DNA from: Bryoerythrophyllum caledonicum
Taxonomy: Eukaryota > Streptophyta > Bryopsida > Pottiales > Pottiaceae
NCBI GenBank assembly: GCA_963971425.1
Contig: OZ020515.1
Location: forward strand, 15,888,291-15,952,290
Direction: 5' to 3'
DNA length: 64,000 nt
How positions within the stretch are numbered: the first letter of the stretch is position 1; every line of letters starts with the position of its first letter. The notes beneath the pieces are model-generated. The model saw only the letters and a list, made by a program, of their open reading frames with translations, ran no database searches and was not told the DNA's origin. Shown here one piece after another: positions 1-64,000 of the stretch. The translations under genes were made by a program, and so were the position numbers.

Positions 1-653
1 CTTCCCTGGCTCTTGTGCTCTCGAGTGCTACCTGAGCCACCACGTCTTACATTTGACCTAACATGTCGGCTCTTCCACCACTTCGGGCAGTGCGAGTATG
101 CCTGGCTCTTCTTCTGTGATGGGCAGCCTACGTATGTCCTTGGTTGCACACACCGTGTGTATGTTTGGCTCTCCTCCGATTGTGGGCAACGTATGTCCGT
201 TGGGACGAGTAGCACCGCACCGCTCCTCCACTTCTGTGGTGCTGTCGGGGTTGATGCTGCGGGTATGATTACCTTGTTCAGGGTTTCTGGGTCGGCTTGA
301 GTGATTCTTCCTTTGCGTTCTCCTGCGTCTTCAGCGATCTTCGGCGTCTGCCTCTCAGGGTCTGCTCCACCTCCGATTCGTTCCTTCTCTTGGGCTTCCT
401 TCTGCTGTGCTTGTGTATGTGGCCACTTCTTCCTTGGGATCTCGGTTTGTTCTAACGTTTGGACTACGTCCACTGAACTCCAGTTGACACAGACAGTGGT
501 GAATCCCGTCGGTTGTGCTGGGGTGTATTGCTTCGATGCGGGCGCGGTGGAGGGGGCTCGTTCGCGATGTAGGGCACCTCTGGTTCCGACTGCTTTCTTT
601 TGCTGTTCGTACTTACGCCGTCTTTCGAGGATCTGAGTGCTTCTGGTTCTCCA
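1..653. other. Window edge, no gene recognised; possible LINE 5' leader on minus strand
   Basis: No protein family is recognisable on either strand. Read on the minus strand, the DNA is purine-rich and GAAG-rich (many agaag, gaacag and cagcac words). This is the same style as the leader of the full-length LINE at about 8.2-9.0 kb. Together with the repeat-rich open frame just to the right, it could be the 5' part of a related element that runs off the left edge. This is a composition argument only; no base-level alignment was made. Confidence 0.25.
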
Positions 654-1804
654 CTACTTGGTCTTCAGGTACTGTGCTTCTGCCGCAGTTTTCTGTTCAT
701 GTCTTCTTCTGCTTTTCTTGATCTGTAGCTGTGTGGGAGGGGGAGGGTTAGTGCAAATGGAGAGGTTCCAATCAAGTACTGTGTGTGCTTGTCTAGAGAA
801 CGCAGTGTAAGAACAACAAAGAAGTAGATGATATGAAGGTAGGGTTAGGTAGACTTCACGATTAGAAGATCTCTGTTGGGGGTCGAGGAGGATCGACGAG
901 CGCCTCCAGGGTTCTTCCTCTTGCCAACGTTGTCGAAGCTTTCCCTCCTTTCGACGTCTTGGATCTGGCTTCCTTGTACAATCAGTGTTGAGCCCCAGTT
1001 CTTGCTCCCAGGTAATGTGCGGTGTCGACGTAATGATGGCGAGGAGAGAGTAGTAGAAAGAGGATTTTCCTAGTGTATGGAGGTATGTTATATACCTTGT
1101 TGAGTCTCTGCGTGATGTGTTGGAGTTTTCTGTTGTAGTTGCGTACATTCGTCTCTTAGATTGATGGCGGCTAGGGTTCAGTGGTGATGTTGACCGCGCG
1201 ATTAGATCTTGAGGGCTGTGATGTCTGGATCTTGGATCTGGGGTTTCGGATTTCTTGGCTTCGTCTTTTTTTGGGGTGCCGCCGGTAGGTTTTCGTCTTG
1301 ACACATGTGTCTTGACGCGTCTCTTGTTGTGTCCGTTGGTAACATGGGCGCGCAGGCACTTCATCTTGCTAGTCGTCCATATAAAAGTCTTCTCTTTGAA
1401 CGTGGTATACGTTGGGATTTGGTGGTACCTGTTATTGATTGGAGACAGGAAATACAAATTTAGCAATGAGATTCGGGTTAGAGGACATACCTGTGAGTTT
1501 GCGTACCTGAGTTTTGGGTTTGGTCTTGAGCTATGATCATTGTTGTGGCCGTTATGTGGTTCCTGTATTCGTTGGTTTCTTCTTGGTCGTGGTTGTACTG
1601 AATTCGCCCTTCTCTTGCTTGTGTTGCAGATAACTTCGTCACTGTCCGTAGCCTCCACCTGCTGTGTCGATAATGGTGATTGAGGCTGTTGCTGTTGACT
1701 TGGCGTTTGAGGTTGCTGCCTGCTATTCGGCGGTTGAAGCTGCTGCAATCTGCATCTTTGTTGTCGGCTGGTCACTGCGTTGGGGTCAGTGCTGGGCCTG
1801 CCGT

Positions 1805-2700
1805 TGGGCCTGCTTCTCTTCTGTAAGCTCGTTTTCTCCATGGTGCCGGTGTTAGGCTTGTTTGTTTGTTGCGTACTTGTTTTCTTCTTGGTGCCGAAGT
1901 TGGAGCAATTGCTTTGCTGCATACACGACTCCACTTTGTTGCCGAATCTGTGCTTGTTATACTCCTGCATACTCATCTTCTCCTTGGTGTTGGTGCTAGG
2001 TCTGAGTCTTGGCCGCATGCTCGTCTCCTCCACGGTGTTGGTGTTCGGCATGTATCCCTGCTGCCACGATTTTTCCTTGATGCCGAAGTAGGGTTTGTAT
2101 CTTTGTTGCGTCTTTGACTCCAACTTCGTCTCTTTCAATATGTTGGTGCTGGACCTGTAACTCTTCTGCTTATACCACTTCTCCTTGGTGTCGAAGTATG
2201 GTTTGTTTCTGTGCTGCGTACTCATCTCCATCTTGGTGTCGGAGCTAATCCTACTACTTTCTTGCATACTCGACTCCTTCTTGGTGCCGATGCTGGGCAT
2301 GTCACTTTGCTGCATGCTCTTCTTCTCGGCTCCAAGGCTGGGTCTATGTCTTCGCTGCATGTTCGCTTCCTCCTTGGCGTCGGAGCTGGCCCTGTTTTTG
2401 TTCGGCCTGCTCATCTCCATCTTGGTGCCCATGCTGGTGTCGTCTCTTTGTGGCGTACTCGTCTCCTTCTTGGTTTCGGAGCTGGGTCTATTACCTTGTT
2501 GTGTACTCGACTCTTCCTTGGTGCTCGAACTGGTCCTGTTTTTATTCTGCACACCCATCTCTTCCTTGGTGCCGGAACTAGGCCTGATTCTTCTCTGCAT
2601 ATTCTTCTCCTCCATGGTGCCTATGCTGGACTTTTTTCTGTGTTTCATACTCGTCCCCACTTTGATGTTGATGCTGGGCTTGTTACTTTGCTGCATGCTC
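1805..2700. repeat. 48-bp minisatellite, about 18 degenerate copies
   Basis: On the plus strand the words ctcNtctCCttggtgcCgNNgcTgg recur about every 48 bases. On the minus strand the same array encodes the 16-residue repeat described for the long frame. Copies differ from each other, one carries extra codons and some have lost one, so the array is old. The period is a multiple of three, which keeps every frame open across it. Confidence 0.75.
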
Positions 2701-2789
2701 GTCACTTCTGCATTCTTATCCAGGCAACTGCTATATTTCTTTGTGTCTTGGAAGTTAGTCCTTAGTCCTATTTCTACTACACCTATTGG

Positions 2790-3005
2790 CATGTGTGTGT
2801 CTAGTTTGTCTTTCTTAGAACGAGCTACTACTAGATATGTTTTGCAAGAATAGTCTAACTTGCGTCCTCTAAAGGAGAGCATTCTAAGTTTCGATTTACA
2901 AGAGGAGTCTGACATGTGTTCTATAACAAAGGAGATCTTAAGTTTCGTTTTACAAGAAGAGTTCAACATGTGATTCCTAACAAAAGGCATTGTAAACTGA
3001 GTTTT
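2790..3005. repeat. 54-bp minisatellite, four copies
   Basis: Four diverged 54-base units lie next to the 48-bp array. Each contains the plus-strand word ttacaagAagagt or a close variant. On the minus strand each unit reads CK(T/S) followed by about 15 residues. The two arrays abut, as if the leader region had expanded by repeated local duplication. Confidence 0.6.
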
Positions 3006-3110
3006 GCAATACTGATACTTAGCTGATTCTGCAGAGTTTCGTCTTCGGGCAACTGATCTTGTGTCTTGGCAGCTCGTTCGAGTGTTGTGTAGACAGTAAC
3101 TTGTCTTCAT

Positions 3111-3600
3111 GATAGTGCTAGAGTCCTAGTGGAGGAGGGGTATGGTGTGTGGAATTACTGTGGTGTCATGGTATCCTAGATCTAGATCTAATTGATTGAG
3201 AAGTAATGTAGAGGCTGCAACTTCTAGATCTAGATCTGAGCCAACACAGAGCCCCGCCATAGATCTTACTCTCTCAAACTAGTACTAGTTAGTTGCAACC
3301 TCATACAAACTTTGTGTCAATAAATCTGAGATTTGTAATCCCTCAACACTCTCCACCCCATCAGCATACCTTTCAGCAACAAGAACAATGCACACAGGGA
3401 TTAACAATGGGCCCAGCAACTCCCATTGTTGTGTGCACCCTACTTGCGCCTAACACCAAAAAACCCTCCTCACCAGGTTTTGCGGAGCTACTCTTCTCTC
3501 ATCTCAAAAAAACGAGGTAGGATATGATGCTTACATCACTTGAAATTTCAGGATTTTATAAAAAAATATTAATTATTGTAGAACAAATTGTGGAAGTTGG
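3111..3600. other. Intergenic, AT-rich, with TCTAGATCT words
   Basis: No gene seen. Two copies of the word tctagatctagatct lie at about 3178-3192 and 3222-3236. A short plus-strand frame at 3293-3520 matches nothing I recognise. The TAGATCT words also recur in the leader of the LINE between 7.4 and 7.9 kb. That is weak support for relatedness. Confidence 0.3.
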
Positions 3601-3686
3601 AAGAAGAAGAAGAACTCTGGTCCCTGGGATAGGAGGCCGACGTGAATAAAGTGCTTCTTCGTTCCACCACTAAGTCCATGCCCACC
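3601..3686 (-). mobile_element. 5'-truncated LINE tail, diverged
   Basis: Read on the minus strand this is the last roughly 85 bases of the LINE family whose full copy ends at 18,877. Shared landmarks are the (TTC)n tail (here gaagaagaagaa on the plus strand), then cgtgaataaag, then ttcgttcca and taagNccatgcccacc. The terminal hairpin is eroded (ctctggtccctgggatagg in place of the GC-rich palindrome), so this copy is old. It sits directly beside the decayed Tc1-like transposase. A possible short target duplication (aagttg on both sides) is too weak to rely on. Confidence 0.7.
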
Positions 3687-3699
3687 AAAGTTGAAACTA

Positions 3700-4345
3700 C
3701 AATATACAATTCAAATGATAAACTTGCAAGATGCAAATCCAAGGATTACTGATAATCCAATTATGAGAAATTTTTGAGCAAGCAATCAATCTACATCATA
3801 ATGTGTTGTATGCTTTGGATCATTGTCATGTTGGAAAATAACATCATCCTCTTCTCAACCTTCCATTTGTATAGTGCCCATAAGTTCCATCTCTAAAATG
3901 TTGCTACATACATATTTATCCATCTTCCCTTAAGTCAAATGAAGCTTGCCAACTCCTTCCCAACTCATACAACCCCAAACCATTATGTTTCTTCTTTCAT
4001 AGATTACATATGTTGATCTACAAGATTTTTTCCACTCTTTCTCTAATAATATTGACGTCCACCTAAGCTAAAAATATTGAATTTGGACTTATTAGAAAAA
4101 ATGACATCAATCCAAAATTCTCAATGTGCATGCCTACACTTCTTTTGCCACTGTAAACGCCATGCTTGATGTTTCTTTGTCAATAGTGGCTTTTTTGGTC
4201 CTTACACATGCTCTCAACCCTTGCCTCCAAAGACTTCATTTGACCGTATTATCAGTCAAACAACAAATCACTAATGGCCTCTCCAAGTCTTACAAAAAAG
4301 TCTCAAAACAAAAAGCCTTACAAGTGCATTTGCATTGAGATGATT
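3700..4345 (-). pseudogene. Decayed Tc1-like transposase
   Basis: On the minus strand, between stops and frameshifts, several Tc1 transposase hallmarks can be read. A VIFSNKSKFN segment (the family usually has Asp-Glu where Asn-Lys stands here) lies near 4090. MVWGCMSWEGVGKL lies near 3960 and FQHDNDPKHTT near 3825; the latter includes the second catalytic aspartate. A possible trace of the SPDLNPIE segment lies near 3740. At least four stops and a degenerate first catalytic motif mean no function remains. This copy differs from the Tc1 element at 29.6-32.3 kb: it has the canonical QHDNDPKH motif, whereas that one has MEDGAPVH. No inverted ends were found. Confidence 0.75.
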
Positions 4346-5479
4346 GTGTGCACTACTTGTGTGCATATTAAGATGTACACACCTCTTCGTGATCTTTGCA
4401 TGTGTAATCCCTACAAGTAACAAACCTTGAGGGATTCAAATTTAATTAGGTGCCATGTGGTATACTAATTAAGGTTAGCCAAAAAAATCTCATACCAACC
4501 CCACCACTTGACCACAATCCACGCAAAAAGCATACATCTTAGTTTTGAAAGTTTGAAATTTCAATTTTTAAAATGGATAATCACATACTAAAATTTTGTT
4601 TTGGCAATTTTTTTACCTCCTTTTACTCTTTGATTTTTTTGATAACGCTTCACTTTTCTTTTACTTTTGAAAATTGATGTAAAGGAAGCCTGCATCACTT
4701 ATATCATAATGATATAAAACTCAAAACTTTTGTAAAGCAAAACTTCAACATCAAATGAAGTCAAAGTTTTTTTTAATCCTTTACATGCAGGAAGAAGAAT
4801 TCATTTTTCTTCACTTCAAACACTCTTTAAATCTTTCTGTTCCAATCTTTGAGCCCGTGCAGTCAATTGTTTTCAATCTTGTAAGCTTGTGATTTTAGTA
4901 GTATAGACACAGATCTTAGAGTTGGAATAAAGTTTTTTCTTTTCCATTCCACTCTTTGCACTAGCAAAAACAATTGAAGTGTATTTGGTGAGTAATAGTG
5001 AAGGAATTTTTGAGATTAAGCTCCCTGACCTATGTATAGCACTGGTGTATGATATTTCATTTTTTGTCATCAAAATAAATCATCATGGTTTTGCAATTTA
5101 CTTGAGCTTTAAACTACCAATATTGAAATAGGTACAAATTCTCAAAATGTAAAGTAAGCCATGATATATTCTTTGTCATATATTGTGCCCTATGTGCCAG
5201 TATTGGCCTCGCTGCTTGCTAAAAGTAGCATTGAAAACTCCACAAACAACAGTTAGAGATGCCAAAAACAATTCATTGACTCTAAAATTATGTGATGCTA
5301 CAACCGTGGAAACGTAATATTGGTCACAACCTTGTTGGTGGTTGACCTACCTTCAACATAAAAGAACAAAATGTCTCAAAATGAACCTTTTGAAGGTTTG
5401 GTCAAGTTCCTATGATGTCAATTTATAACATTTTTGAAATCTTTACTATAGATGGGCATTCCTAAAACCTTTCCAGGAG
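4346..5479. other. AT-rich intergenic DNA with a dispersed-repeat piece
   Basis: No gene seen. Around 4,735-4,850 the sequence atcaaatgaagtcaaag, acatgcaggaagaagaattcat, then cttcaaacact resembles the reverse orientation of the noncoding repeat found at 60.85-61.25 kb and the same orientation as the copy at 20.0-20.4 kb. The rest is A/T-rich with no readable structure. Confidence 0.4.
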
Positions 5480-5960
5480 TACACTTTTTTTTCTAGATTC
5501 AACAATCACTAAAAAATTACACAGTTTTGAATTTTAACTCCCAAAGGACCAAGACATTTTCCCCTCAAAATCACTCCAAAACTGCCATTTTCAGCGCATT
5601 CAACATGAAATGATACAAAATGTTTTTTCTGAAAATTCAACCGTAGGATCTTGTACTAGAGTTTTGTGAGAGTGTGTAGTGAAATTTTGGTAGCTTTGAC
5701 CGCACGGATTGAAAGATATCAGCCTTTAAAGTGAGACATAATCTCTTTTTGAGGTCCTACTAAACACCTTCAACAAACTTTGACCACCTTCTATGGAAAC
5801 TTTTTGCACTATGGGCCGTGAATTCATTATATTAACTTGAAAAGGATCATGTTAGGCACATGTGCACCAAATTTTAGGAGTAGAAAAGGTGTAGAAGATG
5901 TCCTAAAAAATCCTGCAATGCAACTATGTGCTGAGAATCAACAATACACTATATATTTTG
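5480..5960 (+). repeat. Dispersed noncoding repeat, copy in forward orientation
   Basis: Shared landmarks with the copy at 60,840-61,255 occur in the same order: ccaaaactgcc, ttttNagNgcat, aaccgtaggatct, gaccgcacggattg (5,699-5,712), aaagtgaga, ggtgtagaagat. The copy at 20.0-20.4 kb carries the 3' half in reverse. No coding frame or obvious inverted ends were seen. It may be the noncoding part of a transposon family; its class is unknown. Confidence 0.6.
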
Positions 5961-6752
5961 CATATATCATATCCTTCTCAAATGATTGAAATTCAAAAAT
6001 CCATACAGTAGATGCAAATATCTCAATTTCCTTTGCAAGAGGACATTTTCTTTCTTTTAAATGGACAAAAACTCGAATTTCTATTGAATTTAGAAGTTAT
6101 TAAAGTTTAGTGACAATATTTGTGATATGTCACACTAAACTGTTGCACTATTTGTATATGTAAGTGAAAATAACCTGTAACTTTTGAATTGTAAGTTGAA
6201 ATTCTATGAAATTTATGTCTACGCAAAGCTAATCAAAAGTTGTATGTTCCATAAAAAATCTCAAAAAATAATGCCTAGAATTGAGAACGTGGTACCTTAC
6301 CCAAACTCAAAATGTCCCCCGAGGAGACTTTGGTTCTTTAGGGGTTAAATAAGAAGAGCGGGCATGGCACAAAAGGTACTATAGAGCTGAATAGTACCAT
6401 TGTAGAGCTTGAATAGTGAACTCTTTTAAAAAGGGTAGCACTAAAGGAAAGATTTTGGCAACCCTATTTATTTTTACTGAAAAACGCATTTTACTTAAAA
6501 ATAAAAGGAAGTTATTTTTTTCAAAAAAACAAGTTTTTCTAATAGTAGAAGGCATAATGACTCTACCTACCATTTTGGATTTTATATCCAACAAAAAAAA
6601 ATTATAATGAAAAATAAAATTGCTTATCTAAGTAAATGGCTACTTTCTATACCCCTACTCATTGCAAGTCTATCTTTTTAATCTAAACAACTCCATTACT
6701 TTTTGGCATGCCATGACCTAAAACAAGGTAGAACATAGATAAGTAATTTTTT
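5961..6752. other. AT-rich flank of the LINE insertion
   Basis: No gene seen. Short frames at 6,379-6,607 on both strands are low-complexity Lys/Phe-rich sequence and match nothing. A T-run at 6,748-6,754 immediately precedes the target duplication of the LINE, as expected for a target nicked at T/A-rich DNA. Confidence 0.5.
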
Positions 6753-6765
6753 TTGCAATGTGTAG
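6753..6765 (+). repeat. Target-site duplication, left copy (LINE)
   Basis: The 13 bases ttgcaatgtgtag recur at 18,878-18,890 just after the (TTC)n tail of the LINE. The two copies define the element borders as 6,766 and 18,877. The leading tt could in principle belong to the tail, which would make the duplication 11 bp. Confidence 0.85.
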
Positions 6766-9167
6766 GAAGCAAATTCGATGGCCTGCTGAGAGCTCCGTAA
6801 TTCCTGGTGAGGGCTGCTTCAGGAGTTAGTCTCAGATCTGACGTTTAGGATAGCAAGAGGTGCTGGGCTTGCTTCTACCCCACCTTTACTTCAGATCTGG
6901 ACTTAGTGTATGCTTGGGGAGAGGCGTGTAGTGTTGGAAAGGGGCTCTTATCACCAAGATCTACTTGTGTGCACATTCTGGTTACGCCTTGAGCAGATCT
7001 GCAGAGCTGGGGCTCAATAGTTGGGAGGTGGGATCATTGGTGAAACTTCTATGAGTAATCTGAAGCGCTGGAACTCGAGAGTTGGTAGAAGAAATCTCCA
7101 CCCAGACTGCGTCTCACGAGCTAGATCTAAGTGGCATTAGATAGATCACGCCCATAGCATAGACATAACTCTCATAGCAGCCGGACCCAGGAGCTGCACA
7201 TCAAACAAGCTGGAATCAGAGCCAAGTACACCGACGACTCCGGATCTGGACGAAACTGCTATCTCATCGCCACCGTTACACACTGCATCAGCTACCACAT
7301 CGCCACCATTACACACAGCACCAACTACTACAGCGATACGTATCCTTCACCTCTCTTTCAATTCAATTCAGTTTATGTTATATGCTGCGTTTATTTATCA
7401 ACCTACTAGAAACCTTGAGATTATTACACAAGAGCGTACACCAAGATCTAGTAAAACCAGTACACACTGTGCACACAGTCCTAAGTCTAGTTTCAGATTA
7501 GAATCAGATCTGCTGCAAGGCAGCAACACCCACCTGAAATCACAGTCAATAAACCATAAGTGCTTATCGCCATATTACAGCTCTAGCACACCGGATCGAA
7601 TTACACAGAGCCCGGAATCTAGATTAAGTTTAGAGCCAGATCTACCACATAGAAGCTGCACTCACCTAAAAACACAAACAAGAAACACTGAGCGATCACT
7701 GTTGCATCATAGCTCTAGTACACTTGATAGAATTGCACACAGTCCAAAGTTGAGTTTTAACGTAGATCCAGATCTGCTGCAAGGTAGAAGCGCCTATCTG
7801 GAGTCAAGAAACCCTGTGAGATCATCGTTATATTACAATACTAGTACACTAGATCCAGTTTCAGTTAGTACCACAAAATATACTAACACCTACAGTTCAC
7901 AAGAAAAAGCGAAGAAGATCCAACAAAGGTCAACAACTGAAGAGACGCCTATCAACTTACAAAACGCATCAACAAGAAGGTTGCAGATTCGTCATCAATT
8001 GCCACGACAACACACACAGGCTTGCCCTTCTCTCCCACCCTCATGTATATTCTCATATTACGTCTTGTTTAAACACCTCAATGCACACAATCGAACTAGA
8101 CACATTCAGCACATAACAAAAACCATTCACCAAAAAATCATTGTAAAGCTTTCTCACAAGCAGAAGCAGAAGCACTGCTATTGCCGTTTCTGCATTCAGG
8201 AAAGACGAAGTCTGGAACCTCCCACCGCACTCCACTTCCGCAAATTGGAGCCCCCTGTCGCACTCCACTCCCACCGAACAACTGTCAACCCTAAAGACAA
8301 GTACGGGAGGAACAGCGCAACCTGGAGAAACGACCAGTACCTGGAGAGGAACCCTAAAGACAAGTACGGGAGGAACAGCGCCACCAGGAGAAACGACCAG
8401 TATCCGGAGAGGAGCGGAACAACCAGAAGACACGTCCAGCACTCGGGGAGAAGCGACACAATCAGAAGAAACGTCCATCATCCGAAGAGCAGGGCCACAC
8501 CTCAAAGACGTAGAACCCTCCTCCGCGCCAGGCCGATCTCGTTACTGGATGTCCTCGGCAGAGTAGAGCTCCCTACAGCATTCCACCGAACAGAAGCCAA
8601 GATTGAGCTCAACTCAAGAGAAGCAAGACGCCACAACGACAAGAACGAGAGAAGCAGCAAAACCTGAAGAAACGCCCAGCACCCGAAGAGCAACAATATA
8701 CATCACCGAAGAAGACACCCCCCCGCAATACACCTGTCCGGTTGATATTGAACCTGCCGCGACTTGGAGAAGACGACTGCCGCAACGTTGCTAGCGATCT
8801 GTCGCTCAGAAGAGCGTCAACGACGCCCTGCTCGCCAACGCCCAACCTCATCGAAACACCCTCAAAACGCCCCACCCCGACGCCCCTTTGGCCCGCGCAC
8901 ACTGTCGCCAACTGGACTCCGCACCAAAGGAGTGCCAAGAAGGGATACAAACCAGCTATCGAGCAAAGAGAAGGAGAAACGAAGAAACAAAGGAGGGGAC
9001 CCAGCCGGTGGCCAGAGATAACGGAAGAAACACAACCGGATCGAAAGCACATCAGGATAAGGCCTCGTGCTGTATACTCTAACCCTCTCTACGTTTACTG
9101 TGAAAAACCACCGTGTTTGTGTTGCTTTAGCCCTCATTGTAGAACTCACCTCCTAGAATCAGTGGAC
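6766..9167 (+). other. LINE 5' leader with tandem repeats
   Basis: About 2.4 kb precede ORF1. An open frame of 430 codons (7,375-8,667) covers three tandem 126-132-base repeats at 7,474-7,863, each reading (H/Q)SPxSxFxxxxDL...STxDRI. Two tandem 63-base repeats lie at 8,290-8,415 (NPKDKYGRNSAT...), followed by two shorter units with the same TRRxVxH pattern. Repeated monomers in LINE leaders can act as promoters in other families (for example mouse L1). Whether the frame is translated is unknown: the repeats are multiples of three, or nearly so, and no domain is recognised. Confidence 0.6.
7474..7863 (+). repeat. Three tandem ~130-bp repeats in LINE leader
   Basis: Translated in the open frame the units are 44, 44 and 42 codons. 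Shared positions include SPxS, DLLQG or DLPHR, the THL(K) region, and SSSTxDRI. At DNA level the shared words are agatctgctgcaagg and agctctagNacacNNgatNgaat. The units are diverged, so they predate this insertion. Confidence 0.75.
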
Positions 9168-10802
9168 ATGATAGAGAGCACAAAGAGGACCCTGAACATG
9201 GACATGGAGGTAGAATCACCTGAACAGAGCCCCATCAAAGCCCAAAGCTCAAAGGCAACCAGGAGAAGAGAAGAAGTAACCAGCACCAGCAAGAAGAGCA
9301 AAGCATCCACAAAGGAAAAAGGTAAGTCTATACAAATGCCTGAACTAACCAAGTTCAAATTTTGGTTGGGGTTTCAGGCAATGGAGGCTTTGGCAGTGGA
9401 GAACGGAGATGAAGAGCTCTATAGTGGCGAAACGACACTGGACATGATGGCTAGAGGCATGAAGAAGGAAGAAGCGGAAGAGGTATGTAATGCAAGAGTA
9501 GCATTTCCTAGAATCCCACAAAACCTTTACCCCATGACTAGAAAAGGGATAGATGGGCAACACTACAACTTAACACAAATTCCTTTTGATATCAAAACCC
9601 AAGAGAGTTCTGGCTTGTCATTTAGCTACCATGTGGCTATCCACTTTGAGCTCCCCAAAAACCCAATCATGCATGATGAAGTTAAGAAGATGACCCTTGC
9701 TAGACTTAAAAAGATGGATATTGCTCTGGGAAAAAACATGGTGGACCCTCTTGTCATCCAATGCTTGAGTATTAAACATGGAGGGACTAAAGGAGTATGG
9801 GCTGGAAACCTTAAAATGCATCTACTCAAACCCGAATTGGATGGTTTGATGCTCATAAAAGGCATTAGACCATTTATCCTTGACATTGATGATGAACTTG
9901 TTGTTGGCAAAGTATGCAAATCCTACCTTGGGATTGCAAAAGGTACTAACCTTTCCGTGAAGGTCAAAAGTGATAGTCTAATGGATTTCTCAGCCCAAAC
10001 TCTCTTCAAGGAAATCCTTGAGAGTAGCTTTCATCGGGGGCATGACTATGAAGTCTACGGCGTGCAAAAGGGCCATGGCGATGCCCACGCATTTATTATC
10101 TCTACAACCCCTCTTCAAACAAAGAAGATACTCGTACATCACATCACCGTGGGTGACGAGGTGATACAAGCAAGACAAGTGGGAGAGACCAAAGTGTCTA
10201 ATGGTGTGGTGGAATCCAAAGCAAGGAAAGAAGCTCTAACCCTTACTCTTTCACCTCTTCCTATCCATCTTGATGTTATGCACACTTCACATGAAATCTA
10301 CAAAATAATGGGAGGAGCCAATGTGAGGAATATTTATTTTCACAAAGAAGAGGCTAATTATCACAATGGAAATGCAAATGTACTTTGTGCTAACCCTATC
10401 GTATATAGGACTTTTGTGCACAAAACCTTTGTCATGAATGGTAACTATGTAGACTTTGCTCCACACTGGCAGAGTCTAGAAGGAGTCAACCGCCCCACCG
10501 AAGAACAAGTCAAAAGTTTTGGCTTTGATGATATTAACATGGCAATTGTCAATACCATCTCCACCTTCAAGATGCAAGACAAGAACGAAACTCTCACCAA
10601 AAAAGACATGGTGGAGATTTTGGAGGAGAACAACAAGAAGATTAGGAGAGAAACTAGGGAGTACACCAACAAAATGCACAACGAGCTCAAGGGAGAAATG
10701 GAGAACCTCCAAGATGCTCTACTTGGGGTACTCAAAAGCATGTCCGCCATTACGGGGAAGAAGAACTTATCTCTTGAAAACAAAGAACCGCCAAACATGT
10801 AG
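9168..10802 (+). CDS. LINE ORF1 protein (putative RNA-binding, coiled-coil C-terminus)
   Basis: The frame is open from 8,742, but I chose the ATG at 9,168 (545-codon frame including the stop), because upstream codons continue the leader's repetitive style. The N-terminal 60 residues are charged with a Lys/Ser-rich basic patch (RRREEVTSTSKKSKASTKEK). The middle shows no domain I recognise: there is no CCHC knuckle, no RRM signature and no esterase motif. The C-terminal 70 residues (KKDMVEILEENNKKIRRETRE onward) look like an amphipathic coiled coil, typical of LINE ORF1 proteins that trimerise. By position and class it should coat the element RNA, which is inference. The frame is intact, unlike ORF2. 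Confidence 0.75.
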   Translation: MIESTKRTLNMDMEVESPEQSPIKAQSSKATRRREEVTSTSKKSKASTKEKGKSIQMPELTKFKFWLGFQAMEALAVENGDEELYSGETTLDMMARGMKKEEAEEVCNARVAFPRIPQNLYPMTRKGIDGQHYNLTQIPFDIKTQESSGLSFSYHVAIHFELPKNPIMHDEVKKMTLARLKKMDIALGKNMVDPLVIQCLSIKHGGTKGVWAGNLKMHLLKPELDGLMLIKGIRPFILDIDDELVVGKVCKSYLGIAKGTNLSVKVKSDSLMDFSAQTLFKEILESSFHRGHDYEVYGVQKGHGDAHAFIISTTPLQTKKILVHHITVGDEVIQARQVGETKVSNGVVESKARKEALTLTLSPLPIHLDVMHTSHEIYKIMGGANVRNIYFHKEEANYHNGNANVLCANPIVYRTFVHKTFVMNGNYVDFAPHWQSLEGVNRPTEEQVKSFGFDDINMAIVNTISTFKMQDKNETLTKKDMVEILEENNKKIRRETREYTNKMHNELKGEMENLQDALLGVLKSMSAITGKKNLSLENKEPPNM

Positions 10803-10975
10803 AAATACAAGACCACAAGGCAACTATCTACTTTAAGACATTATACTATATACATAGTATACAAGATAGAATAGCCTACTCTACACTTAGTAGAATACTA
10901 GTAGAAAACTCGCACAAAAACAAATGTATTAGACAATATACTAAATACAACTATTATACAAAAACCAAAAACTAT

Positions 10976-13900
10976 ATGTCGTATTTTATCCAAAACAGTT
11001 TCTATACAAAAACAAAATACTTTACAATATACTATACTCAATACAAAAACCTCAAAAAATACAAAAACTATACGATACAGTATATCCAAAACAAATATTA
11101 CACCCAAATACACACATGGAATACAAAAGCAAAAATTCAATACACAAAACTCCAAAAACAACCAAAAAACACATATGTATCAACACAAAAAACCCACATA
11201 CATAAAACCCGATTATATACAAAAGCAGAGACAAATACAAAAATACAAATACAAGAAAAAGAACAAATACACCCTTACACAAATAACCACACAAATACAA
11301 AAACAAAAAACCCAAAAACCACCGCCCAGATATACAAATACAATACATACAAAACCTACAAAAATTTATGTAAAAAATATATATACACACACACAAACAC
11401 ATTGACAGACAAAACTACCACCCACACAACTAACTACATAAATATGGAAAAAAACACTAAAACACAAACACACAATAAAAACAAAATAATTAAAACTCCA
11501 AAAAATACGCACAAAGCAAAGAACCAAAAACAACACATTAAACCTATACACTATAAAACCCTAATACTACTAAGCGGAGACATAGAAACCAATCCAGGGC
11601 CTATGCCAAATGTGTTAAAAAGACACCCCTCAACACACAAGAAAAATGCCAAACTATACTTTATACCAAATACCATAAAACTACAACCGGAATACAAACA
11701 TATTGCTCAAACATTTGCACCTCTTTTAAAAACCACACATATATTACATCAACTATACAACACTACACACCCAAATATTGCCCTATACATATGACAAAAA
11801 AATACGTATCCATTAACACACATTTTTTATGCCCTAATAACTATGACCCACCCAAACATAGACGAATGTAACAATCTTTTAAATCCACAAAACCTAAATA
11901 TTATTACATGGACTAACACACTACTACGGACCTTATCAAACTTACAAAATCCACCCGAAAGACATATACATAACCCCCACCCATATACAAAATTTCTTGA
12001 AGAAAATCAAAGTATTATAAATCACGGGAACTCAATACATACAGAATTATACAAATTTCTACATAGTCAAACCATTCCTCCTTCTAGTGACATAATAAAA
12101 CAAAAATTTCCTTACCTTCCTAACAATCTAATTAATGAGTCACTAAAATGCTTTGACCCCATACCGGAATATACACACCCACCCCCCCACCCTTCTACCT
12201 TCCACCACAAAACCAAAACATTAGTACAAACAACGAAAATACAAATATAATTACATGGAATGCTTCATCTCTAAGCACCGCTCTCCCTAGCCTACAAGCT
12301 TTAATCACACAGACAGACATACCACCGGCCCTTATAACTATACAAGAAACAAAATTATCCGCCACAAAATCTACAAAATACATACAAAACATATTCCAAG
12401 ACTACAAACTAATTTTTAATAATACACATGCACTAACAAGATGCATCCAACAACGTAGACCATACACACCAGGCCGCGGTGGCCTCCTCACACTAATACA
12501 CAAAAAATACGCTTTCCCGGGCAACATCAAAAAAATCCCTACCCCAATGGACATATCTCCCTACCTCCAAATAATTAGAATTGCTAATCAACCACTACAA
12601 TCATGGCTGATCTTTCACATGTATATGCCATCTCACCCCGAAGATATTAGATTTATTAGGGACATACAAAACACTATTACATCTCAAATAAATAATTACC
12701 CCAATCACACTTGTATGCTATGTGGAGACTTCAACAGAGACATAGCATTAATTGGTAGACAAAATGGAAATCATAACACCCCACCTCAGACCACAGATTA
12801 CCAATGGCGCCACTTCACAGAAAACCTAAACTTCACCTACATAAATACTGATACACAATACTCTAGACAAGGCGGCTATAACTATAGTGATTGGAGCCTA
12901 ATAGACGGCTTCTATATAAATACAAACAATAATACACAATACACTTCTACAACAAATAAAGACATTATTCTTAACTTGGACCACTCACCTATACAACTTC
13001 ACATACCAAATAACATATTAATTAGCCGTACCCCTATAAATACAAACAATGACACCATACGCATACTCAACCCCATCCCAAAAGACAATTTAGAAAAATT
13101 CAACACAAAGTTCTTTGAAGAAAACTCAATACAAATTGACTCTCTCATAAACTCTCTTAAAAATAATAATCAACTCTCTCAAACACAATGGCATGAAACA
13201 TGCCACATGTTAGATATACTTATCAATAAAATCTCCGACACAGTTGAACAAACTTGTAAAGCCCAACCAATACCACAAATGACAATCCGTACATCACAAC
13301 AAGGGGGTTATCTACCCCGCAAACTTTCCAAAACATGGAAACAACACCTAACTACTTACCATGTAATAAGAAAAACAATTAGAATTGTAAAAAATAACCC
13401 TCAATGGCGTAACCACCCCATACACAACGAACTACTAACTATACAACACACCCAAATCCCTACCCCGCCGCCTCCGGACCTTCCCCACGATACATGGATA
13501 AAAGATATCGCAATAATTGCAAAAAATGCCAACATACAAGCCCGGAAAATAATCACAAAATACACAAAAGAAAACATTAAAAAAGCCATCTCAAAATACA
13601 GACAACTATACGAAATCAGCCCCAAAAAAATTAACAAAAAAGTCTTTAAAAACCTCGAATCCCCACCAATGGATTGTATCAAAGATCAATATAATAATAT
13701 TCTAACTAGCCCCGAAGACATTGCGAATGAAATATTTAACCAACAAACAAAAACCAATAGACCAACAGTACTAACATGTAATTACCAGCCACAACATACA
13801 ATAGAATGCACATGTGCAATACACCAATACCCTTGGCACGACCTAGACGGATATACCCTTGACAAACGGGGCGAACCAGAAATTCCACTTCATAAATACC

Positions 13901-16900
13901 TCAACAGAGCCACATACGACACATGCCTTCAAAATCTTGGAAATACTAAAGCCCCAGGCCCAGACCGTATACCAAACTCAATACTAAAAAACATGCCTCC
14001 AAGATTTCACAAGCTATTATTTCTGTTCTTCTCCCACTGCTATAAACAAAAACAGATACCAAACTCATGGAAATTAAGTACAACAATTCTACTATACAAA
14101 AAAGGCGACCCGTCCATACTACCCAACCATAGACCAATTGCACTAGCTAACACAATATACAAACTCTTTACCAGTACACTCACCTCCATACTATCCTCAT
14201 ACGGCGAAAAATTCAAAATCCTACATGATAGTCAAGAAGGATTTAGAGCAGAGAGAAGTACCGCACGACAAATACAAACTATAATAGCCGCACTAGAAGA
14301 CGCAAAGTTTACTAACCAAGATATATACATACTATACGTGGACTTCAAAAATGCCTTTGGCTCAATTGACCATGCCCGACTTCTAGCAATAATGATGGAC
14401 CTTGGTTACCCAAAAAGATGCAACTACACTTGTTGGAAACATCTATTCTAAATCATCTACATGTTATACCGGCGAACACTTTGGGAAAACAAAACCTATA
14501 TCCATCCAAAGAGGAACTATACAAGGGAATACCCTCAGCCCATACCTATTCATCATATTTCTAGAACCACTACTCAGATGGCTAGAAAGAGGAAATTACG
14601 GATACACTTTTGGCACATCACAGGTCATAATAAACTCTGCCGCATACGCGGATGACCTAGCCACCATAACTAACAAAATCAAATCAATCCAAATACAACT
14701 AAACAAAATTGATAGGTATTGTAAATGGGCCGGTATGGACGTAGGTGTCCCAAAATGTGCCGCTACCGGTTGCCCAAACAAATCCAAATTGAATCCTACC
14801 ACTTTCAAAGCCCTAATACAAGCCTCGAACATCAATTACCGCAATCAACCGATCCCCATACTACACCAAAATGAACCATACATATACTTAGGCACAAACC
14901 TTGTTCCCTCACTAAAATGGAAAATCCAAATCCACACCACAACGACAAAACTCATCAAACAATGCAAAGAACTAACAACATGCCCAGCCACCATGAAATA
15001 AAAAATAAAAATGGTTGATACCATACTACGCCCAGGTGTGGCATACAGTTTCTACGGTGTACCATACTCTATGCCAGCTATCAAAAAACTTGATAAAAAA
15101 ATAATAGCCATACAAAAAACCATATGCGGATTACCAAAATGTATGTCAAACGCAATAACCCAACTACCACATAACCTATTTGGACTTGAAGCTTTCTCCC
15201 TCAAAAACGCATACCTCCGATGTATAGGCGAACAGCTGCAAAATGCTCTAAACGATAAAGGAAGACTTGGGAAAATATATAATGGATTAACTCACTATGT
15301 CCTTGCCCAATATGGTGGCGCTGAAAACATACCGAGAATTAAAAAAAGTGACTGCATAAGATCACCAATAACACGAACATTCTTCTTATTAAAACATATA
15401 GCTAAAGCCCACCTTAAAAGTACGCTCCCGAACTTCCTCACTAATCCTACAATACTAGAAATACTATGGCGCCAAGAAACATTAAATCATAACACACTCA
15501 ATGCCCAACTCTCCCAAAAGCTTCTACAAAAACTCCTCTCAAAAAATATTTTTGAACTAAACCAAATTACCTTACCTAACGGTACACACATCATGAACAA
15601 TGAGGACTTCAAAACCTACCACTTCACCCCATCTAAACTAATAAAGAGTGCCCTAAGTGTTGCTAAACAACTATTTTGCCACATAACATGCCCCACTATA
15701 TGTCATACTCCTTGCAACATACACCCATACTCTCATACACTTAAAGATCCATTCATCACCCTCAACAATAACATCATTCCAAGAAATATTCTCACACCAA
15801 CCAATCCCCCTAACCCTCCACATACATACCACCCCCGCCTCCCAACATACATCCCCGAAAACCCTACCACATACCCCATTAATAATATCATAAACCATAA
15901 ACATATCCAACACACAGACACAAATAACATACAAAATACCTACACAAAATATCTATGCCAATGGCAACACAATGATAATACATACAATAAATGGCTCCCC
16001 CAAAGAGACCTTTTTCCATGGCATGACACCAATACCTCCACACATAACACTGAAAAATTAAAACAATACTACCAAAAGATCCAAAACAAAATATACTCAG
16101 ATATCATCATTGCCCACCATCCACAAGAACAATCCTCAGACTCAAGGTCCGTAACGCCACCCATAATAATCCCACTCTTAAACATCTACACAACAGAATG
16201 CAACCCCAAAAATGATATCCTTACATCCTCAAACACAATTCAAATAGATAACAATCAAGCACATCTATACGAAGAAAACGGCCGACATTTACACACCATA
16301 CCCATTACCGGGCTCCAATGGTTATGGAACCAATATCATACAAAATTACAAACCCCTACAAACATTGAACCAACAACCCAACCCTTTGAAACCGAACTAA
16401 TATGGCTTTACCAAAGATATAAATATCGAATACCAAAAACTGACCCCCTCAAAAATGCGCAATACACAATACCCACCCCCATTTTAGACTCACTAATATC
16501 ATCCTTTAACATCGAACACTCATACTTTTCCTCCCCGATCACATGTCCTACCAAACTAAATAAATTTTACTCACCGTACGAAAGAGACAAAATATTTGGA
16601 TCCCTAGGCAAGGCCTTTGAACACAAATGGATCGGAAATGGAATAGCTCACCCCCACAACGAGAAAGACATAGAACAAGCCATACATTGGGCTAGACTTG
16701 CCGCCAAACACGATCCAAATAACACAAAAACAATCATCGTCACACCGAACAATAATTGGTACCAAAACAACAACCAACATTCAAACCCATTCCCAGATTC
16801 CCACATCATTGCATTATTCGAAGCAGACACAATACCATACGAAGAACCTAATATCCCACCCGAGCTAAAAAAACCCCGAATAGAGCCATCTACATTACAA

Positions 16901-18625
16901 ATACTATGCGTCCATCATCAAAATCAAAACCTGGGCTCCCTAGAACAACTTGCGGAACTTACCTCCATAACAGACAATCTAGACATACAACGACCATACA
17001 CAAAACCGGCCCCACCAACACCCATACAAACCCCCGTAAACAAAAGTAAAAAATGGTCAAAATTAAACTATGACAACAACACATTAAACTACTCCGTCAT
17101 ACCTCCCCCTCTCCCAGACTACCCAACTCATACCACACCAAAATTTAACCCCGCATACAGTTATTACACCGACGGCTCCTTTAAACCACCGGAACAAATT
17201 AGGCCGGGCTCTTGGCGAAGAGAAAAAGCTGGCTATGGCATATATAATTCTACCAAAGAAATTAAACTAGCCAAAAGACTCCATGGACTACAAAATATCC
17301 TCAGAGCAGAACTCATGGCCATTCACAAAACACTACAAATCATCACAACAAAATACAAAAATGAACCTGCACATATATTCACCGATTGTATAAATGCACT
17401 CTACCTACTAAACACTCAAATAACACACCCAACCCTTCACAACAGTCATCCCGACCAAACCATACTAACATCAATGGTACAAATGTTACAAAAACGTACA
17501 CAAATCACAACCCTTCACAAAGTCAGAGCCCATGCCAACATTGATGGCAACGAACAAGCAGACAAACTTGCAAAAGAAGGCCGAGAAAAAACACCCAAAA
17601 ACGCCAAAGACCCTCACGAACATGCTCATGCCACCCCATACTACTTTCAAAAGAAAGATTGGCCTTCCAAAGAAGATACCCCCGACAAAGGCCCAATTAG
17701 ATTTCTGGGCAAATATCTCAAAAAACAAGACCTCTACAACAACCTGGATACAATCTCAGAAAATATTCCTAACATAGAAAAATGGACTAACAATAACGAC
17801 ATAGACAATGAACTTTCTACAAACTTTTGGAAAAATCCCATCATCTCAGACTCACAAATAACGTGCCTCATCAAATTCCGTACGGGTCAGTACATGGGAA
17901 ACGCTCGCAAACAACTCTTCTTTGGAATAGAAAGATTCCCATCCATAACATGCCCCATATGCCCCTCAACGGACCCCGACACATGGCTTCATGTGCTATT
18001 CAAATGCCAAAACCACCACATACACTCCCTAATTGTTAAAAGACATAACAATGCGGTATGGGAAGTCCGAAAACTAATCACCTCCTACAATAAATCGAGA
18101 TGTTTTATACTTATGAACGCCGGCACTTTTAATAGCAATCCACAAGAAAACACGGTCCCCCCATGGCTACTTCCATGCTCATGTATGACCCAAAGATGTC
18201 ATTGCAACGCTAGGCTCAAACCGGACATTCTTTGTGTCAAAGGTTTACCATACAACGACCCACCACCCAAGAACATCAACCAAGACTACACCATTCAATT
18301 CATCGAATTTACATATTGCAACGATAGATTCTCCCCGGAAACAATACAAAACAAAATAGACAAATACCAACCCCTCATAGACGACATCATTGCCCTCGGC
18401 TGGAATGTGGACCCCCTTATTGTTATCACATCCGGCGCTCGTGCCACCACCTTTATCCCATCAATGAAAACTCTCGAAGATACCTTCAAGATACCCATTG
18501 ATACAATTAAAACTACCTTTAAAAATATCAACACCATCGCTATTCAACATGCCATGTCTATTTTACAGCATAAACGCAAAATCGAAAACAACCAAGTCCT
18601 TCCTGATAGGCAAGACCCCCCTTAG
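10976..18625 (+). pseudogene. LINE ORF2: 2A / APE / RT / RNase H / CCHC / RLE, broken in four places
   Basis: The region from the ATG at 10,976 is one ancestral frame, now interrupted. A Thr/Lys/Asn-rich N-terminus is followed by a 2A-like motif (11,561-11,602). The AP endonuclease spans about 12,247-13,000: ITWNASS, QETK with Glu at 12,346, GDFNRD at 12,724, SLIDGF, LDHSP. The RT spans about 13,940-15,000: KAPGPDRIP, YVDFKNAFGS, RGTIQGNTLSPYLF, YADD at 14,645-14,656. RNase H has Asp 17,171, Glu 17,309, Asp 17,384 and Asp 17,561. A CX2CX9HX4C knuckle lies at 17,951-18,007, RHN at 18,041, then PD at 18,221, Glu 18,305 and Lys-Tyr at 18,362-18,367. Lesions: TGA at 11,792, a frame change in a C-run near 12,181-12,191, one extra A at 14,412-14,416, and TAA at 14,999. 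All catalytic residues I can place are present, so inactivation is recent. Confidence 0.87.
11561..11602 (+). other. 2A-like ribosome-skipping motif in ORF2
   Basis: The translated stretch LILLSGDIETNPGP contains the 2A consensus D-x-E-x-N-P-G-P (core at 11,579-11,602) preceded by a hydrophobic run, as in functional 2A peptides. Known 2A sequences make the ribosome skip the bond between the final Gly and Pro. In LINEs they occur near the ORF N-terminus (for example trypanosome L1Tc and several animal clades). Here it would release a roughly 209-residue leader peptide from the endonuclease-RT protein. Activity is inferred from the motif only. Confidence 0.85.
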
Positions 18626-18877
18626 GAACTTTGCCACTCTGTCTCTTCATGATTGGCTGCCTGTTTGGTTTTGCTTTTTGTTGTTTAGTTAGTTTGGTCG
18701 TGGTTGATCGTTGTTGGTTGGTTTCTGGTTACTCGTTACATAGTGTCTACCCTCGAAAGGGGGAAGTAGTTCCAGTTCGCTAATTCCTTGTCCGGTGGGC
18801 ATGGTCTTAGCAATGGAACGAACAGACGCTTTATTCACGCCGGTTCCCTTCGGGTACCGGCGTTCTTCTTCTTCTTC
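18626..18877 (+). other. LINE 3' UTR with terminal hairpin and (TTC)n tail
   Basis: The UTR ends with a GC-rich palindrome at about 18,839-18,861 (gccggttcccttcgggtaccggc): outer arms gccggt/accggc pair perfectly and enclose a ccc-ttc-ggg or UUCG-type loop. It is followed by gttcttcttcttcttc. The same end is present at 28,776-28,924 and, eroded, at 3,601-3,686. In several LINE families the reverse transcriptase recognises a 3' stem-loop. Conservation of this end in all three copies fits that role, as inference. Confidence 0.75.
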
Positions 18878-18890
18878 TTGCAATGTGTAG
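18878..18890 (+). repeat. Target-site duplication, right copy (LINE)
   Basis: Identical to 6,753-6,765 (ttgcaatgtgtag). It marks the 3' border of the full-length LINE. Joining the outer flanks restores one AT-rich stretch with a single copy. Confidence 0.85.
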
Positions 18891-20020
18891 TTGAAAATTA
18901 TGCCATTATCTTGAGTCAAAGTATGTTGACCCTCTAGGTGTGGGGAAAAAAATACCATACAACACTTTTCAATTGCATGTATCTTACAATCCGTGCGGTC
19001 ATACATTACAAAGCTTTTTTAGCCTCTTTTTATAGTACTTTACAAGCAGATCTTGCAGTTGAAAATAGATTTTTTCGTTTGAATCGGTCTTGCAACATCT
19101 CATCTCAGGAAGACAATATTGGGGTGGTTTAGGTGAAACATAGTTTCCATTCTTTCAATGGTTTAGACCACTACAATAGATCATGAGTCTTTGATCTGAT
19201 GTTCATTCTATAACTGCAATTGTAGTACACTTTCCGACACAAAACACAACAACTGAGGAACGGGGAGCACGTCCCGGATCAACTTGGAGCAGATATTCTA
19301 GCAATGCGATATCAAGGTGGAAGAGACGGTACCATAGCCATCTTGATAAAGTTCTTTGACACGGTGCTGCGTAAACTCCTCCACAAGTTCAAGTTGGAGG
19401 TCACGGAGATGGTGGCCATGAAAATCCACAAGTTCCTCAAAACCCTCCCCCAATTTCTACCCAATCCATCAGTGATTTACTTCAATACAAAAATATCAGA
19501 CAAAGTCATTTTTCAACTTATCCCCTAAAGGACCATGTCCCCTTGGGGAACGATTTTGATTTTGGGCAAGTTCCCAAGATTTGGAAAAAGATTTTTTGTT
19601 TTTAATAATTTGATACTAGATTGTTCCTCATAAGAGCTTTGTGGAGGTATTTTTTTCTTTTCTTTTGGATTCATGGTTTGAAAGTTAGTACCACTCAAAG
19701 CTAGAAGTGGGGACTCCAAGCACCTCCAAAAATTTTGCTAGAAGTTTCTATTATCATTGAGATTTTTCATACACATAGATAATATCACCTTCTTTGGAGA
19801 TGTAAAAAAAAATTTCTTGTCTTCAGTGTGAAAAAACATTATGACCCAAGTCAAACATTTTTACACATTGTCAGGCAAGGTACCAAAAACACTTCTTCTT
19901 TTCTACATAAAACCTAGATATCTTCATATTTTTCACTTTATATTTTTTTAACAACAATATGTGGTAAAAAACTTCATATTTTCCGTTTGGATTATTATAT
20001 TCAAACAAATGAAGTTCATA
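18891..20020. other. Intergenic AT-rich DNA
   Basis: No gene recognised. The word caatccgtgcggtca at 18,988-19,002 is the reverse complement of the dispersed-repeat landmark at 5,699-5,712, so the LINE inserted into or beside that repeat family. A GC-richer patch at 19,250-19,450 (short plus-strand frame at 19,304-19,528) matches nothing I know. Confidence 0.4.
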
Positions 20021-20029
20021 AAAAATTTA

Positions 20030-20425
20030 ATGTGAATTGACAATTTTTGAACCTCCAATTCTTTCACACTTGTTTTCAATGTGCTACACCCTTTGTCTAC
20101 CTCTAAAAATTTGTGTATAAGGAACTAACATCATGCTTAAGACAATGTTAAAAAATTTAGACCTTGTGTAGTGAAAAAACTTGGCACCGAGTGAAGCCAA
20201 AGTTTGTTGATTCACGTATTGCAGGAAAGGAAATGAATCATTTTTTCGACGTCAAATGCTATAATCCTCATATTGGTGCGGTGGATTGCAACCAAAAAAC
20301 TCTTGTAAGTTTATATAGAAGAACATTTTAAGATCTTACGGTCAAAAGTCCAAAATTTTACTTCAAAATTAGATTTTCTTGCCACTTTTTGATAATGCCA
20401 ATTTTTGAGTGTTTCTTAAGGAAAA
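20030..20425 (-). repeat. Dispersed noncoding repeat, reverse copy
   Basis: The plus-strand order caatttttgaacctcca, tgctacaccctttgtctacctctaaaaa, ggaactaaNatcatgctt, ttagaccttNtgtagtgaaaaa, cNaagtgaagNcaaagt is the reverse complement of 60,990-61,255. It is noncoding with no clear termini. Similarity is visible over about 250 bases with short gaps. Confidence 0.7.
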
Positions 20426-20799
20426 AATGCCTTGGGCCTTAAGGGGTTAGCAAATGGATCTAAGCTTCTTGTTCAAATTTGTAAGTGTAGATACCTTAGT
20501 CTAGAACTTGTGAGCATCATCACATGCGTATGGGGTGGATTACTCCTCGTAAATCTACTTTCAATGTTCAAGCTTCCTATGATTTACCTTCTATTATTTT
20601 ATTACTTTTGTTCTTTACTTGACTTTTACTTGATTCCTTTGAATTATATTATTTTTACTTCTTTCTTTTACTTTATTTCTTTTCCTTGATTTGGATGTCA
20701 TATACTTTGGAAATGGATTCTAGTGAGCATTTAAAAGAGTACTGCATGAGTATTTTAGCTTACATATTTTTAATCGAGTTTTTGTTTTGAAATACTTTT

Positions 20800-21012
20800 T
20801 AAACCAAGGATGAAGGTTCAATAAAGGATTATTTTGATTCCGAGCAGCAAAAGTTAGAGATCTGTACCTTTTGTTTAGGTGATGTTGGAAATCCTAAAAT
20901 AACTAAAGGTAACAACATGTTTTGTAAGTTATGTTTGAATCAATGGTTGGGTATCCAAATTCTAACAGCTCATAAGACTACATGTCCCATATGCCTTCCA
21001 CCATTGCTATAG
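20800..21012 (+). pseudogene. Degenerate RING-type zinc finger fragment
   Basis: The frame open from 20,800 to the TAG at 21,010 encodes about 70 residues with EICTFCLGDV, then NMFCKLCLNQWLG, then TTCPICLPP. Pattern and spacing resemble a RING-HC finger of the plant VIM/ORTHRUS type (C-x2-C, CGHNFCxxCxxxW, CxxC). The middle Cys-Gly-His is here Gly-Asn-Asn, so two zinc ligands are missing. There is no ATG until well inside, so this is an exon-like fragment or a relic. It might instead be part of a diverged transposon protein. Confidence 0.4.
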
Positions 21013-21024
21013 AACATGCCTCTA

Positions 21025-21245
21025 ATCAAAGATGGTCCATAATGACCATATGGCTTGACCTTTACCCCAAATTGAAAATGGTCCGAAATGACTATATGGC
21101 TTAACCATGACCCGTGGACCTATGGTTTCACGCTTAGAAGAACCCGTGAGCCAATTTATTACAGGTCTAGAAGGACCCCTGGACCAATTGGTTTCGGTCT
21201 AGATGGGGCCCTACGCCAACTGATTTCAGGTCTAGAAGATGGTGA
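21025..21245. repeat. Two short tandem repeats
   Basis: The first, at 21,028-21,110, has two copies of gatggtccNNaatgacNatatggcttNacc. The second, at about 21,120-21,240, has three to four copies of a roughly 43-base unit around ggtctagaaggacccNtggaccaaNtgNtttc. Both are diverged. They directly follow the RING-like fragment. Confidence 0.65.
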
Positions 21246-23440
21246 ATAAGTTTGTGAAAGTAAGGATATTAATTAAGGATTTAAAAAAAAAAATTGAACG
21301 GACATGATGATGTAGCATGTGGACTTGCATCAAACAACAAGAGGATACACCAATGAGACTTGAGAAAACAAAGTTTGAGTTTCAAAAAACATATTTGGCT
21401 CTTTGTTTTTTATAAAGTAAGAAAATGTGATGGAAGTTAATTACTTGTAAGTACTTTATAGGAATAGATTCTAGCAACAAAGACTAGATTCATGGGCAAC
21501 AAGAATGATAAATAAGGATCGGAGGATACTCTGTTGCAAGGAAATAATAACATACAAAAAGTTTGTTGATGTTCAAAATTGAAGCGACAAAAACCATGTT
21601 TACAATGGAAGCTAGGAGAATAATGTTGAATACATCATATACTCATTTAAAAATGTGGTTCTAGTAGAAACACTAGAATTAGAAGAAGGGGGATTCATTG
21701 AACATCATATTCAATAAATTGGGTTTTTTGTGGAGGTGATGTTATAGCTATAAGGATATAAATAAGCATTATTACCTAGCCGTGGAGGTGAAGGGCACAA
21801 ATAGTGGCACTTTCCGCTTCATGGGTGTCTTAGATTACTCCTTTGTTGGGGCCCACACTCTTTTTAACCTCTGGAGGTTAGAGAAGCCACATTTGGGTTG
21901 CAACATGATGTTTTCTATGTATTTGACATACAAGGTGTAAGAATTGATGTATACAATCGTTACAAAAGTTTGTAATTGTGTTGAGCCCAATCCAATGACA
22001 CATGACAATTTTAACACATAATTATTGCACATACTATATGCTTGAGAAGTTGCAAAATGGTCATATATCCTACATGTATAGTGTCGTATATGAGCGTGAT
22101 AAGGTCCGGATATTGAAATGACCTCGAAATGGAAGAGGTTAGTTGAAGAATCTTCAATCCAAAGGTGTATGTCTTGCTAAATTTAGTACATGTTTTGTTT
22201 GTTAAGAGTAAAATACGTGACCGTATATATGGTCCTCCATTGACCTTTAAGGGTTAAGGTACACAATTATACTTATTCTAGATATGTACAATTATAGTGC
22301 CAAAACTTGTGGTGTAAATGAAAGTTCCGTATTCAGCTAAAATTAGAGCTGCGACTATAGGTCCATGTTCAAATTGCAATAACTTATTCAGTTTTATGTT
22401 TTTTTTTTATATTCAAAATGGTATGGAAACTAGACATCATCAGCTTCATTTCAATATCTAGACTCAAATTCAAAAAGATCGTTTTCATGGATCGAATTTA
22501 GATCTAGAGCTAGAGCTAGAAGTTTCTCAAATTCACTATATTGAGATCCGTGTCACAAACATTTTCTTCTTTAGATAAAACATGATCATCTCAATGAGGC
22601 CAATTTCATCATCATCTAATATTTAACACTCAATGAACTACTCCCAAAAAAATTTGGAAGAGAAACAATTGTATATCATCCAACAATGTCATCCAAGAAG
22701 TCAATTTCTGGTTGCTCTCGCGTTTAAGGGTTAAGGGTTAAGGTATACAATTGTACTTTCTCTAGATATAAGGTAAGCCCCCCTAAAAACCGACAAGTTA
22801 CGGAATGTGCATATATGGAGAGAGGAGATAATTATACTATTATTTTTCAGTGATAGCCAATAGAATTACAATTCCAATCCAAGTAATTTCATATGTTTTC
22901 GATGAAAACTGACTTAGTTATGAATTTTCAAAGTGTGCAACCATGTTTAGTGGGTGGCTAGTAGTAGGTTACCCTTATAACCAACGACCAAAAGTAAGGG
23001 TCTTGACTAATAACAAACCTCCATTTGGAGCTAAGTTGGTGGTAACGGGGTGGAAGAGGATTGGATATACCCCAATTTTATAGGCGTTGGCTATGGGTTT
23101 TTGTTGGTTATGGGAAGGCTTATGATATTGATCCGATTGAGTTCTTTCAAAACTAGAAAACAAGTAGGAATTTTTGTGATACTCATAGAATATTGCATCT
23201 GCAAGCTTCACCGATCATTTTGATCTCATTGGCAATGTTGGATTCAACGTTCAGGCAAGATTACTTGAAGGTGAAGGTCACGGACGAAACTGATCAGCAC
23301 AACGGAATATCAAAACAAGTTCACAAACGACCAGAAAATAAATTAGACTGTTTGCTGGGAGAATTCATGAAATGGAGCGAAATTTTTCACACCTGATGAA
23401 TTAAAATTCTATTGCTAGCCACTTGCACCTTGGGATGAAA
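21246..23440. other. AT-rich intergenic DNA
   Basis: No gene recognised. The phrase agggttaaggtacacaattatacttattctagatat at about 22,248-22,283 recurs nearly intact at about 22,733-22,768, a 480-base-spaced duplication. Short frames on both strands are low complexity. The block ends where the tRNA methyltransferase fragment begins. Confidence 0.4.
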
Positions 23441-23447
23441 TATTTAC

Positions 23448-24555
23448 ACCTCCAACAGCCATAATGTACGCATACTCAGCTAGCAAAGCAATCCTGCACG
23501 CCGATCATTTATTTAAAAGAGACCAAAAGAGAGGCGAAAACCAGAGAACGGGCAGTAAATCTTTCAGTAATAAAGTCATGGCTCGGAAGGAATGAATGGC
23601 ACCTGATAATTCGTCGTCGGTGATTCTTTTCTTTGAAGTGAGGATCAGGAAACAAAAAAGAACATCTTTTGGCGATTTCAGTGTCGACAGCGCAAGTAAT
23701 CTCGTGTAACATAGTCCATGACACAAAAAAAGATAGCACAAAGAGACGGTTCAGCTACTCCACAGGAACAAGCTAAGTATCACCACATAATACCCGGCCT
23801 TTCTCGAAGTAGTTTGGTAAGTGCTTCATAACATTTGTCCTTGAGACTGATATGTTCTCATGCTGCAAACCAAAAATATCCCAAGATAAAATTCAATGAA
23901 TCTCCCAACATGCGAATCCTAGTTTTGTCCTTGATAAGCAAACCTGCCCCGGATGTTCAGGTAATGCAATGATTCTTTCTTTCACGTACTCGCGCACCTG
24001 ATAATTTATATGTGCTTGATACGATTGAGCCCACATGCCACAAATAACTGAACCACTACAAACTCACATACATGAATATGATATCAATCCGAGATACATG
24101 AGAACAGAAACACACCTTGTCTCATAGCTCCATCCCAACCATTAAAGACTTGAGAAACAGTGGTGACATTTATACTGCAGATTCGAACAAAACGAACATT
24201 AGAATTTAAGCATATAATATGAATTAAGTGATTAGTAACCACCACAACCAAAAGGTAATAGGAGATAATCAGGCAGAAAGATCCAATACCAGAAGCTCGC
24301 CGATGAGACCACTGAAACCGCAACCTATATCAGCAAATCGATCCTTCAGATCTTTACCCTCTGCACACACATGCAGACCACAACGGTTTTGTCATATGAT
24401 AAAATTCTCCACCTACTTGCCATGGCACACTTCTAACTATAACAAAGCACACACATCGACATCTTCAAAAATCACACTTCCTCACCTGTTGTTTCTTCTT
24501 GCGAGAAAACTCTGGGAAGCTTTCAGACCAGTCAAATTCACTCGGCATTGTCGGT
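23448..24555 (-). pseudogene. tRNA (guanine-N7)-methyltransferase gene fragment with introns
   Basis: Seven exon pieces on the minus strand match the plant TRMB/METTL1 family, which makes m7G46 in tRNA. They are 24,486-24,555 (PSEFDWSESFPEFSRKK), 24,290-24,358 (RFADIGCGFSGL, SAM-binding), 24,116 to about 24,179 (LMVGMEL), 23,944-23,997 (VREYVKERIIAL), 23,794-23,862 (NISVSRTNVMKHLPNYFEKGR), 23,603 to about 23,675 (FPDPHFKEKNHRRR, the family signature) and 23,448-23,493 (LLAEYAYIMAVGG). Introns have GT..AG ends. Lesions: a TGA at 24,122-24,124 where the family has Arg (MELRDK), and one extra T in the run at 23,654-23,659. The last two exons are not found. An ATG at 24,750 in a good context could be the original first exon. 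Confidence 0.85.
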
Positions 24556-24984
24556 CTGCAACGCAGCATCTTAAACAAGGTCAATTTCCAAACCAAAAAA
24601 AAGGAAGGAAAAGACAATTATAGAATTAAACTCTCAAGATATTATTCACTAAAACCAAAAATTGGCAATCGCTGAGAGGAAAAAATGGCTGCTCCTCCAC
24701 GACAGCTGCAGCAGGAGCGGTCCCTGGTATGTCTTCCTCGGCCGCCATGGCCGCTAATCTGCACCTCGAACCTCACATATAAACACAAACCCTAAACCCT
24801 ACAGTCTCCTACCACATAATAATGATATTTAGTGTTACACAACATATACCGAAATGAAACGGAAAAATCTGGAGTAAGATTAAACAAGTTAACAAGACGT
24901 TTCAAGCTTTTTTGATTCTAGAAATTCTTAGCATGGAAACTAAGAAAGTTGCTTTCCATTTTGGGAAGTACATAAAAACGCATA

Positions 24985-25420
24985 CCACTTTGGATTGCAG
25001 CACCTCGAATGGCCTTCCTGCAAGCAAAGCAAGACACAACGTCAATTGATAAACCCCACTGAAACCGACCTAAGCAAACACTAGAAGTGCTGCTAACCCA
25101 GAAACAGAAGCAAGACAAAACAAGGCAAGCCCCAAATCGTGTTCTATGTGCGAAGTACCTAAGGTGAGGCTGACAAGCGAAGCAGCGGCAAACGCATGAT
25201 CGTAGGGCAAATTGCTCATTAAAGGAACCAGTCTCTGCAGCTGCCACCCCGGAAATGACGTCGCAGGATTGACAAGGACCAAGCTCATGTCCGACTCCGG
25301 ATTCCGTGCTGCAACTAAGAGTGCCAGCGCTCCCCCACCAAATAAACAGGACAGCGCAGGCGTCGTCTCGCTTCTGCCGCTACTGCACTCTCCACCATCT
25401 CCATCAAACGCATGAAGGAC
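24985..25420 (-). pseudogene. Phytyl-ester-synthase-like hydrolase fragment
   Basis: The minus-strand exon ending at the donor at 25,159 encodes GGGALALLVAARNPESDMSL, then VLVNPATSFPGWQLQRLVPL. This matches the alpha/beta-hydrolase half of plant PES1/PES2 (plastid phytyl ester and triacylglycerol synthases). A second small exon (about 24,988-25,019) follows. The nucleophile elbow, normally G-D-S-F-G-G, reads S-C-L-F-G-G, so the catalytic Ser is lost or displaced. Nothing of the remaining exons is seen in order; the acyltransferase half lies upstream instead. The frame from 25,528 to 25,420 has no family match. Confidence 0.75.
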
Positions 25421-25544
25421 GTTCGATCCCCGCAGCAATGTGGAGGCACCGCAACGCGAACAACCTGCAGCCATCACCAAACTTAAAGCGCTTCCTCGAT
25501 CACAACGTCTCACAACCCAAATGCCCACAAGAATCGCTACATTG

Positions 25545-25725
25545 CCACGATTACACTGACGATGTCGTCTTCTCCAACCCCACCAAAATGAATGATAGTG
25601 ACCCCGTGGCGCACAAACTCGGACTTCTGAGGCCAGAAGAGGAGCTAGAATTCCCTGTGCGCAATCTGAAAGATGCGTTCTCCCAGTGGCAGCCGGAGAC
25701 TACCATCTGCTGACAACGTGGATAA
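25545..25725 (-). pseudogene. Phytyl-ester-synthase-like acyltransferase fragment
   Basis: The minus-strand translation shows LFWPQKSEFVRHGVTIIHFG, then GVGEDDIVSV. This matches the C-terminal acyltransferase domain of PES proteins (family pattern LFWPxxxEFVRxA...GATIVPFGxVGEDD). The preceding residues (PLGERIFQIAHREF) align with the PGGxREAxHRKGE region. An in-frame TAG stands where the family has Lys just before LFWP. The piece is only about 60 codons and lies 5' of the hydrolase fragment on the same strand, the reverse of the natural order. Confidence 0.75.
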
Positions 25726-25789
25726 ACTTGTACATAGCTTAATACATATCAACTCAAAGATCGGCCCACCGCTGTAGCTTTCGAACTCA

Positions 25790-26361
25790 GGAGAAAGACT
25801 GTAGGACTGCCCGGCTTCTTGGAATGAAAAGTTGTCAAAGCTGCCTGCCGCGGCTCCAACGTCATTGAGCCATCCAAGCATACGAAGAGAAACTCTGCAC
25901 GTGCTAGAGGCCCCTCCAAAAAATCCAGCATCTGCAAGAACTGACAGTAAACTACTGATTTTTCACTCCGATCTTTCTCCCGGGCCTTGACCAGGAGCTG
26001 GATGAGGGCGACCACTTTGGCAGAAGCGGCAGATGATGGATCAGGTGCATCTTCTTCTCCGGGGGCTTCCACGAGATCTAAAGTGATGAGCTTGGTGTAG
26101 CACATGGGGCACTCCTCTTTACTGCGCAGAGACTTGTTGATGCACCTACGGCAATAGACGTGGGCGCAGGGTGTGATCACTGCGTTGGTGAGCTGGTTCA
26201 GGCAGATCGCGTAGTCGACGTCCCCCCCGCCCTTGATTATGGCAATCCACTAGTCTTCGTCCATCGACTTGCAGCGTGTGCATGGACCTTCTCAAGGCAA
26301 TCGCCTTCACAAGTGCATGCAGATCATCGAAGATCACCATCAGAGCAGATTCAGGTTCCAA
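25790..26361 (-). pseudogene. SNF2-family RING helicase fragment (Rad5/SMARCA3-like)
   Basis: The minus strand reads HALVKAIALRRSMHTLQVDG (end of the SNF2 N-lobe), then directly a RING finger at about 26,090-26,215 (ICLNQLTNAVITPCAHVYCR, RCINKSL, CPMC). The start of the helicase C-lobe follows: VVYCQFLQMLDFLEGPL, LDGSMTL, FLLSSKATAVG. This is the order of plant Rad5-like DNA-repair translocases, but the spacer between lobe and RING is missing. The first RING cysteine is Tyr (DYAIC instead of DCPIC), and the frame changes before the RING. The C-lobe stops at motif V, where the DNA runs into unrelated sequence and then the PES fragment. Confidence 0.8.
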
Positions 26362-26502
26362 GACAAAGTTGTGATGTAACAGTAATTACATTGGGACCTT
26401 TGAGAACTCACCTGATATTGGAAAATTACAGAGCTCACTTTGCAATAGTTCAGCCAAAAGTGCCTAGCGTTACCAAACTATTCTGCAATTTCGGTGAGAA
26501 AT

Positions 26503-26936
26503 TCACCCAATGTCAACGGAGGAAGAAGGAGAAGGCCATAAAGCGGCGAAAGAACAACGGCTGGAAGGTGATGAAGACAATGCCTCCATCAAGTGTAGTC
26601 TCTGCTGCCTTCGATTCTTGCTAAAGACAATAATATCGTCGATGTAGCATCTCACAAAGTCCAAGCCCAAGAATACCCGGTCCATTATCGTTTGGAATCC
26701 TGCTGGTGCATTCTTCAATCCAAATTCCAAGGCAAGAACTTCCACTGGAACAACTGGTCCTTCCCATCCTTATCAATGCCCCAAAACGCAGGCTTCTCCT
26801 TGTCCTCATCTCTCAGCCCAAACTGGTGGTATCCAGATCGCAAATCCAACGTACAAAATACCTTGGCATGACCAATGGCTTTGAAATTTTCCTCCGGTAT
26901 TGGTATGGCATAATGATTCGACTTAGAAGTTTGTAA
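26503..26936 (-). pseudogene. Ty3/gypsy reverse transcriptase fragment, inverted
   Basis: The minus strand reads NHYAIPIPEENFKAIGHAK, VFCTLDLRSGYHQFGLRDED, KPAFWG, then in another frame NAPAGFQTIMDRVFLGLDFV and YIDDIIVFSKN. These are successive RT motifs including the YxDD catalytic box. At least one frameshift is present. The piece is abutted at 26,937 by the RT thumb and RNase H on the opposite strand, so this part is either inverted relative to the rest of one element or comes from a second insertion. Confidence 0.8.
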
Positions 26937-28763
26937 AGACGTTCAATGCTCTTGCAAAGTTATTGATCATATTGACAAGAAATGATCAACCTTGGATTTG
27001 GGAAGATGAGCAAGAAACGACCTTTTAACAATTGAAGGACCATGTGGCATCAAAACCAGTATTTCAAAGGACAATAGCAGGAAGGACTTACCGGCTACAC
27101 ACAGATTGGAGCGCGTTGGAAATTGGCGCGGTGTTGACGCAAATGGATGATGATGAGAAGGAGTTTGTAACTGCGTACGCCAACCGGTCCAACAATAATG
27201 CAGAGGCTGGAAATAGCTCATATGAAAGAGAGTGTTTGGCTGCCATATGGGTAATTGCGCATTTTAGATGATATCTTCATGGTAACGAGTTTTTATTGGT
27301 GATTGATCATCAACCGTTGAAGTTCTTGATGGAATCGGACGCGCTGACAACGAAACTAGGACAGTGGGCCTTGATGTTGATGGAGTACGACTTTAAGGTA
27401 GTTCATAGGACGGGGTTCGTGAATATGGATGCTGACGGCATTAGCCGCAATCCAATTCCAAACCAAAAGGACGTCACTGAGCGCTAGGCGGCACGGTGAG
27501 GGTGAGGGTGATCTGTTTCTATGGTGGCATAGTTCGACATTTTTAGGAGTGTTATTGATGCATGGAGAATCCACCGGGGAAGCTACTGTGGCCACGGTAG
27601 ATGAGGATGGAGATAAGGAGTTTGGAGACGCGAGAGACATTTTCAAAGACACGAATGTGATGCAATTATTTCTATAGGATGGAGAAGCGGTGCCAACATG
27701 GTCCGCTACGGAGAGAGATCGGATTTTACAACGGGCCAAACGGTTTGTATGGGAGATGACTCACCTTGTTAGGGTGTGGCTAAACGGTACCAAGAAGGTG
27801 GTGCGGGTTCCAATAGAGAAGGTGAAGCTGATCAAACATGCACATGAGGATCTCATACACTTTGGAGTGCGGAGGACCTATAGTTTGTTACAAATTCACT
27901 ATTGGTGGCGAGAGATGTAGTTATAAGTCCAAACGTTGGTTGTGCGGTGTATGGTGTGTAATTGTGTGTGAGCGTCTTTTAATGCTCTGATGCCACTATG
28001 GCAACCATTGCCAATTATAGGCTTAAGATACAAATGGAGCTTGGATTTTGCAAGACCATTGCCAGTGACACCTTGATACAACAAGTATGTATTGGTGATT
28101 ATCAAACATTTCTTAAAACGGATAGAGTTGGTGGCATTACATAACAAGTTGAGTGAGGGGGCCGCTTACTTTTTTGTGTGTTTTGAGTTGTGTTCTGAGT
28201 CGTGTTCTGAGTTGTTTTGGAGTTCCAGCAGAGATACTCACAGACCAAGGGAGAGAATTCTTGGGTGAATTTCAGACCTTATGTGAGCAAGCGATGATTG
28301 ATCATAGCACTACTTAGATGAATCACCCCGAAGCAGATGGATTGACGGAGCGTATAGTGCAAAACATCAAAAAGGGGCTTCGGAAGTACATCTTGAAGAA
28401 GGGACATCAACAGAATTGGAATTTGCAATTACCGTGGATAGCAATGGGCTATCGGTTCACCAAACAAACATCCTTGGCGTCTTTTTCACCTTATTATCTA
28501 TTCTTTGGAAGGCACCCCGTTTTACCGAAGGCCATTCAAGCAGATACTGACAGCGTGTTGGCTAACATGGACAATCCAGACACGTGGGCTTTAAATGTGT
28601 GAGTAATGTACAGATTTGTTCAAGAGGATGATGCCTATGGTATTGGAGAACCTCTCTATAACTCAACGTCGCAATTCATTTCATTATGCTATGATACGAG
28701 GAAGTGGCTACCGACCGCAAGTGCGGCGTTTCATGCTTGCAGACTATATGTATTTGCAGCAAA

Positions 28764-28775
28764 CAACACCTACCA
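28764..28775 (+). repeat. Target-site duplication around LINE tail, left
   Basis: caacacctacca is repeated exactly at 28,925-28,936. The pair brackets the 149-base LINE 3' fragment. Confidence 0.85.
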
Positions 28776-28924
28776 GAAGAAGAAGAAGAACGCCGGTACC
28801 GAAGGGACCGGCGTGAATAAAGTGTCTGTTCGTTCCATTACTAAGACCATGCCCACCGGACAAGGAATTAGTAAGTAGGAACTACTTCCCCCTCTCGAGG
28901 GTAGACACTATGTAACGGGTAGCC
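28776..28924 (-). mobile_element. 149-bp 5'-truncated LINE tail inserted in gypsy remnant
   Basis: This is the reverse complement of the last roughly 147 bases of the full-length LINE (18,731-18,877), with under a dozen differences: the (TTC)n tail, the hairpin gccggtcccttcggtaccggc, then ctttattcacgccgg and the conserved ccctcgagagggggaagtag region. It is flanked by a perfect 12-bp duplication (caacacctacca). It is a dead-on-arrival insertion typical of target-primed reverse transcription, and its high similarity to the full copy shows the family was recently active. Confidence 0.9.
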
Positions 28925-28936
28925 CAACACCTACCA
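28925..28936 (+). repeat. Target-site duplication around LINE tail, right
   Basis: Second copy of caacacctacca. Removing 28,776-28,936 restores continuity of the gypsy-derived sequence. Confidence 0.85.
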
Positions 28937-29262
28937 CCTTGAATGTGACACCATGACGAGTAATTTTGCGAGTTTGTAAGGTGAAGGACTCATGTGTGTT
29001 ATTATTGGAAAGTCGTGATGGAAAGATGTGGGAGGATCACATGCGCAATTGCCCGCCTTGCCACTTGCCACACATTGTACACCCTGGCCTCTCTCACATC
29101 TCTGCTCGATTACGTTGTCAGTTGTTTGGAAGTGCCAAACGAGTAGCCACTACGGTAATTTGTGATTTATGTTCTACGGGGTGGCATTTAGAATGTTTAA
29201 CTCCACCTCTATTGGAGGTACCAGTGGGTCAATGGTCTTGTCCAGAGTGTTTAGCACGTTGA

Positions 29263-29588
29263 GGGTCTCAGTAGACAAAGTCTAGCATTAAAAATGTGTT
29301 AGAGTCAATTAACGATGGGGCTCTATTTGCACCCGGCCTATCGTTTGTTTATAAAATCTTTTAGCGCCTTGTCATATAGATCACATTGATTCTATGGTCT
29401 TGAGAGGTTTTCATTCGCAGTCATCATTCAATTTGATATGACTGTGTGGTTTGCTGGTGAAAAAGGGGGCTTCAGCACAGGCGAAGGAGGTGAGTAAAGG
29501 GGTACTTGTAGACCGCTTCCTACTTCTTGGTGTACAAGGTTATGAGCCATTTATTTCTTTTCCCTAAGTCTAGATTGCTGATAATATG
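29263..29588. other. Sequence between gypsy remnant and Tc1 element
   Basis: No gene recognised. It may be the tail of the gypsy-derived element, continuing beyond the Tc1 insertion at 32,258. The two outer flanks share no open frame I could join with confidence. Confidence 0.35.
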
Positions 29589-29590
29589 TA

Positions 29591-30169
29591 CAATAGGGTG
29601 ACATTCAAATTGGCCGTTTAGTAGTTCCAGGGATAGTGTCCTACACTGCTGCCAACTTTGACACCCTCCCCAAAGCTGAGAAATTGTTATTTTACCATGA
29701 AAATTTGGGGGCAGCATCATCTTTATGTTGAAAACATGCATACCAAATTTCAAGTCCAGGAGACTTATACAAAAAAACTTATGCAAGATCTACCAACATG
29801 GGATAGCTGTGAGAAAAGTGTCACAGCTGCCAACTTTGACACCCTCCCAAGAATTGAGGAAAATTTTTTGCCCATGAAATTTTTGGAGCAAAAACATTTT
29901 TATGTTGTTTGCATGTGTGGAAAATTTCAAGTCCAAAAGACCCATACAAAAAATAATATTCCAAATCTACCAACATGTGTAGTTTTGAGAAACAAAGGGG
30001 AAAACCATTTTACTACTTCCAACTTTGACGCCCTCCTTAGGATTGAATTTTTGTTGATACATAGTGAAATTTTTGGCACAAGATCATCTCTACGCTGGTA
30101 ACATGTGAGATAAATTTCAAAGCCAAAAGATGTACACAAAAAAGTTATTCCATATCTACCAACATGTAT
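29591..30169 (+). repeat. Left terminal inverted repeat with three internal repeats
   Basis: The arm is built of about three tandem diverged units of roughly 180-190 bases. Landmarks are aactttgacaccctcccc near 29,653, aactttgacaccctccca near 29,831 and aactttgacgccctcctt near 30,022. Each is followed after about 40 bases by an aaatttNgNgcaNaatcatNtttatg-like segment and a caaatttcaagtccaNNagac-like segment. The arm overlaps the end of the transposase gene by a few codons. Confidence 0.85.
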
Positions 30170-31157
30170 GTCCTCCATTAGCGTCAATCACTGCTAGTAA
30201 CCTAGAGGGCATAGAATGACATAGTTGAAGGAGCTTTGTACCATTGACTAACTTCCACTCTCTTTCAAGAACTACCTTCAACACATCTAAGCTTCTAGGG
30301 CATTGTTTGCCATGTTGCACAACATCTTTTAACATCCTCCAAACGTTCTCGATTGGATTGAGATCGGGAGAGTTTGCAGGCCAGTTGAGCTTTTCGAGAA
30401 GGTGGCTTTGTCTCCATTCTTCACATATTTTGCTCCTATGGACGGGTGCCCCATCTTCCATAAGGACTCCTTGTGGAATTTGACCCATGAAATGAACCAA
30501 TTTGGCATCGTAAACCACTTCTATAAAATCCTTAGCAGAATTAGGCATAAAGACAAGTTCTAACTTTTGTCCTCCGGCAAATGCGCCCCAAATCATTAAA
30601 GAAGTCCTTCCACTTTTAAAAGTAGGAGCTAGACAACTTGATGAATAACGCTCGTATGCACTTCTCTAAACATGAATTTGCCGAGAATTTTTTTCAATTT
30701 CAAAAGTAGATTCATCTGTCCAAACAACACGCTCCCACTCTTTTGCACTCCATCCACGATACTTCTGAGCAAAAGCTAATCGTTGAGACATGTGACGAGG
30801 TGTCAAAAAAGGTTTTTTGACTGCAATTCGACTAAAAATGCCATTTTTATGTAAGACCCTTTGAATAGTACGTCTACACACTTGAGTAGGACATGCATTG
30901 GTAATCTCTGAGAGTGAAGAGCAACGATGAATTTTTGAGTAATGCACAATACTACGAACATCTCTATCACTAAGCTTTTTAGCGTGACTTCCACTGCAAG
31001 GTTTGCACTTGTAGGTTCCATCTTCTCTAAATGTTTTTACTAACCTTGTAACTGTTCTAATAGGAACTCCAATAGTAGCTGCAATTTGAACTCCTATAAA
31101 TCCTCCTTCACTCAAACCTATGATGCGAGCACGAATTTCATCTGAAATTGCCATCAT
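30156..31157 (-). pseudogene. Tc1/mariner transposase (DD34E), one in-frame stop
   Basis: The frame starts at an ATG at 31,157 (a second ATG follows at once) and ends at 30,156, about 333 codons. The N-terminus carries a helix-turn-helix DNA-binding region (IRARIIGLSEGGFIGVQIA, TVTRLVKTFREDGT) and a second HTH around residues 60-110. The DDE core shows WTDEST (first Asp), MEDGAPVH (second Asp) and NSPDLNPIEN (Glu). The second Asp and Glu are separated by 34 residues, so the class is DD34E. A single TAG at 30,666-30,668 lies between the first and second catalytic Asp. Otherwise the frame is intact, so the loss is recent. It would cut at the element ends and insert at TA. Confidence 0.92.
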
Positions 31158-31677
31158 AAACTTATAGAGTGCGTGATGCTAGCTACAGCAGTAGAGTAGG
31201 GGTTAGAGCAGAGCAAGGGGGAGAGAAGGGAGCCAAGGCGCTGGAGCAGAGAGGAGAGAGAAGGGTCGCCAAAGCACAAGCCCATATGCATACATGAAAA
31301 ATCGTTTTGCTCTTAATCACTCATCATGTATGCCCAATGTGAGTCAACACTCATGCATCCCACAATACAACACTCTCTGTTTTGAGGATTGTCTCAACAT
31401 TCAGTCTATCACAAATCACAGACACCATTCCCTTTACATAGTGTTCAATAGATATTTAGAAGAAAAAATTTGTCATGTGTCTAATGCACACTTTATGGCC
31501 AAGTGGATTCTTCTGCATGGAACACTTCTTCACTTCTTCATTTAGATGTTATTGATCTTTTTGAGAAGCATTTATGTTTGGTGGCTTACTCACATGATTG
31601 AGTTCAATGAAAAAGCATGAGGTGTCAAAGATATTTTGACATTTTCAATATGACCTTCAAATTGTTTATCATAGTTC

Positions 31678-32257
31678 CACATGTTGATAGATATGGAATA
31701 ACTTTTTTTAGGTATGTCTTTTGGCTTTGAAATTTATCCCACATGTTACCAGCGTAGAGATGATCTTGTGCCAAAAATTTCATTGTGTATCAACAAAAAT
31801 TCAATCCTAAGGAGGGCGTCAAAGTTGGAAGTAGTAAAATGGTTTTCCCCTTTGTTTCTCAAAACTACACATGTTGGTAGATTTGGAATATTATTTTTTG
31901 TATGGATCTTTTGGACTTGAAACTTTCCACACATGCAAACAACATAAAAATGTTTTTGCTCCAAAAATTTCATGGGCAAAAAAATTTTCCTCAATTCTTG
32001 GGAGGGTGTCAAAGTTGGCAGCTGTGACACTTTTCTCACAGCTATCCCATGTTGGTAGATCTTGCATAAGTTTTTTTGTATAAGTCTCCTGGACTTGAAA
32101 TTTGGTATGCATGTTTTCAACATAAAGATGATGCTGTCCCCAAATTTTCATGGTAAAATAACAATTTCTCAGCTTTGGGGAGGGTGTCAAAGTTGGCAGC
32201 AGTGTAGGACACTATCCCTGGAACTACTAAACGGCCAATTTGAATGTCACCCTATTG
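31678..32257 (-). repeat. Right terminal inverted repeat
   Basis: Near-perfect reverse complement of 29,591-30,169, with the same three internal repeat units and the same terminal CAATAGGGTG read inward from 32,257. The few differences include base changes at the inner end. Confidence 0.9.
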
Positions 32258-32259
32258 TA

Positions 32260-33014
32260 CATGTGTGTTGTTTTATAGTTTAACGGAGGTAATGGTGGTG
32301 GTTTTGTCACTGCTACTCCGGATTTGTCTTTAACTGTGCGCTCTCACCTGGTTAGCACGATGTTATCTTGGCATGATGCGGTTGTGCACGACAACAATTT
32401 TGAATTGTTTTTGGTCAGAAATTGTCACGATCCTTCAGGGGTTAACTTGATAGTGGCATGGTTCTGCTCACACTGGTTCTTAGTGATGTAACATGGAATA
32501 GTAGGCATGATGTATTACTAGCGCAACATTCCAGAAAAATTGTGTGTCCAACTCCAGCAACTAGCTTGTACTCAATCTTGTTTAAGTAATTTGAGGCAGA
32601 TCATAATTGTTGAGAAGTAATCCAAGAATTGTGTCTAATGAATGTGTTCAATCTTGTGTTACAACCAGTTTGAGATGGTTTCAGTTTGCATGATGATGCA
32701 TGTACTATTTAGAAGTGATACTCCCATGCATCACATAGCCACATTAGTTGATGTATTCAACAAACATCAAGGCTCAAGGAAGCAAAGAGAACGTCCTATC
32801 AATGAAGATGCAACTTGTCAACTTGAGAGAATTGATCATGAAGTTTTCATCATAGTTATTAACAGTAAAATAACATTAGAACTTATTTTGCACAAAAAAT
32901 TCAATTCAAATCAAATCCAATTTAATAAAATGACACTTAGCAAATACAATGCGTTTCATATAACATAAAATTAAACCTCTATTTTACATAAACCATAACA
33001 TAAAGTACCTATGG
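32260..33014. other. Unassigned sequence right of Tc1 element
   Basis: The plus strand has an open stretch at about 32,284-32,490 (GNGGGFVTATPDLSLTVRSH and on) that ends in TAA. I do not recognise it. It may be the interrupted continuation of the gypsy-derived element to the left of the Tc1 insertion. The rest, to 33,014, shows nothing. Confidence 0.35.
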
Positions 33015-33965
33015 TCAATTTGAAGGTGGGCATTTGCCCTTAAAAGCATCTGCAAATAATGTAGCCATTTGGAGTTGCCCCTGCAATAACATTTGCCTGC
33101 CTTGTTTTTCAATCTCTAGAATATCTTTAGAGACTTGAATGATACCCTCAGAGAACTTACCAATTGCGGTTGCAATCACTTGGTCCCTAGCACTAACCTT
33201 CTTCCTCCGCTTCTCTGCACTCCTATTGAAATGTCCACCAACGTGCAGCTGCTTGGTGGCTCTTGATCGTGGGGACAACGGGGTGTTAGAAGTGCTAGCT
33301 CAAAAGATCAGTGTGAAATCCAGTTCTTTATCTAACAATTGAATGGTCTCCTCATGGGGCATGTGCATCACATAATTTACACCATGGGGCATACCTACAC
33401 AACAAATATTGTCATTTAGCACACCCGATTATATGAAATTAAGCAAAATTAATACAATAAAATATAACAAATACCAAAACAATGTAGCAAATTTCATGAA
33501 GATTAACTAAAAATATAAAACATTTAACAATTCAACAACCAATTTACCTTGAATTTTAGTAGTACCACCAAGCATGTAGTCAAATGTCTTGTAAAAAGGC
33601 CACTTTTTTAAGGGTGCACCTCTAGTAGCCTCATACATATCCTTCTATGCTTTACACATGATCCTCTATCGCAACCACTTATCTCTCCACTGTTCCCAAG
33701 TGCGATCGGGCGGCGGTACAAGGAACTGCTCATTCATCTTTCGTGCAAATACAATCCAATGTTTCTCCCTAAAATGTTTGCAATCACTCTTTGAGTACTT
33801 CTCATACAGAATTCCCCAAAAAATGGTACACTTTCATAGACTAGCGCATTTTTTTTCGCTCATCAGATTCTCTTTCCGCCAATGACATACCTTCATTCCA
33901 AAATTTTACCCAACCCACATCTCACAGCAAAGCGAATCTCTCATAGTGTCGCCAAAAAAAAAAGC
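33015..33965 (-). pseudogene. Harbinger Myb/SANT-like accessory gene, degenerate
   Basis: The minus strand, in pieces, shows WVKFWNEGMSLAERESD, HWIVFARKMNEQFLVPPPDRTW, LKKWPFYKTFDYMLGGTTKIQ and, in the last part (33,015-33,278), a Lys/Arg-rich segment followed by a helix KFSEGIIQVSKDILEIEKQG. This is the organisation of the DNA-binding partner gene that accompanies PIF/Harbinger transposases: a trihelix/Myb-like domain, then a variable linker and a C-terminal helix. Several stops and an A-run frameshift near 33,950 disable it. No transposase gene lies beside it. Confidence 0.55.
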
Positions 33966-34049
33966 AGCATCTGACCACTCTCTATAAGACTTTTTCTTCA
34001 CAAAGCTCTCCTCTTGAGTCACTTGCAAAGGATTGTCTTCAAGCATGGA

Positions 34050-34267
34050 ATTTCAAAGGATTGTCTTCAGTAAGGAGAATAAGTTAGCATGGCACGCGCT
34101 GTGCATAAACTACAAACTTAGAGCGAGAGAGAGAGAGAAATAGGCAGACAGACAGACAAAGTTATCAAGAGGAAGGTGCAAGCTGTGTATGAAATACAAA
34201 CTCTGTCAAGAATGACTAGAAATACAACCGAGAGAGAGAAAAAAAGGAGAAAGGAGACAGAGCTCGC
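34050..34267. other. 3' flank of DUF3082 gene with simple repeats
   Basis: It contains (GA)n at about 34,122-34,138 and (CAGA)n at about 34,143-34,160, both on the plus strand, and no gene. It presumably includes the 3' UTR of the minus-strand gene ending at 34,268. No clear polyadenylation signal was picked out. Confidence 0.4.
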
Positions 34268-35122
34268 TCATGAGGAATCGTCTTCTGAAGGTTTCTCGAG
34301 GTCGGGCTCGCCATCGCCAGGGCTAGGGTTGGGCGGAGCGTCAGATCCGCCGAGGTTGAGCGCGAGCTGGAGCGAGAGCAACGTGAGGCCGAGGGAATTG
34401 GCGGCGAAGACGAAGGTGGCGAGGTAGCAGATGCCGGTGATGATGGTGCGCACGGTGATAGTGAGGTTGCGGATGGAGTAGTTCATGGACACGGGCTTGC
34501 CGGAGAAGCCGCCCTCGACGACGGTGGTGAACTTGTAGAGCACGAGCGCGATGGCGCCGGCAACCGCGGCGCCGAAGAGCGTCTGCAGGGCGTTCGGCGG
34601 GGGCGTAGGCACCTCGGGGCTCTTGCTCAGCAGCTCCGCGGCCGACTTGCGCGCGGCGTCCTTCACGTCGAGCTTGTCCACGCCGGTCGATCGGAACTTC
34701 ATCGCCTTCGCGCGCTGCGAGCGGCGTCGGATCGACCGGAACAGCAGCACCGTGATCAGCCCCGTGAGCACGACGCTCGCGGCGACTTGCAGCGGGGACG
34801 CCTCCGGGATGGCCAGTGGGTCAAGGAGCTCCGGCGGCAGCTCTATCGGCCCGTCGGTCACCTCCTCCGCCAAAGAGTAGAAAGAATCCGGTGTCTGCGA
34901 GACCGCTATGGCGTAAAGCTCACTCAAACTACCCAGGCTCATCGTCGCCGCTACTCTTACACTATCCAAGCTCATCGTCGCAGATACTCTCTTTCTCCTA
35001 AAAAACCTCTCCAGGCTCGTAGAGAAATTGGCAGGCAAGCGCCTGTTCAACCTAACGCGCGAGGAAACCAGGCTGCCATAGCCGCAGTAGTAACCCCCCG
35101 TACTACCAACGACGACAGCCAT
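34268..35122 (-). CDS. Plastid-targeted DUF3082 membrane protein
   Basis: Single-exon gene of 284 residues starting at the ATG at 35,122. The N-terminal 60 residues are rich in Arg/Ser/Val and poor in acidic residues, as in a plastid transit peptide. A first membrane segment (LQVAASVVLTGLITVLLF) is followed by a basic loop (RSIRRRSQRAKAMKFRSTG). Then come a helix LFGAAVAGAIALVLYKFTT, the conserved-looking loop SMNYSIRNLTITVRTI, and a third segment (GICYLATFVFAANSLGLTLL). This matches the DUF3082 family of plant and cyanobacterial proteins with unknown biochemical role. The C-terminus is Pro/Asp/Glu-rich. GC content and codon use are far higher than in the surrounding mobile DNA, and no lesions are seen. 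Confidence 0.85.
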   Translation of the reverse strand: MAVVVGSTGGYYCGYGSLVSSRVRLNRRLPANFSTSLERFFRRKRVSATMSLDSVRVAATMSLGSLSELYAIAVSQTPDSFYSLAEEVTDGPIELPPELLDPLAIPEASPLQVAASVVLTGLITVLLFRSIRRRSQRAKAMKFRSTGVDKLDVKDAARKSAAELLSKSPEVPTPPPNALQTLFGAAVAGAIALVLYKFTTVVEGGFSGKPVSMNYSIRNLTITVRTIITGICYLATFVFAANSLGLTLLSLQLALNLGGSDAPPNPSPGDGEPDLEKPSEDDSS

Positions 35123-35343
35123 TGCGAGAAACAACTCAAAATCCTACACTTCGGAAATCCTCAAACCATAGAAATTCCTCCTTAACACGCAAATCCCTTC
35201 CTCTGAAGACGCAAATTCCCAAGCCGCTGCGATGGACTCAAAATGAGCGCAGAATTACAGATTAATTCCTGTCCACAAATTCCAAGTCTAGAGCATGTTT
35301 GAGAAAAATGTAAGCAAAATGTGCGTTTCTGTGAGTACTTTGT

Positions 35344-36769
35344 TCATTGGAGAATGCAGAGTAGTACACGATGCGATGCAATTCTGAGCTCCTCCCTCAA
35401 TTCGAGAAGTGCCGCCTCATCCAAACTCTGAATGCCGTAGAGCCAGCGAAAGTCCGGGAGTTGTGATAAAAATCCATCCAGAAGACGTTGGATGTCGTCC
35501 ACATACCATTCATCGAAATTAGCAAAAAGTTCAACTAAGATGATGATGCTCGGAATAAGCAGATTACTGGAAATTAGTTTGCTATGAAGTGGAATTAGGG
35601 TTTGGTGCGCATGGGAGGCTGATAACTGAAGTTGACGCAGAAATTGAGAAGAAACAACACGCTGACGTGAAATTGTTAGAGTACATGAGGTGAGAGAACA
35701 AGATGAACACTACAAAACTGTGATCTACAATGCGTTGGCGAGAAGGATTGCTTCGCTGCAGTGTTTCCTGGCGCCATCGAGACGCTCCAACAAAGTGGCC
35801 TCCTTGTGCGCGGCGCTGAGGAGCTTCATGTCCATGTCCAGCAGCCGAGTGACGCGGATGACTTCGAACAGGAGCTGCTCGTTCACGCGTTCCTCCTCTT
35901 TGAGCGTCTCGATCTCGTCTTGCACTCGCTCCACCACGGCGCTCCCCGCCGCCGCCACGCTGGCGCCGCTGCCGAACGGCCGATCCAGGAGCCCCGCGAA
36001 CACGGTGAGGATGCTGACGATGGCGTGACCGTCCCCTCTCGTGGTGACGGGGATGGGGATGGTCCTCTCGTAGCTTCCGGCGCTGTCGCCTTCTCCCGCT
36101 CGCGCTGCTTCTTCCAACCGCGGACCTTCGTCTACGCCCCCTGAAAATCACCGAAACACTTTACTCCATGGCTAATGTGACCGAAGCTTCACCGTCTAGG
36201 ATTTCAAGAAGCGAAATTCAGTCGACGGTGGACATTTGCATGACTCGTCTCAGAGCCCATCGCCGAATGTGACCTAAGCCTCACCGTCTAGAGCTTCAAG
36301 AGGCAGAATTAAACAATATTTACTTCATTTACATGGCTCGTCACCGTCTAGGGTTTCAGAAGACGAAATTCAACAACAGAAAATCAACGGCAAACACTTG
36401 CATAACTTAGTATGACCTAAACCTCACCGTCTAGGCTTTTAAGACGCGGAATTCGACATTACCTTGTTCGAACAGCAAAGCCTCACGGATTTCTTCTTCG
36501 GATAAGCCAGCGTAGTATGGGGGATCCGCAGGGGCAGGTTCCTCAGGCGCAGGTACGTTGCGGAGGTCAGTCACATTAATGGTCTCGCTGTCGACGCCCT
36601 CCTGCGACTGTGCGTGCAGCCTCCTCGACGTGCTTCCTCGCCCTCGCCCCCGCCTCGAGGCAACAGAGCGCTCAACGCTGCACGGCGCAACCGTCCGGCA
36701 TTGGGCGACGCAGAGGCGGTGCAGAGGAGTTGTTGCTGCGGTGCAAAGGTACGAAGACAGGAGCTGCAT
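35344..36769 (-). CDS. Unrecognised three-exon protein, probably plastid-targeted
   Basis: Exons on the minus strand are 36,463-36,769, 35,729-36,140 and 35,344-35,566, with donors gtaatg and gtagat and acceptors ttttcag and tttccag. Together they give 942 bases, an intact 313-residue protein. If the second donor is not used, the frame stops at 35,725 and a shorter form results. The first 50 residues (MQLLSSYLCTAATTPLHRLC onward, then Arg/Ser-rich) look like a transit peptide. Then come an acidic Pro-rich part (VPAPEEPAPADPPYYAGLSE), a domain with a predicted coiled coil (ERVQDEIETLKEEERVNEQL) and a helical C-terminus with a hydrophobic stretch (NLLIPSIIILVELFANFDEW). I do not recognise the family. 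Intron 1 contains a four-copy minisatellite. Confidence 0.75.
36170..36460. repeat. Intronic repeat, four copies of CACCGTCTAG unit
   Basis: The phrase tcaccgtctagNNNttNaagaNgcgNaattNa appears at about 36,189, 36,281, 36,344 and 36,425, spaced about 63-92 bases. The last copy runs to the 5' splice site of intron 1. All copies are in the same orientation. Confidence 0.8.
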
Positions 36770-36814
36770 TATGTTCTGCTGCAACCTAACACTCTCACCA
36801 ACAGCGCACACAAT

Positions 36815-37536
36815 CTCTCACCAAAACATTGCAAAAGTGAACAGAACCCCACTAAACACAAGCGGTGGCTGCAGAGATATCCACAAGCTTATCCGGAGTT
36901 GGTTGAGACGGAGGCTCTCACAGTGAAAAACTATGGTCAAGTTTGTGTCTGCGCTCTAACTGTGGCTGGAATCAATTGCATGGGAGCCTGTTGAGGGCAT
37001 GAATTCTCCAGGTTGAGCTTCTCCGAGCAATCCTCTCAGAAACTTAAGCTCAGTGAGCACGCTGTGAGAGACACATCGCAATGGATTAGGAGAGACGGGT
37101 ATCGTCCTCGACGGGCTGACGGATATCTCCAGTGAGGGGCAGCGGATATCGGCTTTTAAGGTGGACAAATAGAGTCCTGTAGGGAGACGGATATCTACTT
37201 TAAGGGGGGACGGATATCGTCTTCGGGGAGTACTCGTCTTTCGTTCGTGGTGTGTTTTGTATTGAGCTTGGGATTTACCGGTTGCGTGATAAGATTCTTT
37301 TTGTTGTAGGGGAATTTCTACAACACGAAGTATTCGAATGTTGCAAGATCTATTTCTCGTTGAAATAACAGCTCTGCAATGACATTACCAGAGCTCAACA
37401 ACATCTTACAGCTAGAAGAATCAAGACTCCATCAACAGGATAAGGCTCTATCATATGACCTGACTGGCTTCGCAATGACTTAGACCTTGCAAGGCCTTTT
37501 TATACAACTAAATGAATGCCAGACTATAACTTCAGC
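36815..37536. other. Region between ACY1 3' end and the plastid-type gene
   Basis: No gene recognised. It should hold the promoter of the gene starting at 36,769. The word ggatatc(g/t) recurs at about 37,126, 37,144, 37,186 and 37,210 with spacing of 18-42 bases (gacggatatc or gcggatatc). This is a small imperfect array that could be a binding-site cluster or a decayed minisatellite. Confidence 0.4.
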
Positions 37537-39590
37537 TCAAAGCTCATCCTGTGCGTCAACAACGTCAGGGGCGTAGCTGGAGTACGCTTTGATGATCTCC
37601 TCGTACACCGCAATTCCCTTGGTGTACTCCTTAGCATTCAGAAACTGCACCAAACACAATAATTGCATAAGTGATGCTCTACAGCAACAGACACTTGAGG
37701 AAGAGGAATTCATGTAGAAACTGCATTGCATCAGAATTCCTCCACAGCAACAGAGACTTGAGGAAGTGGATGATCTACCTCGTTGTGATCGTGCAACAGA
37801 ATGGGTGTGTTGGCCATGGGAGAGAATCCGAAGGCGACAATCCCCTCCTGACGAACGTAACGGGAGTCGGTGGAGGCAGGGAAGATCTCCGGCTTGCCCA
37901 GCTTGCCGCCCGCTTTGGCAACGGCGGCCTGGAGCAGCCCCCACCACGGATTCGAGTTGTCTGCTGCTGTCATTGCGGGCAGGCTATTCTTGTCACGAGA
38001 GTACACCTTCTCTATAAACTGAGGCAATGCCAACATGGGCAACATCAGCCCTCAAAGGTTCTCTTGTCTCGACACAAACAAGGTTATCTTTCTGATCAAT
38101 AAAACAAGCAATGATATCTTTTCTAGACGCAGGCAAACTTTTCTAATATCTGAACACAAGCAAGGCTATCTTTCTGATCTCAAAACAAACAAGGCTTTCT
38201 TGTCTCAACAAAAGTAATGTTTCCTTATCTCTACACTAAAACATAGTTTCGATAGGTTTACCGAGTACGTGAAGTTGCGGGAAGCAGGAGCCCACTCTTC
38301 ATCGATGCGGCGCTGAAGGTCATCGATATCACCCAGAGGCGGGATGCGGATGTCGAATCCGGCTTCAGCCTCAGAAGGTTGCAGGTTCATAACAAAACCC
38401 TGAACAGACCAGGAAAAAACAGACCAGAAACCAGCAGTCAATTAAAAAATACACAACAAAACTACTCTGCAAAAAGAATCGCAGGGATGAAGAGATTACA
38501 GAGGGAGTCGGGATTCCAGCTTTAAGATACACGCCGTTGATAGACGTGACCTCGCCCTCAGCGCGGAGGCCCTTTTTCACGAGCGCGAACTGCTCGCCGC
38601 GGAACTTGCTGATGCTGTCGAGGCTCTTGAGCAGATTCTCGAACGCGCTGCCGTCGTAGAGCTTGGACCCGTGGCCTGGAGCGCCGGTGGTCTTGATTTT
38701 GAGCCACCACGGCGACCTCTCACCGTTGAAGACGCGGTAGCTCTCGCCTGGCGACGCCAACCCCTCGTCCAGGTTCACGCCCACGTTCAGCTTCTGGAAA
38801 TCCTCGGAGGCGACGAAGTTGCCCGCGCCGTCCACCCCGCCAATTTCCTCGTCTGGGACGTAGGAGAGGTGGATGGTGCGCGTGGGCGTGAAGCCTTGGG
38901 CTTTCAGGTTGCGGATCGCCTCCAGGTACTGCATCCCCACGCACTTCATGTCCTGGGAGCCGCGCGCGAAGATATTGCCATTAGAATCCTGCACACAACA
39001 TCAAAAGAATGCGCCATAAACATCAACGTGGAACAGAAAGGCAAACATCAACATGGACGAGAGAAGGCAAATGAACGCGTCATAAACATCAACATGGAAT
39101 CTGAGAGAGAATGGCAAACGAATGTGTCACCAACATCAACATGGACGAGAGAAAGACAAACATCAACATGGAAGAGAAAAAGGCAATTGAATGTGGCATA
39201 AACACCAACATGGAATTTGAGAGCGGAAGGTGGCGTGCAGACCTCGACGGCGGCGAAAGGCTCGTGCTCCCACTTCTCCCTCTCGGCGGGGACGACGTCG
39301 ACGTGCGAGTTCAACAAAATTGAGGGCAAGGCAGGGTCCGTGCCCTTCCAGGAGAGGAGCGTGACCGGCTTCCCCTTCACATACTCCAGCATTTTACTCT
39401 CCAGCCCGATCTCCTTCGCCTGCGCCACAAGAAACTCGGCGGGCGCGACGTAGTCCGGCTCCGGATGCACAGTCGCAATCCTCAAATAAGCCTTAAACCT
39501 CTCCACGGGCGTGGTATCGCTAAAAAGACCACCATGGCAGGGCGCCGCTGCGGCACCCAGCAAACAAAAGAGGACCACGAAGTACCTCAT
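37537..39590 (-). CDS. ACY1: Aminoacylase-1, M20 metallopeptidase family, secretory/ER form
   Basis: Five exons on the minus strand, all introns in phase 0: 39,243-39,590, 38,500-38,988, 38,262-38,399, 37,779-38,018 and 37,537-37,644. They encode 440 residues, the usual length. The enzyme releases the acyl group from N-acyl-L-amino acids using two zinc ions. Metal-site motifs are NSHVDVVP (residues 95-102), ARGSQDMKCVG and SYVPDEEIGG. The dimerisation/lid domain (ERSPWWLKIKTTGAPGHGSK) follows, and the late metal-binding His is in LLHDHNE. An N-terminal hydrophobic signal sequence (MRYFVVLFCLLGAAAAPCHG) and the C-terminus ...AQDEL, a KDEL-like tetrapeptide QDEL, suggest retention in the ER. 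No lesion is seen. Introns 1, 3 and 4 carry short tandem repeats. Confidence 0.92.
37670..37765. repeat. Direct duplication in ACY1 intron 4
   Basis: The phrase acagcaacagaNacttgaggaagNggaNt occurs at 37,680-37,708 and again at 37,743-37,771, a 63-base spaced duplication. The second copy ends a few bases from the splice donor of exon 4. Confidence 0.7.
38045..38225. repeat. Minisatellite in ACY1 intron 3
   Basis: Five to six diverged copies of a roughly 30-base unit containing caaacaaggNtNtctttctNatctNaaca, in plus-strand orientation. It is noncoding and AT-rich, and contrasts with the GC-rich exons on either side. Confidence 0.7.
39015..39222. repeat. Minisatellite in ACY1 intron 1
   Basis: Seven copies of acatcaacatggaN (or a one-base variant) spaced 22-50 bases, alternating with gagagaaNggcaaa segments. 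The unit has higher-order structure: a long spacer with aatgNgNcataa and a short spacer alternate. Confidence 0.8.
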
Positions 39591-40400
39591 CCTCCAAACT
39601 TCTTCAATTCAAAGCTGCACAAAGCTCATCTGCGCAATTTCACAATCCCAGAAAGCAGAAAAACAGAACTAGTTCCGCAATCGTTTGCCTAAACCTAAAA
39701 TAACGCCGGATTTCACGAAGAAAAACTCCACACAAACAGCGAAACGAAAACAATCGCTGAGGATTTCACAATTCTGCAATTCACAAAACCCATCTCCATC
39801 TCACGATTGCCGACATCGCTGAGAAAACAATCAAAGATTCTTCGAAAAGGGTAAAAGGTGAAAAGACCAAAATCTAGGATGATGGTGCATACTGCGAGGT
39901 TCGAGGATTCACAAAACTGCGCTTTGAGGTGAGTTTCGACTCTTTCACGCTTGCGGTGTTCTTATCCGAATCGCAACCCTTTTGCGGACTGCAATTCACA
40001 GAATCCATCTGCAGCGGAGATTCAAATATGCGCTTCGTACATTTTGAAGGAAGTCTTCGATGTTGCCATCTGTGGACTGCAATTCACAAAACCCATCTGC
40101 AGCGGAAATTCGAATATGCGCTTTATATATGTTGAAGGAACTCTTCGATGTTAATAAGTTTTATTGGGTTGGACGTTTCTCTGGCGAAATTTCGCACCGA
40201 ACCCGAATTTCTAAACCCTGTAACTGGTTCGCCATGTCTCGACCTAACATGCAACCCTACATATTTCGGATTCGGTCTGTGAATGTGGGTTTAGGGTTTA
40301 GGGTTTAGGAATTAAGGTTCCATCGACTCCGGTTCAGCTTCTGAAAGCAAAAGACGGGAGATAATAAAGGTTTCCTGAAAGTAAAGGAGGGTGTCTCCAA
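39591..40400. promoter_or_regulatory. ACY1 5' region with telomere-type box and 88-bp duplication
   Basis: Upstream of the ACY1 ATG. At about 40,288-40,309 the plus strand reads gggtttagggtttagggtttagg, three TTTAGGG units. On the gene's strand this is the plant telo-box CCCTAAA, often found in promoters of genes active in dividing cells. Two copies of an 89-base unit (ctgcaattcacaNaaNccatctgcagcggaNattc...ttgaaggaaNtcttcgatgtt) lie at about 39,989-40,064 and 40,078-40,152. No TATA box was assigned. Confidence 0.5.
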
Positions 40401-41260
40401 ATTTTGGGGTCTTATGTTAGTAACTAGGACCACATGCACATGGTGACTTGGTTTGGGAAAAGTGTGGGGAAACTAACTGCGAGCACATGAGAACTTATGG
40501 AAACCGGATTGGGGCTGCTTATAATAATGGCGGGCCGCCACCTCAGTCACCAATGACTGCCTGCGGATCAGGCCACGATGCCGCACATTATGCGAACATC
40601 GGGGCTTGATTTGGGCCAGCTACCGCAAACCCCCTCCCAAGAGGTATTCAAGTGGATAAAATTTCCAAATAGTGCGAACGTATCACACCATAACCGGTCT
40701 TTTTTGAGGATTTTGAATTTGAGGGTGTACGGAGTGGGGAAGGACAACAGGGACAAAAGCTCTCTATTACTCTAGTCAGAGTCTTTTGTTGTGGAGCTTG
40801 CCGGGTGGGGGGACTTTGATCATTCTTCATGTATATTTGATGACTCTTTTTCATTCAATATTTTTCAAAGTTGTAGTACATGTCGTCAAGATTGTAAGAA
40901 GCTTATATGACGGATTGTTTGGCATTGTTTCCGGATATTTTTAATGAATTATAGGATTTTAGGATTTTTAATCATTTTTTTTGGTCATATCATTGAATGT
41001 AGGTGCATTGTATGCAACAATGGACTGTACATTGAATGTATGTGTGGTAGTGCTCGTGTGGATGCTCATGTCCATGACATTGGGCAGTTGTATGGGTTTT
41101 TAGTCTAGAGCATGGAACATTCTGGAGTCCACGAATGGCTACCGGATTGTTGCTATTATGTGATTGATTGGCACAAGGAAGAACTATCCTAGTAGAATGT
41201 TTTGGGTGGAGCCTAGGCGAGAGACACATTGGAGTATCATAGAACCCATTATGTAGAGAG
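40401..41260. other. Intergenic, no gene recognised
   Basis: Short frames only. The part from about 41,000 leads into a Harbinger transposase fragment and may be its 5' flank. Confidence 0.35.
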
Positions 41261-41263
41261 CAT

Positions 41264-41868
41264 TTGAGGCAATCTATGGAGAGAAAATACCTAAAGTTCT
41301 ATAGGATGAGCTTGGAAGCATTTGACCATTTGATTCATATATTGACACCTTATTTGAAATCACAGTTCCTAGTTCTTGTTAGGCCCCAACTCGAGATTAG
41401 GAAAATTGTTACAGTTGTACTTTACAGGCTTGTACATGGATATTCCCCTTACTACATTGTTGATCATTTTAAAGTGGAAGGATTTACTGTTAGCAAACAT
41501 GTACGCATAGTTTGTGACATCCTTTCTGATTGGGACAATTTGTTTAGTAGGTGCACTAGCATACCTACATGATGGGATTAGCTACACACCTTACATGATT
41601 GATGATTCAGAAGAACTGGAAGTTGCTACAAGATGAAGACAAAACTAGGTTTGATCATTCCATGAATTTTGGGAGGGTAGTGAAATACACAACTATTGTG
41701 AGGAGTGGGATATGCCTGAGCGAGGTGGTTTTGGAGTTAGTTATAGAGATCCGGAGCAAGAATTTGGAAATGTTAGACTTCCTATACTCCGCGAGGGTGA
41801 CCGATCCAAAGCAAAGGGTCAAGCTCTGAGAGAGAAGTTGTTCAAAGAATGGATCATCTAGTATCTAG
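41264..41868 (+). pseudogene. PIF/Harbinger transposase fragment
   Basis: The plus strand carries FYRMSLEAFDHLIHILTPYL, then RKIVTVVLYRLVHGYSPYYI and FTVSKHVRIVCDIL. This is the N-terminal helix-turn-helix region of Harbinger transposases, which precedes the DDE core. After 41,572 the frame changes, and a C-terminal segment is visible in another frame (GVSYRDPEQEFGNVRLPILR, then KGQALREKLFKEWII). The catalytic core is absent, so the element was internally deleted. The ends were not found. Confidence 0.7.
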
Positions 41869-41869
41869 G

Positions 41870-43290
41870 AAATCAGATTTACTCTTTGTTTGGAGTCTTC
41901 ATATATAAAAGACACTCTCCTGTGTTCTTTTGTGATATGTATTTTGTTTACAATCTACTATAATTGTTTGCAATTACTACTTGTTGATGTACAGTGATTG
42001 TTTGTTTGTGATTGTTTTACCAATCATTTGAAATATAATATTTTATCCCTTTCAAGTAATGCTTAACGTTGTTTATACCTGTTAGAATAAATTTATTAAA
42101 TAAATAAAAATAATAACAAATCATTCCAAATTCTTGAGAGACTTAGACAGATTACATTAAAATTTTGATGTTGTATTTCCGGTTTACCATGATATGCTCT
42201 TATAGTATTCTTAAGAGTAAAAAAAAATTACGTAATTACAGAATGCTATTGATTTGTTGACTACGACGGAGGTTCTACAAGTATACGAGAACAAATTTCG
42301 CTTGGCACAATCCTCATATTACATTAATGAAGTTTAGTAAGACTTAGGGTGTATTTGCACCTGGAGGTATAGAGGGTGTTAATAGTCGGTGGGCCAGTGC
42401 TAGGAAAGTGCGGTTTCGCACCTAAAACGGTGGTTGATGGAGAAATGACATGGCGGATGACAAATTGGATGATAATGTGAGCTGGATGACGGTGGTAGAG
42501 TAGAGGTAAGGCGGTGGTTAGAGATAAGTAGAAGAGATATACGTATTTTACCAATCTTCTTAAAATGAACATTCTTCGGGTCAAAATCTACAAATCACTG
42601 CACGTAGGTGAGAGATACCAATTTCGGCTCAAGAGGAGCACTTAAGTTATTTGTTATAAGTCAAAATTATGGGAGGTATGGCTGTTGCCCGCCGCCAAAA
42701 ACATTTATTGGTCAACAAAATTATATTTCAACCATGTACACTTGTTGTTGAGCTAGACACTTTAGACCGCAAAATATCTATGGAGTGTATAAATTCTGTA
42801 CCATTCTATGAGAAATGCCTCATACATTGTGGTGTTCAAACCTCACTCTTTGAGTTTGCATCCCTGTTTTGCAAGTGCCTTTTGTCTTTTGGTTATCATA
42901 TTTGTCAACATGGCAAGTCCAACTAGTTACTTCATAGACAACTCTCACCCTGCAATGGAAGTAAGACATCAATCAGGTATTCATAAACCATTCTACTTTT
43001 CATTTTCCAGTATTATATTTCCAATGCAAACATGTTGCACAAAATGGCTAGCTTGTGTTGTGGCATAAACAATGGCTATTGCATGTACATGGCTTAATAG
43101 ACATGATGTAGTGGTTGATGCCTGTACATGCATGTACATGGCTTGATACACATCAGCCAACATCAACCATACTACAATCATGTTTACAACACCTATGCAC
43201 ATGCATCAGCGAGGCTTTAAACATGTCTGCATCCTCCTAAAAGAAATGTATGGTTTGAGATGTATTTACTTACCAAGGCTTTGATGTTGC
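41870..43290. other. AT-rich intergenic DNA
   Basis: No gene recognised. The word catgNacatggcttNatanacat recurs at about 43,084 and 43,131. The segment could contain the 5' end of the Harbinger element whose Myb-like gene starts near 43.3 kb. Confidence 0.35.
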
Positions 43291-43291
43291 A

Positions 43292-45475
43292 GCCCATGAC
43301 TCCACAAGGAATGGGAACCAGAACCCAATCCGAGTTGTTGCTCCCGAGACTTTCCAAGGTAATAAAACTACTCCTTACTTTTAGCTTTATGTCAAGTCTA
43401 AAATCCTGAAAATGTCACATGTTGTCAATATCCATGTCAAGCCATGCTCAAACAATCACAATACGTGTTTAGAAGGATTAAGGTACAAGCAAAAGAAAGT
43501 TGATTTCTCCATGAGAGTGTACAAGCAATTAAGCTGATTTCTTCATGAAAGTGCGAAGATAATTAAGGTAGAAGCAAAGCAAAACAAAGCTGATTTCTCC
43601 ATAAAAGTGTCACTAACTTAGGCCATTGGTATGATTGTAGGTGCTGGGACAAGGGGAAATTCGCACTCCTCCTTCATCAATCTGGCTGAGACACATAGAA
43701 CACAAGGTTAGTTTCAATGCATTAACAATGATGTGAAGAGCATTTTGAACTTTATTAGAAACTATATAACAAATTGTTTTCCTTCAATAATGCTTATGAT
43801 TCATTAGTCAAAATAAATAAAAAAACAAAACCATGACTACCATTCTTTGTGCAGCGCTAAATGAAGGACAAGGAAGGCAGCAACTACCACAAGCTGCCCA
43901 ACAAGTCCCACAAACACCACCTTCACAACATGTACAAGGCAAGGAAAAGCGAAAAGTTATGGAAGGAATTCCACTATCACCTCATGATGCGGCAACAACA
44001 CTTGGTGACAAATCGATTAATTTGGGTGGGCCTTCACGCCGCAGGAAAGAAAGAGACCCTAATTGGAGAAGGGAGGAAATATTTGCACTCGTTGAAGCGA
44101 AGCGCCAAGAACACTTGCAGGACATGGAAGTTGTCAATGCCAGAGATTTAATGAACACCGATGTTACTAAGTGGGGGCGTATCGCGCAGGTTGTGAATGC
44201 TTCCAAGACTACTGAAATCATGCGCGAAGGCCTCACATGTAAACACAAATGTCAATCTTTAGTATTAGACTATAAGAGAATTGCAGACTTCCATAACATG
44301 ACAGGGCGGAATGCTAGGAGTACTTCAATATTTCCTTTATAGAGCAAAGAGGTTATGTTCTCCCCAGATCATTCTTTCGCGATGTCTACCTCTCCATGCA
44401 TGAGTTTCTCGTGCGGCATTCTTTAATGAATCCCCCACACCAATGGGGCCTCCTTCGCCCAAATGACAATACCTTTGTTGCACATCATGGACAAGAGAGT
44501 GCATCCACCAACAACATCTGGGAAGCTAATCCTGTCGTTGTTGCAGGCTCGGAGGACAATCAATCCTATGACTCTTCTACGGCCGATGGATGTCCGCCCT
44601 TCTCTGATGTTGATACCCCTGATACTGCTGCACTGCCAGCGACGTACCTCTTCGGAGCATCATCTCCAGGTGTATCCCACTACAGGTCTAGCCAATGGCA
44701 GTGTGAACCAGCAAAGGAAGGACCTACATAACATGCTCACAACACCACTTCCACCGTTAATGTCCAACATACTGCAGCAACGACAACGCAACAAGGAGCC
44801 ACAACAACATGTGACTTAAACTCTAATGCTTCTGCAGGGATCCATGCTCATGGTAATCGTCCGAACACCAATCTAGGGACTAGCAACCGCCGTCCTCAGC
44901 AAGGAGGAACCTCATGCCTAAGGCGTGGAGCGAAGGCTGCTGCACACACCCAAGTTGCCCCGAGAGATTCAAATTTTGTCCAAGTGCTGAATGTCACACC
45001 AATCCAGCCAACGCAAGTGCAGATTCCAGGAACGGGTCTGGCTACATCTCCTCATGTTTTATCGTCACCTGGAACTTCACATTTCTATATGAAGAAAGTT
45101 AGTGGGAGCACGGGGTAGCAAAGAAAACCCATACGAGGGTACCAACTGATGGCAGATGTTATTGCAGAGACTGGACAAATGATGGTTCAAACCTTACAAG
45201 ACATGACGACTTCAAACAAAGAGATGGAAGAAAGACGAATGCAGATGCATGCAAAGATATATGAAGAACACATGGAGTACAAGAAGGAGGGCGACAGGCA
45301 AGCATTGGAGAACATGCGTATAACTTTACTTAACCAAGGGCTTCTCGTGCAAGCTATTGGAAGTCTTGTAGACGCCATCCGTGGATCTACTACACCATCT
45401 GCTTCTACACCAGCACCCACGCTGGTAGCAAACACTGCAACAAAACTTGACAGTAATGTTCTTCCAGCCAAATAG
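43292..45475 (+). pseudogene. Harbinger Myb/SANT-like DNA-binding gene, frameshifted
   Basis: Probable exons are 43,292-43,359, 43,642-43,705 and 43,856 onward. The core, at 44,050-44,340, is a trihelix/Myb-like domain: DPNWRREEIFALVEAKRQEH, TKWGRIAQVV, then CKHKCQSLVLDYKRIADF. Near 44,320 the frame shifts, and EYFNISFIEQRGYVLPRSFF continues in another frame. A C-terminal helical part (45,149-45,475) has NKEMEERRMQMHAKIYEEHM, then a LLVQAIGSLVDAI helix. The layout matches the second gene of PIF/Harbinger elements, which brings the transposase to DNA. It converges with the transposase fragment at 46.5-47.5 kb. Confidence 0.65.
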
Positions 45476-45479
45476 ATGC

Positions 45480-46508
45480 TCCGTAGATTCTTCCTCTTTG
45501 GAATGCACAACCAATTGTTGTAGACATGCATGACATTACAACAATTAGAGAGTTAGAAAATGAGCGTGCAAATGGATTTGACATTGTTCTTCTAAGGTAG
45601 TATTGCACTCAACAGTGACAAATGTAGTACTTGCTATTGTATAATTCAATCATTCCAAAGATATGAATTAAGAAGCAAACTCACTTTTGATAATCGCCAC
45701 TAGTCAGCCTTCTTCATATAAGCTACCAGCAGCCCGATCCCAAGTTCATCACAATCTTTATCAAGACATTACATCACAATGGATTGAAGATTCTTCAACT
45801 AACATTTTGATTTGAGAGGTCATTTCAAAATCTGATCTATACCATGCTCAAATACGACATCATTTATCTAGAATACATGTCCATTTCGCAACTTCTCAAG
45901 CATGTAGTAGGTGCAAGAATGATTTAGATTAAAAATGCCACATATCATTAGATCCGGCTAAATTACAAATACAAACTTTGTAACTACTGTATACATCAAT
46001 TCTTATACCTTGAATGTCACATAAAAAAAGAACTTCTTGTTGCAATCCAAACCTCTCTACCTTCCTAATTTGTAAGTTGCAGCTCCAGCGACTACACCTC
46101 CTGCAAAAAAATATTGAAGTCGGCTTAAAAAGGTAATAGTGATTTCAAGAGTGAATTTGAGAAAATATAACACCAATCATACTATTAATGATAACAATCA
46201 CAAGTAGAAAAGTTGACTACAAATATAAGGTCATACAACTGCAAGTTCTCAAGCTTAAATCACAACATATCCAAAAATCCAAAATCCAAAAAAACTAAAA
46301 ATAGAATGAAAACTAAGAAACCAATCATTACATATCAGACCACCTCTCTTTTGCCTTAAACCTTAAAAACACACCTAAACTAGGACATACAGAGCAACAT
46401 TCAATCATCAAATACTAGACAATATGTCCGCTAAAAACTTCAAATTCACACACTAAAACTAGAATTGAAAGACCATTATCCCCCACCATACACAAACACA
46501 CAATAACA
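45480..46508. other. Region between convergent Harbinger genes
   Basis: No gene. AT-rich; presumably 3' UTRs and internal noncoding DNA of the same Harbinger element. Confidence 0.4.
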
Positions 46509-47530
46509 TTACAATCCACATATACAATAGCATGAAACAGATGCAAGAATGAGTGACAAAAAACATAGCATGTTTTGTCGAAGTGGATGATGACACCTTG
46601 TTGCTAGATATTCACCTAAGCGTGCTCTTTTCTGATCACCACTCACATCCTCAGCAATTACAGGTGTAGAAGTAGAGGCGTTCATAACGAGGTCATCTTC
46701 GACTTTCGGGAGCATACCCTTCTTTTGCAGAACTTCAAGAAGGTAATCCACCTCTACAACGGATTGCTTCAACAATACATTGTGCAACAAAGCACAAGCC
46801 ATGGAAGCCATGGAAGCCATGGATAACCCTTGTCACCCAATAAATAGGGGCCGAATCCCTGTTGGGAATATGTGGCATCAAACAAATTTGATGTCCTAGC
46901 TTGCTGGTAAAGAGAAATTGCTTCTTCCAGTCAACTACTCCTTGGCATTGAATAGAGTACCCTCCACTTTTGAAGTAGTAGTAATCTTCAGGTGATTGAG
47001 AGGATTTTCTAATTTCAAAGTGCGTCCCATCTATTGCTCCAGAACTGCAGGCAAGCTATAGTATTGTTCGAAATCAGACATTTTATCAACCAATCCTTGA
47101 CCTGTAGGCCAAGAGATTGCATTTCAAAATTCTATGTTTATTGCATGCACAACATCACGCAACATTTTACAGACTGTACTCACTCCTACAGCAAAACTTT
47201 CGGAGCATTGGTTCAAACTGGCACCCTGCGTTTGCTTGTACAATATACAGCACACACGAACAACCACAGGAATTGCCCTTTGAAATCTAGTATTTTGTTT
47301 CTCTATATGAGAACTAAGTATAGCTGAAATATTTAAAATGTTACCTTTAGTTAGATGGAAATTTCTAATCCATCTAGTATCATCAAACTCATGCAGGACA
47401 AATTGAGAGAACCAAGTAGTGGACCTTGGCAAAATCCACTAGCGAGCATCTTCAGGAAGGAAAGCCTTTAAGTGACGCAATCGAAAATTGTGTAATATAG
47501 CTGACAGAACTGTATTCACATCACACAACA
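46509..47530 (-). pseudogene. PIF/Harbinger transposase, degenerate
   Basis: The minus strand, read in pieces, has HNFRLRHLKAFLPEDAR and WFSQFVLHEFDDTRWIRNFH (47,330-47,520). Then come SFAVGVSTVCKMLRDVVHAI, GTHFEIRKSSQSPEDYYYF, KSGGYSIQCQGVVDWKKQFL, a GDKGYPWLPW-like segment and ACALLHNVLLKQSVVEVDYL. These are the HTH, the first catalytic region (normally DGTHFEI...), the middle region and the conserved C-terminal ALLHN motif. Frameshifts and missing parts of the core disable it. It is the likely partner of the Myb-like gene at 43.3-45.5 kb. Confidence 0.7.
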
Positions 47531-50500
47531 TCCTATGGACCTTTGTTACACTAACACCTGTGATTCTATTATCTGATTGGATGGACTAAAGTTTCCGGAC
47601 AATGCATGCACCGATCATTCTAACATATTCATGGATTACATTCGGATCGACATAGTGCAACAAAAATACTCAGCCAACCAAATTGAGCCGCAATCAATGT
47701 ATGTATTCAAATTTTAATTAGATTTAAGAATTTTCCTAAAGCTATTAATATTTTGAAACCTAAATATAATACCATGGTATTTTTAATTTGTGGTAATAGT
47801 AAAAAATATGAGTTTTTAGAATCAATGGAAGAGGAAAAAATTTACAAACAGCTTCAAATAGAAGTAGAAGATAAGGAATTAAAATGGATCCAGACTTAAA
47901 TAGGAAGATGTGTGCAAGAAGGATCTAGATTCATGTGGGAAGGTATGGACAAAAGAAAGGCTAGAGAAGCATGGACTACTGGAGGTGTAAATCGTAAAAT
48001 CCACACTCTCAAAACATCTATGATTCACTTTTATTCCAATTTCATTCTCCCAAGATGGTCTAACGTCTAATGTTAAGTAGTTTTTTTCTAATTATGCATT
48101 AAAAGATGTCTTCTTATTAAATTACTTAAGATTTTGTATTTGTTTTAGGAAATTAAGTCTTTGTATATATCACTTTTAGCATTACACTCTTAAGACTGAA
48201 TTCCCAAGGATCTAAGTGCCTAGAAAGAGCATTGCTCTTTAATAGCTGTGCATGTGCTTGATTAGACTCCTAGACCTAGCCATCTTCCGCTAATATATTC
48301 TATCCATTGTATTCACTTCTTGATCCTTAATTAATCTTTTTAGAAATAACAAGTTTATTTCGTACAATAAACTTCATTTGTCACTGACGTCCAAAGTTTC
48401 ACGTGCTCATGTCCTCATCACAAATATTAGTCTCAAACAACAAACATGTTAGACCAAGTCTCTAAATAATTCTACTTTAAGTCCCGACTTAAGTCTAACC
48501 TATCCATTAGTCTATAACTCTCAAATGCAAAAAAGAGTTCCTTCACTCTTACACTTGCATGACTTAAGTTTTATAACTTAGACTTAAGTTTTATCATTTA
48601 TACTTAAGTATTTATCCACTGTATACTTAAGTTTTTTTATTTATATATGCATAAGACTCCCCTCTTATCACTCATTACTTAAGTTTCCACACTAAGACTT
48701 AAGTTCTTATCCATTACTTATGCATTCTTCTCCCTAATGCAATAAGTCACTTAATCACACATTAACTCACAAAGTCACATCAATTTATACATACTTATGA
48801 TTGACTTGTAAACAAAGACAAGGTCGCTTTGACCTAGTTAGGGTCTTTCCCTAACTTAATCTATGAAGAACAAATATGTAATGCATTTATGCATAGGACT
48901 TTTATCGACAAATAAGACCTAATGCATAGAATTTACATTCACAAAACACGATTTTTTATTTTATCAATGATGATATACTATTATTGTAATTATACATATG
49001 AACCAAGTCACACACAAGACTTCAACACATGCAAACTCAATAATATATTAATATATATTAACATATAAATACTCTTACAACATTAAGAGTCATCAACTAG
49101 CTTTTTCTCTTTAAGCTAGGGCTCACTCCAATCTTCCTTGTGGTACTGACAATGGCGATGGCAACAAAGTAGTTTTTTATGCTACCTATTTTCTAAAAGG
49201 TGCACCTCTTACTAAGAGGTTTTTCCCATTTCCAAACCAATAAGCTTCTTCTGGTTTAATTCCCACGCCTCTTCATGAAAAGGTGTATGCCTACCAGAGG
49301 GTGTCAATTAAACCATTTTTCATTATTCTTTCACTTTTAGATATGAATAGGTATTCTCTAATTAATTAGCTACTTAGTATAAAAATTACCACTAATTATT
49401 TTATTCTTAACATATCTACAATCCTTTTTACACCATAAAAATTGAAAACAACTATATTTAACATTTTGGCTATGTAGAAGGCTATTGTCTTTCTCTCCCT
49501 TCCTCCCTTGGTCAAACTCTTTTTCTTGGAGTACTTATTGGGGTTTGGTTTTCTAGGTGAGGCATTGTAAGTAAAAATTTAAATTTAAGAATGTGATTGC
49601 CTAAAAAAGATTTTGTTAAAATCTTGAATGCAAAAGATCCCTCAGCTAAAAGTTACAAAGGAAGTTGCAACCGGTTTTAGAAGGCTAAATAGAGACAATA
49701 TTTTGAATAAAGAATTTAGGATATGGGGAAAGATCAAAGAAGTGGTTTTTGGTTTTATATTTGGTGGTAGTATTTTATGTTATATAAATATTGTGTCTAC
49801 AAAAACTGGGGTTTTTATTCATTATAAGTTATGAGTAATAAATATAAGAATTGATTGAGGTTCAAAATAATGGTTATATAATTTGTGGAAGTGATTTTTG
49901 TTTCTATTATATGGATAGCCATGAAATTTGGTAGATAGTATTTTATAAGGCTAATAAAGCTTCAAGATATCCTGGTTACATTAGATCATTGAGAGATAAG
50001 TTATAAGAGAATTTGTGTTGGAGATTTTGAAGGCAAAGTTTGAAGGTGAATTTTTAATCTTTGAATATTGCAAAATAAGATTAGAGGAAGACAATCATGA
50101 AGGCAAAATTTGAAGGTGAATTTTTAATCTTTGAATATTGCAGAATAAGATTAGATGAACACATCTTTTATGTATGCTAAGGCAATACTAAAAATAAGTC
50201 TTGCATATAATTAATTAAATGCAAAAAATAAATTAAGAGTATTGTGAAGCAAAGAAATTTCAACTTGACAACGCTCCTATTAATTAACGCAATATGGTTA
50301 AATCACTACCATGTTTGGCAAAAATAAATTAGACTAATTTTTACAAATCCTAGCAATGTAAGTGTTCATCTGAATTTTTAGCAATTACAAACACAATGAT
50401 ATTGCAAAATAAATATGTGTGAAATTCATTGAGGCAAAATTGAGATTTATGTTTATTTGCCCTCAATGAATTTTATAAATATGGATTAACTATAACCTTT

Positions 50501-52400
50501 AGGTGGAGAAAAAATGACCCCCTGAAATATTTTTGAAGCATAGGAATTGCATAATTAAAGGATAGGCTATGTAAATCTAGTGTATGTTCTATAGAAGAAG
50601 GATGGATGCAAGTAATATTCTTAGATAATATTCTAAGAATGGATGCAAGTAAATTCTGTAAAAACATAAAACAAGGTGAGGTTGTAGAAAAATCACATAA
50701 AAGTATTTGTAAGGAATTGCTTGTAAACAAAACGCAACATGAAGAATATGGAATTCTGAAGTGATTCTTTTCAAGAGGACAAATTGACTATTTGTCACAA
50801 GATTATTGGATTTCATTGAAGTGAAAAAGTACCGGCATACATTAAAAATTTATGCATTACATAATTAACTTTACAAAAAGTAGACCTTCAACATTTGAAT
50901 GAATTTAATAGAATTAAACAGCGATCAAATAAAAAGTATATAATAGAATTAATTAAAAATACAAGTAATTTTATTTTATCAATGAACAAAAAATGTATGG
51001 TAAAATAATAATAACATCATGGATTCCTAATTATTTGTTGTGATATAAATTCTTTATATATATTGAATTGCTTTACTTTGTGGCTTTGAAATATAATTTT
51101 CAAATGATATGAAGTATATCATGGTGTATCTATAATAAATTCTACTCTAAAAAATTGTGTTGAATATGAACTTCCTAGAGAACATTCATTTTATACAAGT
51201 TTAGGCTTGTGACTGCATAATACTTAAACTTCTGATCAAAAGTAAACTTGCACCAGTTTGGCACGGGCCATCTACACCAAAGTGGAAGTGATGGCGGAAG
51301 GATATAAGTGCACTTAGGTATTCCACTTTAATGTCACAATTTTAAAGTTTTGAAACAATTTATTTTGAGAGTACACAAAACATAAGATTAACATGCATGA
51401 ATTTGGTGAAACAGTTGCCATTACTAATGGATTCTAGGGTCGAAGGGCAATTTTCCATTTGTAATTGATGATTATTTTTATTCACTAAAATCATTAAAAA
51501 TGGGAATTTCGATAAAAATTTGAAAATAAGTGTTTTTACACTTTTGTTTGTTGATAGAGGAAGCTTTCTCTTAAGTTTAGTGTTCCTAAAAAAAATCTTG
51601 TAGAAGGGATTTAATAACAAAAAAATTAAGGCCACATGTAAAATTAAGTTGATTTTTTCCACCAACCAACCAAAATATATTCTTTAGTTTTAAATTGAAT
51701 TTTTTGTTTTTGCCTACAACTGTGTAACCTTAGCATACTATGTCTCGGAAGCCTGATGTGGCCGATCTCGTTGCCCAAGATGTTCACTACCTAGTGTTGA
51801 CATCGTCAGAGTTGTCCGGCTCTTTGATGAGGCACACCATCTTTTAATCGAAAATGATGGAATAGCCGTATTTATACTAGTGCAGACCTTCGACAATCAC
51901 CTTCATAAATTATTGTATTGGTGTAATATTACGTGTACTAAACTTTTCACAAACCAAGTAAAAAAGCAAAGCATAAATCTTTTGGATCAAGGTGTAGCAT
52001 GCCAAGTTAATATGTTATAATTGCTATGTTGTCTAGCCGCTACGTCCAATTGTGCCCAAGAATTTTTGAGTGACACTTTTAGATAATAATACATTCAAAT
52101 CCTTCATGAACGTAGGAAAAAGACTCTCCAAATAAGGTGCCAATAAATCACCAGTTAGATTATTCTTTATTATTTCAATCTCTTGCCCTCTTGCTATTTC
52201 TTTCTTTGAATTTTCACCTACACCATGTGAGTACATTTCACAAAAAAAATATTAAATATAAAATAATACATTTTATACAATGTTTTAATATTTGAAAGTA
52301 ATAATAGTTATCTTTTTATTATTTGTCACAAGCTTAAGTATTACATAGCCACAAGCCTCAATATACATAAGTATATTTTTTAGGAAGTTTAAATTCCACA
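47531..52400. other. 4.9 kb of AT-rich DNA without recognisable genes
   Basis: No protein family is seen on either strand. Features: a cluster of cttaagt words at 48,480-48,720 (more than ten, in actttaagNctNN contexts), and a direct 74-base duplication at about 50,027-50,153. The remaining DNA is A/T-rich with short frames. It may be an old decayed transposon. Confidence 0.45.
50027..50153. repeat. Tandem duplication of ~74 bp
   Basis: gaaggcaaaNtttgaaggtgaatttttaatctttgaatattgcaNaataagattaga occurs twice in direct orientation, at 50,027 and 50,099, with two mismatches. It is therefore a recent event. Confidence 0.85.
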
Positions 52401-52408
52401 CAAAAGAA

Positions 52409-52585
52409 TTCATATTTTATTTTATAAATTCATATTTTATTTTATATATTCATATTTTATTTCATATATTCATATTTTATTTCATATATCCATATTTTAT
52501 TTCATATATTCATATTTTATTTTATATATTCATATTTTATTTTATATATTCATATTTTATTTTATATTTTCATATTTTATTTCAT
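52409..52585. repeat. 20-bp AT-rich satellite, about nine copies
   Basis: The unit is ttcatattttattt(c/t)atata. Copies are nearly identical, with alternation of C and T at one position and one copy starting tcc. The tract is about 97 percent A+T. There are no unique spacers, so it is not a CRISPR array. Confidence 0.9.
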
Positions 52586-52589
52586 AATA

Positions 52590-53240
52590 TACACGGCGCT
52601 AGGGGCCTTTATATTCATATTTGATTTCTTCTTGCCTTTTCCCTTGATGTTTGTGTTGAGCACCTTATTTTTCAAAAAAATGTGATACTTGTCTACATTC
52701 TTTTCACAAACAAACATTTATTCTCCCATCTTTGCAACAATCCACATTTAGTTTTTTATTCTAGTTTCCATAGTTTGCGTGCATGTGCATGTTTATTTGC
52801 AACTAAGATACAAGCCAAGGGGCGAACGTCCTAGGAACTGCATTGGAGCAAATGTCCATGTATTGGTCGTATTCGGTGACTTGGTCACCACCCATGATAA
52901 TTGGCCATGAGCGCCACAATCTTGTTCTTTAATAGATGTGCATCATCTAGTATGATGCAGAGCTAGTACACCTGCCGCAAAGGCGCAAACACGTCCACTT
53001 TTGTAGACATCATGTGGCTCAGCATCAAAACAATGTCAAAATCCTTCAGGTCTGAGTCTCCAGCACCACAAAAGACATGTACATTCAAGGCCCTTGGCGC
53101 CGTATGCCCCTCCAGCTGGAAAGGCCAATTTGACAACACCGATTGGGTCATGTAGACAATCAATTTTGCTTTCTCTCTTCCTCTCCACTCAAAAGGAAAG
53201 GAAACATCCTCACAAGTGCACTCCTCCACATTGATTTCAT
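52590..53240. other. Intergenic, no gene recognised
   Basis: A minus-strand frame at 52,963-53,229 (88 codons, Cys/Glu-rich start) shows no family match. Nothing else is supported. Confidence 0.35.
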
Positions 53241-53245
53241 GATAT

Positions 53246-53891
53246 GTCGGTTGTTTCTAAGGCAATTAGTGTAGGAAAGCACTTAGAAAAGTGTTTACCC
53301 TTGAGAGGGGAGAGTAATTCTATTACACTAGCCGAGCCTTTTTTTTACGGGCAATAAATAGCCAAAAAGCAAGAGTAAAAGATGGGCTGCGAAAAGTACT
53401 AAAGAAAAGACCCAGCAGATCAATAGTCTTTTCGCCATGTGGCAGTCTGTGTCACCTGTAAACTTGCCATGATGCAACAAAGTAATCATGTGGCAGTCTG
53501 TCAAATCGCCACCTTCATCATGAGAACTGCCAAGTTCCAAAATCGGAATAGCTAGTTAACTGCTTCACAGATTTGGCAGATGCCAGATCACGAAACACAG
53601 GTTTTAGGGTGGCGCCAAGCGCACGCAGTTGAACGTTGTGTGGCGCTAAGCGCGCGCAGTCCTTAGGTTGTACATCGCCCACTTCAGCGTGGTGGGGAGA
53701 GTGGGGTGTCGCCGCTCCATTATGCATCTGATATTGTATCGCTTTAGATTTTGTGTGTACTCGCCAGATCAGTTTGTTGTTTGTTGTGGTTACTGCTGTA
53801 TCTTGTTTGATCGCCTTGTCTTGGCCACTCTCTCCTCTTTTACGCTTGTGCAGTAGTGGGCCATTTACGCATTGTTGAAGCGAACCCTACA
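53246..53891 (+). mobile_element. Possible LTR followed by primer-binding site
   Basis: The region begins tgtcggttgtttctaagg and ends ccctaca. Two bases later comes tggcgctgtctgtgg (53,894-53,908), which starts with the TGG expected opposite a tRNA CCA end and resembles primer-binding sites of plant Ty3/gypsy elements. No gag-pol follows; a hAT transposase lies next instead. No second LTR is visible, so the 5' boundary and identity are guesses. Confidence 0.3.
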
Positions 53892-54061
53892 AATGGCGCT
53901 GTCTGTGGTCACCAAATCACACAGTTCTGCTTGCTTCCAGTCCTTAGGATTTCGTGATTATCCCGCGATTTGTTGGCGTTGTTTCCTCTCGGATCTGAGA
54001 AGTGAACCTGAAGTGTTTGGACCTTCGACAGCTTCATTTGAAGCGACGCGCATGCCTCTCG

Positions 54062-54178
54062 CGTTCGGATTTCTGGTTACTGCCTCTCTCGTTCGAGTTT
54101 CTGGTTACGGCCTCTCTCGTTCGAGTTTCTGGTTACTGCCTCTCTCGTTCGAGTTTCTGGTTACTGCCTCTCACGATT
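54062..54178. repeat. 28-bp tandem repeat, four copies
   Basis: ctctctcgttcgagtttctggttac(t/g)gc recurs at exact 28-base steps: ctggttac at 54,073, 54,101, 54,129 and 54,157. The first copy differs slightly (gcgttcggat). It lies in the 5' flank of the hAT transposase gene. Confidence 0.9.
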
Positions 54179-54330
54179 TGCTTTCCAATACTACCAGCTT
54201 CCTTGCTCATTTCTGTTTGCATTCCAATACAAGCTTCCTTGCTCGTTTTTGTTTGATTCGTTATAACTTAGGATTTTTGGTTTTAACCAGCTTTTGAGGT
54301 GTTGTCTTAACCTAAGATAGGTCGTGCAAG

Positions 54331-57300
54331 ATGGGCGGTCCGAAACTCTCTACAGTGCAGCGACTGAGGACGACGACCGTACTTGAGTCCTACTTCTGCA
54401 GCAGCAGAAATTCAGAGGATGGATTGGCGATTGAGCTGCCTCAACGTCCTCTTAAGCGAGCAAGACCGACGTGCGAGAGTTTGAGTGGCACGGGCGGCTC
54501 GGAGTCATCGCAGATGGGGGAGTCACGCACAAGATGTCGTGCCAACCCCGCAGTGAAGCTGATCTGCCCCGACGGGCTTGAAATTCTGCCGGAGATCTCA
54601 GCTTCGGAAGATGAAGACGTGGTGGAGGTCATAGACGTCAAACAGGCAGAAGCTGACGCCAAGAAATTAAAGAAGTTGGAGCAGAAGAGTTATGACGTCT
54701 CGCGAAAGTGCCAAGATTTGTGGGCAGTTCAACACCCGTGGGCGGAGATGATCCGCGGGGTGTCATCGACCACTGTCGATAGAGTGAAGTGCAAGATCTG
54801 CTCAGCCGTGAAAGGAAGTCCCGTTACAATGGGTGCCAAGATCGACACGCTTGATAAGCATGTTGGTAGCGGGTCGCTGATCGAGATCTCCCTCTTTTGG
54901 GAAAGAAGAAAGGCGAGGTCTTCTTTGGGAAGGGCTGTCGGCATGCCACCAACGCGCGGCAGTACAGGGCCCAGATCTTGAATCGCCCAACTGTGGCAGA
55001 GCAAGTTCATGTGGAGCTCCGAGGAGAGAAGGCTCGCAAATTGCAACAATTTGCAACCATCTTTCATTTACTCCAAACTGGCTGCCCAATGCTTGAGTAT
55101 GAAAGTATGCGCGATTTGTTTTCGTTTTTGAAGATGCCACATTTGAGTAAGAAGCACTGGAGCGACTCAGCTGGCTGGACGATGGCAGAATATGTGCACA
55201 TGGAGATAACTTTGAAAACTAAGGAGCACATGAGGAGTTGCAACTATTTCGCGATCACATGTGACGAAGTTACTACAGTTGATAATGTTTCCTGGATTTC
55301 GATTCATTCTTATATCGTGCATGATTTTGCTAGGATCCCCATGTTGCTGTGTTTGGAGCGGATCACAGAAGGTGCAACGGCGCCGAAGTTGGCCATGGCT
55401 ATTATGGACGCGATCAAGGGAAAGGGTGGCATAATGGTGGCAGATATGAGTGCGAAATGGATCTCCTTTGGTGCGGACGGGGCTGCAGTTTTTCAGGTTT
55501 GTCATGGCGTTGAAGGCCTTTAGATTTTTTCATTTATGTTGTTGCCCTGTTTCGTTCCCTGCTACCTGGTAGACGGCCTTTAGATTTTTGTCCCCTTCAT
55601 GTTGTTGCCCTGTTTTGTTTGTTGCTGGCGTTGAAGGCCTTTAGATTTTTGTCCCTTTCATGTTGTTGCCCTGTTTTGTTTGCTGCTGTTATAATGTTGT
55701 TTACGTTCGGATTCTATTGGTGTGCATTTTGCATTGTGCAAGGATCTAGAGGAGGTGTTACTAAACTTCTGCAAGAGAGAGTGGTGCTTCACATGGAGGG
55801 AGTTCATTGTGTGAATCATAGGACGAATTTGGCCGTGAAGACATTGTCCCACTTGCCTGTTATATCAAAAATTGAGACTCTACTACAATCTCTGCACACG
55901 TACTTCTCTGCGTCACCAAAGCGCCACTTGGAGTTCACCAAACTAGCTGAGCTGATGATGACGAAGGGCTTGAAGCTGGTGTCGCAAGTAAGTTGGTTCT
56001 TGCTGGCCAGCGCCTTTCCTTGATAATTGTTTTGTTTTGCTTTGAGCTGTAACAATTCATGTGGAATTCTCGATGGAGCTAGTTCTTTAGAAACTCTCAC
56101 CATCTGCCATTCTGTGGTTCGTAGGTGCGGACGAGATGGCTAAGTATGATGTCCCCACTCAGAAGGGTAATGGGGGAATACAAGACACTTTTGGCGAAGA
56201 TGGCGGAGGATAGGCTTGAGAAGGAATCAAAGCCAAGTGCAAGAGAGGCAGCACGAAAGAACTTCGAGCTCTTGTCTGACATCTCCGTTCCCTGTGCTCT
56301 CACATGTTTTTTGCCACTGCTGGAAACGGTCCATGACCTCATCAAGTTCTTTCAACAGAGAGACATTTTTGTTTGCGATTATATAGCAGCCATAAAAGTG
56401 TGTCAAGCTCGTTTGTATGAGCTATACATTGATCCGAATACCTCCTTTACTTCTGATGCCTTCCGTGAGTTTTCTGATTTTGTAAGTGGGCGCCACTATA
56501 GTATGTCGTGGGTATGGGCTACTTCCAGATTAGATCTCAACTGCGCGGAGGTGGAGCACATGAAGTTTACATGTGGAGAGCTTACCTTTGATGCTGTCAC
56601 TGGAAACGAATATGGAGTGGCTGAGCTAGTGACGCGTGAAAGCTTCGCAGACATCATGTCGTGCGTTAAGTCTCTCTGCACAGGTTCGATATTTGAGCTA
56701 CTGATATTGCTTTGATTTAGCTCTGGTTTTGACTTCTAACAATTCTGTGGCAATACTATGTTTCAGACGCAACAGATAAGCTCAACAAAGAGTTGTCCAT
56801 CAGATTTCCTGCTTCGAACATAATGGATTCTCTAGGTGTTGTCTACCTGCAGTATTGGTTGCAGCCGAATGCGGATGCCCTATTCGATCGGCACTTCTCA
56901 GTGATCAAGGAACACTTTTGTTGACCTAGGCTAACTGGAGAAGTTTTGAATCCTGCGTTGCTAAGTGAAGAGAAGTTGAACCACCAATGCAGCGTCTGGA
57001 AGTCCACTATGAAGGCTAATGCGGCTAAAGCTTTGGAAAAACCATTTGTGGTGAACCCACTGACGCGACTGTGGAGGAGCATAGCCACCTCTGCGTGGCT
57101 GAGATCAGTAATGTCCGAATGGATAAAAGTGGCAGAAATAGCTGCTATTCAGGTTCTGGGATCGGTCGAAGGTGAACGCATCTTCTCATCAGTTGCCTTC
57201 TCAAAAGGCAAACTCAGAAATCGTCTTGATGAACATTTAGAATGTGCGGTCGGGGTGTACTCGTAGAGGTACTACACGCTGGACAATTTTCCTTTTGAAA

Positions 57301-57350
57301 ATGCATACAATGCATGGAAGTCAGACAAGAAGCGCAAGGTTGAATCATGA
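54331..57350 (+). pseudogene. hAT-family transposase gene with introns, broken
   Basis: ATG at 54,331. Exons are about 54,331-55,496, 55,742-55,987, 56,125-56,683 and 56,767-57,350. A Cys/His-containing N-terminal finger resembling a BED domain is followed by a RNase-H-like hAT core (FAITCDEVTTVDNVSWISIH, ISFGADGAAVFQ, VHCVNHRTNLAVKTLSHLPV, VRTRWLSMMSPLRRVM). The C-terminal dimerisation region is AEIAAIQVLGSVEGERIFSS. The layout resembles the animal and plant ZNF862/KIAA1586-like branch of hAT. Lesions: one base lost in the T-run at 54,895-54,898, TGA at 56,922-56,924 and TAG at 57,264-57,266; exon 2 also seems one G short at its acceptor. No inverted ends or 8-bp duplication were found. Confidence 0.85.
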
Positions 57351-58092
57351 ACGAATTCTCGATGATGATTAAAATATCCGCCTAGTCCACAGATTTGCAC
57401 AAACGTAGGTTGCTAGGTCTTGTGTGTTTTGTCATGGGTGATTGTTGTGTTCATTGATAGTTGAGATTCTTTACCATTTTTTTTGTTTTGTTATAGAGGT
57501 CTGAATCCTGATGGTGGTGTAGTCAAGTTCATTGCTTTCGTCAGTATTTTTTTCGCTTAGGTTTGATCTTTGGCCACATTTTATACTGTCCGCAAATCTG
57601 TGGACAATGATGGCTGCGACTTAGAGAATTTGGTTCCCTCAACATCACTTTCATATAAGCACAAGTGAGAGCCACCATTCATAACGTGTATGACTCAAAC
57701 AGGTAAGCCATTCTCACAGAAACACCTCTTGACGAGTTTTATTTATTTCAAAAATTTAATTCAGAATCAATTATATTTGATTTTCTTATTTGATTTTCTA
57801 ATGATTAGATTCAGATTTCACACTTTGTCAATAGTATTCTTCACATCCATGCTAATAATTAGATTTCGTTTTGGCCAAAGTCTGATTTGGTATTCATTGT
57901 TTGGTCTTAGAATGTAGCTTCACCATGAATAAATCTAAACCCTCTACACTGAATTGTTGAATAAAAGGAGTCTTCACCTTGAACTAACTCGCTTATGTCT
58001 ACTGTTGTGTGCACGCTTGGAGTCTTGAACCTGGAGTCATCTCTGCAGCTTGCTTTTTTCGAGCGCCTCTCAACATCTGTGTGCCAGGGACT
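57351..58092. other. Between hAT gene and B3 gene
   Basis: No gene recognised. It presumably holds the promoter of the B3 gene; no clear element was assigned. A frame upstream of the B3 ATG is open from 58,009 without an earlier ATG. Confidence 0.4.
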
Positions 58093-59604
58093 ATGGGGAC
58101 ACCGGCTGTGTCCAGCATCGCAGACATTGTGGCTGCGGCAGAGGATCGCGGCGCCATCTTCTTCTACATCACCATGTCGGCTGGTACCAACCTCCACACA
58201 CTGGTTCGTTTCCTCATCCTTCTTTCTTGCCTTCCATTTTTTTTTTCTCTTGCTGTTCATTTTTTTTCTCTTCCTGTTGCACTTGTTCTACAACTTGCTT
58301 ACACCAAAGTTGTGGTGATTGTATAGACGCCCACCAACACCACTTTTTTTTTTCTCTTCCAATTCCTTTTTTTTCTCTTCCAATTCCTTTTTTTTCTCTT
58401 CCTGCTGCATCTTTTCCTTGCTCGTTGTCACTGAAATCAGGTGATTGTTATTCCTCCACCTACAACGTTTTTTTTTTCTCCCTGTTGATTGTTTTTTCTC
58501 TTCCTGTTGCATCTAATCTGCAGCTCGCTTACACCGAAGTTGCGGTGATTGTATAGATGTAAACCTACATCGCTTTTTTTTCTCTGCCTGTTCCTTTTTT
58601 TTGTCTTCCTGCTGCATATGTTCCTTGCTCGCGGTCACAAAATTCAGGTGATTGTTATAACTTATCCCTAAACCTACACCGGTTTTTTTTTTCTCTTCAC
58701 ATTGTGTTGAGTCTGCGCTGCTTTGGATCTGCTAAGCAGCTCGCTGAAGTTGGACTAATTTGCTGAATTTCTGGTCTTGCCTTCCTGCAGCCTCGACTAA
58801 CTAAATCCCCCATCTTTGCAGGTGATGCCCCACTCTTTTGTGGAGAAACATTTCCATCAGATCCAACAGGCAGTTACCCTTTCCAGATTTGAAAATCCAC
58901 GCCGTTGGAAACTTGTTTTTGTGAAAGAGAGTTCACGCAACTCTTCCCGCATTGTGAGCATCACAGGTTGGCGTGAGTTTGTGGTAGACAACAGCTTATC
59001 AAATGGCGAGTTCATCCTCTTTGGAGTGATTCAAGAAGACCAGATCCAAGTTTCCATTTTCCCACGAGATGATGAGCGAACGAGTGACTTCTCTTTGCAA
59101 TCTTTGAGTTCGAGCATGGAGGTCTCTGATGGAAAGAATGATGGCACAAATGAAGTTGGCAGTGTGCATTCCTACTATGGATTTGAGAAGACACTCCGCA
59201 TAAGTCACAGTGCAGATTGCAAGCACGCTAAAGTGGTAAGATCATGCGAATAATAATTTCAGCCTATTTCTCATAAATGAACAAAACGTGAGCATTGAAT
59301 CTTGTTGTTGTTTGAAGTTACAACGTACTACAATCTGGCTGCGCTTTGGCAGGATGTGCCGAAGGCCTTTTGGGAAATTCATGGAGTTTCGGAGTTCAAA
59401 GGCAAGGTGTATCAGCTGATTGGCCCTGTTCACACCGTCGCGGTGAAGAGTTCAACGTACACCAAGAGGATTTCGAAGGTGGTCACTTGTGACCTGCAAA
59501 CCGGGGGGGTGAAGTTTGTGCGTTCAAACAACTTTGAAGCAGGAGAGAAGCTGCGCTTTACTATGACTGAGAATGACACTTTTGTTGTTACTCTTGTGGC
59601 CTAA
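58093..59604 (+). CDS. B3-domain transcription factor, two B3 domains (REM-like)
   Basis: Three exons with phase-0 introns: 58,093-58,203, 58,822-59,235 and 59,353-59,604, giving 258 residues. The first B3 domain starts in exon 1 (AIFFYITMSAGTNLHTL) and continues in exon 2 (VMPHSFVEKHFHQI, then ITGWREFVVDNSLSNGEFIL, with the SIFPRDD end). An acidic/Ser-rich linker (about residues 105-160) leads to the second domain: VPKAFWEIHGVSEFKGKVYQ, then VKFVRSNNFEAGEKLRF. B3 domains bind DNA in plant nuclei; two-domain arrays are typical of the REM group. The domains are diverged, so target sites cannot be guessed. The donor gttcg of exon 1 is weak. No stops or frameshifts. Confidence 0.8.
58225..58710. 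repeat. Pyrimidine-rich repeats in B3 intron 1
   Basis: The unit tttttttctcttccNNttcc is repeated many times. In addition a larger block (ttcctgttgcaNNtNNtctNcaNctNgcttacacc(a/g)aagttgNggtgattgtataga) occurs at about 58,272 and again at about 58,501. The whole intron has expanded by local duplication. Confidence 0.8.
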
Positions 59605-60835
59605 GCTTCTGTCGCCAAAGTAGTTCACAATTTGAAAGTTTATATAGCCTAAAACTATCTACATCTTTGACTATTTTCACTTTCAGGTGCCATTTTCAGA
59701 ACTTCTATTTACAGTAGGTGCCAGTTTTCAAACACATACTAAATCATGCATAGCCAGGAACAGTGAAACTCTCAACAGACTAGTCGCCAACAATTGCATC
59801 CATCTCCAAAGGCTATTTGCCAATCTTCGATACTTCATGTACAGAAAGTTGTGGAAGTTTTCAACACTTTAAAATATAAAAAATTCGCCACATGACATAC
59901 TGTTTTTAATGTATGCATAGCCACACTCCCGAGACTTCAAAAATTATTAAAAAAAAGGGTGCACTAGCCTATGTCCGGTGGCCATATGCTTAGTGAAGAG
60001 AATGAACAAACACTACATTCACAGGGGACTCCTTCGGAGACTATAGTTCTTCTTCTTCTTAGAAATAATTGAAATGCATCATGAAAGAACATAGTATGAA
60101 GAGTTGTGAATACACAAACTCGGCCACCGGTCAAATAGATTTGAATTTTTTTGCATCCATACATGTCACAGATTTGGAACAAGATCTAATTGTTAAATTA
60201 CACCAATCATTTGCCGCCTCATTGACGAAGCATTTCTAACATTGGAATTACTATGTCTTTTTGTTTCTTGAACATGACACTCTATGGTACTCATATTTAT
60301 TTTCACTTGGAACCAAACCAAAGGATGATTTTTAGTCTCCAAAGTCTACCATTATCAAAACAAAAAATTTAAACTACTCTATTTTACTCTAAACTAGACC
60401 ATATATGTATAGCTCTATAACCCTTTAGACTCAGAAAGGCCCAAATGTGGTCTCTAGGGGGGTGAAAACATGATGTCACAGTCAATAGAGGAAACTAGGA
60501 CCAAATATTCTTCACGACGAACGTAGTCCAGGTTACAATGATTCTAATGTGACCATTGTCACAAAAATTGATGCGGGCTTGAGCAAACTACAATGATTTC
60601 AATGAACTAGTGAGGCGGTGATATGTATCACGTGTGTACATAATGTTCTCCATAAACTATCACACTCATAGAATCTCCTAGGTCTTGCCGGTCATGCTTG
60701 GCACTAAAGGATTAAAAATACATGATATATACATAAGAATTATTAAAAATTAAGAATATTTTGAAAACATACATTTTCTAAAACATCACTCTTTTCTAAT
60801 GGAATAAAAGCATCCGTTGTTCTTTGATGCATTGC
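59605..60835. other. Intergenic AT-rich DNA
   Basis: No gene recognised. Contains the 3' flank of the B3 gene. Short frames only. Confidence 0.4.
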
Positions 60836-60839
60836 TTCT

Positions 60840-61255
60840 TAACCCCTAAATTTCTTTGACAATTTCACACCAAAAACACTTCAAAACTGCCCGTTTTAGT
60901 GCAATGAGTTAGGACAAAATAAAAAACTTTTACTTCTAGTTTTAACCGTAGGATCTCAATTAAGACTTATTTACTAACTTACTAAAATAAATTCATAAAG
61001 TTTGACCGCACAGATTGTAATATTATAGTGTTTGAAGTGGAGAAAAGGGTCCATTTTCTTCCATGCGTTTAGTAGATTAGCTGACTTTGACTTCACTTGG
61101 TGTCAAATTTTTCACTACAGAAGGTCTAAATCCGTTTCCATCACGTCAAGCATGATATTAGTTCCTTGTACTACAATTTTTAGAGGTAGAGAAAGGGTGT
61201 AGCATATTCAAAAAATTGTGCAAGGAGTGGAGGTTCAAAAATTGTCAATTTGCGT
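60840..61255 (+). repeat. Dispersed noncoding repeat, forward copy
   Basis: Same landmarks as 5,480-5,960 in the same order: cttcaaaactgcc, aaccgtaggatct, gaccgcacagattg at 61,003-61,016. It is the reverse complement of 20,030-20,425 over the 3' half (ggtctaaatcc, catgatattagttccttg, gaggtagagaaagggtgtagca). It lies immediately left of the Harbinger element. Confidence 0.7.
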
Positions 61256-61259
61256 TATA

Positions 61260-61542
61260 TTTTTGCACTAAACCCAAGGGCCGAACTCAATTGGCCGAAC
61301 TCAATTGCACTAAACCCAAGGGCCGAACTCCATTGAAGACCAAACTATGCCGAGGGGCCGAGTTTTGGAGTTGTAAAAAATTATTAAAATATTGAATTGG
61401 TGGAGTTTGGGTCCTTCTAGTGTGAAGCCCCAAGGGCCGAGTTGAGGGGCCGTGACCGATATCATTTGGCAATTCCCAAGCCCATTTTTTCCTCTTGAAG
61501 GCACTTATTTTCTGAAATTTTCCTCTCTCACCTTCTTTAGCT
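61260..61542. other. 5' part of Harbinger element with short repeats
   Basis: gcactaaacccaagggccgaactc occurs twice, at about 61,265 and 61,307. gggccgag- or gggccgtg-type words recur at 61,355, 61,435 and 61,448. The left end of the Harbinger element probably lies here. The right end is beyond the window, so inverted ends could not be paired. Confidence 0.4.
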
Positions 61543-62946
61543 ATGGATTCTAGAAGAGAACGCATTTTTGTTCTTCTTTCGGTTTTCATGGTTATGAAGT
61601 ATGCCATTGTAGGCATTTTGGCATTGCAAAAGCTTGCAATTTTTGAACAAAATGTTCAAATGATGATGATGGTGGATTTTATTGTTGGAGGACAACGGAG
61701 GGTGGTATCGCAAAGGCAATTTGAAAGTCATGGGGGTTTTATGGAGCATACACTATTTGGATCATTTTCAGAGGTCCAGTTTCGAAAACGTATGAGGGTA
61801 AGAATCTCTACATTCAAGTATTTATGTGATTTATTAAGGCATGTTTTGAGGAAAGAAGATACAAAAATGAGAGATAGCATTTCTATGGAAACAAGAGTTG
61901 CGGTAACAATTTCACGATTAGGAACGGGCAATTATTTGATTATGATAGCTGACTTGTTTAAAATTGGAGTGAGTATAGCTTCTGAAATTATAAGGGAGTG
62001 TTGTGAGGCTATTAGGATTCATTTGAGGCCATTAGTTTTTCAGAAACCAACCTTGGCTAGAGTGAAAAAAATTGCTTCAGAATTTGAAGCAATGCATGGC
62101 ATTCCGTTTATACTTGGAGCTATTGATGCTAGTCATATTCCTATCGTAGCACCTTCACATGATCCTATATCATATCATTGCCGAAAGGGCTTTTATTCAT
62201 GTCTCCTCCAAGGGATTGTAGATGCCAAATGTAAATTTTGGGATTATGATTTTGGATGGGCTGGCCAAATACATGATTGAGCATTATTTCAAAAATCAGA
62301 AATAGGGAAGAGGACAATGAAAAGGGCATTATTCCCTTACAAGTTCATTGGAGATGCGGCTTATCCTATGAGGCCTTGGTTTTATTCACCTTTCAAAGGA
62401 GAAAAAGAAGGAATGTCTAGAGAGAAGGCTCATTGGAATTTTATTCAATCTAGCACACGTATGGCCGTGGAGAGGGCATTTGGGATCTTGAAGGGTAGAT
62501 GGCGCATATTATTGAAGATAATTGACATGCCTCTACGTCATGTACCGGACATTGTCACGACTTGCATTTGTCTACATAATTTATGCATTTTGGAGGATGA
62601 TGAATTTGATATGGATTGGGCCAAAGAAGCAGAGATAGAGATGTCAGATGAGGCAAATAAATGGCTAGGAGATATGCAAAATTGTAACATGTTTAATATT
62701 CTTGAAGCATCATTGAAGGAGATGAGGGCATTACAAGGATCAACTATGAATGTTGAAGAAAATATATATGTTGAAGAAGAAGAAGGAAAGGAAGATGAAG
62801 ATGAAGATGACCATGAAGAAGAAGAAACGAAGAAAGAAAGACAAGAGAAGATCAAAAAGATGTTGACCGAAGCAACAAGAATGCACAAATTATTGGCAAA
62901 GAGTTTTTATCGAGAGAATTTGAAACGGAAGTCAAGCATGGAATGA
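61543..62946 (+). pseudogene. PIF/Harbinger transposase, single TGA
   Basis: One frame from the ATG at 61,543 to the stop at 62,944-62,946, about 467 codons, interrupted only by TGA at 62,278-62,280. The N-terminal part carries the helix region (FRKRMRVRISTFKYLCDLLR) and VAVTISRLGTGNYLIMIADL. The DDE core is GAIDASHIPI (first Asp), FGWAGQIHD (second Asp; the TGA is the next codon), GDAAYPMRPWFYSPF and RMAVERAFGILKGRWRIL (Glu). A conserved CICLHNLCI follows. The C-terminus is a long acidic Glu/Asp run and then basic. Apart from the stop the frame is clean, so loss is recent or the stop is population-specific. Confidence 0.88.
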
Positions 62947-62956
62947 CCCAATGATT

Positions 62957-64000
62957 CTAATTCTGATTCTGAATAGGAGGAAAAATTAACAATTTATTGA
63001 TCAAACAGACAAATTGATGGTCTACCCTTTCTAGCAATTCGTTTGTCCTCTCGAAATTTTTCAATAAAGAGGAACTAGTTTCTGCCATTTTCTCAAAAAT
63101 ATCAATTGCTCTATCATTGAAATTTTGTTTACCTTTTGATGGTTGTGGAGTCGTGTTTGATGTAGAGTGCGGCGAGTTGGTCGTATTCGGTGTAGTGCTG
63201 GTTTGAATTTCGGCGCTGTCATATGTTGTGGCCGAAACAGGCTTCCTTACTTGATCGGCTTGATACCACCATTCATCCATTGCTTCAAAGAATCTGCTCC
63301 CATGACGGTCGTTCCCTGAAATTCCATTTGCCATCTTGTCTTCTTTGTATGACTTAAAAATGGCGACGAATTTCTTCTTGCATGCCATACTTGTCCGATT
63401 AAACTTTGGGTGCATTGCAAGTAATCTAGCATGTAGCCTAACCCATGTATCGATTCCTAGCATCCAAACCACCAAAAAGCATCAAGAATTGGCCAAAAAA
63501 TGTGGGCGAAAAAAATTCCAGCACAATAACCCATAGCATTTGTCAAAGTGCAAATCAATTTCCACAACATATACCCCGGTATGGAAGGAAAGGGGGGCCG
63601 GGGGGCCGGGCAAGGCGCTTGGCGGCTAAGGCAAAGAGGCAAAGATAATGGTAAAAAATACCTTGTTTCTTGCAGTTTCTGACAAATCCAGGCTCCATCT
63701 CCCCTTGAAGCGCAATCAACGTGTGAACCTCTGAATCAAGCCAAGTACGACCTCCTCCGTCTTCTTCTTCGCCTTCAATTTTCATAGTGGTTGATGTTGC
63801 CTTCTTCCTTGGTGCCGCCCTCTTCTTTGAAGAATTCACAACGACCACATCATCATCATCATTATCCTCAATTCTCTCCTCTCTTCTTTCATCCCCATTT
63901 TGTGCTGAAAATTGTTGGAATGCACTATACGAATGTAGCCCAAAAAAGTTCTCCTCACCAACTAAATCTTCCGATTGGCTATCAAAGTATGGGGTGTTGG
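62957..64000 (-). CDS. Harbinger Myb/SANT-like DNA-binding protein, 5' end beyond window
   Basis: Two exons on the minus strand: 63,662-64,000 (open to the window edge) and 62,957-63,456, joined in frame (...KQ-G-IDTWVRL). Exon 1 has an acidic Asp run and a basic patch (SSKKRAAPRKKATST), then the start of the Myb/SANT-like domain (RTWLDSEVHTLIALQGEM). Exon 2 completes it (IDTWVRLHARLLAMHPKFNR, ACKKKFVAIFKSYKEDK, DRHGSRFFEAMDEWW), followed by a Thr/Ser linker and a C-terminal helix (DRAIDIFEKMAETSSSLLKN). It converges with the transposase, with stops only 10 bases apart. No lesion was seen. It is a transposon gene, not a host regulator, as judged by its neighbour. Confidence 0.82.

Follow-up and report, generated by a model that had tools for sequence, protein, structure and literature searches.

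Genomic Context and Boundaries of the Element

The window (the whole 64,000-nucleotide stretch of DNA that was analyzed) contains a LINE on the forward strand, flanked by a target site duplication (TSD) of 13 bp that was recovered by script at the ends of one unit, as the preliminary description had proposed. Its placement in a plant host is corroborated by a gene with a B3 domain and by a match to Plant_tran, both in the window. The boundaries of this copy and the lesions within it are as follows:

6766..18877, + strand: whole LINE copy, with a 13-bp TSD on both sides and a (TTC)n end
6753..6765, no strand: 5′ TSD copy, TTGCAATGTGTAG, 13 bp
18878..18890, no strand: 3′ TSD copy, 13 bp, same sequence TTGCAATGTGTAG
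18838..18862, + strand: 3′ terminal stem-loop, followed by the (TTC)n tail
11792..11794, + strand: in-frame TGA in ORF2 of the window copy, open in sister copies
12178..12190 (approximate), + strand: frameshift at a C run, window copy
near 14415-14425, + strand: second frameshift, within the reverse transcriptase
14999..15001, + strand: in-frame TAA in the window copy, glutamine in relatives

The 5′ terminus looks, by eye, like that of the sister copies (GATGGC..TGA..GAGCTCCG), and blastn with the first 150 bases matched nothing in the shorter stretches from ten copies. At each of the four lesions (two stops, TGA and TAA, and two frameshifts), the frame is open in some relative or sister copy, and the element is probably a full-length, though decayed, LINE copy. 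A ciliate-type genetic code as the cause of the TAA was considered and dropped, this being the single TAA in that long frame.

ORF1, the 5′ Leader, and the Start of ORF2

The 5′ part of the element comprises the following features:

6766..9167, + strand: 5′ leader containing repeats (a 63-bp unit; repeats of 73 nt at 132-nt spacing)
9168..10802, + strand: ORF1, 544 aa
10778..11443, + strand: open ORF2 frame upstream of the 2A region, with an in-frame ATG only at 10976 and the next at 11444
11567..11602, + strand: 2A/StopGo-like peptide LLSGDIETNPGP, upstream of the APE domain

ORF1 has no Pfam match above cut-off, and no ORF1 relatives were detected among the 137 rows of our comparison set (136 proteins plus the window); it shares 51% identity with its subfamily A counterpart (dN/dS 0.13, dS being saturated). 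The ORF2 frame begins open shortly before the end of ORF1, and its 222 codons from 10778 to 11443 contain no stops, versus 6 and 11 in the other two frames. The stretches ahead of the first ATG in two sister copies are likewise stop-free: 310 codons in C2_21.97 (versus 18 and 26 stops in the other frames) and 135 codons in C6_22.40 (versus 8 and 10). When these or longer leader stretches were base-shuffled, none of the 300 shuffles of each left the frame open. As the stretch preceding the 2A region is low in G and repetitive, we take the open frame as support, not proof. The sequence GCCAAACATGT lies at the ORF1/ORF2 overlap in the window, four subfamily A copies, C6_22.89 and C7_10.5 (C6_22.40 differs), and no canonical slippery heptamer was found by eye at this overlap; ORF2 translation may start by frameshift, reinitiation or a non-ATG start.

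The window peptide matches the 2A consensus D(V/I)ExNPGP (PMC4981915, in part; 2A peptides are also treated in PMC12846837, in part). Sister copies carry LLLILGGDIETNPGP and LLLLLGGDIETNPGP, and DIETNPGP is retained in all ten fetched copies. Across the comparison set, in which many rows are partial proteins, the motif occurs in 4 of 137 rows, including P0029 (DVEPNPGP), P0044 (DVERNPGP), and P0018, an APE-type element outside the dual-endonuclease clade described below. The 2A-like peptide would free the ORF2 protein from the upstream leader during translation. Alternatively, the peptide and the long leader could be functionless, with ORF2 beginning at a downstream ATG: in-frame ATGs follow the motif at 11603 and 11843, a second, upstream 2A copy is degenerate (DIENNLGP) in seven of ten copies, and the low-G, low-complexity composition of the leader is alone enough to lower the stop count. 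However, the stretch from the 2A-like peptide to the APE domain has a dN/dS of 0.20, the leader frame is stop-free, unlike the other frames and the shuffles, and the motif itself is invariant among the copies, and we consider this alternative improbable.

Endonucleases, Reverse Transcriptase, and RNase H

Downstream of the 2A-like peptide, ORF2 comprises the following domains:

12244..13005, + strand: APE endonuclease domain
13906..14920, + strand: reverse transcriptase (RT) fingers/palm, with YADD within 14642-14662
15866..16123, + strand: chromodomain-like domain, preceding the PCIF1-like domain
16295..16849, + strand: PCIF1-like domain (Pfam stretch 16352-16753)
within 16643-16669, + strand: HPHN at the catalytic NPPF position
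17156..17590, + strand: RNase H
17948..18622, + strand: CCHC plus restriction-like endonuclease (RLE) domain

Exo_endo_phos, RVT_1 and RNase H all exceed their Pfam cut-offs in the window ORF2, which confirms the APE on its N-side and the RT and RNase H that had been placed between the two endonucleases. The RLE gave no match in Pfam or PDB sequence searches, and no library model recognizes it; its RHN-PD-E-K series was recovered on the C-side together with the CCHC, as had been described, and is common to an R2-named protein. Two AlphaFold models were built from shallow alignments (11 and 6 sequences; pLDDT 45 and 41), and neither model had a Foldseek match at E 0.001. On a second look, the structural matches of the RLE model were mostly PD-(D/E)xK nucleases, at low model confidence. 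Between subfamilies, dN/dS is 0.10 for the APE and 0.08 for the RLE, by which both endonucleases look constrained. The claim of two endonuclease domains in one ORF2 stands, and the architecture first given for the element left out its PCIF1-like, chromodomain-like and 2A-like parts.

Relatives and RT Phylogeny

Protein searches identified 12 close relatives, then two Cymbomonas elements and four weaker matches; the wider relative set comprises the best 120 of 122 matches. APE, RT and RLE are all present in 36 of the 137 rows. The initial profile, made from the window plus three close relatives, matched 31 other dual rows and no RLE-only rows; R2-like rows entered the set by iteration. Searches for related loci in viral contigs and in general genome contigs found no relatives.

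The RT tree, from a quick search on 127 rows, contains several long branches, and 34 of its 124 inner branches are drawn as open; it was rooted on three R2 references, has human L1 as its only L1 reference, and is without named Dualen/RandI or I-clade references. The window RT joins P0010-P0012 (support 100) within a 54-row clade (SH-aLRT 97) of mostly dual-endonuclease elements. This clade comprises 41 PCIF-bearing rows, four with APE and RLE but no PCIF, five APE-only rows and four others (P0010-P0012 and P0064), several of these being partial proteins. P0087, P0093, P0098 and P0099, which have RNase H and RLE and no PCIF, are sister to the remaining clade. Human L1 falls in a separate 63-row branch. 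Neither of the outcomes named beforehand as contrary to a Dualen relationship, a firm RT grouping with plant L1 or I elements and the lack of a PD-(D/E)xK fold, occurred.

These results bear on whether the element instead belongs to the L1 or I type of a plant, having RNase H and a C-terminal CCHC region that is merely RLE-like. L1 elements do contain CCHC. RNase H is known in plant L1 and in the I group (PMC4640811, in part), and the failure of library models to recognize the RLE also speaks for such an element. Nevertheless, the RT clade lies apart from human L1 (in a tree without an I-clade reference), the RHN-PD-E-K series recurs in the R2-named protein, and the second-look structural matches are mostly PD-(D/E)xK nucleases; we judge this explanation to be very unlikely.

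Copies in the Host Genome

The host assembly (437 Mb, including the window) contains many copies of the element. The C-terminal half of ORF2 gave 38 scored matches that are 98-100% identical, the first being the window itself, so that there are at least 37 further copies; PF12237 gave at least 150 scored matches among 2614 candidates, and 33 of the 150 have a 3087-aa open frame. Six of the ten fetched copies form subfamily A (99.5-99.7% identical to one member over 13,959-13,979 aligned bases), and a seventh copy, C2_16.7, is 99.4% identical over 10.3 kb. Between subfamilies A and B, dS is 0.47-1.0 in the 5′ half versus 0.02-0.11 in the 3′ half, a divergence pattern that, as read from these sequences, is mosaic. 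By script, the window has a 13-bp TSD and C7_4.2 one of 11 bp, with 2-4 bp returned for the other five A copies; by eye, TSDs of 11-12 bp were seen in C2_21.97, C6_25.9 and a short insertion at 28776, and none in the A copies C2_8.76, C2_27.4 and C12_8.9. The LINE family has recently multiplied, and its copies are numerous and young.

The sister copies also bear on a composite origin, in which an APE-type LINE and an RLE-type LINE were nested or misassembled together, a reading suggested by the splitting of the window copy over several frames. Long open frames are found in sister copies on many contigs, one copy (L059) has every domain in a single uninterrupted frame, and the order APE-RT-PCIF-RNase H-RLE recurs in 30 of 137 rows, the window having the same order with the chromodomain added. 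Such an artifact is thus exceedingly improbable.

PCIF1-Like Domain

The single ORF2 of a dual-endonuclease LINE also includes a domain homologous to PCIF1/CAPAM, a cap-specific adenosine methyltransferase. The window scores 40.6 bits against PF12237 (cut-off 31.1), a family that matches 9 of 13 aligned close sequences including the window, several others being without the region. A ten-member profile, searched up to E 10, matched exactly two PDB sequences, zebrafish and human PCIF1 (E-values 2.5e-10 and 3.2e-10), with NPEY aligned to NPPF. In all 42 rows that show the three domains, it is placed between RT and RNase H, and it is present in 31 of the 36 rows with APE, RT and RLE, the window being included in both counts. 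The copies vary little in this domain, with a dN/dS between them of 0.14 on 6 changes; in comparisons with the window, the ratios are 0.17, 0.29 and 0.29 on 8, 6 and 2 changes. In the open literature, with few subscription papers covered, we found no retrotransposon described as having a PCIF1-like domain, and the available text of PMC7641849, PMC8145807 and PMC10616867 mentions none.

It is possible, though rather unlikely, that the domain acts as a functional N6-adenine methyltransferase and marks the RNA cap, cDNA or target of the element. The domain is clearly homologous to PCIF1, PF12237 represents a CAPAM-like methyltransferase to which the name of a WW domain was wrongly given (PMC7641849, in part), and NPEY is retained at the NPPF position in 19 of 51 PCIF1-like members. 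However, NPP(F/Y/W) occurs in none of the 51, and the window and its clade have HPHN or a near form instead of NPPF; among 14 host genomic stretches, 11 have HPH and three have YPH, PPH or DPH. Given these replacements at the NPPF position, a catalytic role is unlikely in the window's clade, in which the domain would bind RNA or the cap and not methylate.

Chromodomain-Like Domain

The domain between RT and the PCIF1-like domain is below the Pfam cut-off for Chromo (11.3 versus 25.1 bits, E 0.33), and a chromo profile found no match in PDB and matched only 9 of 137 rows, namely the window and eight close relatives. In the structure model (low confidence), three strands and a C-terminal helix resemble those of chromodomains. 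By eye, at the presumed positions of the aromatic methyl-lysine cage, Y/F and W are retained and the third aromatic is not. The dN/dS of this region is 0.41 on 8 changes, with 0.17 and 0.87 in two comparisons with the window. Chromodomains occur in LTR elements (PMC5348765, PMC12477816, both in part), and the chromodomain-like part of the present element would direct the particle to marked chromatin.

Comparison With Known Elements

The LINEs known as Dualen/RandI were reportedly described from green algae by Kojima and Fujiwara in 2005, and the Dualen of that description is said to have a cysteine protease (Ulp1-like). No Ulp1-like protease was found in the window element, and the protease is a variable part in the comparison set (12 of 137 rows); without it, we file the element as a dual-endonuclease relative and not as Dualen itself. 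Dualen carries both endonucleases and RNase H (PMC4640811, in part), and the window element likewise has APE, RLE, RT and RNase H; the non-A simple-repeat 3′ tails of Dualen/RandI (PMC3747384, in part) are paralleled by its (TTC)n tail. Dualen has been recorded in Chlamydomonas relatives and at centromeres (PMC8226300, in part), and RandI is listed for green algae, with L1 and RTE for flowering plants (PMC3747384, in part). The window element differs in its plant rather than green algal host; its PCIF1-like, chromodomain-like and 2A-like parts may set it further apart.

Three Cymbomonas tetramitiformis proteins (P0013, P0014 and P0022) share the order APE-RT-PCIF-RNase H with the window, and P0014 and P0022 also have an RLE match, although both stray from the RLE motifs. 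They differ in having a Ulp1-like protease and the NPEY motif and no chromodomain match, and the window ORF2 shares 23% identity with P0013 and 27% with P0014. The shared architecture, together with these and other relatives, supports the proposed relationship to Dualen.

R2 elements (Bombyx, zebra finch and turtle) have a related RT, and the RLE series is present in an R2-named protein; to our knowledge, R2 lacks APE, RNase H, a PCIF-like domain and a 2A peptide. R2 is site-specific, whereas the 18 printed flanks of 20 further 3′ junctions of the window family have no common sequence by eye.

Proposed Mechanism and Implications

Taken together, the window probably contains a decayed copy of a recently multiplied, Dualen-like dual-endonuclease plant LINE with a multi-domain ORF2. 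The intact element would encode ORF1 and then a long ORF2 with 2A-like, APE, RT, chromodomain-like, PCIF1-like, RNase H and CCHC-RLE parts. One endonuclease would nick the first strand and so prime reverse transcription of the RNA with its (TTC)n tail, while its partner would cut the second strand or other targets, this division of labor being a guess. We infer target-primed reverse transcription, StopGo release, chromatin targeting and a non-catalytic PCIF1-like module for this element.

More tentatively, dual-endonuclease LINEs may be an ancient family, conceivably one of the green lineage, with a captured PCIF1-like domain that in the window's clade would be a non-catalytic cap or RNA binder. 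The slot for a chromatin reader between RT and the PCIF1-like domain may be exchangeable (a chromodomain in the window's clade, a PHD finger in others), and the ORF2 extension may be separated by StopGo. The table of plant LINEs in PMC3747384 (in part), which covers green algae and flowering plants, gives RandI for the algae alone; the present plant genome holds many young elements of this kind. Their intact frames open the question of why a LINE keeps two endonucleases, which lies at the heart of how RLE was replaced by APE. From the PCIF1-like and chromatin-reader parts, it would seem that modules for the RNA cap and for reading histones have been captured by retrotransposons.

ORF1/ORF2 junction and variable regions of the element

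The sequence GCCAAACATGT lies at window positions 10790-10800, where ORF1 of the dual-endonuclease LINE stops and the ORF2 frame begins, and among the sister copies from the same genome it is retained in all of those compared but one (C6_22.40). In subfamily A (copies L009-L020 and L025), a region of ~950 bp that contains the 2A-like peptide and the start of the APE domain occurs twice; the upstream duplicate has about 74% identity to the window, and its 2A reads DIENNLGP in seven of the 10 copies fetched. A 2A-like DIETNPGP was also observed close to the N-terminus of P0018, an APE-type LINE protein.

A Ulp1-like protease region was identified in 12 of the 137 rows compared (P0013, P0014, P0019, P0021-P0025, P0029, P0033, P0046, and P0129), with a position that is N-terminal in some rows and deep internal in others.

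Other mobile elements in the window

3600-3686 (-), short match to the LINE 3' end
28776-28936 (-), short match to the LINE 3' end (90% identity across 163 bp)
30666-31178 (-), HTH_Tnp_Tc3_2 transposase
59972-60060 (+), short match to the LINE 3' end
61516-62946 (+), DDE_Tnp_4 transposase

The two transposases are of the Tc1/mariner type (HTH_Tnp_Tc3_2) and the Harbinger type (DDE_Tnp_4). The similarity of the three short stretches is confined to the 3' end of the LINE, and TTC repeats follow each; the stretch at 28776-28936 is flanked by an 11-bp duplication, GGTAGGTGTTG, identified by eye. These stretches may represent either 5'-truncated copies of the LINE or a SINE that borrows the LINE tail.
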